DNA from: Nitrospirota bacterium
GTDB taxonomy: Bacteria; Nitrospirota; Thermodesulfovibrionia; Thermodesulfovibrionales; UBA6898
Direction: 5' to 3'
Length of the DNA: 40,404 nucleotides
Assembly: GCA_021814475.1 (NCBI GenBank)
Contig: JAKAIE010000022.1
Span: 1 to 40,404 of the forward strand
The stretch's first letter is position 1; every line of letters begins with the position of its first letter. Below the pieces are notes generated by a model. That model had not been told where the DNA came from. It saw only the letters and a list, made by a program, of their open reading frames with translations, and ran no database searches. Both the position numbers and the translations under genes were made by a program. Shown here one piece after another: positions 1 to 40,404 of the stretch.

Positions 1-1
1 A

Positions 2-130
2 AGGATACGTCGTGGTACCTTCATCAGCGTCAATGATCTTGTCGCTTCAATCAATGAATATATGCAGGTTTGGAATGCAGATCCAAAACCATTTGTCTGG
101 ACAGCAACGGTGGAATCAATAATGGAATAA
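2..130 (+). pseudogene. IS630-family transposase, C-terminal remnant
   Basis: The open frame runs in from the window edge and ends in TAA at 128-130. It contains the residues NADPKPFVWTATVESIM, which match the C-terminal signature of IS630/Tc1-type DDE transposases (typically N-x-PKPFVWTA-x-x-I-L). In these proteins this stretch is normally followed by a lysine-rich helix. Here the same frame continues after the TAA with KQTLEKIQPGC-like residues to about 223, so the stop may be a point nonsense mutation. Only the 3' end is visible, so whether the element is intact cannot be judged. Confidence 0.7.
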
Positions 131-397
131 CTTTCAGGCTGCAAACAAACTTTGGAAAAAATTCAGCCGGGGTGCACTTTACCACGCTCTCGCAAGCCAA
201 GAAGGAATAACACCAGTTGTTTATGAGACACTACACTAGAATGCGCCACCCTTCGGCTGGGCACGCCACGGAACAAGACCTGCCCCCTTTGGGTTGTCCT
301 GTCCATGACAAATTAACAGGTATGGGAAAAATCGCCGGTTTTTAAACGAGGAGAAGCAAGGCCCTCTAACGTGAGAGCGTAAAGTGAGTGAGTGAGT
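131..397. other. Intergenic region between IS remnant and kinase gene
   Basis: No credible gene is seen. The first ~95 bases continue the transposase frame beyond its stop. The rest holds short G/C-rich stretches and a GTGA-rich run (375-397) just past the kinase stop codon. No clear rho-independent terminator was recognised. Confidence 0.4.
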
Positions 398-3070
398 TCA
401 GGCCTCCCCCATTATCTTCGTTATCATCTCACTCATCTCATTTGCGTTGTATGGTTTAACAACCACTCCGCTGAACCCGTATTTTTTATAATCCGCCATG
501 ATGGGGTCCATCGAATATCCGCTCGACACAATAACCTTTGCATCGGGTGCAATCTCAAGGAGCTTTCCAACAGCCTCTTTGCCGCCCATACCGCCGGGGA
601 TCGTCAAATCCATGATCACAAGGTTAAAAGGCTGACCATCCTTCTGAGCCTTTACATAGATCTCGATAGCTTCCTTACCATCTGCTGCCACACCGACCTC
701 ATAGCCAAGCGCTTTCAATATCGCACTTGCAACGTCTCTGATTAACGGCTCATCATCCATAATAAGGATTCGCCCATGCCCTGCCTGTATCCCCATCGTT
801 ACTTCCTGTTCAGAACAGAAGGCATCTTTACATGCGGGGATAAATATAGTGAAATTAGTTCCCTTACCTATAATTGAATCCACAAGCACATGCCCTTCGT
901 GTCGTTTTACAATTGAAAGGACGGTGGGAAGCCCTAATCCGTTGCCTGTTGGTTTGGTTGTAAAGTATGGTTCAAATATTCGGGGTATGACTTCCTTCGG
1001 AATTCCGGGTCCCTCATCCTTAATCTGAATTTTGATATAGTCTCCCGCTTCAAGAGACGGAATCTCGTTTTCTTTCACCCTGACATTCTCAAAGCTAATA
1101 TGAATTAGCCCGCCCTGTGGCATTGCTTGTGCCGCGTTGATAATCAGGTTATTGAACACCTGATTCATCTGCCCCCGATCAATCTCCGTGCTCCATAACG
1201 TAATGGGAATGTCGTACATACAGCGCGTGGTGGAGCCCGACAAAGCAAAACTACATGCCTCTTTGGCGATCTCGGCTATCGAGGCGATCTTCCTGATAGG
1301 AGCGCCGCCTTTCGCGAACGTAAGCAGTTGTTGAGTCAAGTCCTCGGCTCTTTTCGTGGCTTGTTCGACATCGGTTAATCTGGCAAATGATTCATGCTCT
1401 GTTCCTACCTGCATTTTAACAAGGCTTGCGTTCCCCATGATGGAAGTAAGAAGATTATTGAAGTCATGGGCTATTCCGCCTGCCAGCAAACCCAGCGTCT
1501 CAACCTTTTCCAGCTTCTGCATCTCCTGTTCCATGCGATACTGCGCGGTTACATCCCTGAATACCAGCACAATACCAACTACATTACTGTCCCTATCCCG
1601 TATCGGAGCGGCGCTATCCGCAATGATGATTTCCAGGCCGTCTTTCCTGATCAAAGCGGTATGATTCGCCAATCCGACAACGAGCCCCGTTTGCAGAACT
1701 TTTTCCACGGGGTTCTCACATTTTTCCCTGGTTGTTTCGTTGATAATGTTGAATACTTCCGCCAGAGGCCTTCCTGTTGCCTCTTCATTTTTCCATCCCG
1801 TAAGTTCCTCCGCCACCTTGTTTAACAAAGTTATTGTTCCCTGTATATCTGTGGCAATAACCCCATCGCCGATGCTTCTCAGAGTAACAGCAAGGCGCTC
1901 TTTATCCTCCGCCAACTCAAGTTCCGCCTTTTTTCGCTCGGTTATATCCCTGCATGTGGCAATCACTACCTTTTCATCACCTCGTGTAATAGCGCTTGCA
2001 TTTACTTCATTGGGAATGATGGTTCCGTCACTCGCCTTGTGCTCGACTTCAAATACCGAGGCGCCGTTACGGACTATTCTCGCGATATTTTCATGCGCAA
2101 TGCGGGCCGACTTTGGAGTGTCAATATCGGGAACCTTCATCGACAGCAATTGTTCTTTGGTGTATTTGTAGCGTTTGCATGCTTCTTCATTAACATCCAG
2201 GATATCGCCTTTGTCGCTGGTAATGAATATCGCATCCGCCGACTTATCAAACAGCGCCCGGAAATTTTCCTCACTTTCCTTGAGTTGTTTCTGGACTTTT
2301 TCCTTTTCGAGAATCTCCGTTTCAAGGCTTTTTGTTTTTTCGCTTACCCTCTGTTTTAAGCCCGTATTAAAGAAAAACAGTAAGACCAGGACAAGCAATC
2401 CGGAACTCGCTGAACCAGTGACCATCATTGCCATGTACTTATCATGGGCCACAGGCATCCTCATGGATTCAATAGCTCTTATCTGTCCGACCTTTTCATG
2501 AAAACCGCCCTCTCCAGGATACATTTTCCTTAATCCTATGGGCGCATCTTTCGGGTCACCATGACAACGCAAACAACGTTTCTCATTTTTCAAAAAGGGG
2601 ATTGCATAGTACAGGTATTCTTCCCCATTTACCGATATGACTTCTTCATGTTCCTTAACTGAGGGGTTTTCATTGAAAAACTTTATTAGTTTTGCCTCTT
2701 GCTCATCGGCCTTATTCAGGGGATTTCGCGGATTATTGGCCGCCATCTTATAGTAGATCGGCCTTAAGCCGTCCTTTTCCCGTTCTTCATTATAAAGATC
2801 GTGCATGGTTCTGACTATATACGTCGAGGATAGGAATTGAGGGTCATAATAATCTTTTGCTATATATCCGCGCGAAACACCATCAAAAAATGCGGGGTGC
2901 AATACTTTTTGAATGTATTGATGGAACCCTCTATTGGACAAGAGGATATTCATCATATCCTCTTTCGTTTGTCGAATGAAATACTTCGAGATTACGATAT
3001 GAAGAATGATTGCCGCAAGCACTGATGCAAGTATAGGCAGGATGAGGTAGTATCTATGTTTTTTCTTCAT
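398..3070 (-). CDS. Haem-sensing hybrid histidine kinase (DUF3365-PAS-PAS-HisKA-HATPase-REC)
   Basis: An 890-aa membrane sensor kinase. A membrane segment at about residues 8-30 and a second at 212-235 bracket a periplasmic domain of the Tll0287/DUF3365 type. That domain carries a c-type haem motif CLRCH at 166-170, so it probably senses redox state or a small ligand. Two PAS domains follow (about 265-375 and 390-510). The HisKA H-box has H535 in AGGIAHDFNN. The HATPase has its N-box near 641 and DEGPGI at 685-690. A C-terminal receiver has acceptor D821 and K872. Phosphate would pass from H535 to D821 or to an unlinked regulator. It is host DNA, read away from the prophage, with no partner regulator in view. 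Domain calls are firm; the ligand is unknown. Confidence 0.93.
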   Translation of the reverse strand: MKKKHRYYLILPILASVLAAIILHIVISKYFIRQTKEDMMNILLSNRGFHQYIQKVLHPAFFDGVSRGYIAKDYYDPQFLSSTYIVRTMHDLYNEEREKDGLRPIYYKMAANNPRNPLNKADEQEAKLIKFFNENPSVKEHEEVISVNGEEYLYYAIPFLKNEKRCLRCHGDPKDAPIGLRKMYPGEGGFHEKVGQIRAIESMRMPVAHDKYMAMMVTGSASSGLLVLVLLFFFNTGLKQRVSEKTKSLETEILEKEKVQKQLKESEENFRALFDKSADAIFITSDKGDILDVNEEACKRYKYTKEQLLSMKVPDIDTPKSARIAHENIARIVRNGASVFEVEHKASDGTIIPNEVNASAITRGDEKVVIATCRDITERKKAELELAEDKERLAVTLRSIGDGVIATDIQGTITLLNKVAEELTGWKNEEATGRPLAEVFNIINETTREKCENPVEKVLQTGLVVGLANHTALIRKDGLEIIIADSAAPIRDRDSNVVGIVLVFRDVTAQYRMEQEMQKLEKVETLGLLAGGIAHDFNNLLTSIMGNASLVKMQVGTEHESFARLTDVEQATKRAEDLTQQLLTFAKGGAPIRKIASIAEIAKEACSFALSGSTTRCMYDIPITLWSTEIDRGQMNQVFNNLIINAAQAMPQGGLIHISFENVRVKENEIPSLEAGDYIKIQIKDEGPGIPKEVIPRIFEPYFTTKPTGNGLGLPTVLSIVKRHEGHVLVDSIIGKGTNFTIFIPACKDAFCSEQEVTMGIQAGHGRILIMDDEPLIRDVASAILKALGYEVGVAADGKEAIEIYVKAQKDGQPFNLVIMDLTIPGGMGGKEAVGKLLEIAPDAKVIVSSGYSMDPIMADYKKYGFSGVVVKPYNANEMSEMITKIMGEA

Positions 3071-3304
3071 TTATTAATGCAATAATCACGGAATAGCGTA
3101 TGATGCCAACTATTTTTGAGGATGTCAAGAGTTTAGTTGAAATTTTCTGAGTGGCCCTTATCATTCAGACAGAGTTCGAAAACGCCGTACTGCAGGGGTT
3201 CCGGAAAAAGAAGGCCTGAAGCGACCTTCCGGTCAGTGAAATTGAGCGATCACATCCGCCCTCCCCTGCCCTGTTAGCCGGCGCGACAAATTCTCCTTAA
3301 ATAA
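3071..3304. other. Host flank left of the prophage, kinase upstream region
   Basis: No gene is supported in 3071-3304. This stretch should hold the kinase promoter (minus strand) and ends at the inferred prophage left terminus. The whole gene-free interval runs on to 3428, and its inner part holds three transposase-type end sites described separately. Confidence 0.5.
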
Positions 3305-3321
3305 TGTGATAACTCATTTCC
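3303..3321 (+). repeat. Prophage end site 1, left copy (terminal)
   Basis: AATGTGATAACTCATTTCC matches the complement of 40228-40246 at 17 of 19 positions. It starts TG at 3305, the usual first two bases of Mu-type elements. Inferred outermost transposase binding site and cleavage end. Confidence 0.72.
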
Positions 3322-3338
3322 TAAACGCGCTTGACATG

Positions 3339-3362
3339 GTCAAGGATTGCTTGATAATTCTA
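3339..3362 (+). repeat. Prophage end site 2, left copy
   Basis: The 24 bases match the complement of 40003-40026 at 23 positions, including an unbroken GATTGCTTGATAATTCTA. It shares the TGATAA core with site 1. Inferred internal transposase binding site. Confidence 0.75.
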
Positions 3363-3411
3363 GTGGTGTAGCCAATAAAAAGCAACTTTGATGGCCCCTC
3401 GAGACATGTTG

Positions 3412-3430
3412 TCAAGAGGCTGTTGATTTC
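3412..3430 (+). repeat. Prophage end site 3, left copy
   Basis: TCAAGAGGCTGTTGATTTC matches the complement of 40163-40181 at 15 of 19 positions. It is weaker than sites 1 and 2 and touches the stop codon of the small gene at 3429-3596. Confidence 0.5.
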
Positions 3431-3596
3431 ATTTCTTGTCCTTACAGACCACTACTATGATACCGGCGGCGGAACCCGCGGCGGTCGTCTCGATGTCGTC
3501 CAGGAGCTTCCTGAGGGATTTCTGGATGAGTTTCCCTTCCACACATGTCTTTACCTCGCTGCAGCCGGCGCAGTTGCCCTGATCTACTGTCCACAT
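3429..3596 (-). CDS. Small cysteine-containing phage protein, 55 aa
   Basis: A 55-aa frame starting at ATG 3596, preceded by a good GGAG ribosome site (AAAGGAGATAGAAGATTATG). It is the last gene of the late operon, 19 bases after the tail hub gene and next to the phage end. It has a CxxC pair (C9, C12), a further C18 and C51, a charged helix around residues 20-37, and a hydrophobic GIIVVV stretch near the C-terminus. The family is not recognised. Its place matches where Mu keeps com/mom, but no mom-like gene is present. The two nearby cysteine pairs could bind a metal; function unknown. Confidence 0.6.
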   Translation of the reverse strand: MWTVDQGNCAGCSEVKTCVEGKLIQKSLRKLLDDIETTAAGSAAGIIVVVCKDKK

Positions 3597-3615
3597 AATC
3601 TTCTATCTCCTTTCG

Positions 3616-6144
3616 TTATGAGGGCCATTCACGGGCGATTACCGTGGCGCTGGCCTTGTCTATTCGCCTAAAGGCCTCGATCGAGAACTTCCTGGCGTTG
3701 TATAGCGGGTTTGATATGTCGAAGGTGTCCCCGGTGACCAGGTCGAAATATTCCCAGAATATAGGGAAGGTGACCATCAGCGTAGTGTTCTTACGGTGCA
3801 ACAGTATGTGCGCGACGACGTGATCGGCCATTGTCTGTACCCTTATGCACTCGAACTGGAGCGCAAGGGGCCTGAGGTCGTATTTTGCCTGAGAGATAGC
3901 GTCTGAGGCGATGCTGGTCAAGAGCCAGTCCGACTCGGAGCCCATACGTGAGTAATTCTTCTTCAGGCTGGCGGTTATATCATTGACAATCTCGATGATG
4001 GGGCTATGGCTGAAGGTCATTTTGCCGTATTGGCCGGTGATGTCCTGCGCTGATATGGTTTTTTTCACTGTCGGAGCCGCATCCGGGATCGGGTCTAGGT
4101 ACCACTGGCCTGCCCGAAACTGGATGGTAGAGCGGCATTCGAAGGCCATCCGCTGCAGCCACTGAGATGGCGTGATCTTCTGATCAATCCGGAACGCAAA
4201 CTTATATCCGCCGCTGATCGCGGAGGCATAATACGTGCCGGCGGCGCTGAAGCTGGAGGCGTTGTTCTCGCTGATATTGCGGCCGAACTGCTGGACGATG
4301 AAATGCTTTATGACATAGTCCGGCCGCTCGATGAGATTACCGATGCCCCCATAATTGCCATCAGGGTCGGCATAGCCGTCGACTTTGGCATGAAACCTGT
4401 CGACCATATAGGTCGCAATGACACCCCCAGTCAGAGCGACAGTCCCCGTCTTTGCCGCAAGCCCCGACTTTGATGCTGTGCCAGATTTCGCCGCATTGCC
4501 AGATTTTGAGACACTGCCCGTTTTGGCAGCGCCTCCGGACTTGGTAACGGATCCCGTCTTGGCAGCGCCTCCGGACTTGGTGGCAGATCCTGTTTTCGAT
4601 GCTGCGCCTGACTTGGTCAGCGAGATCGGCCTGGTGCATGTCATAACGGCTTCCTGGAGCGTAAATGTCCAGGTGCCACCACTTCCTGAATTTTTATAGA
4701 GCTCGCAATATGAATCCCACGAGGTGCGGGCCCTTTTGAATGGGCTGGCAACCACATATGTAATAGCACCGGTAGTCTCAATATAGGCAACCGTTGTGTA
4801 ATCTCCTGCAGCACCATGATATATGCGCATTTCTACGCGGGACGAGGGGGCGGCCGTGCAGGTGACCAAAAATGTGTACTGAGCAGTAATATCCGATAAT
4901 GTACCTGACGGAGCCGTTGGCCAGTAGGCTGCTTTATACCCGCTATCCGCCTGATTATATGTCAATGGCGTATTGGCATTGAGTTTTTGGATAAGTTCAT
5001 TGGCCGAAGTACTCACGGCAATGTTATCCGTGACCCCTATCCCGTCATTTACGGCGATAGTATCACTCACCCCACTGCCATCGTTGACGAGGATCGTATC
5101 GCTGACTCCGCTGCCATCGTTGACCGCGATTGTATCGCTGACCGTGATCCCATCATTGACGGCGATAGTATCGTGGACGTCAGTCGTATCCACGACGGCC
5201 ACTGTATTACTCACTGCTGCCACGCTCACGCTGCCGGTAGCCCTGAGCAGGTGTTTCCCTCCCACGACGACGGCGCTGACGCCAGATGTCACACGGAGGA
5301 GTTCCCCCTGGATCTCCGCGTAGATGTCTCCTACGCTTTTCAGTTGATGCCCGGCAAGGAGACTGTCGTACTGGGCTTTTTTCTCCCACGCGGTGGCGGC
5401 CGCCGCATGGGCACTTGCGATCGTGCTGTTCGCGCCGCGGGTTACGCCGGAAAGTACCCCGCTGGACCGGCCTGTAAACGAGATCTCCTCGCTATCAACA
5501 ATTACCGTTCCGGATGCAGGGAATCTGTCGTAGATGCTCAGTTCGATCCCGGTGGTCTGGCTGGCGTCGATCGCGCTTTTAAGAGTAGTACGGGCTCCCC
5601 AGTCAACCCTCAGGGCTGGGACAAGGACGTCTGCCCCATATATGGCAGGTTCGGGCTTTCCGACGTCTTCCCAGGCGTTCGGATAGGTGGTCGTGTCGAT
5701 AATGCGCTGTTTCCAAGTGCGATCGACATTTGCCAACACGGAAGATACCTGGCAGGTAAAACCTGCCAGATCAATGTTTTCGGGCTGGTCCAGGTATCCG
5801 ACGAAGACGACGAGGGGAGTCCCCGCCGCTGTATAGAGCTGTTTTATTGTGCATAAAGCGCCTTCGAACGGGTATGTGTCGCCTATCTCTATCAGGTAAT
5901 TGTACGTCCGGAAGCGGATGTTCTTGAACTGGATCGTGATATTGGCATTGAGAAAGGTGGAGTCGATCCTCTTAATCTCGTCGGAGATCCCGCTGACGGA
6001 CTCGATATATTTCTCATATGTCTGAGAGCCGACGGTGATGTTCCTGTCTGCAAAATAGAGCATCGGGCCGCCATTCTGGAGGGCTATCTCCAGCAGATAG
6101 AAGGGCTCAATACTGCGCCCGTCAAGTTCCCTGTTGAGGGTCAA
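3616..6144 (-). CDS. Tail tip / central hub protein with 12-residue repeats
   Basis: An 842-aa protein encoded last in the tail-tip cluster, starting in a 4-base overlap with the preceding gene. The N-terminal 180 residues and the C-terminal ~230 (with RAGQWYLDPIPDA) resemble the hub or baseplate proteins that follow the tape measure in transposable siphophages. Between them lie two low-complexity arrays: four units like DTIAVNDGSGVS (5029-5172) and five like KSGGAAKTGSVT (4435-4614). Position and size suggest the tail-tip hub that contacts the cell and guides DNA exit. It is separate from the DGR target. The repeats make length variation likely. Confidence 0.7.
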   Translation of the reverse strand: MTLNRELDGRSIEPFYLLEIALQNGGPMLYFADRNITVGSQTYEKYIESVSGISDEIKRIDSTFLNANITIQFKNIRFRTYNYLIEIGDTYPFEGALCTIKQLYTAAGTPLVVFVGYLDQPENIDLAGFTCQVSSVLANVDRTWKQRIIDTTTYPNAWEDVGKPEPAIYGADVLVPALRVDWGARTTLKSAIDASQTTGIELSIYDRFPASGTVIVDSEEISFTGRSSGVLSGVTRGANSTIASAHAAAATAWEKKAQYDSLLAGHQLKSVGDIYAEIQGELLRVTSGVSAVVVGGKHLLRATGSVSVAAVSNTVAVVDTTDVHDTIAVNDGITVSDTIAVNDGSGVSDTILVNDGSGVSDTIAVNDGIGVTDNIAVSTSANELIQKLNANTPLTYNQADSGYKAAYWPTAPSGTLSDITAQYTFLVTCTAAPSSRVEMRIYHGAAGDYTTVAYIETTGAITYVVASPFKRARTSWDSYCELYKNSGSGGTWTFTLQEAVMTCTRPISLTKSGAASKTGSATKSGGAAKTGSVTKSGGAAKTGSVSKSGNAAKSGTASKSGLAAKTGTVALTGGVIATYMVDRFHAKVDGYADPDGNYGGIGNLIERPDYVIKHFIVQQFGRNISENNASSFSAAGTYYASAISGGYKFAFRIDQKITPSQWLQRMAFECRSTIQFRAGQWYLDPIPDAAPTVKKTISAQDITGQYGKMTFSHSPIIEIVNDITASLKKNYSRMGSESDWLLTSIASDAISQAKYDLRPLALQFECIRVQTMADHVVAHILLHRKNTTLMVTFPIFWEYFDLVTGDTFDISNPLYNARKFSIEAFRRIDKASATVIAREWPS
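4435..4614 (-). repeat. Five tandem 36-bp units in the hub gene (KSGxAAKTGSVx)
   Basis: Five in-frame 36-bp units encode degenerate 12-residue repeats of the form KSGGAAKTGSVT. They are rich in Gly, Ala, Ser, Thr and Lys, as in flexible or fibrous linkers. Units 2 and 3 are almost identical in DNA, pointing to recent duplication or homogenisation. Confidence 0.85.
5029..5172 (-). repeat. Four tandem 36-bp units in the hub gene (DTIAVNDGxxVS)
   Basis: Four in-frame 36-bp units encode DTIAVNDG(I/S)(T/G)V(S/T), followed by a partial fifth (DNIAV). The alternation of beta-prone and turn residues suggests a short beta-solenoid-like or strand-turn stack. The period equals that of the second array in the same gene. 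Confidence 0.85.
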
Positions 6145-6878
6145 GGGATGACCTCAAGAAAGTCGAAGACAAACGGGTATCCCTGATAATAGATCTCCTT
6201 CAGTGCTATAGGCTTTCTGAGTTCTCCATAGATGAGGGTTCCCTCGTGATCGTACAGCCAAAACGGCTTTGATCCTGCCCAGGCATTGTTCAGGGCCTCC
6301 AAATTCGCTCTCTGCGCCTGGCCACAGCTTCTCATTGTATATGTCCGCTGCCGCTTTGCCTGCCCGTGTGTTATGAATCTAACCTGTCCTCCCCGGGACT
6401 GAAGCCGTTCGACGTTGAAGACAGGGTCAAACTCGCCGGTCGGCCGAGGGGGATTCTTCTCCCAGGTGTATGTGCTGGTCAGGAATAATTCGGCGAATGA
6501 GGGAATCACCCCCGGAGATGTCAGGATTAACTTCCAGTATTTCTTTGTCAGTGGGGCCCAAGATTTGTCGATATCTCCGGCAGCAGAGACCCACTGTGCA
6601 ACGGCCGCGGTGTAGGTGATGTCGTCGTCTGACCATTTTATATCGGAAACCATGCCGCTAAGGTTATGCCCTCCCGGGATCAGCAGCCGGTCGACGGGGT
6701 ATAGGGTCGCGCCCTGGACGATCTTGACGGTCAGTGTCACAGCCGCCTGTGCCTTGAACATCAGGCCTATGTCACGATCGGATAGCCGCCAGAGGGGATA
6801 TGCCGCGTCCTCAGCCCCCGTTGCGAGGGTTACGGTGGATGTTTCAAGGATATTTTGATAGCAGCATTTGAGAAGCAT
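6141..6878 (-). CDS. Distal tail / tail-tip protein
   Basis: A 245-aa protein between the tape measure and the hub. Its start overlaps the tape measure stop (TGATG) and its stop overlaps the hub start, so the three are translationally coupled. It has no signal peptide or membrane segment. The C-terminal half (QRTYTMRSCGQAQRANLEAL, then FWLYDHEGTLIYGELRKP) resembles the distal tail proteins that cap the tube in B3/D3112-like phages. Role is inferred mostly from position. Confidence 0.62.
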   Translation of the reverse strand: MLLKCCYQNILETSTVTLATGAEDAAYPLWRLSDRDIGLMFKAQAAVTLTVKIVQGATLYPVDRLLIPGGHNLSGMVSDIKWSDDDITYTAAVAQWVSAAGDIDKSWAPLTKKYWKLILTSPGVIPSFAELFLTSTYTWEKNPPRPTGEFDPVFNVERLQSRGGQVRFITHGQAKRQRTYTMRSCGQAQRANLEALNNAWAGSKPFWLYDHEGTLIYGELRKPIALKEIYYQGYPFVFDFLEVIP

Positions 6879-9800
6879 CAGTGATTACCTATCTTCTTTT
6901 GCAGTGCCGGCAGAATCGGCGATCTCCCGTTTTCGATGTCCGTGGCAACCTGCTGCTGAAAGTCCTTGCCCACTCCCGCCCCGTCGGGGCCGCCTGCATT
7001 AACCGTTATGCCGCCATTAAAATTCACCGTCGTGCCTCCAGCCGCCTGCTGCTGCACATTCGCGGTATATATCCGGGACATCTCTGCCCAGAGCTGATTG
7101 CTCTGGCCCTGCGCTTCCCGCTGCTGCCGCATGCCCGCGATGGAGAGGCCGGGGCCGCCGAACTGCATCATTGAGCCGAGCTGCTCGGCTGTGGCTGTCT
7201 GTTTTGCCCACTCGTCTGCGAGGGAGCCGAAACGGACGGTATACTCCGAGCCGGTCGGCAGGGATGTCATCATCTGCCGAATCTTAGTCATTCCTTCAGT
7301 AAACGGCATTTCGGGGCTGGCTTTTGTACGATACTCGACAACCACTACTTTATATGTGACAGGAGGGATGGCGTTGAGTTCCTGTACTACATTTCGGATG
7401 TCCTGTGTCGCCTTGCTGGTGTCTATCATCAATATCCGCTGTTTTGCCAGTTGGTTGTCGAGATTTACGATCTGCTCCTGATAGAGCCCCATCATCTCTT
7501 TTGCCTTGCTCATCGCTGTTTCAAGCTGGGTCTTCCATGCGCCGATCTGCTCTATCTCGGCCTGACGCTTGCCCTTCACCTGGTCAAAGGCGCGGCCGAC
7601 TTCTCCCTGAGCGGTTGCGATATCGGACATCGCATTGCGAACGGCAGTTTCCTTGTCAATTATCACCCTGTCGCCCTCGACCACGGCGTCGGACACGGCT
7701 GCGCGCTTTGCCATCCACTCGTTAAGAGCCTTGATCTTGGCCTCTCCCTCAAGACTCATCGCCACCTGGTATTGCTGTGCGAGAATCCCGAGCTTATCGT
7801 AATATTTCTGCTCCTCGGTCATCAGTTTCTGTCTCAACCCGTTTTGCAGGTCCGCATAGGTATTCCACTGTTCAGCCCGCTTCACCTCCAGGTCCGCCAG
7901 CTCCTTTGTCTTGGCCTTCATGTTCTCCATGGCAGTATTGTGGGCGGTCTGCAGGATGGAATAATACTGCTGCCAGGCGGCCAGCCGTGAATTCGCCAGG
8001 CCGGCCTCGATCTTAAAGGCCTCCATCTGGGCCGCGGCGATCGCCTTCGGATCTCCGACTCCCTTGGCCGCATCGGCAAGCTTCTTCTGCATCTCCATCT
8101 GCTTGGCGTAAACGGCGTCAATAGTGCCGAGATAGCCCTGGAGGCTCGTTCTCATCGTATTGATATTCGCTATGTTATCCCCGATCCATTTTGAATATTT
8201 CTCGTCCCGCACGGACTCAAGATATGACTGCATTGAAACCTTCATTTCATCAATATTCTTTATATTTTCCTTTATCCCGGTCGCGAACTGCTCGCCGCTG
8301 AATTTCAACTGTTCTTTGCCGATGTCACTGATTACTGAGGACATCTCCTTCAGTGCCTTAATGCTCTCTTCTATGGCTTTTTTGCTTTCTTCCTGCGCTT
8401 TTTTAATCAGATCGATGGATTTGACCCATTTCCCCGTGGCCTCGTCAAAGACGACTGAACCGGCCTTCACCGCTTCTTTAAAGAGCTTCATCGCCAGCGG
8501 GCCTTCGAACCCCAGCTCCCTGAGCTTCGCATTATATTTGTCCGCCCTGGAGTTGAGATATTCCTGCTGCTCGGCATTATCCTTCATGAGCTTGTTGACC
8601 GTGTTCATCCCCGACATATCCCAGCCCGTCAGCTTATAAACAGCCTTGTCGAGCGCTTTGCCGAGCTCATAGCCGGCAAGCCCTGCGGCGGTTGCGAAAC
8701 CGGCCAAGCCGACAGGCCCCAGGGCTGATACAGACATACTGCCGATATTGCCCAGCACTGACGGAATCTTGCCCAGCCAACTCCCTACTGAGCCGATCCC
8801 TGAAATCAACCCGGCAAAGGACATGCCTTTCAGTGCGTTAAACCCGGCGATGAGCGTAGGGAACATTGTGCCGAGTGTGTTGGCCGCAGTAATTCCGTTG
8901 AAAGCTGCCGAGATCGCCGAGATGGTTGCCGGAGCCTGCAAAAAGGCTGCTGAGCCCAGCAGGATTATGAGCTTGTCGAAATTCTCACCCAGCGTTTTTA
9001 TCCCGGAAATTGCCGATTTCACGCCAGAGGCGATGCCCTCAGCCCACTCCTTCATTCTGCCGTCTCTGGCCGCCTGATCGAGTTCCTTAATCATATCTTT
9101 CAGGTCGTTTGTCAGCTGCACAACGATGACTGAGAGCGCAGGGGTCAGGATCTGGCCGAATTTCGCCTTCAGGTCCTCAAGCGGCCGGGCCATTGATGTC
9201 AGCTGTTTGCCCACAGTGCCCATGGCCTCCTCGTAGCTGCCGGCGATCGCCTTGCCTGCCTCCATGACAACATTTGTCCGGGCCTGCGTTTTTTCCTGTT
9301 CCGTCAGGTCCAGAGCCGTTTTATTAAGCTGCTTCGCCAGTGAGGCGTATGATGCCTCGAAATTCACGTTGATTCCCATGGTGCGCAATACTTCGACCTG
9401 TCCGCTCTGGATGCCGTAAATAAGCCGCTGCATGGCTTCGGAGGAGTTGATATTTGCCACAACCGCGGCATCCTGGGCAACCCGCGCCAACTGAGTAGCC
9501 TTAGACATATCCATATGGGCCTGAATCATCTTGACCACAGCGTCCTTCGACTGAAGTGTCGTGATGCCCATCGCCTTGACGCTCTCCGCATAGTTGTCCG
9601 TAGCGGTCGCGGACATCCCGGCTGTTTTCCCGGCTGTGTGCATGACCACTTCCATCGTCTCAGTGCGTGCTGCAAGCAATGTAGACTCCGTCATCAACTC
9701 GGTGATCTTCGACCGCAGCTCCGATATCTTGCTGACGGCATACTCAACCGCCTTGACCCCCATCATGCCTTCGAAAAAGGCGAGAGCCTGCGTTTTGGCC

Positions 9801-9922
9801 GTGGCACAGGCGCTTCCCAGGGAGTCCACCCCGCTCGCCGCGCTTTTTGAATTCTCGGCTACCGCCCTGAATACCTGAGCAGATCCGTCTGATGCCTGTA
9901 TCGTGACATTTACTTCTGCCAT
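6878..9922 (-). CDS. Tail tape measure protein
   Basis: A 1014-aa protein directly after the tail chaperone pair, the invariant position of the tape measure. It is helix- and coiled-coil-rich (about residues 1-300 and 480-850). A hydrophobic Gly/Ala-rich middle (about 330-430) is likely the segment that enters the host membrane at DNA injection. The C-terminal ~60 residues are Gly/Asn-rich. Length should set tail length. The start at 9922 has ACAGGAG upstream. Confidence 0.93.
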   Translation of the reverse strand: MAEVNVTIQASDGSAQVFRAVAENSKSAASGVDSLGSACATAKTQALAFFEGMMGVKAVEYAVSKISELRSKITELMTESTLLAARTETMEVVMHTAGKTAGMSATATDNYAESVKAMGITTLQSKDAVVKMIQAHMDMSKATQLARVAQDAAVVANINSSEAMQRLIYGIQSGQVEVLRTMGINVNFEASYASLAKQLNKTALDLTEQEKTQARTNVVMEAGKAIAGSYEEAMGTVGKQLTSMARPLEDLKAKFGQILTPALSVIVVQLTNDLKDMIKELDQAARDGRMKEWAEGIASGVKSAISGIKTLGENFDKLIILLGSAAFLQAPATISAISAAFNGITAANTLGTMFPTLIAGFNALKGMSFAGLISGIGSVGSWLGKIPSVLGNIGSMSVSALGPVGLAGFATAAGLAGYELGKALDKAVYKLTGWDMSGMNTVNKLMKDNAEQQEYLNSRADKYNAKLRELGFEGPLAMKLFKEAVKAGSVVFDEATGKWVKSIDLIKKAQEESKKAIEESIKALKEMSSVISDIGKEQLKFSGEQFATGIKENIKNIDEMKVSMQSYLESVRDEKYSKWIGDNIANINTMRTSLQGYLGTIDAVYAKQMEMQKKLADAAKGVGDPKAIAAAQMEAFKIEAGLANSRLAAWQQYYSILQTAHNTAMENMKAKTKELADLEVKRAEQWNTYADLQNGLRQKLMTEEQKYYDKLGILAQQYQVAMSLEGEAKIKALNEWMAKRAAVSDAVVEGDRVIIDKETAVRNAMSDIATAQGEVGRAFDQVKGKRQAEIEQIGAWKTQLETAMSKAKEMMGLYQEQIVNLDNQLAKQRILMIDTSKATQDIRNVVQELNAIPPVTYKVVVVEYRTKASPEMPFTEGMTKIRQMMTSLPTGSEYTVRFGSLADEWAKQTATAEQLGSMMQFGGPGLSIAGMRQQREAQGQSNQLWAEMSRIYTANVQQQAAGGTTVNFNGGITVNAGGPDGAGVGKDFQQQVATDIENGRSPILPALQKKIGNH

Positions 9923-10048
9923 GGGCTCCTGTATACTGTGCTTATGGGTACTGTGTTAAAAATAGCGCTCATCCTCGTGGGCATATATCTCGCTTTGCAT
10001 ATCCTTGCGCTCGGGGTGATCGTTATGATGGCGGCTGTCCCTCCCGGA

Positions 10049-10327
10049 TCAGTTATCATCGCTGTTGGCTCCGTGATCCTGTTCTTTTGCCTCAGCCATC
10101 TCCTCTTTCACTATCGCCAGCATTGCTAGATCCTCCGGGGTCGCGGTGTACATCTGCAGTATCGCTGCCGCATCCACCAGTCCTTCGAGGCTGCGTATCC
10201 GCGCATAAATCTCTATAATCCGTAATCCCTCGTCGTCAAGAGCGGGGATGAGGCAGCCCCGGCCAGATTCGCAGTCCGGGGTGACCTCATCAATTATTCT
10301 TGCCTCCTCGCAGGCCTCGCACGTCAC
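10049..10327 (-). CDS. Tail assembly chaperone, downstream (T-like) frame
   Basis: A 92-aa frame from GTG 10327, with two early CxxC-like cysteines and a helical body (PALDDEGLRIIEIYARIR). It resembles the DUF1799-type second chaperone frame of tailed phages. There is no convincing ribosome site at the GTG. The same frame is open back to the slippery site at 10366-10372 in the upstream gene, so it is most likely made as the C-terminal part of a minus-one frameshift fusion of about 228 aa. Such G/GT pairs coat the tape measure during tail assembly. Confidence 0.8.
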   Translation of the reverse strand: MTCEACEEARIIDEVTPDCESGRGCLIPALDDEGLRIIEIYARIRSLEGLVDAAAILQMYTATPEDLAMLAIVKEEMAEAKEQDHGANSDDN

Positions 10328-10338
10328 ACCAGGGAAGT

Positions 10339-10734
10339 CTAGCTTTGCCCTGATGTGACTGCGGAGTTTTTTATTGCTGCATCCCTTTCCGCCCTGACCA
10401 GCTCATCAAAGTCGGCGCAGATTTCATTGATAAACCGGCCGAAAGCAGACCACTTCGTCATCACGAAGTCTATGTTTTCCGGCGTACAGGGGAACGGCTG
10501 GCCGCTCATGGTGAAGCCCTCCCAGTCCCTTACGCACGCACGCCCGAGCAGGATATCGGCCTTGACATCGTCCAGTTCCTCCACTTTCTGATGATTCTTG
10601 TAGGAGACTGTTTTCGCTTTTTTGCCGATCTGCTTCAGTTCCTCGCGAGATGTATACCTGATCAGCACCTTCCCGTCCTCCCCGAAAGGCACCCATGCCT
10701 CAAAACTGTCTTTCTTTAAACCTTCCAATTCCAT
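10339..10734 (-). CDS. Tail assembly chaperone, upstream (G-like) frame
   Basis: A 131-aa acidic protein. The start at ATG 10734 is chosen because AAAGGAG lies 8 bases upstream; longer readings run through a hairpin. It lies between the tail tube and the tape measure, exactly where G/GT chaperones sit. The last codons include ATA AAA AAC, a minus-one slippery heptamer in the correct phase, so a minority of ribosomes should continue into the downstream frame. The unshifted product ends at TAG 10339. Confidence 0.82.
   Translation of the reverse strand: MELEGLKKDSFEAWVPFGEDGKVLIRYTSREELKQIGKKAKTVSYKNHQKVEELDDVKADILLGRACVRDWEGFTMSGQPFPCTPENIDFVMTKWSAFGRFINEICADFDELVRAERDAAIKNSAVTSGQS
10366..10372 (-). 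promoter_or_regulatory. Programmed -1 frameshift site A-AAA-AAC
   Basis: On the minus strand the heptamer AAAAAAC is phased as A_AAA_AAC in the zero frame (codons ATA AAA AAC). After a one-base slip the frame reads CTC CGC AGT and stays open through to the stop at 10049, joining the two chaperone frames. This is the standard arrangement in long-tailed phages. Confidence 0.85.
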
Positions 10735-10761
10735 GCTGTTTTCTCCTTTCTTGTGTGCCCG

Positions 10762-10802
10762 GGCCGCCTGACAAGAAAGGAGATTTCTTGAGCCAGGCGG
10801 CC
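10762..10802 (-). terminator. Long hairpin between tail tube and chaperone genes
   Basis: GGCCGCCTG pairs with CAGGCGGCC (9 bp), and inside it CAAGAAA pairs with TTTCTTG (7 bp) around a 5-base loop. No T-run follows, so it is more likely an mRNA-stabilising or attenuating hairpin than a full terminator. It would let the abundant tail tube be made in excess of the chaperones. Its arm shares GCCAGGCGGC with the hairpin near 28963. Confidence 0.65.
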
Positions 10803-10828
10803 TCAAAGCACGCTCTATGGTTTATAGT

Positions 10829-12079
10829 TTAATTGCCGATCTGAAGCGGATCTCCACAGTATGTGTTCACCATCGTTATCCGGAACGGCATTGTCACACC
10901 GGTCATGCCTGTCGGGGCCGCGGCTGCGGCCAGGAGGTTGAAGTCAACCGGGTGCTTCATCCTTCCTGCCACGATCGGCAGATCGACGTTTGCGAACATC
11001 GCGTTGGGGATCTGGATGAGGATACTCCGGCTGCCTGACCCTGTGAAGGTGAAGTCGAGCTTCTTCGGCGTGTTGGCGTCCCAGTCAAGGAAATTTTGAT
11101 TACTGGTGTATTTCGGGAACTCCATCTTCAGTGACGCAGCAGGCAGCCCGTCGTTTGTGGGCTCATCAACATTGTTATATGAGGACCCTGAGCCGTAATC
11201 TCCCTGCATCTTCCGGGTGAAGGTAAGCTCAAAGGACTTCGGATAAATCGTATCCCCGATGGCGAGGGCACTGCCGCTCTGAGTGTTCATCCTTATCACC
11301 GACTGAGACATAAGCACCCTGTTTGCAGCCTCGCGGACCGTGACTGCGGCAAAGGTGATCAGAGTGTTCACTGCGGAGTTGGTCACCTTGTCAAAGGCGA
11401 TGCACTTGAAGGTGATCGTGACCGCCTTGCCTGTTTCGCCCTTGACCGTCATGGATGTCGGCTTCAGGGAGGCTATCTCCTCGATATTGACCTTATTGTT
11501 GATGCAGCAGGTCAGGAAAAGCCCGTCTATGTTCGGCACGATATCATAGACATGGGTCGCATAGGTATTGCTTATTTCAAACTGGGACGTGGCGTCGGGT
11601 GCCGTCCAGTTGCCATCCGTCGCGTCGATCGACAGAGAGGTGGCATCGTTGCTGACGATCTTGCGCACCTGGCCGATGCCGGTACCCGCCGTGATTCTGA
11701 CGTACTTCCCGGCGTATGCGTTCGGCGTCCAGCCGGCCGCGGTCTTGACCAGAGTCGATGTGCTGCCTCCCGTTGCCGTGCCCGTCACGACCGGCGTTGT
11801 ATAGGTCAGGCTTGAGCTGCCCAGGAGTGTGGCGATCAACAGATCAATGCCGTCATACCTGAGATACTGCTGAATGTCTCCCTCCGCTTTGATCTCGGCC
11901 GGGTCAGAACTCGCAGGGAAATAGTTCCCGAGCGAGTCGTCGACCATGCTCGCACGGTCCTTTTTCACGTTCGCCGGCAGGATCAATATCCCATGCCCGG
12001 CGCCACAGACCTTCGGCGTGCCCCACACCAGCCCCTTGCGTATGCCTGCCTGTAATTCCGCTCCTATCGCTACCGTCAT
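10829..12079 (-). CDS. Major tail tube protein (siphovirus type)
   Basis: A 416-aa protein before the chaperone pair, with the beta-rich composition of long-tailed phage tube proteins. The N-terminal third (RKGLVWGTPKVCGAGHGILI) and the C-terminal region (SFELTFTRKMQGDYGSG) look like tube-domain sequence. The middle (about residues 95-170, Thr/Gly/Ala-rich) may be an inserted surface domain. No contractile sheath gene lies upstream, so the tail should be non-contractile. A strong hairpin follows, consistent with high expression. Confidence 0.82.
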   Translation of the reverse strand: MTVAIGAELQAGIRKGLVWGTPKVCGAGHGILILPANVKKDRASMVDDSLGNYFPASSDPAEIKAEGDIQQYLRYDGIDLLIATLLGSSSLTYTTPVVTGTATGGSTSTLVKTAAGWTPNAYAGKYVRITAGTGIGQVRKIVSNDATSLSIDATDGNWTAPDATSQFEISNTYATHVYDIVPNIDGLFLTCCINNKVNIEEIASLKPTSMTVKGETGKAVTITFKCIAFDKVTNSAVNTLITFAAVTVREAANRVLMSQSVIRMNTQSGSALAIGDTIYPKSFELTFTRKMQGDYGSGSSYNNVDEPTNDGLPAASLKMEFPKYTSNQNFLDWDANTPKKLDFTFTGSGSRSILIQIPNAMFANVDLPIVAGRMKHPVDFNLLAAAAAPTGMTGVTMPFRITMVNTYCGDPLQIGN

Positions 12080-12274
12080 TTAATTGCCCTCCTTCTCGGT
12101 ATCGGCCGGCAAGTCACCGGCAGGTGCCTGTTCGTCGATCTTCTCTCCCGGGCGTGCGAAGACCGTGGGATCGAACTGTTCCTCGTCGATCTCATACCCT
12201 TCGCCCTTCTTCAGCAACAGTCCGCTTCTGGCGCACTGTCCGTCGATTTTTGCCACTGCAATCATTCTTCCCAT
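12080..12274 (-). CDS. Small phage protein before tail tube (gp38-like position)
   Basis: A 64-aa acidic protein directly before the tail tube gene (stop and start abut). The start at 12274 is supported by GGAGGAGC nine bases upstream. There is no signal peptide or membrane segment. Its position matches the short Mu gp38 (DUF2635-like) protein upstream of the tail genes, but the sequence match is only suggestive. Function unknown. Confidence 0.6.
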   Translation of the reverse strand: MGRMIAVAKIDGQCARSGLLLKKGEGYEIDEEQFDPTVFARPGEKIDEQAPAGDLPADTEKEGN

Positions 12275-12288
12275 GATTTTGCTCCTCC

Positions 12289-13137
12289 TTATAGATCTCT
12301 GGTCACGGTCATCGTCGTGACGAAATGGTTGATATCCCTGGTGTAGCTGACGCTGTATTTCGCGATCAGCCCAGTCACCTTATCGTGCATCTGCGCATGA
12401 GTCCTGGAGTCGTACAGGTAGATGGCAGAAGACATCTTCATCCCCGCGCCGTCATAGACAAAGTCATCCTCGACCTGGTTTTCCTGATTAAGTCCCAGCC
12501 CCCGCAGCACTGTTGCTTCTGACGCCGGGATCGCTGGCAGGGTGTCGGTTTTGGCCTTGATGGCGTTTACCGTGGTTGCCGTCGGCAGTGCATCGACCGA
12601 GGCCTGCGAGGCGGCCGCCATGGCGGCGTTGTAGGCAGCGGCCAGCGAATAGCCGCTCTTGTCCGAGTTCGAATTGACAGCGTATCCGGTCTTATCATTG
12701 TTGGTGCCTACCGTTACGGGGCTGACCACGCTGCCGACACTGCCGATTACCGATGCAACCGCGCCTCCCGAATACGTTGAGCGCGAGGTCACCGTCGCAT
12801 CGACGCGGGTCTCGAACGGCTCCCAGACGTACATCCAATACCAGGTATCCGTCCCTTTTGTGCAATAACACCATGTGCGATATTCGAGGGTAGGGTCCAG
12901 GCTGCCTGAGTATGCATAGACATACTCGCTTTTGCCGTGGCCGGAGGGGTCGGCGATCTCGGTCATAGCCCCTGCTGCCAAAGTCAGCACTGTCGTCGGA
13001 GTCGTACCAGACAGACTTACGACGTTGACCCCGCAGGAAGCGCCAGACGCCACGCCCGGGCAACTGACCAGCTGCGCAGCCTCGACAGGGGCGCAGAGCA
13101 AACAGCACAGGGCGCAGATCAGTACGAAATATCTCAC
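12289..13137 (-). CDS. Sec-exported phage protein, 282 aa
   Basis: It begins with a clear signal peptide (RYFVLICALCCLLCAPVEAAQ, cleavage near residue 20). A Cys-containing beta-rich part follows (about 22-115, with CPGVASGASC and WCYC). The middle has tail-appendage-like residues (KTGYAVNSNSDKSGYSLAAA, then KAKTDTLPAIPAS). The C-terminal ~80 residues end in a basic stretch. KTGYSL and KTDTLPAIP motifs are common in phage fibre or neck proteins, yet such proteins are not normally exported. It overlaps the preceding small exported gene by four bases. Role unknown. Confidence 0.7.
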   Translation of the reverse strand: MRYFVLICALCCLLCAPVEAAQLVSCPGVASGASCGVNVVSLSGTTPTTVLTLAAGAMTEIADPSGHGKSEYVYAYSGSLDPTLEYRTWCYCTKGTDTWYWMYVWEPFETRVDATVTSRSTYSGGAVASVIGSVGSVVSPVTVGTNNDKTGYAVNSNSDKSGYSLAAAYNAAMAAASQASVDALPTATTVNAIKAKTDTLPAIPASEATVLRGLGLNQENQVEDDFVYDGAGMKMSSAIYLYDSRTHAQMHDKVTGLIAKYSVSYTRDINHFVTTMTVTRDL

Positions 13138-13406
13138 TGGATCACCACCTGCCCGGTAATGGTCACCGTGCCGTCTGCTGAGATCGAGGCAACCGTGCTG
13201 CCGGAGGCGTTCTTAATGCGCAGTTTTACTGCTGATCCAGCCTCCGTCGGTCCCTGCTGCAGAGTCAGGACCGCGCCGTCGGTTGAAGTGCTGAGCTTAT
13301 ACAGGATCTCGCCCTGGGTGTCGGTCGAGACGCTCTCGATGCCGGCGGCGGCGATCGAGCAGATCCCGGCGAGCAGGACGATAATCAGGAGGAGCTTCAC
13401 CGTCAT
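13134..13406 (-). CDS. Sec-exported small phage protein, 90 aa
   Basis: Begins with a signal peptide (KLLLIIVLLAGICSIAAAG), cleavage after about residue 21. The mature ~70 residues are Ser/Thr/Gly-rich and beta-prone with no cysteine (TDGAVLTLQQGPTEAG, SADGTVTITGQ). The AGIC stretch resembles a lipobox, so lipidation cannot be excluded. It overlaps both neighbours by four bases and is part of a coupled run of three exported proteins. Family not recognised. Confidence 0.68.
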   Translation of the reverse strand: MTVKLLLIIVLLAGICSIAAAGIESVSTDTQGEILYKLSTSTDGAVLTLQQGPTEAGSAVKLRIKNASGSTVASISADGTVTITGQVVIQ

Positions 13407-13603
13407 CTGCGGCCCTCTGCTTTCGCATAGGTCTTAAAGCGCACCTTCCTGGATGCGCCTGACGTCACGGTGGTGACGGGGAATGAGTTCCGGACAGGCG
13501 TCATCCCTGCAAACTGCATCCAGGCCGGCTGCTGCTGCAGGCGGTCGGCGGACGAAATGCCGGTGAGTATGGTCAAGAACAACAGTGGCAAAAGTTTTTT
13601 CAT
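13403..13603 (-). CDS. Sec-exported small phage protein, 66 aa
   Basis: The start at ATG 13603 is favoured because GGAGG lies 8 bases upstream and a signal peptide follows at once (KKLLPLLFLTILTGISSAD). The mature part is short (about 46 residues), basic at the C-terminus, and has no cysteines. It starts 5 bases after the gp37-like gene and overlaps the next exported gene. Family not recognised. Confidence 0.62.
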   Translation of the reverse strand: MKKLLPLLFLTILTGISSADRLQQQPAWMQFAGMTPVRNSFPVTTVTSGASRKVRFKTYAKAEGRR

Positions 13604-13607
13604 ATGA

Positions 13608-14066
13608 TTATCCTCCGATGTAAGATTTTTCAAAGCTGGTTTGAAATTCGATGCCGTAGACGGCGCGGCATACGTTGTCGATGTAGACCAATACCACGCG
13701 GGTCAGCGTCAGGTCTTCTATATCCAGGCCGAATTTGCGGTTTGTAAGCACTGCCATCACGTCCTTGACGATCTTATAGGCGTCCTGTTTCGCCTCATCC
13801 CTTCCCCTCAGATTTTCCGCAGCTGCAAGGATCCTGAACGAGGGACGGAAGACGTAATTGATATTGTCCTGTTTTTCCGCCGGCATGTCCGACATGATGA
13901 CGAAAACGGCAGGGAAACTGACTGCCAGTACCTGTAGATCCGCTTCTCCGAACTGCTGTCCGGCATATCTCTCGCAGGTGGCTATATAGGACATATCCGG
14001 AGCTCCGGGCAAGGTCGGAGTTCTCAACTCTGTCAGGATGGCGTCTTCAATAGTTTCGAAGTCCAT
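13608..14066 (-). CDS. Mu gp37-like head-tail connector / tail terminator-type protein
   Basis: A 152-aa soluble protein starting MDFETIEDAILTELRT. Its length, the IEDAI-L-L start and the C-terminal VYIDNVCRAVYGIEFQTSF pattern match the Mu gp37 (DUF1834) family. It is placed as in Mu-like phages after the capsid and gp36. It probably acts at the head-tail junction or tail terminator ring. In Mu, gp36 and gp37 are neighbours; here the DGR and several small genes separate them. Confidence 0.75.
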   Translation of the reverse strand: MDFETIEDAILTELRTPTLPGAPDMSYIATCERYAGQQFGEADLQVLAVSFPAVFVIMSDMPAEKQDNINYVFRPSFRILAAAENLRGRDEAKQDAYKIVKDVMAVLTNRKFGLDIEDLTLTRVVLVYIDNVCRAVYGIEFQTSFEKSYIGG

Positions 14067-14070
14067 AGTC

Positions 14071-14220
14071 TTACCTCATCACCGTAGCCAGCGCGATCAA
14101 TGAAATAGCAAACAAGGCTCCCGAAATAGCAAGGCCCGAAAGAAGGATGACCTTCATCCCGCCTTCCCAGCTGGGGATATCAACATAGACGGCCTTCTTT
14201 TTCCAGTTGATGGATATCAC
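14071..14220 (-). CDS. Small single-pass membrane protein, 49 aa
   Basis: Starts at GTG 14220, overlapping the upstream stop (GTGA), and ends at 14071 just before the gp37-like start. About 22 residues of soluble N-terminus (WKKKAVYVDIPSWEGG) are followed by one hydrophobic helix (VILLSGLAISGALFAISLIALA). Coupling to both neighbours supports it as real. Function unknown. Confidence 0.6.
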   Translation of the reverse strand: MISINWKKKAVYVDIPSWEGGMKVILLSGLAISGALFAISLIALATVMR

Positions 14221-14501
14221 CGGATCATTTCCTCGGCCTCGGCAACGGTCAGGCCAACGCGGAAGAGTGTTGAAGTAGAATCCTCTCTCAGTTCCTGCTG
14301 AGTGCGGATACCATCCGAATCAACTACCCGATGCGTTGCGTCCTCTATCCCCGCGGCCCCATCAGCCAGGTCACCGGTCGAATACCAGCTGTATCTGTTA
14401 TCCAGCCAGTCGCGCAGCTTTGCCATCATCTCTGCGGGATATTCCTGCAGCAGGTAAAGCACGTCGGCCTTTGTGTTTATGTGCGTCGGAAAACCTTTCA
14501 T
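14217..14501 (-). CDS. Phage protein of unknown function, 94 aa
   Basis: The start at 14501 has AAGGAGGA nine bases upstream. N-terminal KADVLYLLQEYPAEMMAKLRDWLDNRY looks like a helical pair, and the C-terminal part is acidic and polar (LTVAEAEEMI). It follows the 101-aa DGR-linked gene in the same operon. No family is assigned. Confidence 0.62.
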   Translation of the reverse strand: MKGFPTHINTKADVLYLLQEYPAEMMAKLRDWLDNRYSWYSTGDLADGAAGIEDATHRVVDSDGIRTQQELREDSTSTLFRVGLTVAEAEEMIR

Positions 14502-14510
14502 CGTTCCTCC

Positions 14511-14816
14511 TTACGAAAATGTGTAGTACCTGTCGATCTTTTTGATCGTTGCCATAAACGGGATCTCGGCTTTGTATTTCTCCATCTGCTCGGTGAGAAC
14601 TGTGGATCCCGTAAAGAGCACATATCTCTGTCCGTCAATCTCGAATTGAAGCGTGAGGCATTTGGGAGAGCCGTCCTTTTTGAAACGGGAGGTCCTCACC
14701 TTCAGACCGACTACTGTGATCTCTTTGTTGATGATCTCATCGAGCCGCATTTTTGCGCCATCGAGGGGCAGGCTGTCCTTGTCCGCAAACTCGCTGAAAC
14801 GCTTAACCTGCTGCAC
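14511..14816 (-). CDS. DGR-linked beta-rich small protein (non-Avd), 101 aa
   Basis: Starts at GTG 14816 with AGGGGG seven bases upstream, overlapping the 3' end of the reverse transcriptase by 14 bases. It is therefore co-translated with it. The central sequence (ITVVGLKVRTSRF, KCLTLQFEIDG, YVLFTGSTVL, FMATIKKIDRYYTF) reads as five alternating strands with basic residues, like a small OB-type nucleic-acid-binding fold. The known DGR accessory Avd is an all-helical bundle, which this is not. A role as a single-strand-binding or cDNA-chaperone cofactor for retrohoming is an inference from coupling and fold impression only. Confidence 0.6.
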   Translation of the reverse strand: MQQVKRFSEFADKDSLPLDGAKMRLDEIINKEITVVGLKVRTSRFKKDGSPKCLTLQFEIDGQRYVLFTGSTVLTEQMEKYKAEIPFMATIKKIDRYYTFS

Positions 14817-15816
14817 AGATACCCCCTGCGATCTCGGCGATCCTGACGGACCGGGCCAGATTATGGGTATTGCCCCATTTGAGCCAGCCCATAATGGAGG
14901 CTACGGATGACCGCATCTGGTCGGGTGTTATCCTGCCAGATCTCAGCAGCCCCGGCAGCTCCCTGAGCCGTCTTTTGATCCTTGTGGCCGTTGACTTCCT
15001 GAGCAGCAGGTGATCGGCAAAGTGTTTGTAGCCGAGGAAGTCCACTCCCTGGGAGGTTGGATATACCTCGCAGCGGCTCATGAGGAACTTCAGTTTGTCC
15101 TGGAGGAAGGCCTTTATGAGGGCTGCGGTCTCATGCAGCCAGCCTTTGTCATCATGGAAGACGAGGAAGTCGTCGCAATAGCGGATGTAATGCCTGGCTT
15201 TGCGGAAATGCTTCAGGAACTGGTCCAGCTCGTTCATGTAGAGATTGCCGAACCACTGGCTTGTATAGTTGCCGATCGGCACGTTCTTCCCTCCGCCGAT
15301 GCTGTAGATGATATCCTGTAGCAGCCAGATAGTGTCAGGGCACTTGATCTTCCTCTTGACGATCGAGAAGAGCACGTCATGATTGACGGATGGGTAGAAC
15401 TTCGAAATGTCGCACTGAAGAACGTATTTGTTGCGCCTGACCATCTCCATTGTGCGACGGCTGCCGGCGTGGATCCCCTTGCCTTTGATGCATGCGTAAG
15501 AGTCGTGGATAAAGAGCCTCTGCCAGATCGGTTCCAGGACGTTCATCAGTGCATGATGGATGATCCTGTCCGGGGCGAAGGGCAGGATGAAGATCTCCCG
15601 GGTCTTGGGCTCGGTGATGATCTTTGTCTCATAGGGAGAGGTGTGAAACGTCTTGTTCAGAAGAAGATCCCGGATCAGCAGCAGATTGCCCTCGATGTCC
15701 TGGTCAAAGGCCTTGATTGCCCTCTGCCAGCTTTTTCCCTTGCGGGCGTTCCTGTAGGCAAGACGGAGGTTCTCCATGCCGGCTATTTCGGTGAAGAGAT
15801 CGCCGTGGCGCTTCAT
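14803..15816 (-). CDS. DGR reverse transcriptase
   Basis: A 337-aa reverse transcriptase of the group II-related DGR clade. Visible motifs in order: LPFAPDRIIHHAL (RT2 region, 78-90); CDISKFYPSVNH with catalytic D136; the DGR hallmark IGNYTSQ at 181-187; RYCDDF with D215 and D216; and GVDFLGYKHF near 257-266. It has no maturase or endonuclease domain, as expected for DGRs. The template repeat lies 120 bases upstream, a spacing that leaves room for the priming RNA. It would copy the template RNA with errors at adenines and feed the cDNA into the target gene. The Shine-Dalgarno site is weak. Confidence 0.96.
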   Translation of the reverse strand: MKRHGDLFTEIAGMENLRLAYRNARKGKSWQRAIKAFDQDIEGNLLLIRDLLLNKTFHTSPYETKIITEPKTREIFILPFAPDRIIHHALMNVLEPIWQRLFIHDSYACIKGKGIHAGSRRTMEMVRRNKYVLQCDISKFYPSVNHDVLFSIVKRKIKCPDTIWLLQDIIYSIGGGKNVPIGNYTSQWFGNLYMNELDQFLKHFRKARHYIRYCDDFLVFHDDKGWLHETAALIKAFLQDKLKFLMSRCEVYPTSQGVDFLGYKHFADHLLLRKSTATRIKRRLRELPGLLRSGRITPDQMRSSVASIMGWLKWGNTHNLARSVRIAEIAGGICAAG

Positions 15817-15936
15817 TGTATCTGAGACGGGTGACGTTCGCTTGCGCTACTGGCCACCCGCCTCCTCCGTAATGTATTCTGCCTTTCGGCAAGGCCGTCA
15901 GATCCAGCCAGGAGTTTCGCTCGACCAGATCCTGTA

Positions 15937-16050
15937 TCCGCCGCGAACCGCCTGCCGATATTCGTACTCGTATTCCAGCGCGCGTTATTCGCATTCCGGG
16001 CGCGGGAGCCGCAATTCGTCGCATTATTCCAATTCGCGCCGGCAAGCAGC
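15937..16050 (-). repeat. DGR template repeat (TR)
   Basis: 114 bp aligned without gaps to the variable repeat at an offset of 199. Of 25 template-strand adenines, 12 differ in the variable copy; no other base differs. Read in the target frame it holds nine AAY (Asn) codons, the usual DGR choice because mutated AAY cannot give a stop. Its 3' part on the minus strand (15938-15952) has no adenine and is G/C only, as expected for the initiation-of-homology segment. It is probably transcribed with the 120-base spacer to the reverse transcriptase. Confidence 0.97.
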
Positions 16051-16110
16051 CGCTGATCTGACAGCCCACACTTGAGCATTGTGCGCCCCGTGTTCCGTGT
16101 TATCGGTTTT

Positions 16111-16126
16111 GCGTGCAGCATCACGC
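16111..16126 (-). other. Short hairpin just past the variable repeat
   Basis: GCGTG, a 6-base loop and CACGC form a perfect 5-bp stem beginning at the last base of the target stop codon, 9 bases beyond the variable repeat. Several DGRs have a hairpin or cruciform at this place that promotes retrohoming. The stem here is shorter than the Bordetella one, so this is a candidate only. Confidence 0.4.
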
Positions 16127-17682
16127 TATACCGGCTCCGCCGCGAACCGCCCGCCGATAGTCGTACTCGTATACCAGCGCGCGTAAGCCGCAAACCGGGC
16201 GCGGGAGCCGCAATACGTCGCAATAGTCCAACTCGCGCCGGCAAGCAGCTTTGTGTCTCCCAAACTGCCCTGCCTATACAGCTGCCCCTTCGACCCCGGC
16301 AATGCATACCAGGAAAAGGCCGGAGTTGTAGAGGCCAGGTCGAGCGTTCCATTAGTGCTCGTCGGGCTGGTGAATTCGAGGCGATTGTGAGTTACGTCGT
16401 CATATTTGACAGCGACGCCGAGGGCAGCAGCATTTGAGGCATATTTGATCTGCAACAAAAACGCCGGATTACTGGTTGCAACATAGCAGTCTTGTCCGAG
16501 GACTGTATTGTTACAGAGCATGCGGCCAGGCTGTGTGGCGTCCTCATCAAAATATAACGGCAACCCTGTTGCTGCGTTGATATCGTTGGTGATCTGGACA
16601 ATATTGTTAGTGCCGAATGCCACAGTTTTATTAGCTCCCGCAGTGGAGAGGTTGGCGCAGAGATATGGCGTGCCGTCGCTAAAAAATTTGATATACAACT
16701 GATTGCCTTCCGGGACTGCCACGTGGGTGATCGTAGCTGTTTTGGACGCTGCAGTCACCGAGCCATCTGTGCCCAGCTGATAACCGTTTTCGTCCAGCCA
16801 CTGATACATAGCCCCGCAGCAGTCCTCCGCCCCCTCATACGAAATCATCCGGCGTCCCGCCGTATCTACATGCCCGCCCGTAGTGACCGGGTCCGCAGAT
16901 CCGGCTATGTTGGTCTGCTCATTAGAGCCTGCGGCATATCCCTGGAACTCTCTATCTTTTGTAAGCCGTTTGTTTACTGCCGCACCGTCATCGACGAAAT
17001 CCATGTGATTGCGTGTATCGCTGATAGTCGCTCCGTATGCAGAGCTTGTGTTTGCAGCAGTCCCTGATGCGAGATAAATGTCCACCCAGGCCCCGCCTGC
17101 CAAAAACGAATAAAACATACCCTCTGGATTGCGATTACGCGGCTTCCACTTGAGGTCCCATATGGAATTGGGCAAGACATCTCCGGTTTCAAAATCCTTC
17201 AGCGGATGATCTGCCCCAAGTGCAAGCGTCACCCCCGACGTAGTGATGCTCGTCCCTTTGCAAAGGCAGTGGAAACCCCCGATTTTCCTGGAGTTGCTGC
17301 TGGTGTACCCCGTGGGTACCGTAGAATTCGCAGAGAGCACGAACTTAGGGATCCCGCCGGGCTGCCGGCAGACGTAGAGATATATGTCCTTGCCGGCCCT
17401 GTTCGCCGCTACCGTGAGATCAACAGGAGTCAGTGTGTCCCAGTTCGCTGCAACGGAGAGATCCATAGCCTGTTGAGCCGTCAGGGCAAACCCGAGATCC
17501 GATATGTTGACGGTCAGCCGTGAAGGGCTCAATAGTGTGTACCTGTCAGCCGCAATACTGCTGCCTTTGAGTGCCCACCTGATATCCCTTTCGTAATGAG
17601 CCGGGAGCGCGGCCATCTGTGCAAGGAAGGACTTACCCCCGTCGTCTTTGTGCCACCCGTCTGCGCTGCTTTTCCAGCCCAT
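16126..17682 (-). CDS. DGR target protein (C-type-lectin-like variable C-terminus)
   Basis: A 518-aa protein starting 2 bases after the preceding stop. The N-terminal ~200 residues are mixed and tail-protein-like. Around 290-310 is GRRMISYEGAEDCCGAMYQW, a motif often seen just ahead of the lectin domain in DGR targets. The variable C-terminus (479-518) reads LLAGASW...CGSRAR...ARWY...IGGRFAAEPV, where the Trp, Gly-Ser-Arg and GGRF scaffold is fixed and ten residues vary from the template. There is no signal peptide. It is most likely a virion-borne receptor-binding or tropism protein, though it sits in the head-tail joining cluster rather than among tail fibres. Confidence 0.9.
   Translation of the reverse strand: MGWKSSADGWHKDDGGKSFLAQMAALPAHYERDIRWALKGSSIAADRYTLLSPSRLTVNISDLGFALTAQQAMDLSVAANWDTLTPVDLTVAANRAGKDIYLYVCRQPGGIPKFVLSANSTVPTGYTSSNSRKIGGFHCLCKGTSITTSGVTLALGADHPLKDFETGDVLPNSIWDLKWKPRNRNPEGMFYSFLAGGAWVDIYLASGTAANTSSAYGATISDTRNHMDFVDDGAAVNKRLTKDREFQGYAAGSNEQTNIAGSADPVTTGGHVDTAGRRMISYEGAEDCCGAMYQWLDENGYQLGTDGSVTAASKTATITHVAVPEGNQLYIKFFSDGTPYLCANLSTAGANKTVAFGTNNIVQITNDINAATGLPLYFDEDATQPGRMLCNNTVLGQDCYVATSNPAFLLQIKYASNAAALGVAVKYDDVTHNRLEFTSPTSTNGTLDLASTTPAFSWYALPGSKGQLYRQGSLGDTKLLAGASWTIATYCGSRARFAAYARWYTSTTIGGRFAAEPV
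16136..16249 (-). repeat. DGR variable repeat (VR)
   Basis: 114 bp at the 3' end of the target gene. Differences from the template, on the coding strand, are A to T six times, A to G three times and A to C three times. All nine Asn codons became Ser, Thr, Ile, Tyr, Phe, Ala, Tyr, Tyr and Thr, and one Arg became Gly. Fixed bases include every C, G and T of the template. Confidence 0.97.
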
Positions 17683-17683
17683 A

Positions 17684-18091
17684 TCAGTTGCACCTCAGCT
17701 TGATCGATGCGACGGTGCCGGCAGTGATCGTGCTCGTTACGTAGAGCCGCGAGGTCTGGCCGTCGAACTGGTACTTGAGCGTCTCGGCCGTGGCCGAGGA
17801 GATCGCCGCCCCGTCGATGGTTGATATCACATCCCCATCATCGTTGATCGTGAATGAGATATTGACAGTAGCCCCGGACGTAGTGATCAGCAACGATTTC
17901 GGCCCGTGGCAGTACTGGACGTTGACGGCTGTGTCGCTGTCACCCGTCGCTGCCTGGTTCGTGGCGAGGGTCCACTCAAATGCCGTGGGACGACTGGGGG
18001 GATTGAGGTCCTGAAAGTTGACGTCCGCTGCCGCGGCCATCGAGCCGGGCACAAGAAGCAGTAATACAAGCATAATCATAAGATGTTTCAT
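17684..18091 (-). CDS. Sec-exported phage protein next to the DGR target, 135 aa
   Basis: Starts at ATG 18091, overlapping the gp36-like stop. A signal peptide is clear (MIMLVLLLLVPGSMAAAA, cleavage near residue 22). The mature ~113 residues are beta-prone and Thr/Ser/Ala-rich with two cysteines (one in QYCHGPKS, one at the C-terminus in KLRCN). It directly precedes the DGR target in the same operon. A periplasmic or surface protein made during the lytic cycle is the plain reading; an odd virion protein is the alternative. No family recognised. Confidence 0.7.
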   Translation of the reverse strand: MKHLMIMLVLLLLVPGSMAAAADVNFQDLNPPSRPTAFEWTLATNQAATGDSDTAVNVQYCHGPKSLLITTSGATVNISFTINDDGDVISTIDGAAISSATAETLKYQFDGQTSRLYVTSTITAGTVASIKLRCN

Positions 18092-18546
18092 TAGTATCCC
18101 TCCATGTTCTCCCGGGTGAAGGTCCGGTCGCTCGTCGTTTTATTGGTCTGTGGCTGCCCCTCGCTCAGCGCGGCAGGGGCCGGATCTATACCGAGGGTTT
18201 TGATACCCTTTGCTATGTCTTTCAGCTGACTGATCGCCTTGTCGTAACGCGTCGAGATCTCATCAGGCACATTACGTCGTTTGTGGAGGTTATATACCGT
18301 GATCTCCACTGACAGCCGCTTAACTTCGTCAGGTACCGTCGTAAACGGTACAGAGTATTTAACCCCGCAGTAGCTGTTGATCTCCTGGTCAGCAGATGCG
18401 ATCGCGGCATTGACCCTTGAGATGATCAGTGCGCAACTGGGGTTCGCCGCATCGATCGATGCGGGCTTCAGCTGCTCGTCATCCGTCAGTTGTATAATCC
18501 TCGCCTGCGCCAGCTGGCCTTTTATGTCTTCGATAGTGCTGTACAT
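18091..18546 (-). CDS. Mu gp36-like head-tail connector (DUF1320)
   Basis: A 151-aa protein starting MYSTIEDIKGQL, following the major capsid gene as in Mu. The helical pattern (ISRVNAAIASADQEINSYCG, then SVEITVYNLHKRRN) is typical of the DUF1320/gp36 connector family that forms a ring under the portal. The C-terminal ~30 residues are polar and probably disordered. Confidence 0.85.
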   Translation of the reverse strand: MYSTIEDIKGQLAQARIIQLTDDEQLKPASIDAANPSCALIISRVNAAIASADQEINSYCGVKYSVPFTTVPDEVKRLSVEITVYNLHKRRNVPDEISTRYDKAISQLKDIAKGIKTLGIDPAPAALSEGQPQTNKTTSDRTFTRENMEGY

Positions 18547-18574
18547 CGTCAGTCCTTATCTCCGTCAACCCCCT

Positions 18575-18605
18575 CCTTCCTCCCCCCGGAGTGAGGGGAG
18601 GAAGG
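18575..18605. terminator. Strong hairpin after the major capsid gene
   Basis: CCTTCCTCCCC pairs with GGGGAGGAAGG (11 bp) around a 9-base loop, in the 79-base gap between capsid stop and gp36-like start. No T-run follows on the minus strand. It probably limits read-through or stabilises the capsid message. Confidence 0.65.
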
Positions 18606-18625
18606 GGCAGGTCCAGTAGTGTCGC

Positions 18626-19612
18626 TTATGTCAGCAGGGTATCCTTCCAGAGATAACCCAGGTCGGTATCAACAGCAAGGATATCCGTCTCCTCGGCAAC
18701 CTCATAGACGTCCTGGTGCTCGGCGTTCTCCCTCCACGTCTCGGTCCTCCGGATCAGGCCGTTTGCATAGGCCTCTCTCGCCTGGTATCCCGAGGACGGG
18801 ATTTTCAGGCCGGGCGTGGCAGGCCGGTAGAACAAAAACACCATTCCCTTTCCTGCGTTGACTTCCCAGACGTTCGATGCGGTGAAGTCCGTGCCGTCTT
18901 TCTTCTCGACAGCCGTCGATTTGATTGCATCCCCCACGAGGAAGTAGTCGAGTTCCAGCAGGGCGGCGAGCAGATCAGCGGTGACAATGCCACGCTGGGT
19001 GTACTTGATCCTGTCGAGGATCGTCGCCTCGAGCTTCAGTGATTCATAAGTGCCGTTGTCGATCACCATAGCATTGGGCTTGAAGCCGGTTTTGGACCTG
19101 ATCAGTTCCTTCTTGGCAGCGACTTCAGCAAGGAAGGTATTGCCGGTGCCGGCGGCGAAGGCTCCAGCGGCATCAGTGCCTCCGGCTGCTACGCCGTTCC
19201 AGGTCGAGGTCTTCACCAGCTGAGCAACGCGGACCTCCTTCTTTAAATCGACCTTGTCAGTTGCGAATTCGATCGCATCCTGATCAGGCTGCAGCGGCGG
19301 GGCCCCAGCTTCCTTCGCCATGCGGCGGTCTTCGTCCGTGACTTCTTTTGCAAATGCATATTCCTTCGTGTTGACATCGACATAGTCATAGGGGAAGGTC
19401 CCCCTGTTCGCCCTCGCACCGGGACCTCTGATTCCCGCTTCGTCGCGGAACCATGCGCCCTTCTTGTATACAAGGATCTTTGCCTTGGCCGCGACCCTGT
19501 CGATGATCGGGAAGACCCGATCGGCGATGTAATTCTTATTGCGGTACGCCACACTGACATTTGCCAGCGGGCCTGCAATCATAATGCCTCGTGCGTCTCT
19601 CTGTACTGCCAT
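18626..19612 (-). CDS. Major capsid protein
   Basis: A 328-aa protein after the decoration gene, in the conserved order protease/scaffold, decoration, capsid, gp36. Features fit the E-type capsid proteins of transposable and lambda-like phages: an N-terminal arm with YIADRVFPIIDR, a central ATDKVDLKKEVRVAQLV helix, and a PNAMVIDNGTYESLKL segment. It is followed by a strong hairpin, consistent with high expression. Confidence 0.9.
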   Translation of the reverse strand: MAVQRDARGIMIAGPLANVSVAYRNKNYIADRVFPIIDRVAAKAKILVYKKGAWFRDEAGIRGPGARANRGTFPYDYVDVNTKEYAFAKEVTDEDRRMAKEAGAPPLQPDQDAIEFATDKVDLKKEVRVAQLVKTSTWNGVAAGGTDAAGAFAAGTGNTFLAEVAAKKELIRSKTGFKPNAMVIDNGTYESLKLEATILDRIKYTQRGIVTADLLAALLELDYFLVGDAIKSTAVEKKDGTDFTASNVWEVNAGKGMVFLFYRPATPGLKIPSSGYQAREAYANGLIRRTETWRENAEHQDVYEVAEETDILAVDTDLGYLWKDTLLT

Positions 19613-19644
19613 AATTTCGTTTCTCCTTTCCTGTTATTTCTTAC

Positions 19645-20043
19645 TTATGCCTTGACCGTAAGCGGAGTCATGAGCATCGAGCAGAGCTCATCGGCGTTCG
19701 CGCTTGCAGACAAGAGCACTCCGACAGGGTACTGCGTTGTGACTGCAGCCTGCGCCTTCCCTCCGTCCGTCGCGCTGACATATGTCATGCCGACGATCGT
19801 GCCGATGCCGAGCGCCGCGCTTGCCTGCACCAGCGAGATCCCGCCACAGCCGATCACCCTTACCACCGCCGCCTCGCCCACATTCGGCGCGTTCTGGAGC
19901 ACGCCGAGCGGAATATCCGTGGCAGCGTTCGGCCGTCTCACCTGGCCCGATGTGGCATCGAGCACGACGATCTTGAACTGATCTGCGGTGAGGTCCTCAT
20001 CCGCCGCGAATGTAATGTCCAGTATTTTGTTGTCCAGCGACAT
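19645..20043 (-). CDS. Capsid decoration / cement protein
   Basis: A 132-aa beta-rich protein with the pattern of DUF2190-type cement proteins (TADQFKIVVLDATSGQVRRP, IPLGVLQNAPNVGEAAVVRV, YPVGVLLSASANADE). It lies directly before the capsid gene, where Mu-like siphophages keep their decoration protein. It would bind assembled capsids and stabilise them. Confidence 0.82.
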   Translation of the reverse strand: MSLDNKILDITFAADEDLTADQFKIVVLDATSGQVRRPNAATDIPLGVLQNAPNVGEAAVVRVIGCGGISLVQASAALGIGTIVGMTYVSATDGGKAQAAVTTQYPVGVLLSASANADELCSMLMTPLTVKA

Positions 20044-20052
20044 TTCTCCTCC

Positions 20053-20697
20053 TTATCCTGCGAGCTCATCGGCGTATGCGGCCGCGAGTTCTTTGTTTTC
20101 GCTCTGGACCTCTGAAAATGCCCTGCTATAGGTGAGGTCCTTGTTCTCCGCCATCTTCTTCTTTGCCAGGGCATCGAGCTTTTCTCCCGCGGTCGATCCT
20201 GCCGGGACTGCCTCTTTCCCTGCACCGGCCACCTCTCCGAACTCAATGGCCTTCGGCAGACCGCCGAGAAACGCCTGCATGAACTCCAGAGGCGTCTGCT
20301 TGCCCTTGCCATCGCCCTCGCCGAATTCGATCGGCGTCTCGATTGAGGCGATCTGCTCCATGAAGGAGGTCACACCCATGCCCAGCTTGTCCATAGCCGG
20401 AGTGAGGATCCCCTTCTTCTTGAGGTCCTCGCAGAAGGCGGTGATACCTGCCTTCCTTGTGGCCGCCTCTTTCTGCCTGAGGGCCTCCTCCCTCGTCTGC
20501 AGCTCCGCCAGCTTCCTCTTTGCACCTTCGCTGAACTCGGCCTCCTTCTCCTTCACCGCAGTCGCGACCGCCGAGTCGATCTTCGTCTGCACGTCACCCT
20601 CCGTGAACAGCACAGGCGGCGTCTCCGATCCGAACAACTCCGAGAAGCTTATCCCTTTTTCGGCAAGCCTCTTTTTCAACCTTTCCCAAAAACTCAT
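20053..20697 (-). CDS. Internal in-frame scaffold protein (Mu Z-like)
   Basis: Inside the protease gene, ATG 20697 (MSFWERLKKRLAEKGI) is preceded by AAAGGAGG at an ideal distance. It yields a 214-aa acidic, helical protein equal to the scaffold half. In Mu, I and Z are arranged the same way, so independent translation of the scaffold is likely. Confidence 0.75.
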   Translation of the reverse strand: MSFWERLKKRLAEKGISFSELFGSETPPVLFTEGDVQTKIDSAVATAVKEKEAEFSEGAKRKLAELQTREEALRQKEAATRKAGITAFCEDLKKKGILTPAMDKLGMGVTSFMEQIASIETPIEFGEGDGKGKQTPLEFMQAFLGGLPKAIEFGEVAGAGKEAVPAGSTAGEKLDALAKKKMAENKDLTYSRAFSEVQSENKELAAAYADELAG

Positions 20698-21315
20698 CTT
20701 GTACTCCTCCTTTCCGGTTTTTAAGCCGCGTTTGAATTTTTCTGCCTCCGACATCGTCGGCATCATGCCGGAGTCTTCCTGCTCGTCTTCCATTGCGCTC
20801 TGGAGCAGTTCATCCAGATCGCCCTGGGTAACTACGCTATTTGCTGCATCGGGGCCCCATTTGCTCAGCAAAAAATCCCTGAGCCTCTGGAATACGCCTC
20901 TTACGATCACGTCTTCGTTATCCATGAACTCAATCGTTGCACCGCCGTCGTCGGCAAAGGCGACATCCGGCAGACCCTTGACCGCAGGCGGCATCGCTCC
21001 GAGAAACCCGACATGCCTGAGCGAGCCGTCCGGATAGAGCGATATCGAACGTTTCTTGAACAGCTTTCGTTTGAGCATGTCGGAAAATTCCGGGGCTATG
21101 TCCTTCATCTTCATGTAGAGCATCGAGCCCTCACGTTTGACAGCCTCTACCCAGGCATAGGCAGGGGCGTTGCTCTTCGGATGCCCGATCACCACAGGGG
21201 CCTCATGCTTTGCCGGATCATAGGCCGCGATCCTGTCGAGGTCCTGCTCCGTCCAAGTCTGGGTGTCGCCTGCGCTGTCCGTATGCGTGCCTGCCTTAAA
21301 AATAGGTATCCACAT
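20053..21315 (-). CDS. Prohead protease-scaffold fusion (Mu I/Z type)
   Basis: A 420-aa protein; the ATG at 21315 is preferred because GAGAGG lies nine bases upstream. The N-terminal ~150 residues (HEAPVVIGHPKSNAPAYAWV, then KKRSISLYPDG and GFLGAMPPAVKGLP) match the Mu gpI protease family, which cuts the scaffold during head maturation. The C-terminal ~210 residues are charged and coiled-coil-like (scaffold), with internal initiation described separately. Confidence 0.88.
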   Translation of the reverse strand: MWIPIFKAGTHTDSAGDTQTWTEQDLDRIAAYDPAKHEAPVVIGHPKSNAPAYAWVEAVKREGSMLYMKMKDIAPEFSDMLKRKLFKKRSISLYPDGSLRHVGFLGAMPPAVKGLPDVAFADDGGATIEFMDNEDVIVRGVFQRLRDFLLSKWGPDAANSVVTQGDLDELLQSAMEDEQEDSGMMPTMSEAEKFKRGLKTGKEEYKMSFWERLKKRLAEKGISFSELFGSETPPVLFTEGDVQTKIDSAVATAVKEKEAEFSEGAKRKLAELQTREEALRQKEAATRKAGITAFCEDLKKKGILTPAMDKLGMGVTSFMEQIASIETPIEFGEGDGKGKQTPLEFMQAFLGGLPKAIEFGEVAGAGKEAVPAGSTAGEKLDALAKKKMAENKDLTYSRAFSEVQSENKELAAAYADELAG

Positions 21316-21317
21316 AT

Positions 21318-21749
21318 TCACCATCCTCTCTGTGTCAGAAAATTCTGTATGCCCTCGCCGAAGGCCTTCTGTGGGTCGATCTGGCTGACCGCTATATCGA
21401 AAAAGGGCTTCCCTTTTGTGCCTGGATGTTTCACGCCCTTGACCGGATGCCCGCCGCCCGGCCATGCCAGGGCTTTTTTATTCTTCGGCCTGATGATATG
21501 AGGGGCTGTGCCGTCATGGACGAATGAGGCATAAGGAGCGGTCGCCCTGATGACGCCCTGATTGCCGATTACGAAGGAGGTGATCGAGTTGACCAGGTTT
21601 GAGGTTTTGACTGGAGTGGCTTTGACTGCCCGTGCCTCGATCTCGGCTGTCAAGTTCGTGAGGCCCGCGTGGATTCCCTCTTGCACGTCGCTGCCAAGCC
21701 GGGCCATAAGGTCCTGCAGTGCCGGAGTGGTCGTGATCCTGATTTCCAT
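21318..21749 (-). CDS. HK97 gp10-like head-tail joining protein
   Basis: A 143-aa protein with the layout of the HK97 gp10-like family: an N-terminal amphipathic helix, AVKATPVKTSNLVNSIT, then PYASFVHDGTAPHIIRPK and KGKPFFDIAV. In Mu-like phages this gene (gp31/G-like) follows portal and MuF and takes part in joining head and tail. It overlaps the portal-MuF stop by one base. Confidence 0.8.
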   Translation of the reverse strand: MEIRITTTPALQDLMARLGSDVQEGIHAGLTNLTAEIEARAVKATPVKTSNLVNSITSFVIGNQGVIRATAPYASFVHDGTAPHIIRPKNKKALAWPGGGHPVKGVKHPGTKGKPFFDIAVSQIDPQKAFGEGIQNFLTQRGW

Positions 21750-23887
21750 TACCGGACCCTCTTTACGACTTTGCCGTGGCAGTGGGGATGATAGGGCGGC
21801 AGCAGGCCGCTATCCACGAAGTCCTGGACGTTGCCGACCGTTGGGACATTGTCTTTCAGATCGGCCGCATATTCATCCGGGGTCATCTGCATCTGCTCCT
21901 GCATCTTGCTGAACGCATTGCCCACGCTTATCACCCTGCCATTCATCGCCTTACAGAAGTCGCATTCGTTCGTGGGCTCTATGACCTGGATCTCGGTGAT
22001 CCCCGCCTTATGCAGCTGCGACGTGGTCGCCCAGTTGCGAGTCCGCTGGACTGATGTGTCGACTATCCGCTGGACCTGCATGTCCGAGAGGTCGCTGAGT
22101 TTCTGGCCGAAGAGGTCCCGGAACTGCTGGATGCTCTCGGGATCGGTCCGGCCGAAGATGTTAGCGCCACCCTCATGGTATTGAGCTGTCAGGAAATCCT
22201 TGACCGTTGCCACTGCATCGGGGTTCTGTATCCACTTCGAGACGTACATGCTGTCCATCCTGGATAGGAAGTCGATCGCGCGGAGGTCAGCCCCACCGAA
22301 GGCGCTCTTTGCAATGCCGAGGGCATCGGCCACAACGTGGCCCATATAGATCTCCGCCACCGTGTCGGCGATCGCAGATGTGTTGATGCCCGAATACGCG
22401 TCACCCAGGATGCCGTGGATGTGCGAGGTGAACTCCTCAACCGGCGGTGGCGCATCCAGTGACTTCAGCCAGGCCTCGATCCCTTTGAGTGCCGACTCCT
22501 GGGCTCCTGAGAGTTCCGGGGCGAGTGCGTCCATGTATTTGGACACCCATTCGGCCGAAGGATCTCCGGCGGCAAATTCGTGATGTTTGCCGCATGAGCA
22601 GACGTGATCGCTGAAGCCCGCTGCCGCCTGGGGCATATCCTGGAGCCCTGCAGCAGGACCGGCAGCCTTCGGTGCCGGTTTTACAACCGCTTCGCCTTCC
22701 TGTGGCTGCGGAATACCATAGGTATCGTAAAAATACTGCTCGCTGACCGGCAAGCCTATATCGACGACGATCGTCTTGTCCCTTTCCGCGAGGGCCTTGA
22801 GATCTTCCCCGGGGGCCGCCTTGATCCACACCTTCGGATAACCGTTGCGCGTGATGCTGGGGAAGTTGTAGTCGCAGATCCAGCGGACCAGCTGATTGTT
22901 CTCGCTCTCACAGAGCAGGTCCGCGTCTGACCTGATGTAATCCTGCCGGATGTCCCGCGCCTCCTGATCATTGCCCAGCTTGCCTGCTTCGCTTTCCGAG
23001 CTGCCCGTGTGGCCGAGCATTATCATCGCGATCTGCCGGTCCATGAACTGACAGAGCTTGTCGTAAGTGTCAATGCTACCGGTTCTCTGAGCCTCGAGGA
23101 ACTCGACCTGCAGCGTGTCCGGGATCTTGATTGCGGATTCCTGCTGTATCGCCTCGAGTGCATTCAGGAGGGCGGTTTGCTGCTCCTTCGTCGTGCCGAC
23201 CGGGTATTTCCCGACCGCAGTCGGGGATCCGAACTTATCTGCGAATATCATCCAGAACTTTATGACGTTCTTTTTGAACCAGACAGGCCAGTAAAGCATG
23301 CGGCCGAGACCGTCGCCGTAAGGAGAGCCGTTGTCCGAGGGATTGACGAAGACCTGAAATTTCCGGTCGGGCACCACCTCACCCTCGATCATATCATTGA
23401 GCGTGAGCAGCCGGATCTTCCAGTCGAGGCCGAAGGTGAACCTCCGCGATGCCCGGGGAATAATCTTCGAGATGAAGACATCTCCCTCGGAATAATCCCA
23501 CATGATCTCGCATGGCTTATATCCCAGGACGATGCCGGAGAGAGCGGCCCGGCGATAGGCGTCGAGGTTGATCGCCTTCATCACCTGGCTGACATAGTCG
23601 GCGATCTTGACGTCCTGGCGCTTATCGCTTGCAGGGTCGACCTGCCACTCCTTGCCGGTGATCGCCAGCCGCCTGGTCTGGAGCGTGGCGCCGACCTTCG
23701 CATCCCGGAGAAGGTCCTCATAGAGCTCGATGCCCTTGCCAGCGCCTTCGGATCTCAGGACCCTGTCGGGGTTGAGCTGGATATTGCCGATATAATCCCT
23801 GAAAATATCCTTCTCGGCCCCCGCGATTTCGTCGGTTATGGGACGGTTCGACCGAATCTCCTTGCCAAACTGATCAAGCAGCGCCAT
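21749..23887 (-). CDS. Portal-MuF fusion (Mu gp29 + MuF head protein)
   Basis: A 712-aa protein. Residues ~1-420 are the DUF935/gp29 portal (KDIFRDYIGNIQLNPDRVLR, YWPVWFKKNVIKFW, DRQIAMIMLGHTGSS). An Ala/Pro-rich linker (~425-460) contains CSCGKHHEF. Residues ~480-712 are a MuF domain ending in ECDFCKAMNGRVISVG and PPYHPHCHGKVV, the conserved Cys/His signature. In Mu these are separate genes, so this is a natural fusion. It forms the DNA entry ring of the head, and the MuF part is probably injected or internal. Confidence 0.9.
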   Translation of the reverse strand: MALLDQFGKEIRSNRPITDEIAGAEKDIFRDYIGNIQLNPDRVLRSEGAGKGIELYEDLLRDAKVGATLQTRRLAITGKEWQVDPASDKRQDVKIADYVSQVMKAINLDAYRRAALSGIVLGYKPCEIMWDYSEGDVFISKIIPRASRRFTFGLDWKIRLLTLNDMIEGEVVPDRKFQVFVNPSDNGSPYGDGLGRMLYWPVWFKKNVIKFWMIFADKFGSPTAVGKYPVGTTKEQQTALLNALEAIQQESAIKIPDTLQVEFLEAQRTGSIDTYDKLCQFMDRQIAMIMLGHTGSSESEAGKLGNDQEARDIRQDYIRSDADLLCESENNQLVRWICDYNFPSITRNGYPKVWIKAAPGEDLKALAERDKTIVVDIGLPVSEQYFYDTYGIPQPQEGEAVVKPAPKAAGPAAGLQDMPQAAAGFSDHVCSCGKHHEFAAGDPSAEWVSKYMDALAPELSGAQESALKGIEAWLKSLDAPPPVEEFTSHIHGILGDAYSGINTSAIADTVAEIYMGHVVADALGIAKSAFGGADLRAIDFLSRMDSMYVSKWIQNPDAVATVKDFLTAQYHEGGANIFGRTDPESIQQFRDLFGQKLSDLSDMQVQRIVDTSVQRTRNWATTSQLHKAGITEIQVIEPTNECDFCKAMNGRVISVGNAFSKMQEQMQMTPDEYAADLKDNVPTVGNVQDFVDSGLLPPYHPHCHGKVVKRVR

Positions 23888-24008
23888 CAGACACCTCCGT
23901 AAACACGTTTATAAACCGTTTACGAGCCGCTTCCGGCCTTACCCCCGACTCTTTGCTCATGCCGGGGGTCCGTTCGTTGATCCTGGGGCGTTTTGAGCGA
24001 TGCGTCAT
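23874..24008 (-). CDS. Small basic phage protein, 44 aa
   Basis: ATG 24008 overlaps the upstream stop (ATGA), and the gene ends inside the portal start (14-base overlap). The product is Arg/Lys-rich (MTHRSKRPRINERTP, then PEAARKRFINVF). Tight coupling on both sides supports it. Function unknown. Confidence 0.5.
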   Translation of the reverse strand: MTHRSKRPRINERTPGMSKESGVRPEAARKRFINVFTEVSDGAA

Positions 24009-24202
24009 GCAGCCCTCCGGGGGAGGATAACCCAGTTGATCGGAAGGTCACAGGTATTCAAGCAGCGGCAACCGAGAAACTGACCGGTTGTCGTATTGAC
24101 GCCGATGCTTCCCCGGCCTCCGCAGTGCGAGCAACCGCGATTAGCATAAAGTCTTTTCCCATGGCTATCTGCTCCGATGAAGACATAAAGCTTTCCGGTC
24201 AT
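24005..24202 (-). CDS. Small zinc-finger-like phage protein, 65 aa
   Basis: Starts in a four-base overlap with the terminase stop. It carries CSHCGGRG and later CRC, NTC, so four or five cysteines that could hold one zinc, similar to DnaJ-type CxxCxGxG knuckles. It lies between terminase and portal genes, where small DNA-packaging helpers occur. Function unknown. Confidence 0.6.
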   Translation of the reverse strand: MTGKLYVFIGADSHGKRLYANRGCSHCGGRGSIGVNTTTGQFLGCRCLNTCDLPINWVILPRRAA

Positions 24203-25689
24203 GATAGATAGCCCTCCATCCTCGATGACGAGCGGCGATCTCCAGCAGCCTCGAACTCGATAGGGCCGGCGGTTGAGTTGTTCGCCGCGTAGACCAGCAT
24301 CATCCCGGCGACTGCCGCGTCGCCGTGGCGCTTGCCGCCTTCCGATCCTGCCCTGCGGGCGTCTGATATCATCGGGATGCCTTTGTCGAGCCGGACGGCC
24401 CGATGATCGTCGAGTATCTCGGAGTCCTTCGGCAGGGATATCGTCTTATCCTCGAACCTCACCCGGTACTTCGGCATATTGTCAAGATAGAATTGACGGG
24501 AGAGCATGACCTGCTGGATCCTGGATGCACCATATCGCTGCATCGCGACCTCGGCCAGATACTGTCCGTTGCCCCTGGCGTCCATTGCGCCGCCCCTGAA
24601 ATCGGGGAGTCGGTCTACCAGGGAGAAAAGGATCTGTTCTTGCTGCCGGAAGGGCACGTTCCGCAGCTCGACCACGAACGGCACTTTCAGGCTCAGGTTC
24701 TGCAACCTCTCCCCGGGTTTGATGACAGTGAGGTCGAGATCGCGGGCAAAGTCCTCGCCGAAGTAATGAGCGAGGGTCGGGTCCAGCTTTTCTAAAAGCG
24801 GGGTCAGGTTGTCGTCTATCCAGTCCTGGCAGTCCTTTACCCTGACATCGTCCGACAGCTGATCAAAGCCCGCCGGGCAGGTCCATTTGATGACAGGGAG
24901 CTGATCGTCCATGCAGGACTCGACCAGGGCCGAGGTGAAATAGATCCCGCTGCCCTTCGACGGAATGCAGAAGAGCTCCTCGTCCGCGTGCTCGCCATAT
25001 GAGTCGATGAGAGCCTGCCGCCACTGAGCCTCTGCCTCCGGGGTCCACGTTTTGCCCAGGACCAGGCAGATGCGTTTGTAGAGGCCGTCGTCAAGTGCGT
25101 CATCGAGCGTGATGCGGTGCAGACTGTACGGATACTTTCCCTTGCGGATATCGCTGACCAGTTCGTTGAAGGCGTTTGCCTCGCCGAAGTGCGTGCTGAT
25201 AATCCGGACCTTGCCGCCCCACATCAGGAAGGCCATGGCCGCCTTGATCAGGCCCTGGAGGTCGTCATGGAACGCGGCCTCATCGATTACCGCTATGCCC
25301 TGCTTGCCTCTGAGATTCGAAGGCCTTGACGAAAGGGCAAGGATCTTAAAGCCGGAGGCGAAGTCGATCCTGAAGGCGTGGATATCCTTGTCTTCGTCAT
25401 CCTTGAATAGAAACTCTTCAACTTCAGACGATGCCAGGTTATAGTGCCGAGACCAGAAGGCGCAGGAGTCGATGAACTCCCGGGCCATGTCTTTGTTGTA
25501 GCCGATATAGAAGACGTCCATGCCGGACTGGCTGGCAGCTGTCAGGGCGTCGTCTGCTGATTCTCCCCAGGTCAGACCGATCCGGCGAGACTTCTCGCAG
25601 ATCTTGACGTCGGCAGGATCGGCGATCCACTCCTTCTGATAGTCCAGGAGTACGCCGTCTTCGTGGCCTTTAAGTTCGTCTATGCTCAT
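24199..25689 (-). CDS. Terminase large subunit (Mu gp28-like)
   Basis: A 496-aa packaging motor. The start at ATG 25689 is chosen for its GAGGGG ribosome site. The ATPase half has the Walker A-like EKSRRIGLTW (32-41), Walker B AVIDEAAF (133-140) and motif III IISTHFGE (163-170). The nuclease half contains DFRGGAMDARGNGQY, typical of gp28-type terminases. It pumps phage DNA into proheads and cuts it; in transposable phages this includes some flanking host DNA. Confidence 0.92.
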   Translation of the reverse strand: MSIDELKGHEDGVLLDYQKEWIADPADVKICEKSRRIGLTWGESADDALTAASQSGMDVFYIGYNKDMAREFIDSCAFWSRHYNLASSEVEEFLFKDDEDKDIHAFRIDFASGFKILALSSRPSNLRGKQGIAVIDEAAFHDDLQGLIKAAMAFLMWGGKVRIISTHFGEANAFNELVSDIRKGKYPYSLHRITLDDALDDGLYKRICLVLGKTWTPEAEAQWRQALIDSYGEHADEELFCIPSKGSGIYFTSALVESCMDDQLPVIKWTCPAGFDQLSDDVRVKDCQDWIDDNLTPLLEKLDPTLAHYFGEDFARDLDLTVIKPGERLQNLSLKVPFVVELRNVPFRQQEQILFSLVDRLPDFRGGAMDARGNGQYLAEVAMQRYGASRIQQVMLSRQFYLDNMPKYRVRFEDKTISLPKDSEILDDHRAVRLDKGIPMISDARRAGSEGGKRHGDAAVAGMMLVYAANNSTAGPIEFEAAGDRRSSSRMEGYLS

Positions 25690-25696
25690 TTGCCCC

Positions 25697-26236
25697 TCAT
25701 TTACCAATGCCGAGGATCTTCTCGCGGATCTGCGCGGCGGTGTCGTCGGACAGGCCATTCTTCTTCGCGAGCTTGGTGACGTCCTCGGCGGTCTTTATGA
25801 CGCGGCGCTGGATGTCCGCCTTGAACTTCTCGCGGGAGACGGAAGACGACTGGAGCGCGGAGAAGGCCAGCATGAGCTTCGGCAGCTGCTTTGCCCCTTT
25901 TTCCTTGTCTATGCCGATATCGATCAGGGTGTCGAGCACCTCGCTGGTGAAGGCCTTCGACGCTGCCTCTTCGAGGCTGAGCCCTTCGCCGGCGTTGCTG
26001 TTGATCTGCTTTGCCTGGTCTTCTATCATGCGCACCCGCTGGTAGAAGTTCAGGTAGCGCTTGCCATAACGGCCTATGGAAGATTTCCCGATCTCGTGGC
26101 CTTTCTCTTTAAGGAAGGTCTCGATCTCCTCATAAGTGGCCCCCTCAATGAGCAGGCGATCGACAGCAGACTGCAGCTCCGCCGGGAGCTGATCGACCTT
26201 GCTGTGCCGCCTGGTCTTTGTGTGGGGTGCGCCCAT
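25697..26236 (-). CDS. Terminase small subunit-like (Mu gp27, DUF3486)
   Basis: A 179-aa helical protein with the DUF3486 pattern: RRHSKVDQLPAELQSAVDRL, then a predicted helix-turn-helix (YEEIETFLKEKGHEIGKSSI). It directly precedes the large terminase, so it likely recognises the phage end and loads the motor. Confidence 0.87.
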   Translation of the reverse strand: MGAPHTKTRRHSKVDQLPAELQSAVDRLLIEGATYEEIETFLKEKGHEIGKSSIGRYGKRYLNFYQRVRMIEDQAKQINSNAGEGLSLEEAASKAFTSEVLDTLIDIGIDKEKGAKQLPKLMLAFSALQSSSVSREKFKADIQRRVIKTAEDVTKLAKKNGLSDDTAAQIREKILGIGK

Positions 26237-26481
26237 CAGCCGTTGATTTCCTTCTCGATCTTTTTCGCCTTGCCGAGATTTTCGAGCATCTGCTGCTTTA
26301 CCGCGAGCAGTTCGGCTGCCAGGGCATGCACGCCTTCGATGTCGATCTCATCCACAGGGGTGATCGCGGACATATTCAGCAGGGCCTTGATCCCTTTGAT
26401 CTTTGCGTCTGCCCGGGTTGTGAGCTCGAATCTTTCAGCCCTCAGCCGGTGCAGCATACCTTCCAGTTCCAGCCTGCTCAT
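26236..26481 (-). CDS. Small helical phage protein (gp26-like position)
   Basis: An 81-aa, almost wholly helical protein (two predicted coiled helices: residues 3-32 and 45-80). It overlaps both neighbours by one to four bases. Mu has a similar small gene (gp26) before its terminase pair. Function unknown. Confidence 0.65.
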   Translation of the reverse strand: MSRLELEGMLHRLRAERFELTTRADAKIKGIKALLNMSAITPVDEIDIEGVHALAAELLAVKQQMLENLGKAKKIEKEING

Positions 26482-26882
26482 TCACCCCTCCTCTGATTTA
26501 TTTCGATAGTCTCCGACTGGACGCTTTTTCTCACCAGCGGGCAGTACAGGTTATTCCTGATCAGCTCCGTCAGGGTCGTCAAGGCGGTGTTGACCATGAG
26601 CGCCAGCTCTTTGTAGTCCTTGCCGATCTGCTCGGCGAACTCCACCAGCTTGATATTGTTCGCATACCGGGCCTCAGACTCTTTGTTCGCAAGCTGCATC
26701 GCACTGACGACCTCATTGAACCTGCGCTCCTGGTTTCTTTCGATGATGCGGAGGGAGATGCCCTGTGCAACCCATGGCCCTATCACTATGACGACGAGGA
26801 TGCTCGCCCATACCGGCCACTTGTTCAACAGGGTCAGCAGGGCGCTTATCAGGGCTGTCTGTTCCGCGGGCGTCACTATCAT
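26478..26882 (-). CDS. Membrane-anchored coiled-coil protein (Rz/holin-region)
   Basis: A 134-aa protein with one N-terminal membrane helix (about residues 22-42, WPVWASILVVIVIGPWVAQG) followed by a long helical periplasmic or cytoplasmic part with heptad-like spacing. It sits in the lysis-to-packaging junction. The layout resembles i-spanins or accessory lysis proteins, but no family match can be claimed. Confidence 0.58.
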   Translation of the reverse strand: MIVTPAEQTALISALLTLLNKWPVWASILVVIVIGPWVAQGISLRIIERNQERRFNEVVSAMQLANKESEARYANNIKLVEFAEQIGKDYKELALMVNTALTTLTELIRNNLYCPLVRKSVQSETIEINQRRGE

Positions 26883-26887
26883 TTACC

Positions 26888-27334
26888 TCAGAACGTCACC
26901 CGGATGATCGAGACGACGAGACCGGCATCGATTTTGCCCGCCCGGAAGTCGTATAAGGGCATGACGCCGAACGATGGATTGATCACACCGGCCGTCCATT
27001 GGCCTCCGAGTCGGGTCACCAGCTTTGGGATATTGATCATCGGCCCCATGCCGACGAAAAGGACACCGTCATTTTGCTGTGTCTGCTGCGGGGCGATCGC
27101 CTCAACTCTGACAGTGAGCAGGCCGTCATACATTGTGGCCACGTCGCTTCCGACGCCCACGGCAAGGGCCTTCCCTCTCACCAGGTATGCGGTGTCGCCC
27201 TGGAGGTTGATGCCGGAGAGCTGCAGGGCATCATTCGGGGTTGCCGGAGGTCCGTCAGCCGCAAATGAGGTGGCGAAGGCGGCAATAACAAACAGTGTCG
27301 TGAGGAGTAATGTCATGAGTCCTTTTCTTGTCAT
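26888..27334 (-). CDS. Sec-exported beta-rich phage protein, 148 aa
   Basis: A signal peptide (GLMTLLLTTLFVIAAFATSFAA) with cleavage near residue 26. The mature part is beta-prone with Gly/Val/Ile alternation (YLVRGKALAVGVGSDVATM, GVLFVGMGPMINI) and ends in an aromatic residue after IIRVTF, as outer-membrane beta-strands do. It overlaps the upstream small gene by one base. It may act in the envelope during lysis. Family not recognised. Confidence 0.58.
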   Translation of the reverse strand: MTRKGLMTLLLTTLFVIAAFATSFAADGPPATPNDALQLSGINLQGDTAYLVRGKALAVGVGSDVATMYDGLLTVRVEAIAPQQTQQNDGVLFVGMGPMINIPKLVTRLGGQWTAGVINPSFGVMPLYDFRAGKIDAGLVVSIIRVTF

Positions 27335-27486
27335 CAGTTTTTCCCTTTCTTGACGGTTATGTCGAGGATCGTCACCTCGCCGTCGCTTCTGATTTGTAAT
27401 ATCCCCGGGACCGTCAGCCTCTTGGCCCCGATCCCGAGGCTTTCCATTAACCTATCCCAGCGGCTGCCGGGCGTCTGATCAGCCAT
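27334..27486 (-). CDS. Small phage protein of lysis region, 50 aa
   Basis: Start at ATG 27486 (MADQTPGSRW), overlapping the holin-like gene's end by 8 bases; it ends in a one-base overlap with the exported protein. Basic, beta-prone C-terminus (ILQIRSDGEVTILDITVKKG). Function unknown. Confidence 0.55.
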   Translation of the reverse strand: MADQTPGSRWDRLMESLGIGAKRLTVPGILQIRSDGEVTILDITVKKGKN

Positions 27487-27802
27487 CTGAGGGCGCTGTT
27501 TTCTCAATTCCCACGGCAGAGGCGGATCCCGAGGCCGCAATCACTGCGGCGGTCTGCTCACGGATAGCCAGGGTCTGTTTTTCGGCTTTGCCTCCCAGCC
27601 CGAGCGCGGTTATCCCGGCGCTGATGAGTCCCAGCGATGCCTCCATCGTCATTGCCGGCAGCTGTGTCAGGTCCGGAATTACGATGCGGATTATGCCCAG
27701 CAGCCCCAGCAAAATGAAACCGAACCCGCCTATCTTTGTCTTGTAGCCGTCCAGTCGGCTGGCTACGGAGCCGATCAGCCTTATCAAAAGCGAATTAAAC
27801 AT
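27479..27802 (-). CDS. Holin-like membrane protein, 107 aa
   Basis: Starts in an ATGA overlap with the phosphatase gene stop. Two hydrophobic segments (about residues 27-46, GFGFILLGLLGIIRIVIPDL, and 54-74) are followed by a polar C-terminus with coiled potential. Position next to the lytic transglycosylase and size fit a holin or superholin-like pore protein. Sequence family is not recognised. Confidence 0.55.
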   Translation of the reverse strand: MFNSLLIRLIGSVASRLDGYKTKIGGFGFILLGLLGIIRIVIPDLTQLPAMTMEASLGLISAGITALGLGGKAEKQTLAIREQTAAVIAASGSASAVGIEKTAPSDG

Positions 27803-28299
27803 CAGATACCTCCCTTTTCTGCTTTGTAGAGCACAGGTTTCCAAAAGGCATAATAGAGCGAGGCATGGCCGTAATCGACCGCCTCTTCGTATGCCGCGTC
27901 TATCTCCCATCCATCGACCAGTACGCGATAGAGGGCAACTACAAAACCTGTCCGGTCTTTGCCGCGGCGGCAATGGATGAAAGTCTTCACACCCGGGTCG
28001 CTCTCTATATCGGCGACTATGGCCCTCAGCGTTTCGACGCTGGGGCGGATGAATGGAGATTCAGAAAGGGGATAATGGTGCCAGGCAATGCCGTGAGCAT
28101 CGGCGTAAAGCAGTTCGGCCTTCACATATTCATTTTGGCCCTCAAGATTTATTACCTTCCCGAACTGATTGAGCTGCGACAGATCCGACTGGCGGCTTCC
28201 GCGCCAGAGATTGCCATCGACGCGCGCGATGTATTCAGTGGAACTGACCGAGGCGCATCCTGCAAGTAGGAGTGCAACCAGCAATAGAACCGTTTTCAT
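27802..28299 (-). CDS. Lipoprotein tyrosine phosphatase (DSP/PTP family)
   Basis: A 165-aa protein starting MKTVLLLVALLLAGCASV: a lipoprotein signal with lipobox LAGC, so the mature protein is tethered to a membrane facing the periplasm. The catalytic loop HCRRGKDRTG is the CX5R signature of dual-specificity tyrosine phosphatases, with Cys nucleophile and Arg. The upstream part (YIARVDGNLWRGSRQSDLSQ) and LEGQNEY also match the family. It overlaps the lytic transglycosylase stop (ATGA) and is inside the lysis cluster. A substrate in the envelope, such as a phosphorylated lipid or polysaccharide-export protein, is inference. Confidence 0.85.
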   Translation of the reverse strand: MKTVLLLVALLLAGCASVSSTEYIARVDGNLWRGSRQSDLSQLNQFGKVINLEGQNEYVKAELLYADAHGIAWHHYPLSESPFIRPSVETLRAIVADIESDPGVKTFIHCRRGKDRTGFVVALYRVLVDGWEIDAAYEEAVDYGHASLYYAFWKPVLYKAEKGGI

Positions 28300-28901
28300 C
28301 AGATCATACCCCCGTAATTTGTCCATATCGTTTCGACATAATGGATGATCTGAGCATGGTCCGGATGCTCGCCCATGACCTTGCAGCCGGGATCGGTCAG
28401 GCAGATGGCGATATTTGACCAGCACATAGGCAGGGAATCAGGGCGGCCTATGCCGATGCACATATTCGTGGCGCGGAGGATATAACCGAGGCCGCCGTTA
28501 TAGGCCGCAAGACCGAGCCTCCAATAATCGTCCTCAGTGCATTCGTTGACGACCTGTTTTGCAGGACCTCCCTTGAAATCAGGGATCGCCTTCGGCATGA
28601 GGGTTATCTGGCGCTTGACTGCGGTGTACTGCCTCTTCAGGTACCTGGCTCCATATTCAAGATTGTGCTCGGGGTCGTATATGTCATTTGTGATCGGTGC
28701 GCCGTGGCGCTTGCCGGTCAGATCATTCCAGGTGTCCGGCATGATCTGTAGCAGTCCCTGTGCTCCGCAACGGGAAACGGCAAGGGGATTGAATCCGGAT
28801 TCCTGTTTTACCTGGCAATAGAGCAGCTCATAGGCGATGCCGTATTTCTGAGCCGTCTGGCGGATGAGGCTGTCGATTTCGGGTGTCGGGCGGCTAGGCA
28901 A
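28299..28901 (-). CDS. Lytic transglycosylase endolysin (SLT family)
   Basis: A 200-aa protein with the SLT fold signatures: catalytic Glu in VKQESGFNPLAVS (E about 34), GAQGLLQIMPDTW, and LGLAAYNGG. It cuts the glycan strand of peptidoglycan for lysis, or for local thinning on entry. It is the first late gene here. No ATG precedes the domain; the only start is TTG 28901, since an in-frame TAG lies 12 bases upstream. That TTG sits in the loop of a hairpin. No signal peptide is seen, so export would need the holin-like neighbour. Confidence 0.88.
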   Translation of the reverse strand: MPSRPTPEIDSLIRQTAQKYGIAYELLYCQVKQESGFNPLAVSRCGAQGLLQIMPDTWNDLTGKRHGAPITNDIYDPEHNLEYGARYLKRQYTAVKRQITLMPKAIPDFKGGPAKQVVNECTEDDYWRLGLAAYNGGLGYILRATNMCIGIGRPDSLPMCWSNIAICLTDPGCKVMGEHPDHAQIIHYVETIWTNYGGMI

Positions 28902-28911
28902 GCGAGCCGCC
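28889..28911 (-). promoter_or_regulatory. Hairpin enclosing the TTG start of the endolysin
   Basis: GGCGGCT and AGCCGCC pair (7 bp) around a 9-base loop that contains the TTG start codon. This could lower or time endolysin translation. The feature is visible; the control is inferred. Confidence 0.5.
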
Positions 28912-28951
28912 TAACCGCCCATGTGTATGTGCTGCACGTGTGGGGGATATC

Positions 28952-29010
28952 GAAAAGAGGACGCCAGGCGGCACGGAGGTGAGCCCCGCCGCCTGGCTAG
29001 TGTTCTTTTC
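28952..29010. terminator. Large dyad, likely bidirectional terminator, before the late operon
   Basis: A perfect 10-bp stem GCCAGGCGGC / GCCGCCTGGC (28963-28997, 15-base loop) is flanked by outer arms GAAAAGA and TCTTTTC. On the minus strand the stem is followed by CCTCTTTTC, giving a weak T-rich tail. It lies between mor and the late genes, so it probably ends the middle transcript. Confidence 0.62.
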
Positions 29011-29030
29011 TATGGAGAAAAGAAATGACA

Positions 29031-29047
29031 TGCATACATAGTACGCA
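29031..29047. promoter_or_regulatory. Candidate activator dyad upstream of late genes
   Basis: TGCATAC ATA GTACGCA is a 7-3-7 dyad with one mismatch, 39 bases past the mor stop codon and upstream of the late operon. Mor/C family activators bind short dyads just ahead of a poor -35 box. Candidate site only. Confidence 0.35.
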
Positions 29048-29085
29048 TAGGGGGAATCTCAGTCCTTTGAATTATTCAGAAGTTT

Positions 29086-29412
29086 TTAGAGGTCTGCTGC
29101 TGTGGGGAAAAGGCCGGGCTGACGCCGTTCGCGGTGCTCTTTCAGCACCTGATAGACTTCACGGACACAGAGGTCCGTGGCCTGCGCCAGTTCGGCATGG
29201 TTGTTGCCGGTGAAATGGGCGATTATATACCGTTTCTTCGTTTTCGAAAAGAGAGTCTCGGTCTGCGGGAAATATGGCTGGCTCCCGCCGAGGATCTCCG
29301 AGAGCTGGACGGCAATTTCCAGGGACATTTTCTCTGCGATCTCCTGATAGATCTCCGGGAGATCCTCAATGCGGAGGGTGTCGAGCCAGTTCAACGGACC
29401 GGGCTCCCGCAT
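29086..29412 (-). CDS. mor: Mor-family transcription activator of late/middle genes
   Basis: A 108-aa protein with the Mor/C layout: a dimerisation helix pair (LPEIYQEIAEKMSLEIAVQLSEILGG, then QPYFP) and a C-terminal helix-turn-helix (NNHAELAQATDLCVREVYQVLKE). It is the last gene before the late operon, as in Mu-like phages, and would switch on transcription from the 28.9-29.1 kb region. Its start overlaps the upstream gene by 22 bases. Confidence 0.88.
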   Translation of the reverse strand: MREPGPLNWLDTLRIEDLPEIYQEIAEKMSLEIAVQLSEILGGSQPYFPQTETLFSKTKKRYIIAHFTGNNHAELAQATDLCVREVYQVLKEHRERRQPGLFPTAADL

Positions 29413-29585
29413 TTGGGGCAGTAGTTGATTTCGGCCCGAAGCAATGGCCGACCGCTCTTATCATAGAGCGTCCAGGTTTTCAGGTCATCAGCGATAGCCT
29501 TCTTCAACGCCTGGCAGCAGGGATTGCCGTTTTCGAGCGAGCGCAACTCCTGCCACCAGGCCTGTCTCTGGGGGTCGACTACCAT
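29391..29585 (-). CDS. Small zinc-ribbon-like phage protein, 64 aa
   Basis: A 64-aa protein with NPCC near residue 22 and a C-terminal NYCPKCGSPV knuckle. GGAGG lies upstream of its ATG, and it overlaps gemA and mor. One zinc ribbon is plausible. Function unknown. Confidence 0.6.
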   Translation of the reverse strand: MVVDPQRQAWWQELRSLENGNPCCQALKKAIADDLKTWTLYDKSGRPLLRAEINYCPKCGSPVR

Positions 29586-30175
29586 CTGCTATGTCCTCCT
29601 GTCATTGCCCCGTCGTGGCGCATCTGCTCGCCCGTGTCGGCCTTTGCAACCGCGGTCCGGGCCTGACGTGCCTTCATGCCCTTCAGGGCCTCTATGACGT
29701 ACTGTGCCTCTTTTGAGGTATGTATCAGCGTCCTCCAGGCCTTGCCCTCTTCGAGCTGCCTGCCGAGGTACTTTTCCAGCCAGCGGCGGAAGCCGTCTGT
29801 GACGTGCCAGACGCAGTCGTCGCGCAGGCACTCTATCATGCCGATCTGCCAGGCAGTGGGCAATTTCGGGATATACATCTCTTCCCGCTGTTTCGGATAG
29901 TGCCCGGGCTTCGGCTTCTTTTCCCAGTTGTAGGGCTTGCGCTGAGCCTCTTCCCGCCTCTTCGGGACCAGCTTAAATCCCCGCGTCTTCAGGTGTTCGA
30001 TCAGGTCATGCGCCTCCTGATATGTCATCGCCTTGCAGCTGGGCTTGTCAGGGTCGATATCGAAGCTTGTCGGCGTGAATCTGACGATCAGATCGCGGTA
30101 TTCCTGATCGCTGAGCTGCAGCTTTGACTTCGCTATGTGGATCAGTTTGATCTGTGTGGCGTCGATGGTTTTCAT
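29579..30175 (-). CDS. gemA: GemA-type regulator (Mu gp16, DUF1018)
   Basis: A 198-aa protein with the GemA/DUF1018 features: IKLIHIAKSKLQLSDQEYRD at the start, SCKAMTYQEAHDLIEHLK, and the basic linker before IPKLPTAWQIGMIECLRDD. In Mu, GemA affects host gene expression and DNA supercoiling. It lies in the conserved place ahead of mor. Confidence 0.88.
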   Translation of the reverse strand: MKTIDATQIKLIHIAKSKLQLSDQEYRDLIVRFTPTSFDIDPDKPSCKAMTYQEAHDLIEHLKTRGFKLVPKRREEAQRKPYNWEKKPKPGHYPKQREEMYIPKLPTAWQIGMIECLRDDCVWHVTDGFRRWLEKYLGRQLEEGKAWRTLIHTSKEAQYVIEALKGMKARQARTAVAKADTGEQMRHDGAMTGGHSRW

Positions 30176-30178
30176 GGT

Positions 30179-30535
30179 CTACCTCGTGAATTCCTCGACG
30201 ACTCGGAGAGAGGTATTGATCATCGAGAGTTCCTCCATCAACTCGGCCCTTCGCCGCTTCAGCGCGGAGATATACTCGCTCCGGTCCGAGATCATGATCG
30301 GCTTGCGCCTGGGCGTTTCAGCGCGGGTTGCTTCCTCTTGTTCCTCAACCTGGGCAGCACCCCGCCGATGCTTCATGCAGAGCCCGCCCCGGACGGCTGT
30401 TTTATTGCAGCCATCATGCTTGCACGCGTATGGAGGCACCCCATGTTTCGCCTTATAGCATCTGAAACAGAGCCCCTCTTTCAATCTCCCCTGTTTACAT
30501 CCTTTCGTGCTGCACGGCTTCCTGTTCGTTGCCAC
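30179..30535 (-). CDS. Double zinc-knuckle phage protein, 118 aa
   Basis: Two similar Cys/His knuckles: CSTKGCKQGRLKEGLCFRCY and CKHDGCNKTAVRGGLCMKH, each with a C-x4-C...LC-x2-C/H pattern. A helical, Glu/Arg-rich C-terminal half follows (SALKRRRAELMEEL). It likely binds DNA or RNA. Located in the early-middle operon between the wHTH gene and gemA. Family not named. Confidence 0.68.
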   Translation of the reverse strand: MATNRKPCSTKGCKQGRLKEGLCFRCYKAKHGVPPYACKHDGCNKTAVRGGLCMKHRRGAAQVEEQEEATRAETPRRKPIMISDRSEYISALKRRRAELMEELSMINTSLRVVEEFTR

Positions 30536-30912
30536 TATTTCACCTCCTGAAATATATTTCCCTGCCCGAATATCTCTTCATACGCCGCCCGGTCCATCGC
30601 GCGGATTCTCCGGGCGAGGCTGATGATCCGGTGCTTCAGTTGATCGACCGCCGCGCGGTATTCCTCGGCCGTCTCGGGGATGTAATACCCGTGATTCCGG
30701 CCGGTTGCCGAGGCGATGAAGACGCCTCGCTCGTTGATGAGTGACTGAATGATCTGCTGCAGCTCCCGCGTGGAGATCCCGCATGCGGTTGCCAGCGCCG
30801 GCATACTGATCGCGTTCTGCCTGCCGCGCTGTATCAGGGAGAGGACCTTCCGCTCGATCTCGGTGAGTTCTGCAGGTCCGTCGAAGTTCATTTGAAGTTG
30901 TTCGTTATTCAT
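30535..30912 (-). CDS. Winged-helix phage regulator-like protein
   Basis: A 125-aa protein with a winged-helix pattern (TEIERKVLSLIQRGRQ, MPALATACGISTRELQQIIQSLINERG, then AEEYRAAVDQLKHRIISLARRI). The start is uncertain: ATG 30912 is used, but GTG 30927 inside the upstream hairpin is also possible and neither has a good ribosome site. Probably a DNA-binding regulator of the early region. Confidence 0.65.
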   Translation of the reverse strand: MNNEQLQMNFDGPAELTEIERKVLSLIQRGRQNAISMPALATACGISTRELQQIIQSLINERGVFIASATGRNHGYYIPETAEEYRAAVDQLKHRIISLARRIRAMDRAAYEEIFGQGNIFQEVK

Positions 30913-30923
30913 GGCCTCATCAG

Positions 30924-30962
30924 GCACCGCATCACGGTGCGATACCCCACAATGTGGGGTAT
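30924..30962. promoter_or_regulatory. Two adjacent perfect palindromes after the HU gene
   Basis: GCACCG-CATCA-CGGTGC (30924-30940) and ATACCCCAC-AAT-GTGGGGTAT (30942-30962) lie back to back in the only sizeable gap of this operon. The second could be a terminator stem without a T-run on the minus strand, or an operator for a dimeric regulator. Confidence 0.55.
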
Positions 30963-30968
30963 TTCGGC

Positions 30969-31244
30969 CTATCCCTGGAGCTTCGTCTTCAGCTCTTTTG
31001 CCGGAATGAACTTTGCAACCTTCTTCGCCGGGATCTGGATCTCCTCCCCGGTCTTCGGATTGCGCGCCTTGCGGGCCGCAGAGGTCTTCACCTTAAAGGT
31101 ACCGAGTCCGCTGATTTTCACGTCCTCGCCTTTTGCGATCGCCCGGGCGATGCAATCGATTACCATATTCACGTCCTCCCTTGCCGCTGCGATCGGTGAG
31201 CCTTTCTCGTTTGCCACTGCCACTGCGAGTTCCTTCGTTGTCAT
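30969..31244 (-). CDS. HU/IHF-family DNA-binding protein
   Basis: A 91-aa protein with the full HU fold: MTTKELAVAVANEKG, VKISGLGTFKVKTSAARKARNPKTGEEIQIPAKKVAKF (arm tip with RNPKTGE), ending KELKTKLQ. It bends and packages DNA. Mu uses host HU/IHF for its transpososome and repressor control, so a phage-borne copy could make transposition independent of host HU. It overlaps the small cysteine-rich gene (ATGA). Confidence 0.95.
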   Translation of the reverse strand: MTTKELAVAVANEKGSPIAAAREDVNMVIDCIARAIAKGEDVKISGLGTFKVKTSAARKARNPKTGEEIQIPAKKVAKFIPAKELKTKLQG

Positions 31245-31369
31245 GCTTTTTCTCCTTTCGTATTTACCCAGATACATCCCTTTGTGAGTCCCGGACATGT
31301 GCCGCATCTTCCATCCCTATATGGACACGGTCTCGGTGTCTTCGCCGTAGCGCGGCTTATCTTTTTCAT
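31241..31369 (-). CDS. Small cysteine-rich protein, 42 aa
   Basis: ATG 31369 overlaps the gam stop and the gene's own stop overlaps the HU start (both ATGA). Product: basic N-terminus, then CPYRDGRCGTCPGLTKGC with four cysteines in 19 residues, suggesting a single metal knuckle. Double coupling supports it. Function unknown. Confidence 0.5.
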   Translation of the reverse strand: MKKISRATAKTPRPCPYRDGRCGTCPGLTKGCIWVNTKGEKA

Positions 31370-31926
31370 GCCGCCCTCAGTTTCTTTGCCGCGGCTTCGA
31401 GGTCCTTGCTCGCGTTTGTCTCGACCCAGAACTCGTCATCCTGTATTACCTTGAGCCCGCATTTCGCCAGGGCTACGCTGTCGAGGGCTTCGGATCTCTC
31501 ATCGGCGAGGATCCGCTCCTTGTCGATCTGGGGCACGTCGCGCACGTATTGCGGAAGCTTCTCCTGAAGAAGGATCAGCGCCGCGTCGAACTTCGAGGCG
31601 ATCTTCTTCACGAGCGCCACCGCCGGCTGGGATACGCGGAAGCCAAAGGACCCGAAGGGGGTCTCCTGTGTCTTCCTCTCCCAGCGTTCTTTGTCGCCAT
31701 CGGCCCAGGCTTCGATCTCCTTGATCAGGAGGGCCTTCTCGGCCTCCAGGCCGGGACGGCCGCCTTTGCGCTGCAGGTCGGCGTGGTGCTGCCGCACGGA
31801 GGCTATTGCGTCCGCCTCGTCGAGATCCCAGGCGGCGAGCTGCCTGTCTATCTCGTTGAGCTTCGACATCGCCGCCTCCGCCTGCGGGCGCGTTGTGATG
31901 GTGTTCTTCGGTTTGAGTCTTGCCAT
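31366..31926 (-). CDS. gam: Gam-like host-nuclease inhibitor
   Basis: A 186-aa protein of the Mu Gam family: an N-terminal helical hairpin (AMSKLNEIDRQLAAWDLDEA), a core strand pair (GSFGFRVSQPAVALV), and the conserved YVRDVPQIDKERIL stretch. Mu Gam is a Ku-like dimer that coats double-stranded ends and blocks RecBCD. It starts in a TAATG overlap with the small membrane gene. Confidence 0.92.
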   Translation of the reverse strand: MARLKPKNTITTRPQAEAAMSKLNEIDRQLAAWDLDEADAIASVRQHHADLQRKGGRPGLEAEKALLIKEIEAWADGDKERWERKTQETPFGSFGFRVSQPAVALVKKIASKFDAALILLQEKLPQYVRDVPQIDKERILADERSEALDSVALAKCGLKVIQDDEFWVETNASKDLEAAAKKLRAA

Positions 31927-32075
31927 TATCTTCCTCCTATGATTTCCCAGCACGCGAACATGAGCAGGGCTGCGGGCCAGCAGCAGAGAGCGAGGGCTAC
32001 GCCCTGAGCTATGCCGATGACCAGTTCTCGTCTGTCTTCGTTTTCCCAGACGGCGGAAATGATATACTGTTTCAT
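31926..32075 (-). CDS. Small membrane protein, 49 aa
   Basis: ATG 32075 (ATGA overlap upstream, GAGGTG ribosome site) to TAA 31926. About 19 polar residues, then a hydrophobic span (IAQGVALALCCWPAALLMFACW) with three cysteines, ending IIGGR. Function unknown. Confidence 0.58.
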   Translation of the reverse strand: MKQYIISAVWENEDRRELVIGIAQGVALALCCWPAALLMFACWEIIGGR

Positions 32076-32350
32076 GCACACCTCCTCATGTGTGTTGTCT
32101 CATGGGCGGCGGATGTTCCTGCATCCCCGCCCAATATCTCCAGCTTGTCGGTCGCCTCGTGAACCCGCTTAATAAGGCACTCTTTCCCGCAGAAGGCGAA
32201 CTCGAAGGCCCCGGTATCGCAATCAGAGCCATACTGCGTCACGGACATTGACACCACCGTTCTGCCGAGCATCAGTATGTTCGCCAGGTAGCCGCCCGGT
32301 TTGACCTCGGCCTTTTTGCACTGGTCGCAGACGATGAGCTCCCGCCTCAT
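32072..32350 (-). CDS. Zinc-ribbon-like phage protein, 92 aa
   Basis: ATG 32350 is favoured over a longer frame by GGAGG just upstream and an ATGA overlap. It has VCDQCKKAEV near the start and FCGKECLIKRVHE later, so two CxxC/CxxxC pairs that could hold one zinc in a treble-clef or ribbon. Function unknown. Confidence 0.62.
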   Translation of the reverse strand: MRRELIVCDQCKKAEVKPGGYLANILMLGRTVVSMSVTQYGSDCDTGAFEFAFCGKECLIKRVHEATDKLEILGGDAGTSAAHETTHMRRCA

Positions 32351-32517
32351 GCCGCCTCCTGACAGCCCCGGCACTGCCAGAGCTTTTTAACCTTCATGTT
32401 CACCTGGCACGTTGACAGCCTCATCAGTTCGCCCGTCGCCGGGCATTTCACTGACATGCCGACACCCACCACCCTAAAATCGCTCTGTCTGGCAGATGGA
32501 CTCTTCTGTTTCTGCAT
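32347..32517 (-). CDS. Small zinc-ribbon phage protein, 56 aa
   Basis: ATG 32517 preceded by AAAGGAGG. Four cysteines as KCPATGELMRLSTC and QCRGCQ form a likely zinc ribbon (C-x11-C...C-x2-C). It is read directly after the MuB gene and overlaps the next zinc-ribbon gene. Function unknown. Confidence 0.62.
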   Translation of the reverse strand: MQKQKSPSARQSDFRVVGVGMSVKCPATGELMRLSTCQVNMKVKKLWQCRGCQEAA

Positions 32518-32529
32518 CTCGATCCTCCT

Positions 32530-33759
32530 TTAGAGCCCCATGATCACTTCAGCAGTGACCAGGGCCTCGCCCATGTCGGCCGCGGCGTTCATGGCGCGGA
32601 TGACGTAGTTATTCACCGTAAGCGGGTAGGCGTTGCTGACCTTCCGGCCCCGCTCGTCCTTGTCCATCAGCCTGTTGCCCAGGGCGGTGATCGCCTCGTC
32701 CGTCATCACGGCCTTCAACTCGACGTTGATCCGCTTGAACTTCAGCTGCAGGTAGTCTTTCATGTTGCCGTTGAGGCCCCGGATCTCTGCCACCTGGCAG
32801 CGCCTGATCACCTCGCGCATGTCGTAGTGATCGGCCTCGTTAAACAGTGCACCGAGTTCCGGCTGGCCGATCAGGATGATGCCGATGCACTTGCGGTACC
32901 CATCCTCGATCTCATAAAACCTTTTCAGCAACTTCAGCACGCGGACCGTCAGGTCGTGAGCCTCTTCGATCATCAGGCAGACATGGCAGCCTGCCTTGCT
33001 GCGCGACTTCAACAGGGCCTCGACCTGCCGGGTCTTCTGTTCGAGCTTGGCCTTCGGCTTTTCGTCGCTGAGGTCCATGATGATCGCATCGCAGAGGCTC
33101 GATGCGCTGATCCTCGTCTTGTCGATCATCCGGGGATAGATCACCCTGGAGTTATCGTCCTTTGCCAGCTCGCTGACCACCTTTTTCCGGATGACGGACT
33201 TGCCGCCGCCGACCTCTCCGATCACCGCGAGAAAGCCGCCATGCTTCGCGGCATCCATCATCGCCTCCGCGATATACCTGTGTTCCTCCGACATGTAGAT
33301 GTCCGCCACGTCCCTGATGTCGTTTGTGAAGGGGCTGCGGAACATCTTGAAATGTCTCAGTGTGTCTCCTCTCAACAATTCACTCACCTCCGATTGATTG
33401 ATTTCTCCGGGGTCTCCCGGCACCATTGCGCTCTGAAAGCTTCCGGACCTGCCGGCCCAGCCCCGCGGCTTGCTCTTGACCTTCGTGCCCTCTGCCGAAT
33501 ATTTCCAGATCGCCTGCAGCGGCAGCCCCCGATCCTTCAGCCATGCCATAGCCTCAGACAGTGTTGATATGTACTCCTCGATCCGGGTTTTGAAACCCGC
33601 TATCTGGGGGATATAACCGCGATTGATACAGACGTTCAGCGTTGCGCGATGTGCGCCGCTGATGCGCGCCAGTTCGGCCTGTATCAGACCGCAGTCCAGG
33701 ATCAGATCCTTCAAGACGATTGACCTGAACTTCTCCCTCAGCGCCGTTATCCTGTTCAT
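32530..33759 (-). CDS. MuB-like target-selection AAA ATPase
   Basis: A 409-aa protein; ATG 33759 chosen for GGAGGTGAG nine bases upstream. An N-terminal helix-turn-helix (LIQAELARISGAHRATLNVCINRG) precedes the AAA core with Walker A GEVGGGKS (181-188), Walker B CLMIEEAH (261-268) and a sensor-type ILIGQPEL (295-302). MuB-type ATPases coat target DNA and deliver it to the transposase, also giving target immunity. It follows the transposase gene as expected. Confidence 0.93.
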   Translation of the reverse strand: MNRITALREKFRSIVLKDLILDCGLIQAELARISGAHRATLNVCINRGYIPQIAGFKTRIEEYISTLSEAMAWLKDRGLPLQAIWKYSAEGTKVKSKPRGWAGRSGSFQSAMVPGDPGEINQSEVSELLRGDTLRHFKMFRSPFTNDIRDVADIYMSEEHRYIAEAMMDAAKHGGFLAVIGEVGGGKSVIRKKVVSELAKDDNSRVIYPRMIDKTRISASSLCDAIIMDLSDEKPKAKLEQKTRQVEALLKSRSKAGCHVCLMIEEAHDLTVRVLKLLKRFYEIEDGYRKCIGIILIGQPELGALFNEADHYDMREVIRRCQVAEIRGLNGNMKDYLQLKFKRINVELKAVMTDEAITALGNRLMDKDERGRKVSNAYPLTVNNYVIRAMNAAADMGEALVTAEVIMGL

Positions 33760-33803
33760 ACGTATTGCCTCACCTCCGATTAAGATCCCCACCTGCTGAA
33801 AGT

Positions 33804-33819
33804 CCCCTCTCGGGAGGGG
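33804..33819. other. Short hairpin between transposase and MuB genes
   Basis: CCCCTC and GAGGGG pair (6 bp) around a 4-base loop in the 72-base gap between the two genes. It may tune the A to B ratio. It is also next to a G-run (33824-33831). Confidence 0.45.
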
Positions 33820-33831
33820 AGCAGGGGGGGG

Positions 33832-35541
33832 TTATACTGCTGCCGCCTGCTGCCCTTCACCCTCTCCGGCAGACCCTCCGGCCTGCCAGACACCTGCCTG
33901 TAGTTGCGCTATCACCTCCTCTGCCTTTGATTTGCTGATGCTGCCGCCGTATTCGGTCCGCAGCTGTTGATTCAGGTCCTTTGTCATTTGCACGCCGTTC
34001 TGCAGGATTCGCTTGAAAAGTTCCGCTATTGGGATCTCCGCATCGGCGATCGACCTGTCCACCTCGATCACGGTGCCGCGCTTCGGCATGAACGAGACGT
34101 TGCCGAGCTGATCGGCCTGCCCGCCCATGACCTGGACTCCGGCAAATGGGATCGACTCCTTTGTCCGGGTCTCGCCATAGGCATAGTTCTCGATCTCCTT
34201 TTGCCCCTGCTGCGTCATCGTCTCGGGCTGGGACTTGAAGGTCTGGCCTATGATTGCGGCGTCTGCCCGGAACCCGCCCTGTATCGCCGGGAGGACCGTT
34301 ATCGGCTGGCAAGCGTAGACCTTCTCGGCATGCAGCACTTCGATTGCGGGCCACTCAAAGGGCTTAAGAATCGCCTGCACCTTTGCGCCCCTATAGAGGC
34401 CCGGGATGTGCTTCACCTCGTACTTCTCACCCCTGAAGCTGATCGAATAGTCGCCGTATACGGTGCATTCCTTCTCGGGGTTCGCGTAGAGATCCTGGAG
34501 GATCTCTACAGAAGGCAGCTCCCGGAGCTGCTCCTGGGTGATCAGCATCCAGCATGTTGTTCTCGGCATGCCGTGGCGGCTGTGCTCCTTCGTTGCGTTA
34601 TGCTTGATCGTCCAGTCTATAGCCCATTCGTTGAGCTGCTCGACCGAGAAGGCCGGATTAAAGCGGAGGCCGGACTCGAACCAGCGCTCCACGATCTGCT
34701 GCGTTGTCTCGACGCTTCCCTGGCGGCGGGGATTGTGAGGCATACCCGGCGGCAGGGAAATTCCGAGGCCTGAAATAAACGATTGCATAGCCTTTGCCTT
34801 TGCGGCCGAGGCGGCGTCCCACAGTATGAGGAATGGCACGCCCCTGAAAGGGTACTGATCGTTTTGCTTGTGAGCCCAGGCCGAGGTGATGAAGTCGTAC
34901 AGTGTGGCCGAGGACTCGCCGTCGGCCAGGTAATACTTCAGATAGAACGCCCCGGAGAAGTGATCGGTGAGGATATACCTGGCGAGGCGGGTCTTGATCT
35001 TCGCCATGTTCTGGGGCTTCTTATCATTGAAGTCGCGCTCGTCGATGAGCGCGGTTTTCCCGTTGCGCAGGTAGTACTGGATGCAGACCGAGGCGTCGAT
35101 CTGATGCACGTGGTTCGGGTGCAGGCTGCGCATCGGCGTGTATGGCGTATCCGCATCGAGCGCCGCCTTGTTCAGCTGCTGTTCGCGGAGGATCTCCTGC
35201 ATCCTGGCGACGCTGATGGACCCCGGTTCGATGATGCCGTTCCGGGGGTCCATCGCGATCTCCAGTGCGCGTTCCACAGGCATGATCACGCCCTTGTTTT
35301 CGCGGGCCGACTCTGACATCAGGCCCGCGACGTAGGTGATCTGCTCTTTGGTGATCCCGCTGGTTCTCTCTCCCTTGTCCGCCCTCGACTTCTTCCCGCT
35401 GGTCCAGCCGTGCTCCTTTGCGATGCGATACAGATGCTGCCGGCTGTGGCCGGTCATGCGCTCGTAGCGCTCAAGGATCTGTGCCCTGCTGCCGTTGTGA
35501 GCAGCCGATAACTCGCGGGTGAAGTCGATCTTCCAGGACAT
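33832..35541 (-). CDS. MuA-like DDE transposase
   Basis: A 569-aa transposase. An N-terminal helix-turn-helix-rich part (QILERYERMTGHSRQHLYRI) is followed by the catalytic core with D149 (HQIDASV), D242 (LWDAASA) and E278 (GSVETTQ): a D-D-35-E spacing. A beta-barrel domain and a Gln/Ala-rich C-terminus follow, the latter probably for MuB contact. It cuts the TG/CA ends and joins them to target DNA for lysogeny and replication. Likely binding sites are at both prophage ends. Confidence 0.96.
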   Translation of the reverse strand: MSWKIDFTRELSAAHNGSRAQILERYERMTGHSRQHLYRIAKEHGWTSGKKSRADKGERTSGITKEQITYVAGLMSESARENKGVIMPVERALEIAMDPRNGIIEPGSISVARMQEILREQQLNKAALDADTPYTPMRSLHPNHVHQIDASVCIQYYLRNGKTALIDERDFNDKKPQNMAKIKTRLARYILTDHFSGAFYLKYYLADGESSATLYDFITSAWAHKQNDQYPFRGVPFLILWDAASAAKAKAMQSFISGLGISLPPGMPHNPRRQGSVETTQQIVERWFESGLRFNPAFSVEQLNEWAIDWTIKHNATKEHSRHGMPRTTCWMLITQEQLRELPSVEILQDLYANPEKECTVYGDYSISFRGEKYEVKHIPGLYRGAKVQAILKPFEWPAIEVLHAEKVYACQPITVLPAIQGGFRADAAIIGQTFKSQPETMTQQGQKEIENYAYGETRTKESIPFAGVQVMGGQADQLGNVSFMPKRGTVIEVDRSIADAEIPIAELFKRILQNGVQMTKDLNQQLRTEYGGSISKSKAEEVIAQLQAGVWQAGGSAGEGEGQQAAAV

Positions 35542-35543
35542 GG

Positions 35544-36452
35544 CTAGTTCGCCGTCCCCGGCCGGTAGACTTCCTCGGGGAACATCGAAGGATCTCCAAA
35601 GGTCTCGAGCGCGGTGTCGTATGCGGCGTTGATCTGCGACCGCAGATATTGAAGATTTGATATCAGGGCCGCCCTCATGCGGGCCGGGGAATCCGGGGTC
35701 AGATCCATCTTCTCCGGGTCCAGGTTCATGAGGTAGAAACCGTCGAACTGTGTCCGGAGGTTCTCCATCTGCTGGAGAAAGGCGTCCTCCTCAGCGGTGA
35801 GGCCCTTTTCGCGAGCAGACTTCTCGAACTTTGCGATCTCTTTTTCCAGCTTCAAGATATGTTTCTTCTCGTCCGCCATGCGGCGTTCATGGGTCTTTTT
35901 CTCGGCCTGCCGCTCCTCTTTTTCCTTTTTGAGCCTGTCTTTCAGGTCCTCGACAAGCGCAGGAGCCTCGGCAAGCGGGATCTCCTGCCCCTCGTAAACA
36001 ATCGTCCCGTCAAGCACCTCGACTCCTAACCGTTCGGAGTCCGGCCCTGTTATGTACTTGATTTTATTGATTTCATACCCAAAGGCTACTCCGAATTTTA
36101 GGAGTGCTTCGTCCTTGACTTCCCCGACTTTGGATATCTCGTAATCAGCTTTTTTGACATCAAATCCGTTGGATTCACAGAAGGCGGTCCACTTTCCCTC
36201 CATTTTGAGGGCTTCCTTCATGCGGCGCAATGCCATGATCTTCGTAAGACGGGCTAGAGCTTCATCCGCGTCTTTCACTTTGATCATTGTTGCACCCTGC
36301 ACCATGTGGGCGGTGTTTTCAATTTCCTGCTTCAGCTTCGCTATCTGATCGCCGTAGATCTTCTCTGCCCTGTCATGGGCAATCTTTTCCATGTTATTGG
36401 CGAATATCATATCCGCGTCCGTTACCTTGTCCGCCTTAGATTTATTTGCCAT
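35544..36452 (-). CDS. Coiled-coil early phage protein, 302 aa
   Basis: ATG 36452 is preferred over ATG 36458 because AGAGG then has normal spacing. N-terminal and central helices (KIYGDQIAKLKQEIENTAHM; a long Lys/Glu coiled coil at about residues 170-230) flank a small mixed domain (FGVAFGYEINKIKYITG). It directly precedes the transposase. Some Mu-like phages have a similar gene there; function unknown. Confidence 0.68.
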   Translation of the reverse strand: MANKSKADKVTDADMIFANNMEKIAHDRAEKIYGDQIAKLKQEIENTAHMVQGATMIKVKDADEALARLTKIMALRRMKEALKMEGKWTAFCESNGFDVKKADYEISKVGEVKDEALLKFGVAFGYEINKIKYITGPDSERLGVEVLDGTIVYEGQEIPLAEAPALVEDLKDRLKKEKEERQAEKKTHERRMADEKKHILKLEKEIAKFEKSAREKGLTAEEDAFLQQMENLRTQFDGFYLMNLDPEKMDLTPDSPARMRAALISNLQYLRSQINAAYDTALETFGDPSMFPEEVYRPGTAN

Positions 36453-36612
36453 GGCCATGCCTCTTTTCTGACGATCTCTTCATCCGCCCGATTACTTTGC
36501 TGAACTCGTGGAGGAGCCTCACGGTCTCCTTCGCGCTTTTTCTCGCCGCGTTTAAAAGGGCATCGGCCTCCTTCACGTATTCCTCAGAATGTTTAATTCT
36601 TGGCTTTCTCAT
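36442..36612 (-). CDS. Small basic helical early protein, 56 aa
   Basis: ATG 36612 to TAA 36442. Lys/Arg/Glu-rich helix (HSEEYVKEADALLNAARKSA, then TVRLLHEFSKVI) with a basic His-rich C-terminus. Its end overlaps the coiled-coil gene start. Function unknown. Confidence 0.5.
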   Translation of the reverse strand: MRKPRIKHSEEYVKEADALLNAARKSAKETVRLLHEFSKVIGRMKRSSEKRHGHGK

Positions 36613-36614
36613 GC

Positions 36615-36914
36615 CTACTCCCCTCCATTAAGCTGATTCAGTGTCTCTACTGCCTTAATCTGCTCCGCCTCGACATTCGCCTTCACCCGCGCATAAATCA
36701 GCGCCAGCCCCAATCCCAGCCGCCAGTGATCATTGATGCCCTGCACGAAGCCCAGCTCCTCCAACGTGACCAGGTGACACATCACCGTGGGGGTCGGGAT
36801 CTTCAGCGCCTCCCCTATCGTCCCCGCCGATACCGGCTCTTTCTGCTGCGCCAGGAGCTTCAGGATTGCGCCGGCGGTCGATACTGCCTTGATGCGTTTA
36901 TAAGTATTTGCCAT
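36615..36914 (-). CDS. IclR-type winged-helix early regulator
   Basis: A 99-aa protein; ATG 36914 has GGAGGG six bases upstream, and the longer upstream frame belongs to the cysteine-rich gene. The winged helix matches the N-terminal IclR type (YKRIKAVSTAGAILKLLAQQ, VSAGTIGEALKIPTPTVMCHL), with no ligand domain. Likely an early-region regulator. Confidence 0.78.
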   Translation of the reverse strand: MANTYKRIKAVSTAGAILKLLAQQKEPVSAGTIGEALKIPTPTVMCHLVTLEELGFVQGINDHWRLGLGLALIYARVKANVEAEQIKAVETLNQLNGGE

Positions 36915-37059
36915 CTTGCACCCTCCAGACCATGAAATTGGTGCACTCATCCTTTGCCCTGTCACCGCCGGTGCATCTTTTTTCGCACCTGGCGTTTTCG
37001 CACGTCTCCGGCGCATCGCAGTACGCGCAGACACACCCCGCATTACAAATCCTTTCCAT
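36898..37059 (-). CDS. Cysteine-rich small protein, 53 aa
   Basis: ATG 37059 overlaps the preceding TAA by one base and has GGAGGTG upstream; it ends in a 17-base overlap with the IclR-type gene. Eight cysteines (C5, C9, C11, C14, C20, C25, C29, C39) suggest two metal sites. Function unknown. Confidence 0.58.
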   Translation of the reverse strand: MERICNAGCVCAYCDAPETCENARCEKRCTGGDRAKDECTNFMVWRVQDGKYL

Positions 37060-37280
37060 TACCACCTCCGTGAAAGTTTGGGCCGAATCCCGGCCTTTTC
37101 GAAATCGTCAACGATATGCCAGACACCCTGCTCGACCATGTCATGCCTGCCGAGCTTCGACGCCCCGAGGATGCCTGTCAGAGTGTTCATGATATGATGG
37201 TTCAGATATTCCTTGGCCCCATTGCTGAGGCCGGCGAGCTCTGCGAGCGCATCTTCCTGGCCCGCGTAATCAGCGCCCAT
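37059..37280 (-). CDS. Small early protein resembling a histidine-kinase H-box helix
   Basis: A 73-aa protein. The stretch AKEYLNHHIMNTLTGILGAS looks like the HisKA dimerisation helix (F/L-x-H-x-I/L-N-x-L-T-x-I-x-G), and VEQGVWHIVDDFEKAGI could be the returning helix. No ATP-binding domain follows. It could be a stand-alone four-helix dimer, or the likeness may be chance. It overlaps both neighbours. Confidence 0.6.
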   Translation of the reverse strand: MGADYAGQEDALAELAGLSNGAKEYLNHHIMNTLTGILGASKLGRHDMVEQGVWHIVDDFEKAGIRPKLSRRW

Positions 37281-37752
37281 GCAACCTCTCCAAATATGCC
37301 CTTATCGCCCGTTCCCGGTTAGCGATATCGGCTTTTTCCTCTTCGATCTTCCCGAGCTCCAGGCGGATGGCATCTTCACCCTCGATGAAATATCCCCCGC
37401 AAAGTTCAGCCATGTACCGGGCGAGGGCTTTACAGCCGGAGGCCTGGCAAAAGGCCCCGATGTAGATATAGGGAAACCGATGATTTTCCTTGCTTTCGGC
37501 GGACCAGCTGTCTAATTGAGCCTTCGTAATTTCCACGCCCAGGATGGAGGACATCTTCGCCGCGACCTCATAACGATCGAGCAGGCAGCGCTTCAGTGCA
37601 TCTGTTATCAGGTGCCTGACAGCTGCGTCGATGCTGGCCTTGCCTGCGGTCTGAGGATGGGCCGCGGCCTCCGCCTGTTTCTGTGAAACCTCCTGGATGA
37701 GATCGAAGATATTGAGCTGGGCCTGGACTATTCTGCGGGATGACTTAGACAT
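37270..37752 (-). CDS. Conserved early phage protein, 160 aa
   Basis: ATG 37752 (MSKSSRRIVQAQLNIFDLIQ) has GGAGG five bases upstream, which decides it over a TTG 15 bases earlier. A helical protein with KRCLLDRYEVAAKMSSILG, then EITKAQLDSWSAES and FPYIYIGAFCQASGC, which reads like a degenerate helix-turn-helix pair. The C-terminus is a charged helix. Similar proteins occur early in transposable phages; function not known. Confidence 0.68.
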   Translation of the reverse strand: MSKSSRRIVQAQLNIFDLIQEVSQKQAEAAAHPQTAGKASIDAAVRHLITDALKRCLLDRYEVAAKMSSILGVEITKAQLDSWSAESKENHRFPYIYIGAFCQASGCKALARYMAELCGGYFIEGEDAIRLELGKIEEEKADIANRERAIRAYLERLHGR

Positions 37753-37791
37753 TGACCCTCCGGACAAAAAAATATATTCTATCCATATGTT

Positions 37792-38004
37792 TTATGCTGC
37801 CCTCCGATGGTTGTTGTTCCCGTTCGGCCAGAGGTCTTCGACCTTCATCCCGAGGGCCTTGGCAATCGCCAGGCGAATCCGGGCGCTCTTCTTCTTCCCG
37901 GAGACGACCAGGGATATCATCGTATTGCTGACCCGCAGCTGGCGTGCAAGCTGGTTATGCTTGATGCCCGCCCGGACAAGCTCTGCCTTGACTTCGTTAT
38001 TCAC
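37792..38004 (-). CDS. Ner-like / XRE-type early DNA-binding protein, 70 aa
   Basis: GTG 38004 is chosen because AGGGAGAT lies seven bases upstream and it overlaps the previous stop by 8 bases; longer starts run into that gene. The helix-turn-helix is NQLARQLRVSNTMISLVVSG, ending with MKVEDLWP, a pattern also seen in Ner proteins. It would turn down early and repressor transcription. Confidence 0.78.
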   Translation of the reverse strand: MNNEVKAELVRAGIKHNQLARQLRVSNTMISLVVSGKKKSARIRLAIAKALGMKVEDLWPNGNNNHRRAA

Positions 38005-38356
38005 CGATCTCCCTGAACATGTCGTCAATGCCAAGGTGCCGCATTTTGCCCTGCCGCACTCTTTCAAAAAAGCGATATATCCCGGAACTACTCACCCACT
38101 TCTTAGGTTCAGAGGGATAGGTATTTTTTATAATCTTCACGATATCAGTTCCGGACTTGCCCTGACGACGGAGGTTGAGCACCATTGTCCTGATCTCAGC
38201 GACATCCAGCCCGTCAAATCGGACAGGGGCTTCTCCATCTTTTCTTACTGTTGGGAAATAATGGACATCACCTCCGAGCTTTTCTGCAAGTTTTACCGTC
38301 GCCTCCGCGCCGATGAGCTTTTCGAGATCGTCGTACAGTTTGTGACCCAGAAACAT
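37997..38356 (-). CDS. Mor-like regulator, first gene of the early operon
   Basis: A 119-aa protein. ATG 38356 is chosen for AAGGAGG upstream; a longer frame would start with a hydrophobic stretch that crosses the promoter. The N-terminus (LEKLIGAEATVKLAEKLGGD, then VHYFPT) matches the Mor dimerisation helices, and the C-terminal half has a helix-turn-helix (GTDIVKIIKNTYPSEPKKWV). It is transcribed directly from the early promoter, divergent from the repressor. The phage thus has two Mor-like proteins. Confidence 0.7.
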   Translation of the reverse strand: MFLGHKLYDDLEKLIGAEATVKLAEKLGGDVHYFPTVRKDGEAPVRFDGLDVAEIRTMVLNLRRQGKSGTDIVKIIKNTYPSEPKKWVSSSGIYRFFERVRQGKMRHLGIDDMFREIGE

Positions 38357-38374
38357 TTTTTTTGGTCCTCCTTC

Positions 38375-38390
38375 GGTAAATTGTTTTACC
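38375..38390. promoter_or_regulatory. Operator-like palindrome in the repressor-early intergenic region
   Basis: GGTAAA-TTGT-TTTACC is a perfect 6-4-6 dyad lying just downstream of the early -10 box, near the expected start of transcription. A good candidate for repressor or Ner-like binding. Confidence 0.6.
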
Positions 38391-38402
38391 TGAACTATGG
38401 AT

Positions 38403-38431
38403 ACATTAGCGAATACCACTACATATGTCAA
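38403..38431 (-). promoter_or_regulatory. Early promoter
   Basis: On the minus strand: -35 TTGACA (38431-38426), 17-base spacer, -10 TAATGT (38408-38403). It would drive the early operon from about 38396. The box overlaps the upstream region of the repressor gene. Confidence 0.75.
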
Positions 38432-38453
38432 GAGAAAAATAGCGCATATCACT

Positions 38454-38936
38454 ATGACTATAGAAAAACCGCATAAACACGCCACTATAGGCAAGCGAAT
38501 TCAGTCGATAAGGTCTGGGAAAGGGCTATCCCAGACCAAGTTTGCAGTGAATATCGGTATTTCTCAAAGGTTCCTATCTGATCTTGAGACGGGAAGGATC
38601 AAGCCTCCGATGCCACTTTTGCTGGCAATCGAATATGTCTATAAATACAGGAAGGAGTGGGTCATGACCGGTGATGAACCAGCACACATGCCACTGGTTG
38701 ATGGCCCGCTACTGTTGAATGCCGATACGAGCGACCGCCAGGCCTTGTTTTGGAGAAAGAAGCTTGAAAGAATATTGCGATCGGGGGATCGAACAAAGAT
38801 TGAGGCCATAAAGGGGATGCTAAAGGCACTTGATCCTGGCGAGAAGCCGCTCGAAGGACTGGGTGGTGGGGAGGATGAGGATGCTGGGCCTCAGGGTAGT
38901 GATCTGCCGTCACTGAAAGGCGCGATACTCCTCTGA
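38454..38936 (+). CDS. XRE-family prophage repressor
   Basis: A 160-aa protein divergent from the early operon. N-terminal helix-turn-helix (IGKRIQSIRSGKGLSQTKFA, VNIGISQRFLSDLETGRIKPP) at about residues 8-60, then a helical C-terminal part (RQALFWRKKLERILRSGDR) likely for oligomers. No peptidase motif is seen, so induction would not be by RecA-type self-cleavage. The start is uncertain: ATG 38454 gives a standard N-terminus, but an upstream ATG at 38397 is in frame and neither has a strong ribosome site. Confidence 0.85.
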   Translation: MTIEKPHKHATIGKRIQSIRSGKGLSQTKFAVNIGISQRFLSDLETGRIKPPMPLLLAIEYVYKYRKEWVMTGDEPAHMPLVDGPLLLNADTSDRQALFWRKKLERILRSGDRTKIEAIKGMLKALDPGEKPLEGLGGGEDEDAGPQGSDLPSLKGAILL

Positions 38937-38939
38937 CTC

Positions 38940-38968
38940 TTGCCCTCATGCGGCATTATTCGTATAAT
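38940..38968 (+). promoter_or_regulatory. Sigma-70-type promoter for the accessory pair
   Basis: TTGCCC (38940-38945), 17-base spacer, TATAAT (38963-38968), then AAAGGAGG and ATG at 39000. The perfect -10 suggests expression in the lysogen, independent of the repressor transcript. Confidence 0.78.
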
Positions 38969-38999
38969 GTTTCATCATTCATAAAGGAGGATCGGGATC

Positions 39000-39353
39000 A
39001 TGGCAGAAAAACTTCCGGAGTGGGTCAAAACATCGATGGATTATGAGAGATGGAAGCGGGGAGAGGGATCTTTGAATATTCAGGCTCCGGCTGGAGCGAC
39101 GCCGAGTATCAAGCAATACGATTACAGCAAGTACATCTGCACTGCCTGCCGGAGTGTAGGTACGCCAAAGAAGGTGACGAAGGGAAGCTTCTGGATTGAG
39201 ATCGTTTTGTGGCTATTCATGATTGTCCCTGGCTTGATCTATAGCATCTGGCGCTTGACTACAAAATACAACGCTTGTCCGATATGTCAAAATCCGACCA
39301 TGATACCCCTTTCATCTCCAATGGGGAAACAGTTATTAGAGCAGTCGTCATGA
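39000..39353 (+). CDS. Zinc-ribbon membrane protein, accessory (moron) gene
   Basis: A 117-aa protein with its own promoter. It has a split zinc ribbon: CTAC (about residue 48) and CPIC (about 94), separated by a membrane helix (WIEIVLWLFMIVPGLIYSIW). The N-terminal ~35 residues are polar. It is coupled to the next gene by ATGA. Base composition is visibly more A/T-rich than the structural genes, suggesting recent acquisition. Likely a lysogenic-conversion or exclusion gene; function inferred. Confidence 0.68.
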   Translation: MAEKLPEWVKTSMDYERWKRGEGSLNIQAPAGATPSIKQYDYSKYICTACRSVGTPKKVTKGSFWIEIVLWLFMIVPGLIYSIWRLTTKYNACPICQNPTMIPLSSPMGKQLLEQSS

Positions 39354-39973
39354 AAAGAATAATAGTCACCACAGTTATATTACTACTGCCGTGCATCGTT
39401 TTTGCAGAGACGGAAGTCCAGAAATACACTGACGCCGACGGGGTTATTCATATAGGGGGGGCGGTCCGCGCTAAACGACCCACAAAAAAAGTACAGCCTG
39501 TTGCAGATGAAAAACCGGCAAGAAATGCCGATATACTCAGCCTTGTAAAGGTTAAGATTATTAAGATCGATCGTTTCGACTCCTTGCCTGCTCGTTCGGA
39601 ATATTCGAGTACGATGTCACCCAGAAAAGGAATTTTCTATGCACTTTTCGTTGAGATCAATAATACATCCAGCTACGAACTTCATCTAATGCCTACGAGT
39701 TCTGTTTTTTCGTTGAAAACCCGGGAGAATGTTACATATAATGCAATGGACTCTTCGTCTTCGTGGTCTAACTCTCTTCCTCTTCTCGGAGTAGAGAATA
39801 TTAGTGGTAGCCAAGTTGAACGCGGATGGCTGCTTTTCGATATTTCTCAATATGAAACTCCTCAAACATTATCTTTCCAAGTCAACAGACAACTTCGTGG
39901 GAACGAAAAGATTAATAAAATGGGTATACCGATCGATGTATTGATGTATGGGCCGATAGACATTCCCTTATAA
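39350..39973 (+). CDS. Exported accessory protein (DUF4124-like N-terminus), 207 aa
   Basis: ATG 39350 lies in an ATGA overlap with the membrane gene. A signal peptide (RIIVTTVILLLPCIVFAE) is followed by VQKYTDADGVIHIGG, which resembles DUF4124. A beta-rich body (about 60-200) reads like a periplasmic immunoglobulin-like or DUF4352-like domain. Together with its partner it could alter the lysogen's envelope, for example superinfection exclusion; this is inference. Confidence 0.65.
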   Translation: MKRIIVTTVILLLPCIVFAETEVQKYTDADGVIHIGGAVRAKRPTKKVQPVADEKPARNADILSLVKVKIIKIDRFDSLPARSEYSSTMSPRKGIFYALFVEINNTSSYELHLMPTSSVFSLKTRENVTYNAMDSSSSWSNSLPLLGVENISGSQVERGWLLFDISQYETPQTLSFQVNRQLRGNEKINKMGIPIDVLMYGPIDIPL

Positions 39974-40002
39974 TGCCGGCGAGATTTCATTTTTTGCCAT
40001 TT

Positions 40003-40026
40003 TAGAATTATCAAGCAATCGTTGAC
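40003..40026 (-). repeat. Prophage end site 2, right copy
   Basis: Complement of the left copy at 3339-3362 with 23 of 24 matches. It lies about 218 bases inside the right terminus, against 34 bases on the left, the kind of asymmetry known for Mu attL and attR. Confidence 0.75.
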
Positions 40027-40162
40027 GATGCGCCGACGACAAATACATGAACAGCCCCTTCTTTACAACTGTCTTCCTGAGGGAGTAGAATACCGGGCGG
40101 GGAGAGACACAACTACCTCAATCCCCTGCTTCGCAGGAAGGGGTACAGGGACTTGTCTGTGG

Positions 40163-40181
40163 GTTATCAAAAGTCTCTTGA
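40163..40181 (-). repeat. Prophage end site 3, right copy
   Basis: Complement of 3412-3430 at 15 of 19 positions, containing the TTGATAAC core on the minus strand. Its order relative to site 2 is swapped compared with the left end. Confidence 0.5.
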
Positions 40182-40227
40182 AATATCCCACCCTTTGGAT
40201 GGTATTTCCAGGTATTCCCGGATAAAC

Positions 40228-40246
40228 GGAAGTAAGTTATCACATT
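40228..40246 (-). repeat. Prophage end site 1, right copy (terminal)
   Basis: Complement of 3303-3321 at 17 of 19 positions; the element's last bases CA are at 40243-40244. Beyond it the sequence is taken as host DNA. A related TATCACA occurs again at 40263-40269. Confidence 0.7.
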
Positions 40247-40334
40247 TCCCGTCCTCTGGATATCACATGTTCTAACACTGCCCCTCCGCGTGATACAATA
40301 ATTGTCTTACATTATTTCACCCCATGAGGAGACG

Positions 40335-40404
40335 ATGGAAAACAATCATATAGCCGTTATCGCAAAGGAATTGGGCATAAAGCCGCACCAGGTGGAGGCC
40401 ACGG
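40335..40404 (+). CDS. tex: Tex-family S1 RNA-binding protein, N-terminus (partial)
   Basis: ATG 40335 with GAGGAG upstream; 23 residues are visible before the window ends. NHIAVIAKELGIKPHQVEAT matches the start of Tex proteins (xRIIAxELxxxPxQVxAxV), which carry helix-hairpin-helix, YqgF-like and S1 domains and act in transcription and nucleic-acid binding. Host gene just beyond the prophage; identification rests on the N-terminus only. Confidence 0.72.
   Translation, partial: MENNHIAVIAKELGIKPHQVEAT

Follow-up and report, generated by a model that had tools for sequence, protein, structure and literature searches.

The window, the whole stretch of DNA that was analysed, comprises 40,404 nucleotides from a Nitrospirota bacterium and contains a Mu-like prophage. 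On its minus strand lie, in order, a target gene that carries a variable repeat (VR), a template repeat (TR), a reverse transcriptase (RT) gene, a gene for a 101-aa protein and a gene for a 94-aa protein. The target gene (16126..17682, minus strand) encodes a 518-aa Mtd-like receptor-binding tail protein with a C-terminal variable domain of the C-type-lectin type. It matches mtd_2nd in Pfam (1.2e-16), the tail family phrog_11262 in PHROG (9.5e-52) and Mtd in the PDB (1yu4, E 1.7e-12). In Foldseek, its AlphaFold2 model (pLDDT 78.5) matched Mtd (E 4.6e-18) and TaqVP (1.4e-5), both variable proteins of diversity-generating retroelements (DGRs). By sequence and by predicted fold the target is thus assigned to the Mtd family, in line with the C-type-lectin-like end proposed in an earlier note on this DNA. 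An insert of ~150 residues, which shorter relatives lack, interrupts the protein between its conserved halves.

The same note had placed the element in a Mu-like phage, and we identified MuA (phrog_310), MuB, Gam, a terminase, a Mu portal, gp36 and gp37. Directly 5' of the target lies a gene for a 135-aa signal-peptide-like protein (17684..18091, minus strand) whose only relative was found in L002, the closest relative of this locus; this gene is outside the mobile cassette. The flanking phage genes are likewise conserved only in L002. Many phage contigs carry the cassette and no MuA gene (some of these contigs are fragments), and the cassette is therefore probably exchanged between phage types.

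Adenine mutagenesis and the reverse transcriptase

The TR (15937..16050, minus strand) and the VR (16136..16249, minus strand) are separated by 85 nt in the Nitrospirota cassette. Read on the minus strand, they align over 114 nt without gaps and differ at 12 positions, every one of them on a template adenine (A>T 6, A>G 3, A>C 3). With 25 A, 40 G, 30 C and 19 T in the TR, this confinement has a hypergeometric p of 9.4e-10. The VR covers codons 478–516 of the target, at the 3' end of the ORF, as is usual in DGRs. All nine AAY codons (484, 486, 487, 490, 497, 499, 500, 504 and 508) are changed, as is AGG511; ten residues are altered with zero stops, and stop codons are unreachable through A>N changes at the A-bearing TR codons. 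Our realignment and codon-level recount returned the same repeat coordinates, length, adenine confinement and residue changes as the earlier note, and we take past retrohoming, which it had also proposed, to follow from the mutation of the VR relative to the TR. At the 3' ends of VR and TR, where IMH and IMH* would be expected, homology between the repeats ends after GCGGA, which continues as GCC in the VR and as TAC in the TR, a pattern common to close relatives. Directly 3' of the VR, a short hairpin with a 5-bp stem (GCGTG-ATGCTG-CACGC, 16111..16126, minus strand) is a weak candidate for a homing hairpin; stems of at least 6 bp follow the VR in 25% of related loci and in 6% of shuffles.

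The RT (337 aa, 14803..15816, minus strand) carries GNYTSQ, of the GNxxSQ type in place of QGxxxSP, and YCDD, confirming the motifs read earlier (IGNYTSQ, YCDD). A profile search assigned it to a phage RT family, phrog_1423 (2.8e-116). A chance repeat beside a group II intron or retron RT could be imagined from the matches to the group II intron model TIGR04416 (106 bits) and, weakly, to retron and DRT models; all such scores are, however, far under the curated cut-offs (300 for TIGR04416; 235 for NF038233, against which the RT scores 62). The adenine bias (p about 1e-9) and the detection of a like TR/VR pair in 97 of the 119 sequences that make up the window and the RT-anchored loci refute this reading, whose probability we regard as negligible. 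The RT also groups with RTs from TR/VR-bearing loci, and these results do not bear out a placement in group II introns or retrons, which the earlier note had named as contrary to its proposal. That the element is a DGR is therefore, in our judgment, practically certain.

RT-based searches retrieved 80 viral loci and a further 37 from genomes. In these relatives, which supplied 86 distinct TR/VR pairs, 62% of template A had changed, while the rates for C, G and T were 0.6%, 0.7% and 2.1%, and the non-A changes fall mostly at repeat ends or alignment edges; the equal rates at all four bases that would have spoken against the DGR proposal are thus not what related pairs exhibit. Where sister phages share an identical TR and differ little or not at all upstream, 342 of 350 VR differences lie at template A, counted over pairs that are not independent. 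One TR accompanied by different VRs in sister loci is indirect evidence of mutagenic homing: the lineage of this cassette diversifies in nature, and by extension the window's own copy may do so too.

Alternatively, the window's cassette might be a relic, with a VR mutated long ago and an element now dead. The 3.15-Mb host genome has a single copy of the TR/VR pair, and the viral and genomic locus searches returned no second phage isolate with the window's TR, as such a reading would have it. Against it, all ORFs are intact, the TR bears no disabling change, the RNA structure, RT motifs and 101-aa gene are complete, and close relatives diversify. We consider a dead element very unlikely, and the window's copy may well still be active.

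Absence of Avd and a structured spacer RNA

The earlier note had called the DGR complete. Its core parts are all present; the gene for the accessory protein Avd is not. BPP-1 Avd used as the sole query recovered only itself, and we therefore searched with PF22296 (bAvd), which recovered four Avd-carrying phages as positive controls in the host-genome test. The model recognizes the Avd of BPP-1, Magia, Bacuni F2, ACA1, VP58.5 and BalMu-1, and gives a weak match in LPPA56. Neither the complete host genome nor any of 34 related viral contigs yielded a bAvd match, and none was found in ANMV-1, vir525, hankyphage, crAss LMMB, cr55_1, Versailles or LoVEphage. The window element accordingly does not fit the Avd-type (BPP-1-like) DGR. 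Nor did bAvd match the small ORFs that lie between the target and the RT in hankyphage and ANMV-1, to which the published Avd labels probably refer. The hankyphage "Avd" had been assigned by pI and molecular weight or size only (PMC6199706), and the published Avd labels in ANMV-1 and hankyphage, made by size, look wrong. In four further named DGR phages, vir215, Epona, Arawn and Perkons, we detected neither Avd nor the OB-fold-like protein described below.

In the RT tree, Avd-bearing RTs form one group (SH-aLRT 92), and RTs accompanied by the OB-fold-like protein make up most of the remainder, clustering far beyond shuffles; ANMV-1, which has the OB protein, adjoins the Avd group. The root of the tree is unreliable, its outgroup not being a group II RT: an RVT_1 match on contig C54, considered as a root, proved unlike group II RTs and hence a poor one.

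Between TR and RT lies a structured spacer RNA (15812..15947, minus strand). In related loci the spacer is 110–160 nt long and contains the conserved motifs ACTCCTGGCTGGA, GGCAAAATACA, CGGAG and TAGTA together with a long covarying hairpin. In an alignment of 24 sequences, 94.7% of cells are paired and 16 of 25 pairs contain double changes; 0 of 500 shuffles reached the covariation score, and the window's spacer folds with a z of -3.45. In the first two helices, the 3' end of the TR (GATACAGG) pairs with CCTGGCTGG. A covariance model of the spacer scores 125.7 bits at the window, its single match in the host genome, and matches ~38 further loci, mostly anchored on the 101-aa gene, where significant matches always lie directly 5' of the RT. 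Rfam holds no family for the spacer, and Rfam matches near the cassette are far below cut-off. The BPP-1 spacer folds, recruits RT–Avd and primes cDNA (PMC12875486); by analogy, the spacer RNA described here should position the RT at the end of the TR.

An OB-fold-like protein encoded next to the reverse transcriptase or joined to it

The gene for the 101-aa protein (14511..14816, minus strand) starts inside the RT stop, with a 14-nt overlap. The protein matches no Pfam family, no PDB sequence and no known SSB family, and in PHROG gives weak matches to one unnamed PHROG. Its AlphaFold2 model (pLDDT 89) has the order b-b-b-a-b-b, predicting a five-stranded OB topology. Foldseek matches to the PDB are weak (best E 0.087, TM about 0.45), yet a large share of them, HIN200, RUVBL DII and RPA included, are OB domains. 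Against viral proteins, RTs were the top matches (E 6.6e-7 and 7.6e-6), with the RT of the crAss-like phage cr7_1 further down.

By tblastn, 63 loci retain this OB gene together with the RT. When it served as its own query, 75 of 80 viral loci had an RT upstream; four of the other five are contig ends, and one locus with the 101-aa gene, L158, has no RT in view. Family searches depended on the alignment used: a broad one (A1) contained no conserved stretch and a single-protein query returned one locus, while a narrower alignment (A3) worked. A profile iterated on DGR-locus ORFs only, so that its E-values apply to that small set, found an OB-like gene in 92 of 118 RT-anchored loci. No OB gene was detectable in the other 26; some of these loci may do without it, have lost it or carry one that has diverged too far. 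An ungapped comparison gave two close pairs that could be used, with a dN/dS of 0.02–0.03 that indicates strong purifying selection; further pairs were saturated or misaligned.

The 94-aa protein (orf94; 14217..14501, minus strand) is often next in the cassette and belongs to no named family; relatives occur in 67 of 118 RT-anchored loci. Speculatively, it might be an assembly chaperone of the target. Homology of orf94 with BPP-1 bbp4, which resembles it by eye, was not supported (hhalign 3.5%, no iterated-HMM match).

One could regard the element as an ordinary DGR in which the OB-like protein is a passenger of the tail or lysis module that happens to sit beside the RT and has no role in diversification. 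The 26 loci without it fit such a view, as does the frequent retention of the neighbouring orf94. The position of the OB gene shifts, however, from between VR and TR (12 loci, mostly in Bacteroidota and Bacillota genomes, the place of avd in BPP-1) to right after the RT or one to two genes on, and the link to the RT persists; the flanking phage genes are not conserved past L002. Moreover, the OB domain itself is fused to RTs: to the C-terminus of the hankyphage RT (E 2.4e-11, hhalign 97.7%) and to the RTs of L104 and L105 (E about 1e-19). A mere passenger thus appears unlikely, and we think there is a good likelihood that the OB protein is a functional partner of the RT.

How it would serve the RT is less settled. 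Whether it binds TR-RNA or cDNA is, in our estimate, evenly balanced. A protein–protein adaptor that binds no nucleic acid, for example one that brings a recombination or replication factor of the host to the RT, has a smaller though appreciable chance of being correct: nucleic acids are not the only ligands of OB folds, which also bind proteins, and the 101-aa protein resembles no known SSB family, but the domain serves an enzyme whose products are RNA and cDNA.

Known systems, proposed mechanism and significance

The window element would work as other DGRs do. Like BPP-1 (mtd-avd-TR-brt), it has an Mtd-type gene whose 3' end carries the VR, then TR and RT with a spacer between them, and adenine mutagenesis. 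In BPP-1, unlike the window, an Avd gene (PF22296) separates VR from TR, there is no OB protein, the RT has YMDD rather than YCDD, and the spacer is not matched by the window-type RNA model. DGRs in Mu-like phages are already known from hankyphage p00 of Bacteroides (PMC6199706, PMC12135933), which shares with the window a Mu-like transposase (phrog_310), a tail-protein DGR, the absence of bAvd (including from the small ORF 5' of its RT) and an OB domain; its OB domain, however, is a C-terminal fusion to a very divergent RT. ANMV-1 (PMC4372165) has a separate OB gene right after the RT (AJP62065.1, 38% identical) and a spacer that matches the RNA model (E 3e-4), but is an archaeal virus whose RT has YMDD; a 64-aa ORF between its target and RT, likely the Avd of the figure in PMC4372165, gave no bAvd match.

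Caudoviricetes vir525 (Methanosarcinales) has an RT 63% identical to that of the window, an OB gene, an orf94-like gene, a phrog_11262 target and a spacer matched by the RNA model, but lacks a MuA-type transposase. The crAss-like DGRs (LMMB, cr55_1, cr7_1; PMC7290462), like the window element, have the order target-VR-TR-RT and are reported to lack avd, and the cr55_1 spacer matches the RNA model (6e-5). Their RTs bear C-terminal extensions. As fused OB domains these match weakly and not significantly by sequence, and structure supports an OB-like fold in cr7_1 only.

We propose that the TR and its structured 3' spacer would be transcribed together and that the RT would start cDNA near the 3' end of the TR, held in a helix by the spacer, and misread template adenines; we infer this priming site from the spacer structure. 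The mutated cDNA would then replace the VR at the tip of the Mtd-like tail protein. The OB protein would act as the dedicated partner of the RT, in the role that Avd plays in BPP-1, and would be needed for diversification; most likely it would bind template RNA or cDNA in the RT complex, or pass cDNA to the VR. Taken as a whole, a DGR of the Avd-less branch in a Mu-like prophage, with the OB protein as an Avd-equivalent partner of the RT, is the reading we favor and consider likely.

The reconstituted BPP-1 DGR cannot do without Avd (PMC12875486); yet among DGR RTs in complete genomes 62% co-occur with Avd and roughly 38% do not (PMC8934634). It is about an even call that the OB protein, encoded next to the RT or as part of it, is the accessory that Avd-less DGRs have long seemed to lack, acting on TR-RNA or cDNA instead of Avd and recurring in phages of numerous bacterial phyla as well as in viruses of archaea. 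The apparent novelty is that Avd-less DGRs would have an OB-fold partner of their own, supplied either in trans or as an RT fusion; literature searches returned no DGR paper on an OB protein, with some key DGR papers outside their coverage. The spacer RNA model provides a search tool for related DGRs, and the hankyphage RT–OB fusion permits testing in a known active system. On the basis of gene order, co-occurrence and RT fusion, the OB protein is a concrete and easily deletable candidate for how Avd-less DGRs operate.

Placement of the OB-fold gene and the RT motif

In related loci L096-L102, L106, L109-L111 and L113, which carry Bacteroidota- and Bacillota-type cassettes, the gene of the OB family (that of the window's 101-aa OB-fold-like protein, orf101) lies between VR and TR, the same interval that avd occupies in BPP-1. 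Locus L044, also an OB-type cassette, has its TR distant from the target, with a VR-TR gap of 834 nt (4903-5737) that contains an ORF of ~190 aa. Across loci, most OB-associated RTs carry YCDD or YADD, while most Avd-associated RTs carry YMDD or YVDD. L158 (orf101-family gene at 5001-5294) is the sole orf101-family locus with flanking room on both sides in which no DGR RT was detected; either its OB gene may be an orphan, or the locus may hold an RT that is very diverged.

Genes next to the OB gene and the target gene

Downstream of the OB gene, a minus-strand gene for a 94-aa protein (14217-14501) is kept in relatives. Relatives of this protein, which matches no named family and is possibly a chaperone of the target protein, occur in 67 of 118 RT-anchored loci, encoded after the OB gene or, where that gene is missing, immediately after the RT; L008 and L027 encode a longer, 233-aa version. 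Immediately 5' of the Mtd-like gene, also on the minus strand, lies a gene (17684-18091) for a 135-aa protein with a signal-peptide-like N-terminus, common to the window and its closest relative, L002, only.

Other elements in the host genome

A second RVT_1 protein of the host genome (L216; contig C54, 3072-3554; 560 aa, YRDD) resembles neither DGR nor group II RTs and is perhaps a defence RT. Three more MuA-like transposase matches, on contigs C125, C21 and C30, indicate that the genome likely harbors further Mu-like elements.

Follow-up and report, generated by a model that had tools for sequence, protein, structure and literature searches.

What Avd does for the reverse transcriptases (RTs) of DGRs is known in detail only in BPP-1, where the spacer RNA brings in RT-Avd and also acts as primer, with cDNA starting from an internal adenine (PMC12875486). 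In complete genomes, an Avd-like neighbour co-occurs with 62% of DGR RTs, and about 38% are without one (PMC8934634). Here we analyse a DGR in which the RT gene runs into a gene for a small protein, SP. We propose that SP is likely to be a dedicated OB-like DGR accessory that stands in for Avd within one large phage DGR branch; its binding to RT and to nucleic acid, and the need for it in cDNA synthesis or retrohoming, are inferred.

The DGR cassette of the window

The DNA analysed, referred to below as the window, is a whole stretch of 40,404 nt from a Nitrospirota bacterium (GCA_021814475.1, contig JAKAIE010000022.1, positions 1-40,404, forward strand). The features of its DGR lie on the minus strand, in the order target gene with variable repeat (VR), template repeat (TR), spacer, RT and then SP. 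The target gene (16126-17682, minus strand) encodes 518 aa and matches the tail protein phrog_11262 and the second domain of Mtd (PF21916, 1.2e-16); the VR (16136-16249, minus strand) occupies its 3′ end and encodes the C-terminus of this same protein. The TR (15937-16050, minus strand) is 114 nt long and contains 25 adenines. Twelve of the 12 mismatches between TR and VR are on template A, changed to T, G or C, and because every mismatch falls on a template adenine, the cassette is a genuine DGR. The TR is separated from RT by a spacer of 120 nt (15817-15936, minus strand), for which a role is inferred by analogy with BPP-1. RT itself (14803-15816, minus strand, 337 aa) matches phrog_1423 (E 2.8e-116) and RVT_1 (PF00078), and it clusters with DGR RTs in the RT tree.

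The SP ORF (14511-14816, minus strand, 101 aa, GTG start) shares 14 nt with the RT ORF at the RT stop. The first-pass annotation had claimed such a 14-base overlap, together with the absence of avd from between target, template and RT, and both claims held. Indeed, no match to the Avd profiles was found in the window, and a search of the whole genome with NF033474, the NCBIfam model of Avd, gave no Avd either. This absence is informative, because NF033474 recovered Avd in all six control records (6/6). Two sub-cutoff matches to PF05635 (23S rRNA intervening-sequence protein) elsewhere in the genome (G000:C54:4410-4622 and G000:C83:16898-17104; L280 and L281, where L numbers denote our loci) were not taken as Avd, being in frames of ~230 aa unlinked to the DGR.

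The window looks like part of a Mu-like tailed phage or prophage. A Mu Gp37-like gene is at 13608-14066 and a Mu Gp36-like gene at 18091-18546. SP was absent from 100 genomes of host relatives, and also from 395 genomes of the phylum; the element is therefore mobile here. The gene next after SP (14217-14501, 94 aa) is a phage gene, conserved but without a known function, whose homologues are found directly after SP in L014 and directly after RT in L111, L134, L136, L142 and L143, which have no SP.

SP sequence and predicted fold

SP belongs to a family of about 135 homologues at below 85% identity. Its median dN/dS is 0.058 (24 close pairs), corresponding to strongly purifying selection, and the columns conserved across 135 diverse members include F6, G19, K21, S42, F67, T68, S70, L73, P85 and F86. 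The homologues, the dN/dS and a confident predicted fold rule out that SP is a chance ORF. No significant family for the SP of the window was found in Pfam, NCBIfam or PHROGs; SP did not match the Avd profiles (NF033474, PF05635), PF00570 and PF01624 were not among the Pfam matches of 66 SP members at E up to 1, and a PDB sequence profile search with SP was empty at E 10.

AlphaFold2, run with an alignment of 65 homologues, predicted a five-stranded barrel with a pLDDT of 91.2. The elements of the model (E31-41, E51-59, E62-68, H71-79, E86-93 and E96-99) follow the order b1-b2-b3-a-b4-b5, which is the OB order, with the helix sitting between strands 3 and 4. The top rows returned by VIA-align for this model were largely OB domains: the best was the OB domain (domain II) of RuvBL2 (Z 6.8), the Bartonella SSB 3lgj aligned over 68 residues (Z 6.1, rmsd 2.2), and further matches were to the SSBs 3koj and 5yyu, POT1, RPA and Teb1. 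All of these matches have Z below 8, at which the tool warns that scores may reflect a common arrangement, and they thus back the fold of SP and are not proof of kinship. Foldseek of the model against the PDB gave no E below 0.04. SP is, as predicted by the model, an OB-like beta barrel and not a helical Avd. The OB-like barrel proposed in the first-pass annotation therefore held as a predicted fold (AlphaFold2, VIA-align); no helical Avd-like fold, which would have spoken against that reading, was obtained. The basic residues it also mentioned held only in part: the SP of the window has a pI of 9.2, with 18 K+R versus 14 D+E, and the median pI of the family is 8.8, so that the basic character of SP is only mild.

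The family has a divergent branch, to which the unannotated phrog_19665 (L216 3816-4145) belongs, and this entry could be renamed. phrog_19665 matches L216 (5e-46), L219 (1e-30), an SP domain fused to RT in L239 (3e-11) and L172 (1e-9), and matches window-type SP only weakly (3e-6 at best). A further match of phrog_19665, within an ATPase of a related genome (L109), is spurious.

Distribution of SP, exclusion of Avd and fusions to RT

Pattern scans with the SP family alignment picked up 78 IMG/VR loci and a further 22 from genomes in GTDB. Annotated relatives of SP include those of ANMV-1 and of Methanosarcinales virus vir525, so archaeal viruses carry SP too. A DGR RT was present on the same stretch in 94 of the 101 scored SP loci. 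In three of the seven SP loci without RT (L013; L014, 6652-8291; L078, 6729-8204) SP adjoins a DGR-type target and RT has been lost, and these are apparent DGR relics. In L090, a probable relic, SP lies beside an apparent target remnant; in L048 and L074 it is at the edge of the contig or of the stored stretch, and the contig of L074 has an RT in L150; L091 is a broken locus, with an RT fragment on the strand opposite to SP. SP homologues are thus dedicated to DGRs. On the strength of this DGR-only context, including inspection of the RT-less L013, L014, L078 and L090, we reject the idea that SP is a general phage gene. Homologues found mainly in phages lacking DGRs would have refuted the first-pass reading; the survey did not find this.

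The association is also seen from the side of RT. In one RT-centred scan most loci had SP adjoining RT, and in a second, SP was separate in 71 of 82 loci and fused in 8 of 82. Where SP is downstream, it overlaps the RT stop in 164 of 188 loci, by a median of 14 nt. Mismatches between TR and VR are adenine-only in 171 of 181 SP loci, and the distances of RT and SP correlate (Mantel r 0.42; 0 of 2000 permutations).

SP and Avd exclude each other. Among 273 RT loci, which were not de-duplicated, 218 have a separate SP, 2 a fused SP and 11 an Avd; none has both. Searches of whole records found no Avd in 44 other records (SP, crAss-type or neither), versus six out of six Avd-type controls, and no SP in those Avd-type phage records that were searched. 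When 131 RTs of <72% identity were placed on a tree, the Avd rows grouped together as one clade (97*), and a single change suffices to explain the SP and Avd states, although the count of changes cannot say which of the two states came first. The RT sample was drawn around the RT of the window, and the natural share of SP and Avd types is therefore not given by these numbers. Neither accessory was recognised by the profiles used in about 15 of the 131 non-redundant RTs (the tree lists 17 as 'none', among which L209 and L219 carry a divergent SP). TR/VR pairs are intact and adenine-only despite the lack of either accessory in L111, L134, L142, L143, L146 and L191. In RTs with neither accessory, therefore, SP may not be needed, may be provided in trans or may have escaped recognition.

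The position of SP relative to RT varies. SP is mostly downstream, and precedes RT in MAGs of Alphaproteobacteria and in some phages. In six loci (L165, L170, L208, L209, L219 and L248) a divergent SP, detected only with an extra profile, lies between VR and TR, the slot that Avd occupies in BalMu-1 and ACA1. In two loci from metagenomic contigs the RT frame continues into an SP domain at the C-terminus (SP profile 9e-17 in L239 and 1e-12 in L212); these are clear RT-SP fusions. Avd exclusion, the single switch on the RT tree and these natural fusions go beyond what the first-pass annotation had noticed.

The RTs of crAss-like phages (cr55_1, C0526BW15, L200-L205) carry a terminal extension of 75-94 aa. 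HMMER missed any SP match in it, but profile-profile comparison of the extension with SP gave a probability of 35-60 and a score of 25-30, against 16.9 for the best of 60 column shuffles. A separate AlphaFold2 model of the extension (pLDDT 79.8) has the same order of elements as SP, and the BFVD viral RT models A0A8S5RXI3 and A0A7M1RSL3 (cr7_1) are hit by the SP model and by that of the extension alike. The extension is likely to be a fused SP domain; because the match is remote, we call this fusion only probable. crAss-like DGRs have been described as being without avd (PMC7290462), and the built-in OB domain may therefore be their accessory.

Two further observations concern these loci. Some crAss-type RT frames contain stops under code 11 (L190 3184-3969, L288, L291 and L293), which are likely to reflect stop-codon reassignment. 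Small VR-type target paralogues of 130-180 aa with ends of the form 'SGF...GSRLCF' are present upstream of RT (L219 1070-1474; L248 1032-1888; L279 1365-2219; L169 2256-2807), in tandem in L248 and L279.

Putative role of SP and known systems

The case for SP rests on the cassette, the restriction to DGRs, the Avd exclusion and the fusions, all of which are shown here, and on a fold that is a model prediction. An early, Avd-like role is suggested by the operon coupling, the Avd exclusion, the copies in the avd slot and the fusions. In the proposed mechanism, SP and RT would be made from one operon via translational coupling, and SP would probably sit on the C-terminal side of RT. There it may bind RT together with a single-stranded nucleic acid component of the DGR ribonucleoprotein, putatively either the TR-spacer RNA, which is structured, or the cDNA as it is made; the OB surface would hold this ligand at RT. 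By analogy with the RT-Avd complex of BPP-1, SP would let the mutagenic cDNA be primed and made. A bolder reading, which we would neither favour nor dismiss, is that the OB-fold module is a second widespread class of DGR accessory, swapped with the helical Avd once in RT evolution, in a direction that is undetermined, and occurring downstream of RT as a coupled gene, upstream of it, in the avd slot and as an RT C-terminal fusion, including that of crAss-like phages.

The main rival explanation, which remains possible, is that SP is a DGR-dedicated chaperone of single-stranded DNA that acts on the cDNA after reverse transcription, protecting or delivering the mutated copy, and that RT alone carries out the step of Avd. 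The nearest solved folds, which include SSBs (3lgj, 3koj, 5yyu), RPA, POT1 and Teb1, are in its favour, and in BPP-1 the handling of the cDNA does act as a point of control, with ExoI inhibiting retrohoming (PMC12875486). However, the exclusion of Avd and the position in the avd slot suggest that the early step of Avd is what is replaced, and the fusion to the C-terminal end of RT points to a site of action at the polymerase, although none of this excludes the chaperone. It is, in contrast, very unlikely that SP has no part in retrohoming, being either an ordinary tail- or lysis-region gene found after RT by chance or a regulator of RT. In favour of this reading are the small size of SP, its lack of an annotated family, its place among tail genes and the existence of DGRs within the same RT clade that are without it. 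Yet SP also precedes RT in Alphaproteobacteria MAGs, lies between VR and TR in other phages and occurs fused to RT, and the gene that follows it persists where SP is missing; SP therefore comes and goes with RT and not with the neighbourhood.

A different objection is that SP could be the third accessory that Wu et al. (2018) noted, in which case the association would be known already and the fold, the fusion and the breadth would be what is added. Among the proteins that they associated with DGRs is one lacking an assignment in Pfam or CDD (PMC10053308), and SP likewise has none. On the other hand, crAss-like DGRs, with their probable SP fusion, are described as being without any accessory in a study that uses Wu's classes (PMC7290462). 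In the absence of a sequence comparison we lean, without much confidence, against this identity. The first-pass suggestion of a new type of DGR cofactor thus stands in part: a cofactor role is supported by the genomics and the fold and has not been measured, and novelty cannot be certified given the Wu et al. accessory.

If SP is indeed the accessory that replaces Avd, an unrelated fold in the role of Avd would show that the essential part is the binding of RNA or RT and not the helical bundle. SP would then be the missing partner of many 'accessory-less' DGRs, including those with probable RT fusions in crAss-like gut phages. It would also provide RT-accessory units that are compact, and possibly made of a single chain, for use in reconstitution and protein diversification.

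No OB-fold accessory of DGRs was reported in the literature we searched. The HRDC-domain (PF00570) and MutS-like MSL (PF01624) accessories (Wu et al. 2018, via PMC10053308) are, like SP, non-Avd genes tied to DGR RTs, but SP has no match to either of these families at E up to 1; the unassigned accessory of the same study shares with SP its DGR association and its lack of Pfam or CDD assignment. phrog_19665, which contains the divergent SP branch, is given no DGR link in PHROGs. OB-fold binders of single-stranded nucleic acid (bacterial SSB, RPA, POT1 and Teb1) have the fold and strand order predicted for SP (Z 4.5-6.1, rmsd 2.2-3.6), whereas they show no sequence similarity to SP, which has about 100 aa and is tied to DGR cassettes. 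Small ORFs next to RT have been labelled Avd or Avd-like in ANMV-1 (Paul et al. 2015) and, by charge and size, in a study of Bacteroides phages (PMC6199706), and it is possible that these labels cover SP genes. The Avd of BPP-1 and its relatives (NF033474) is, like SP, a basic protein of about 100-130 aa, of which each cassette has one, next to the DGR RT. The fold of Avd is a four-helix bundle and its sequence matches NF033474, whereas SP is a predicted OB-like barrel without such a match, and unlike Avd, SP usually lies downstream of RT and overlaps it. The two are never found together, and the divergent SP branch shares the slot of Avd between VR and TR.
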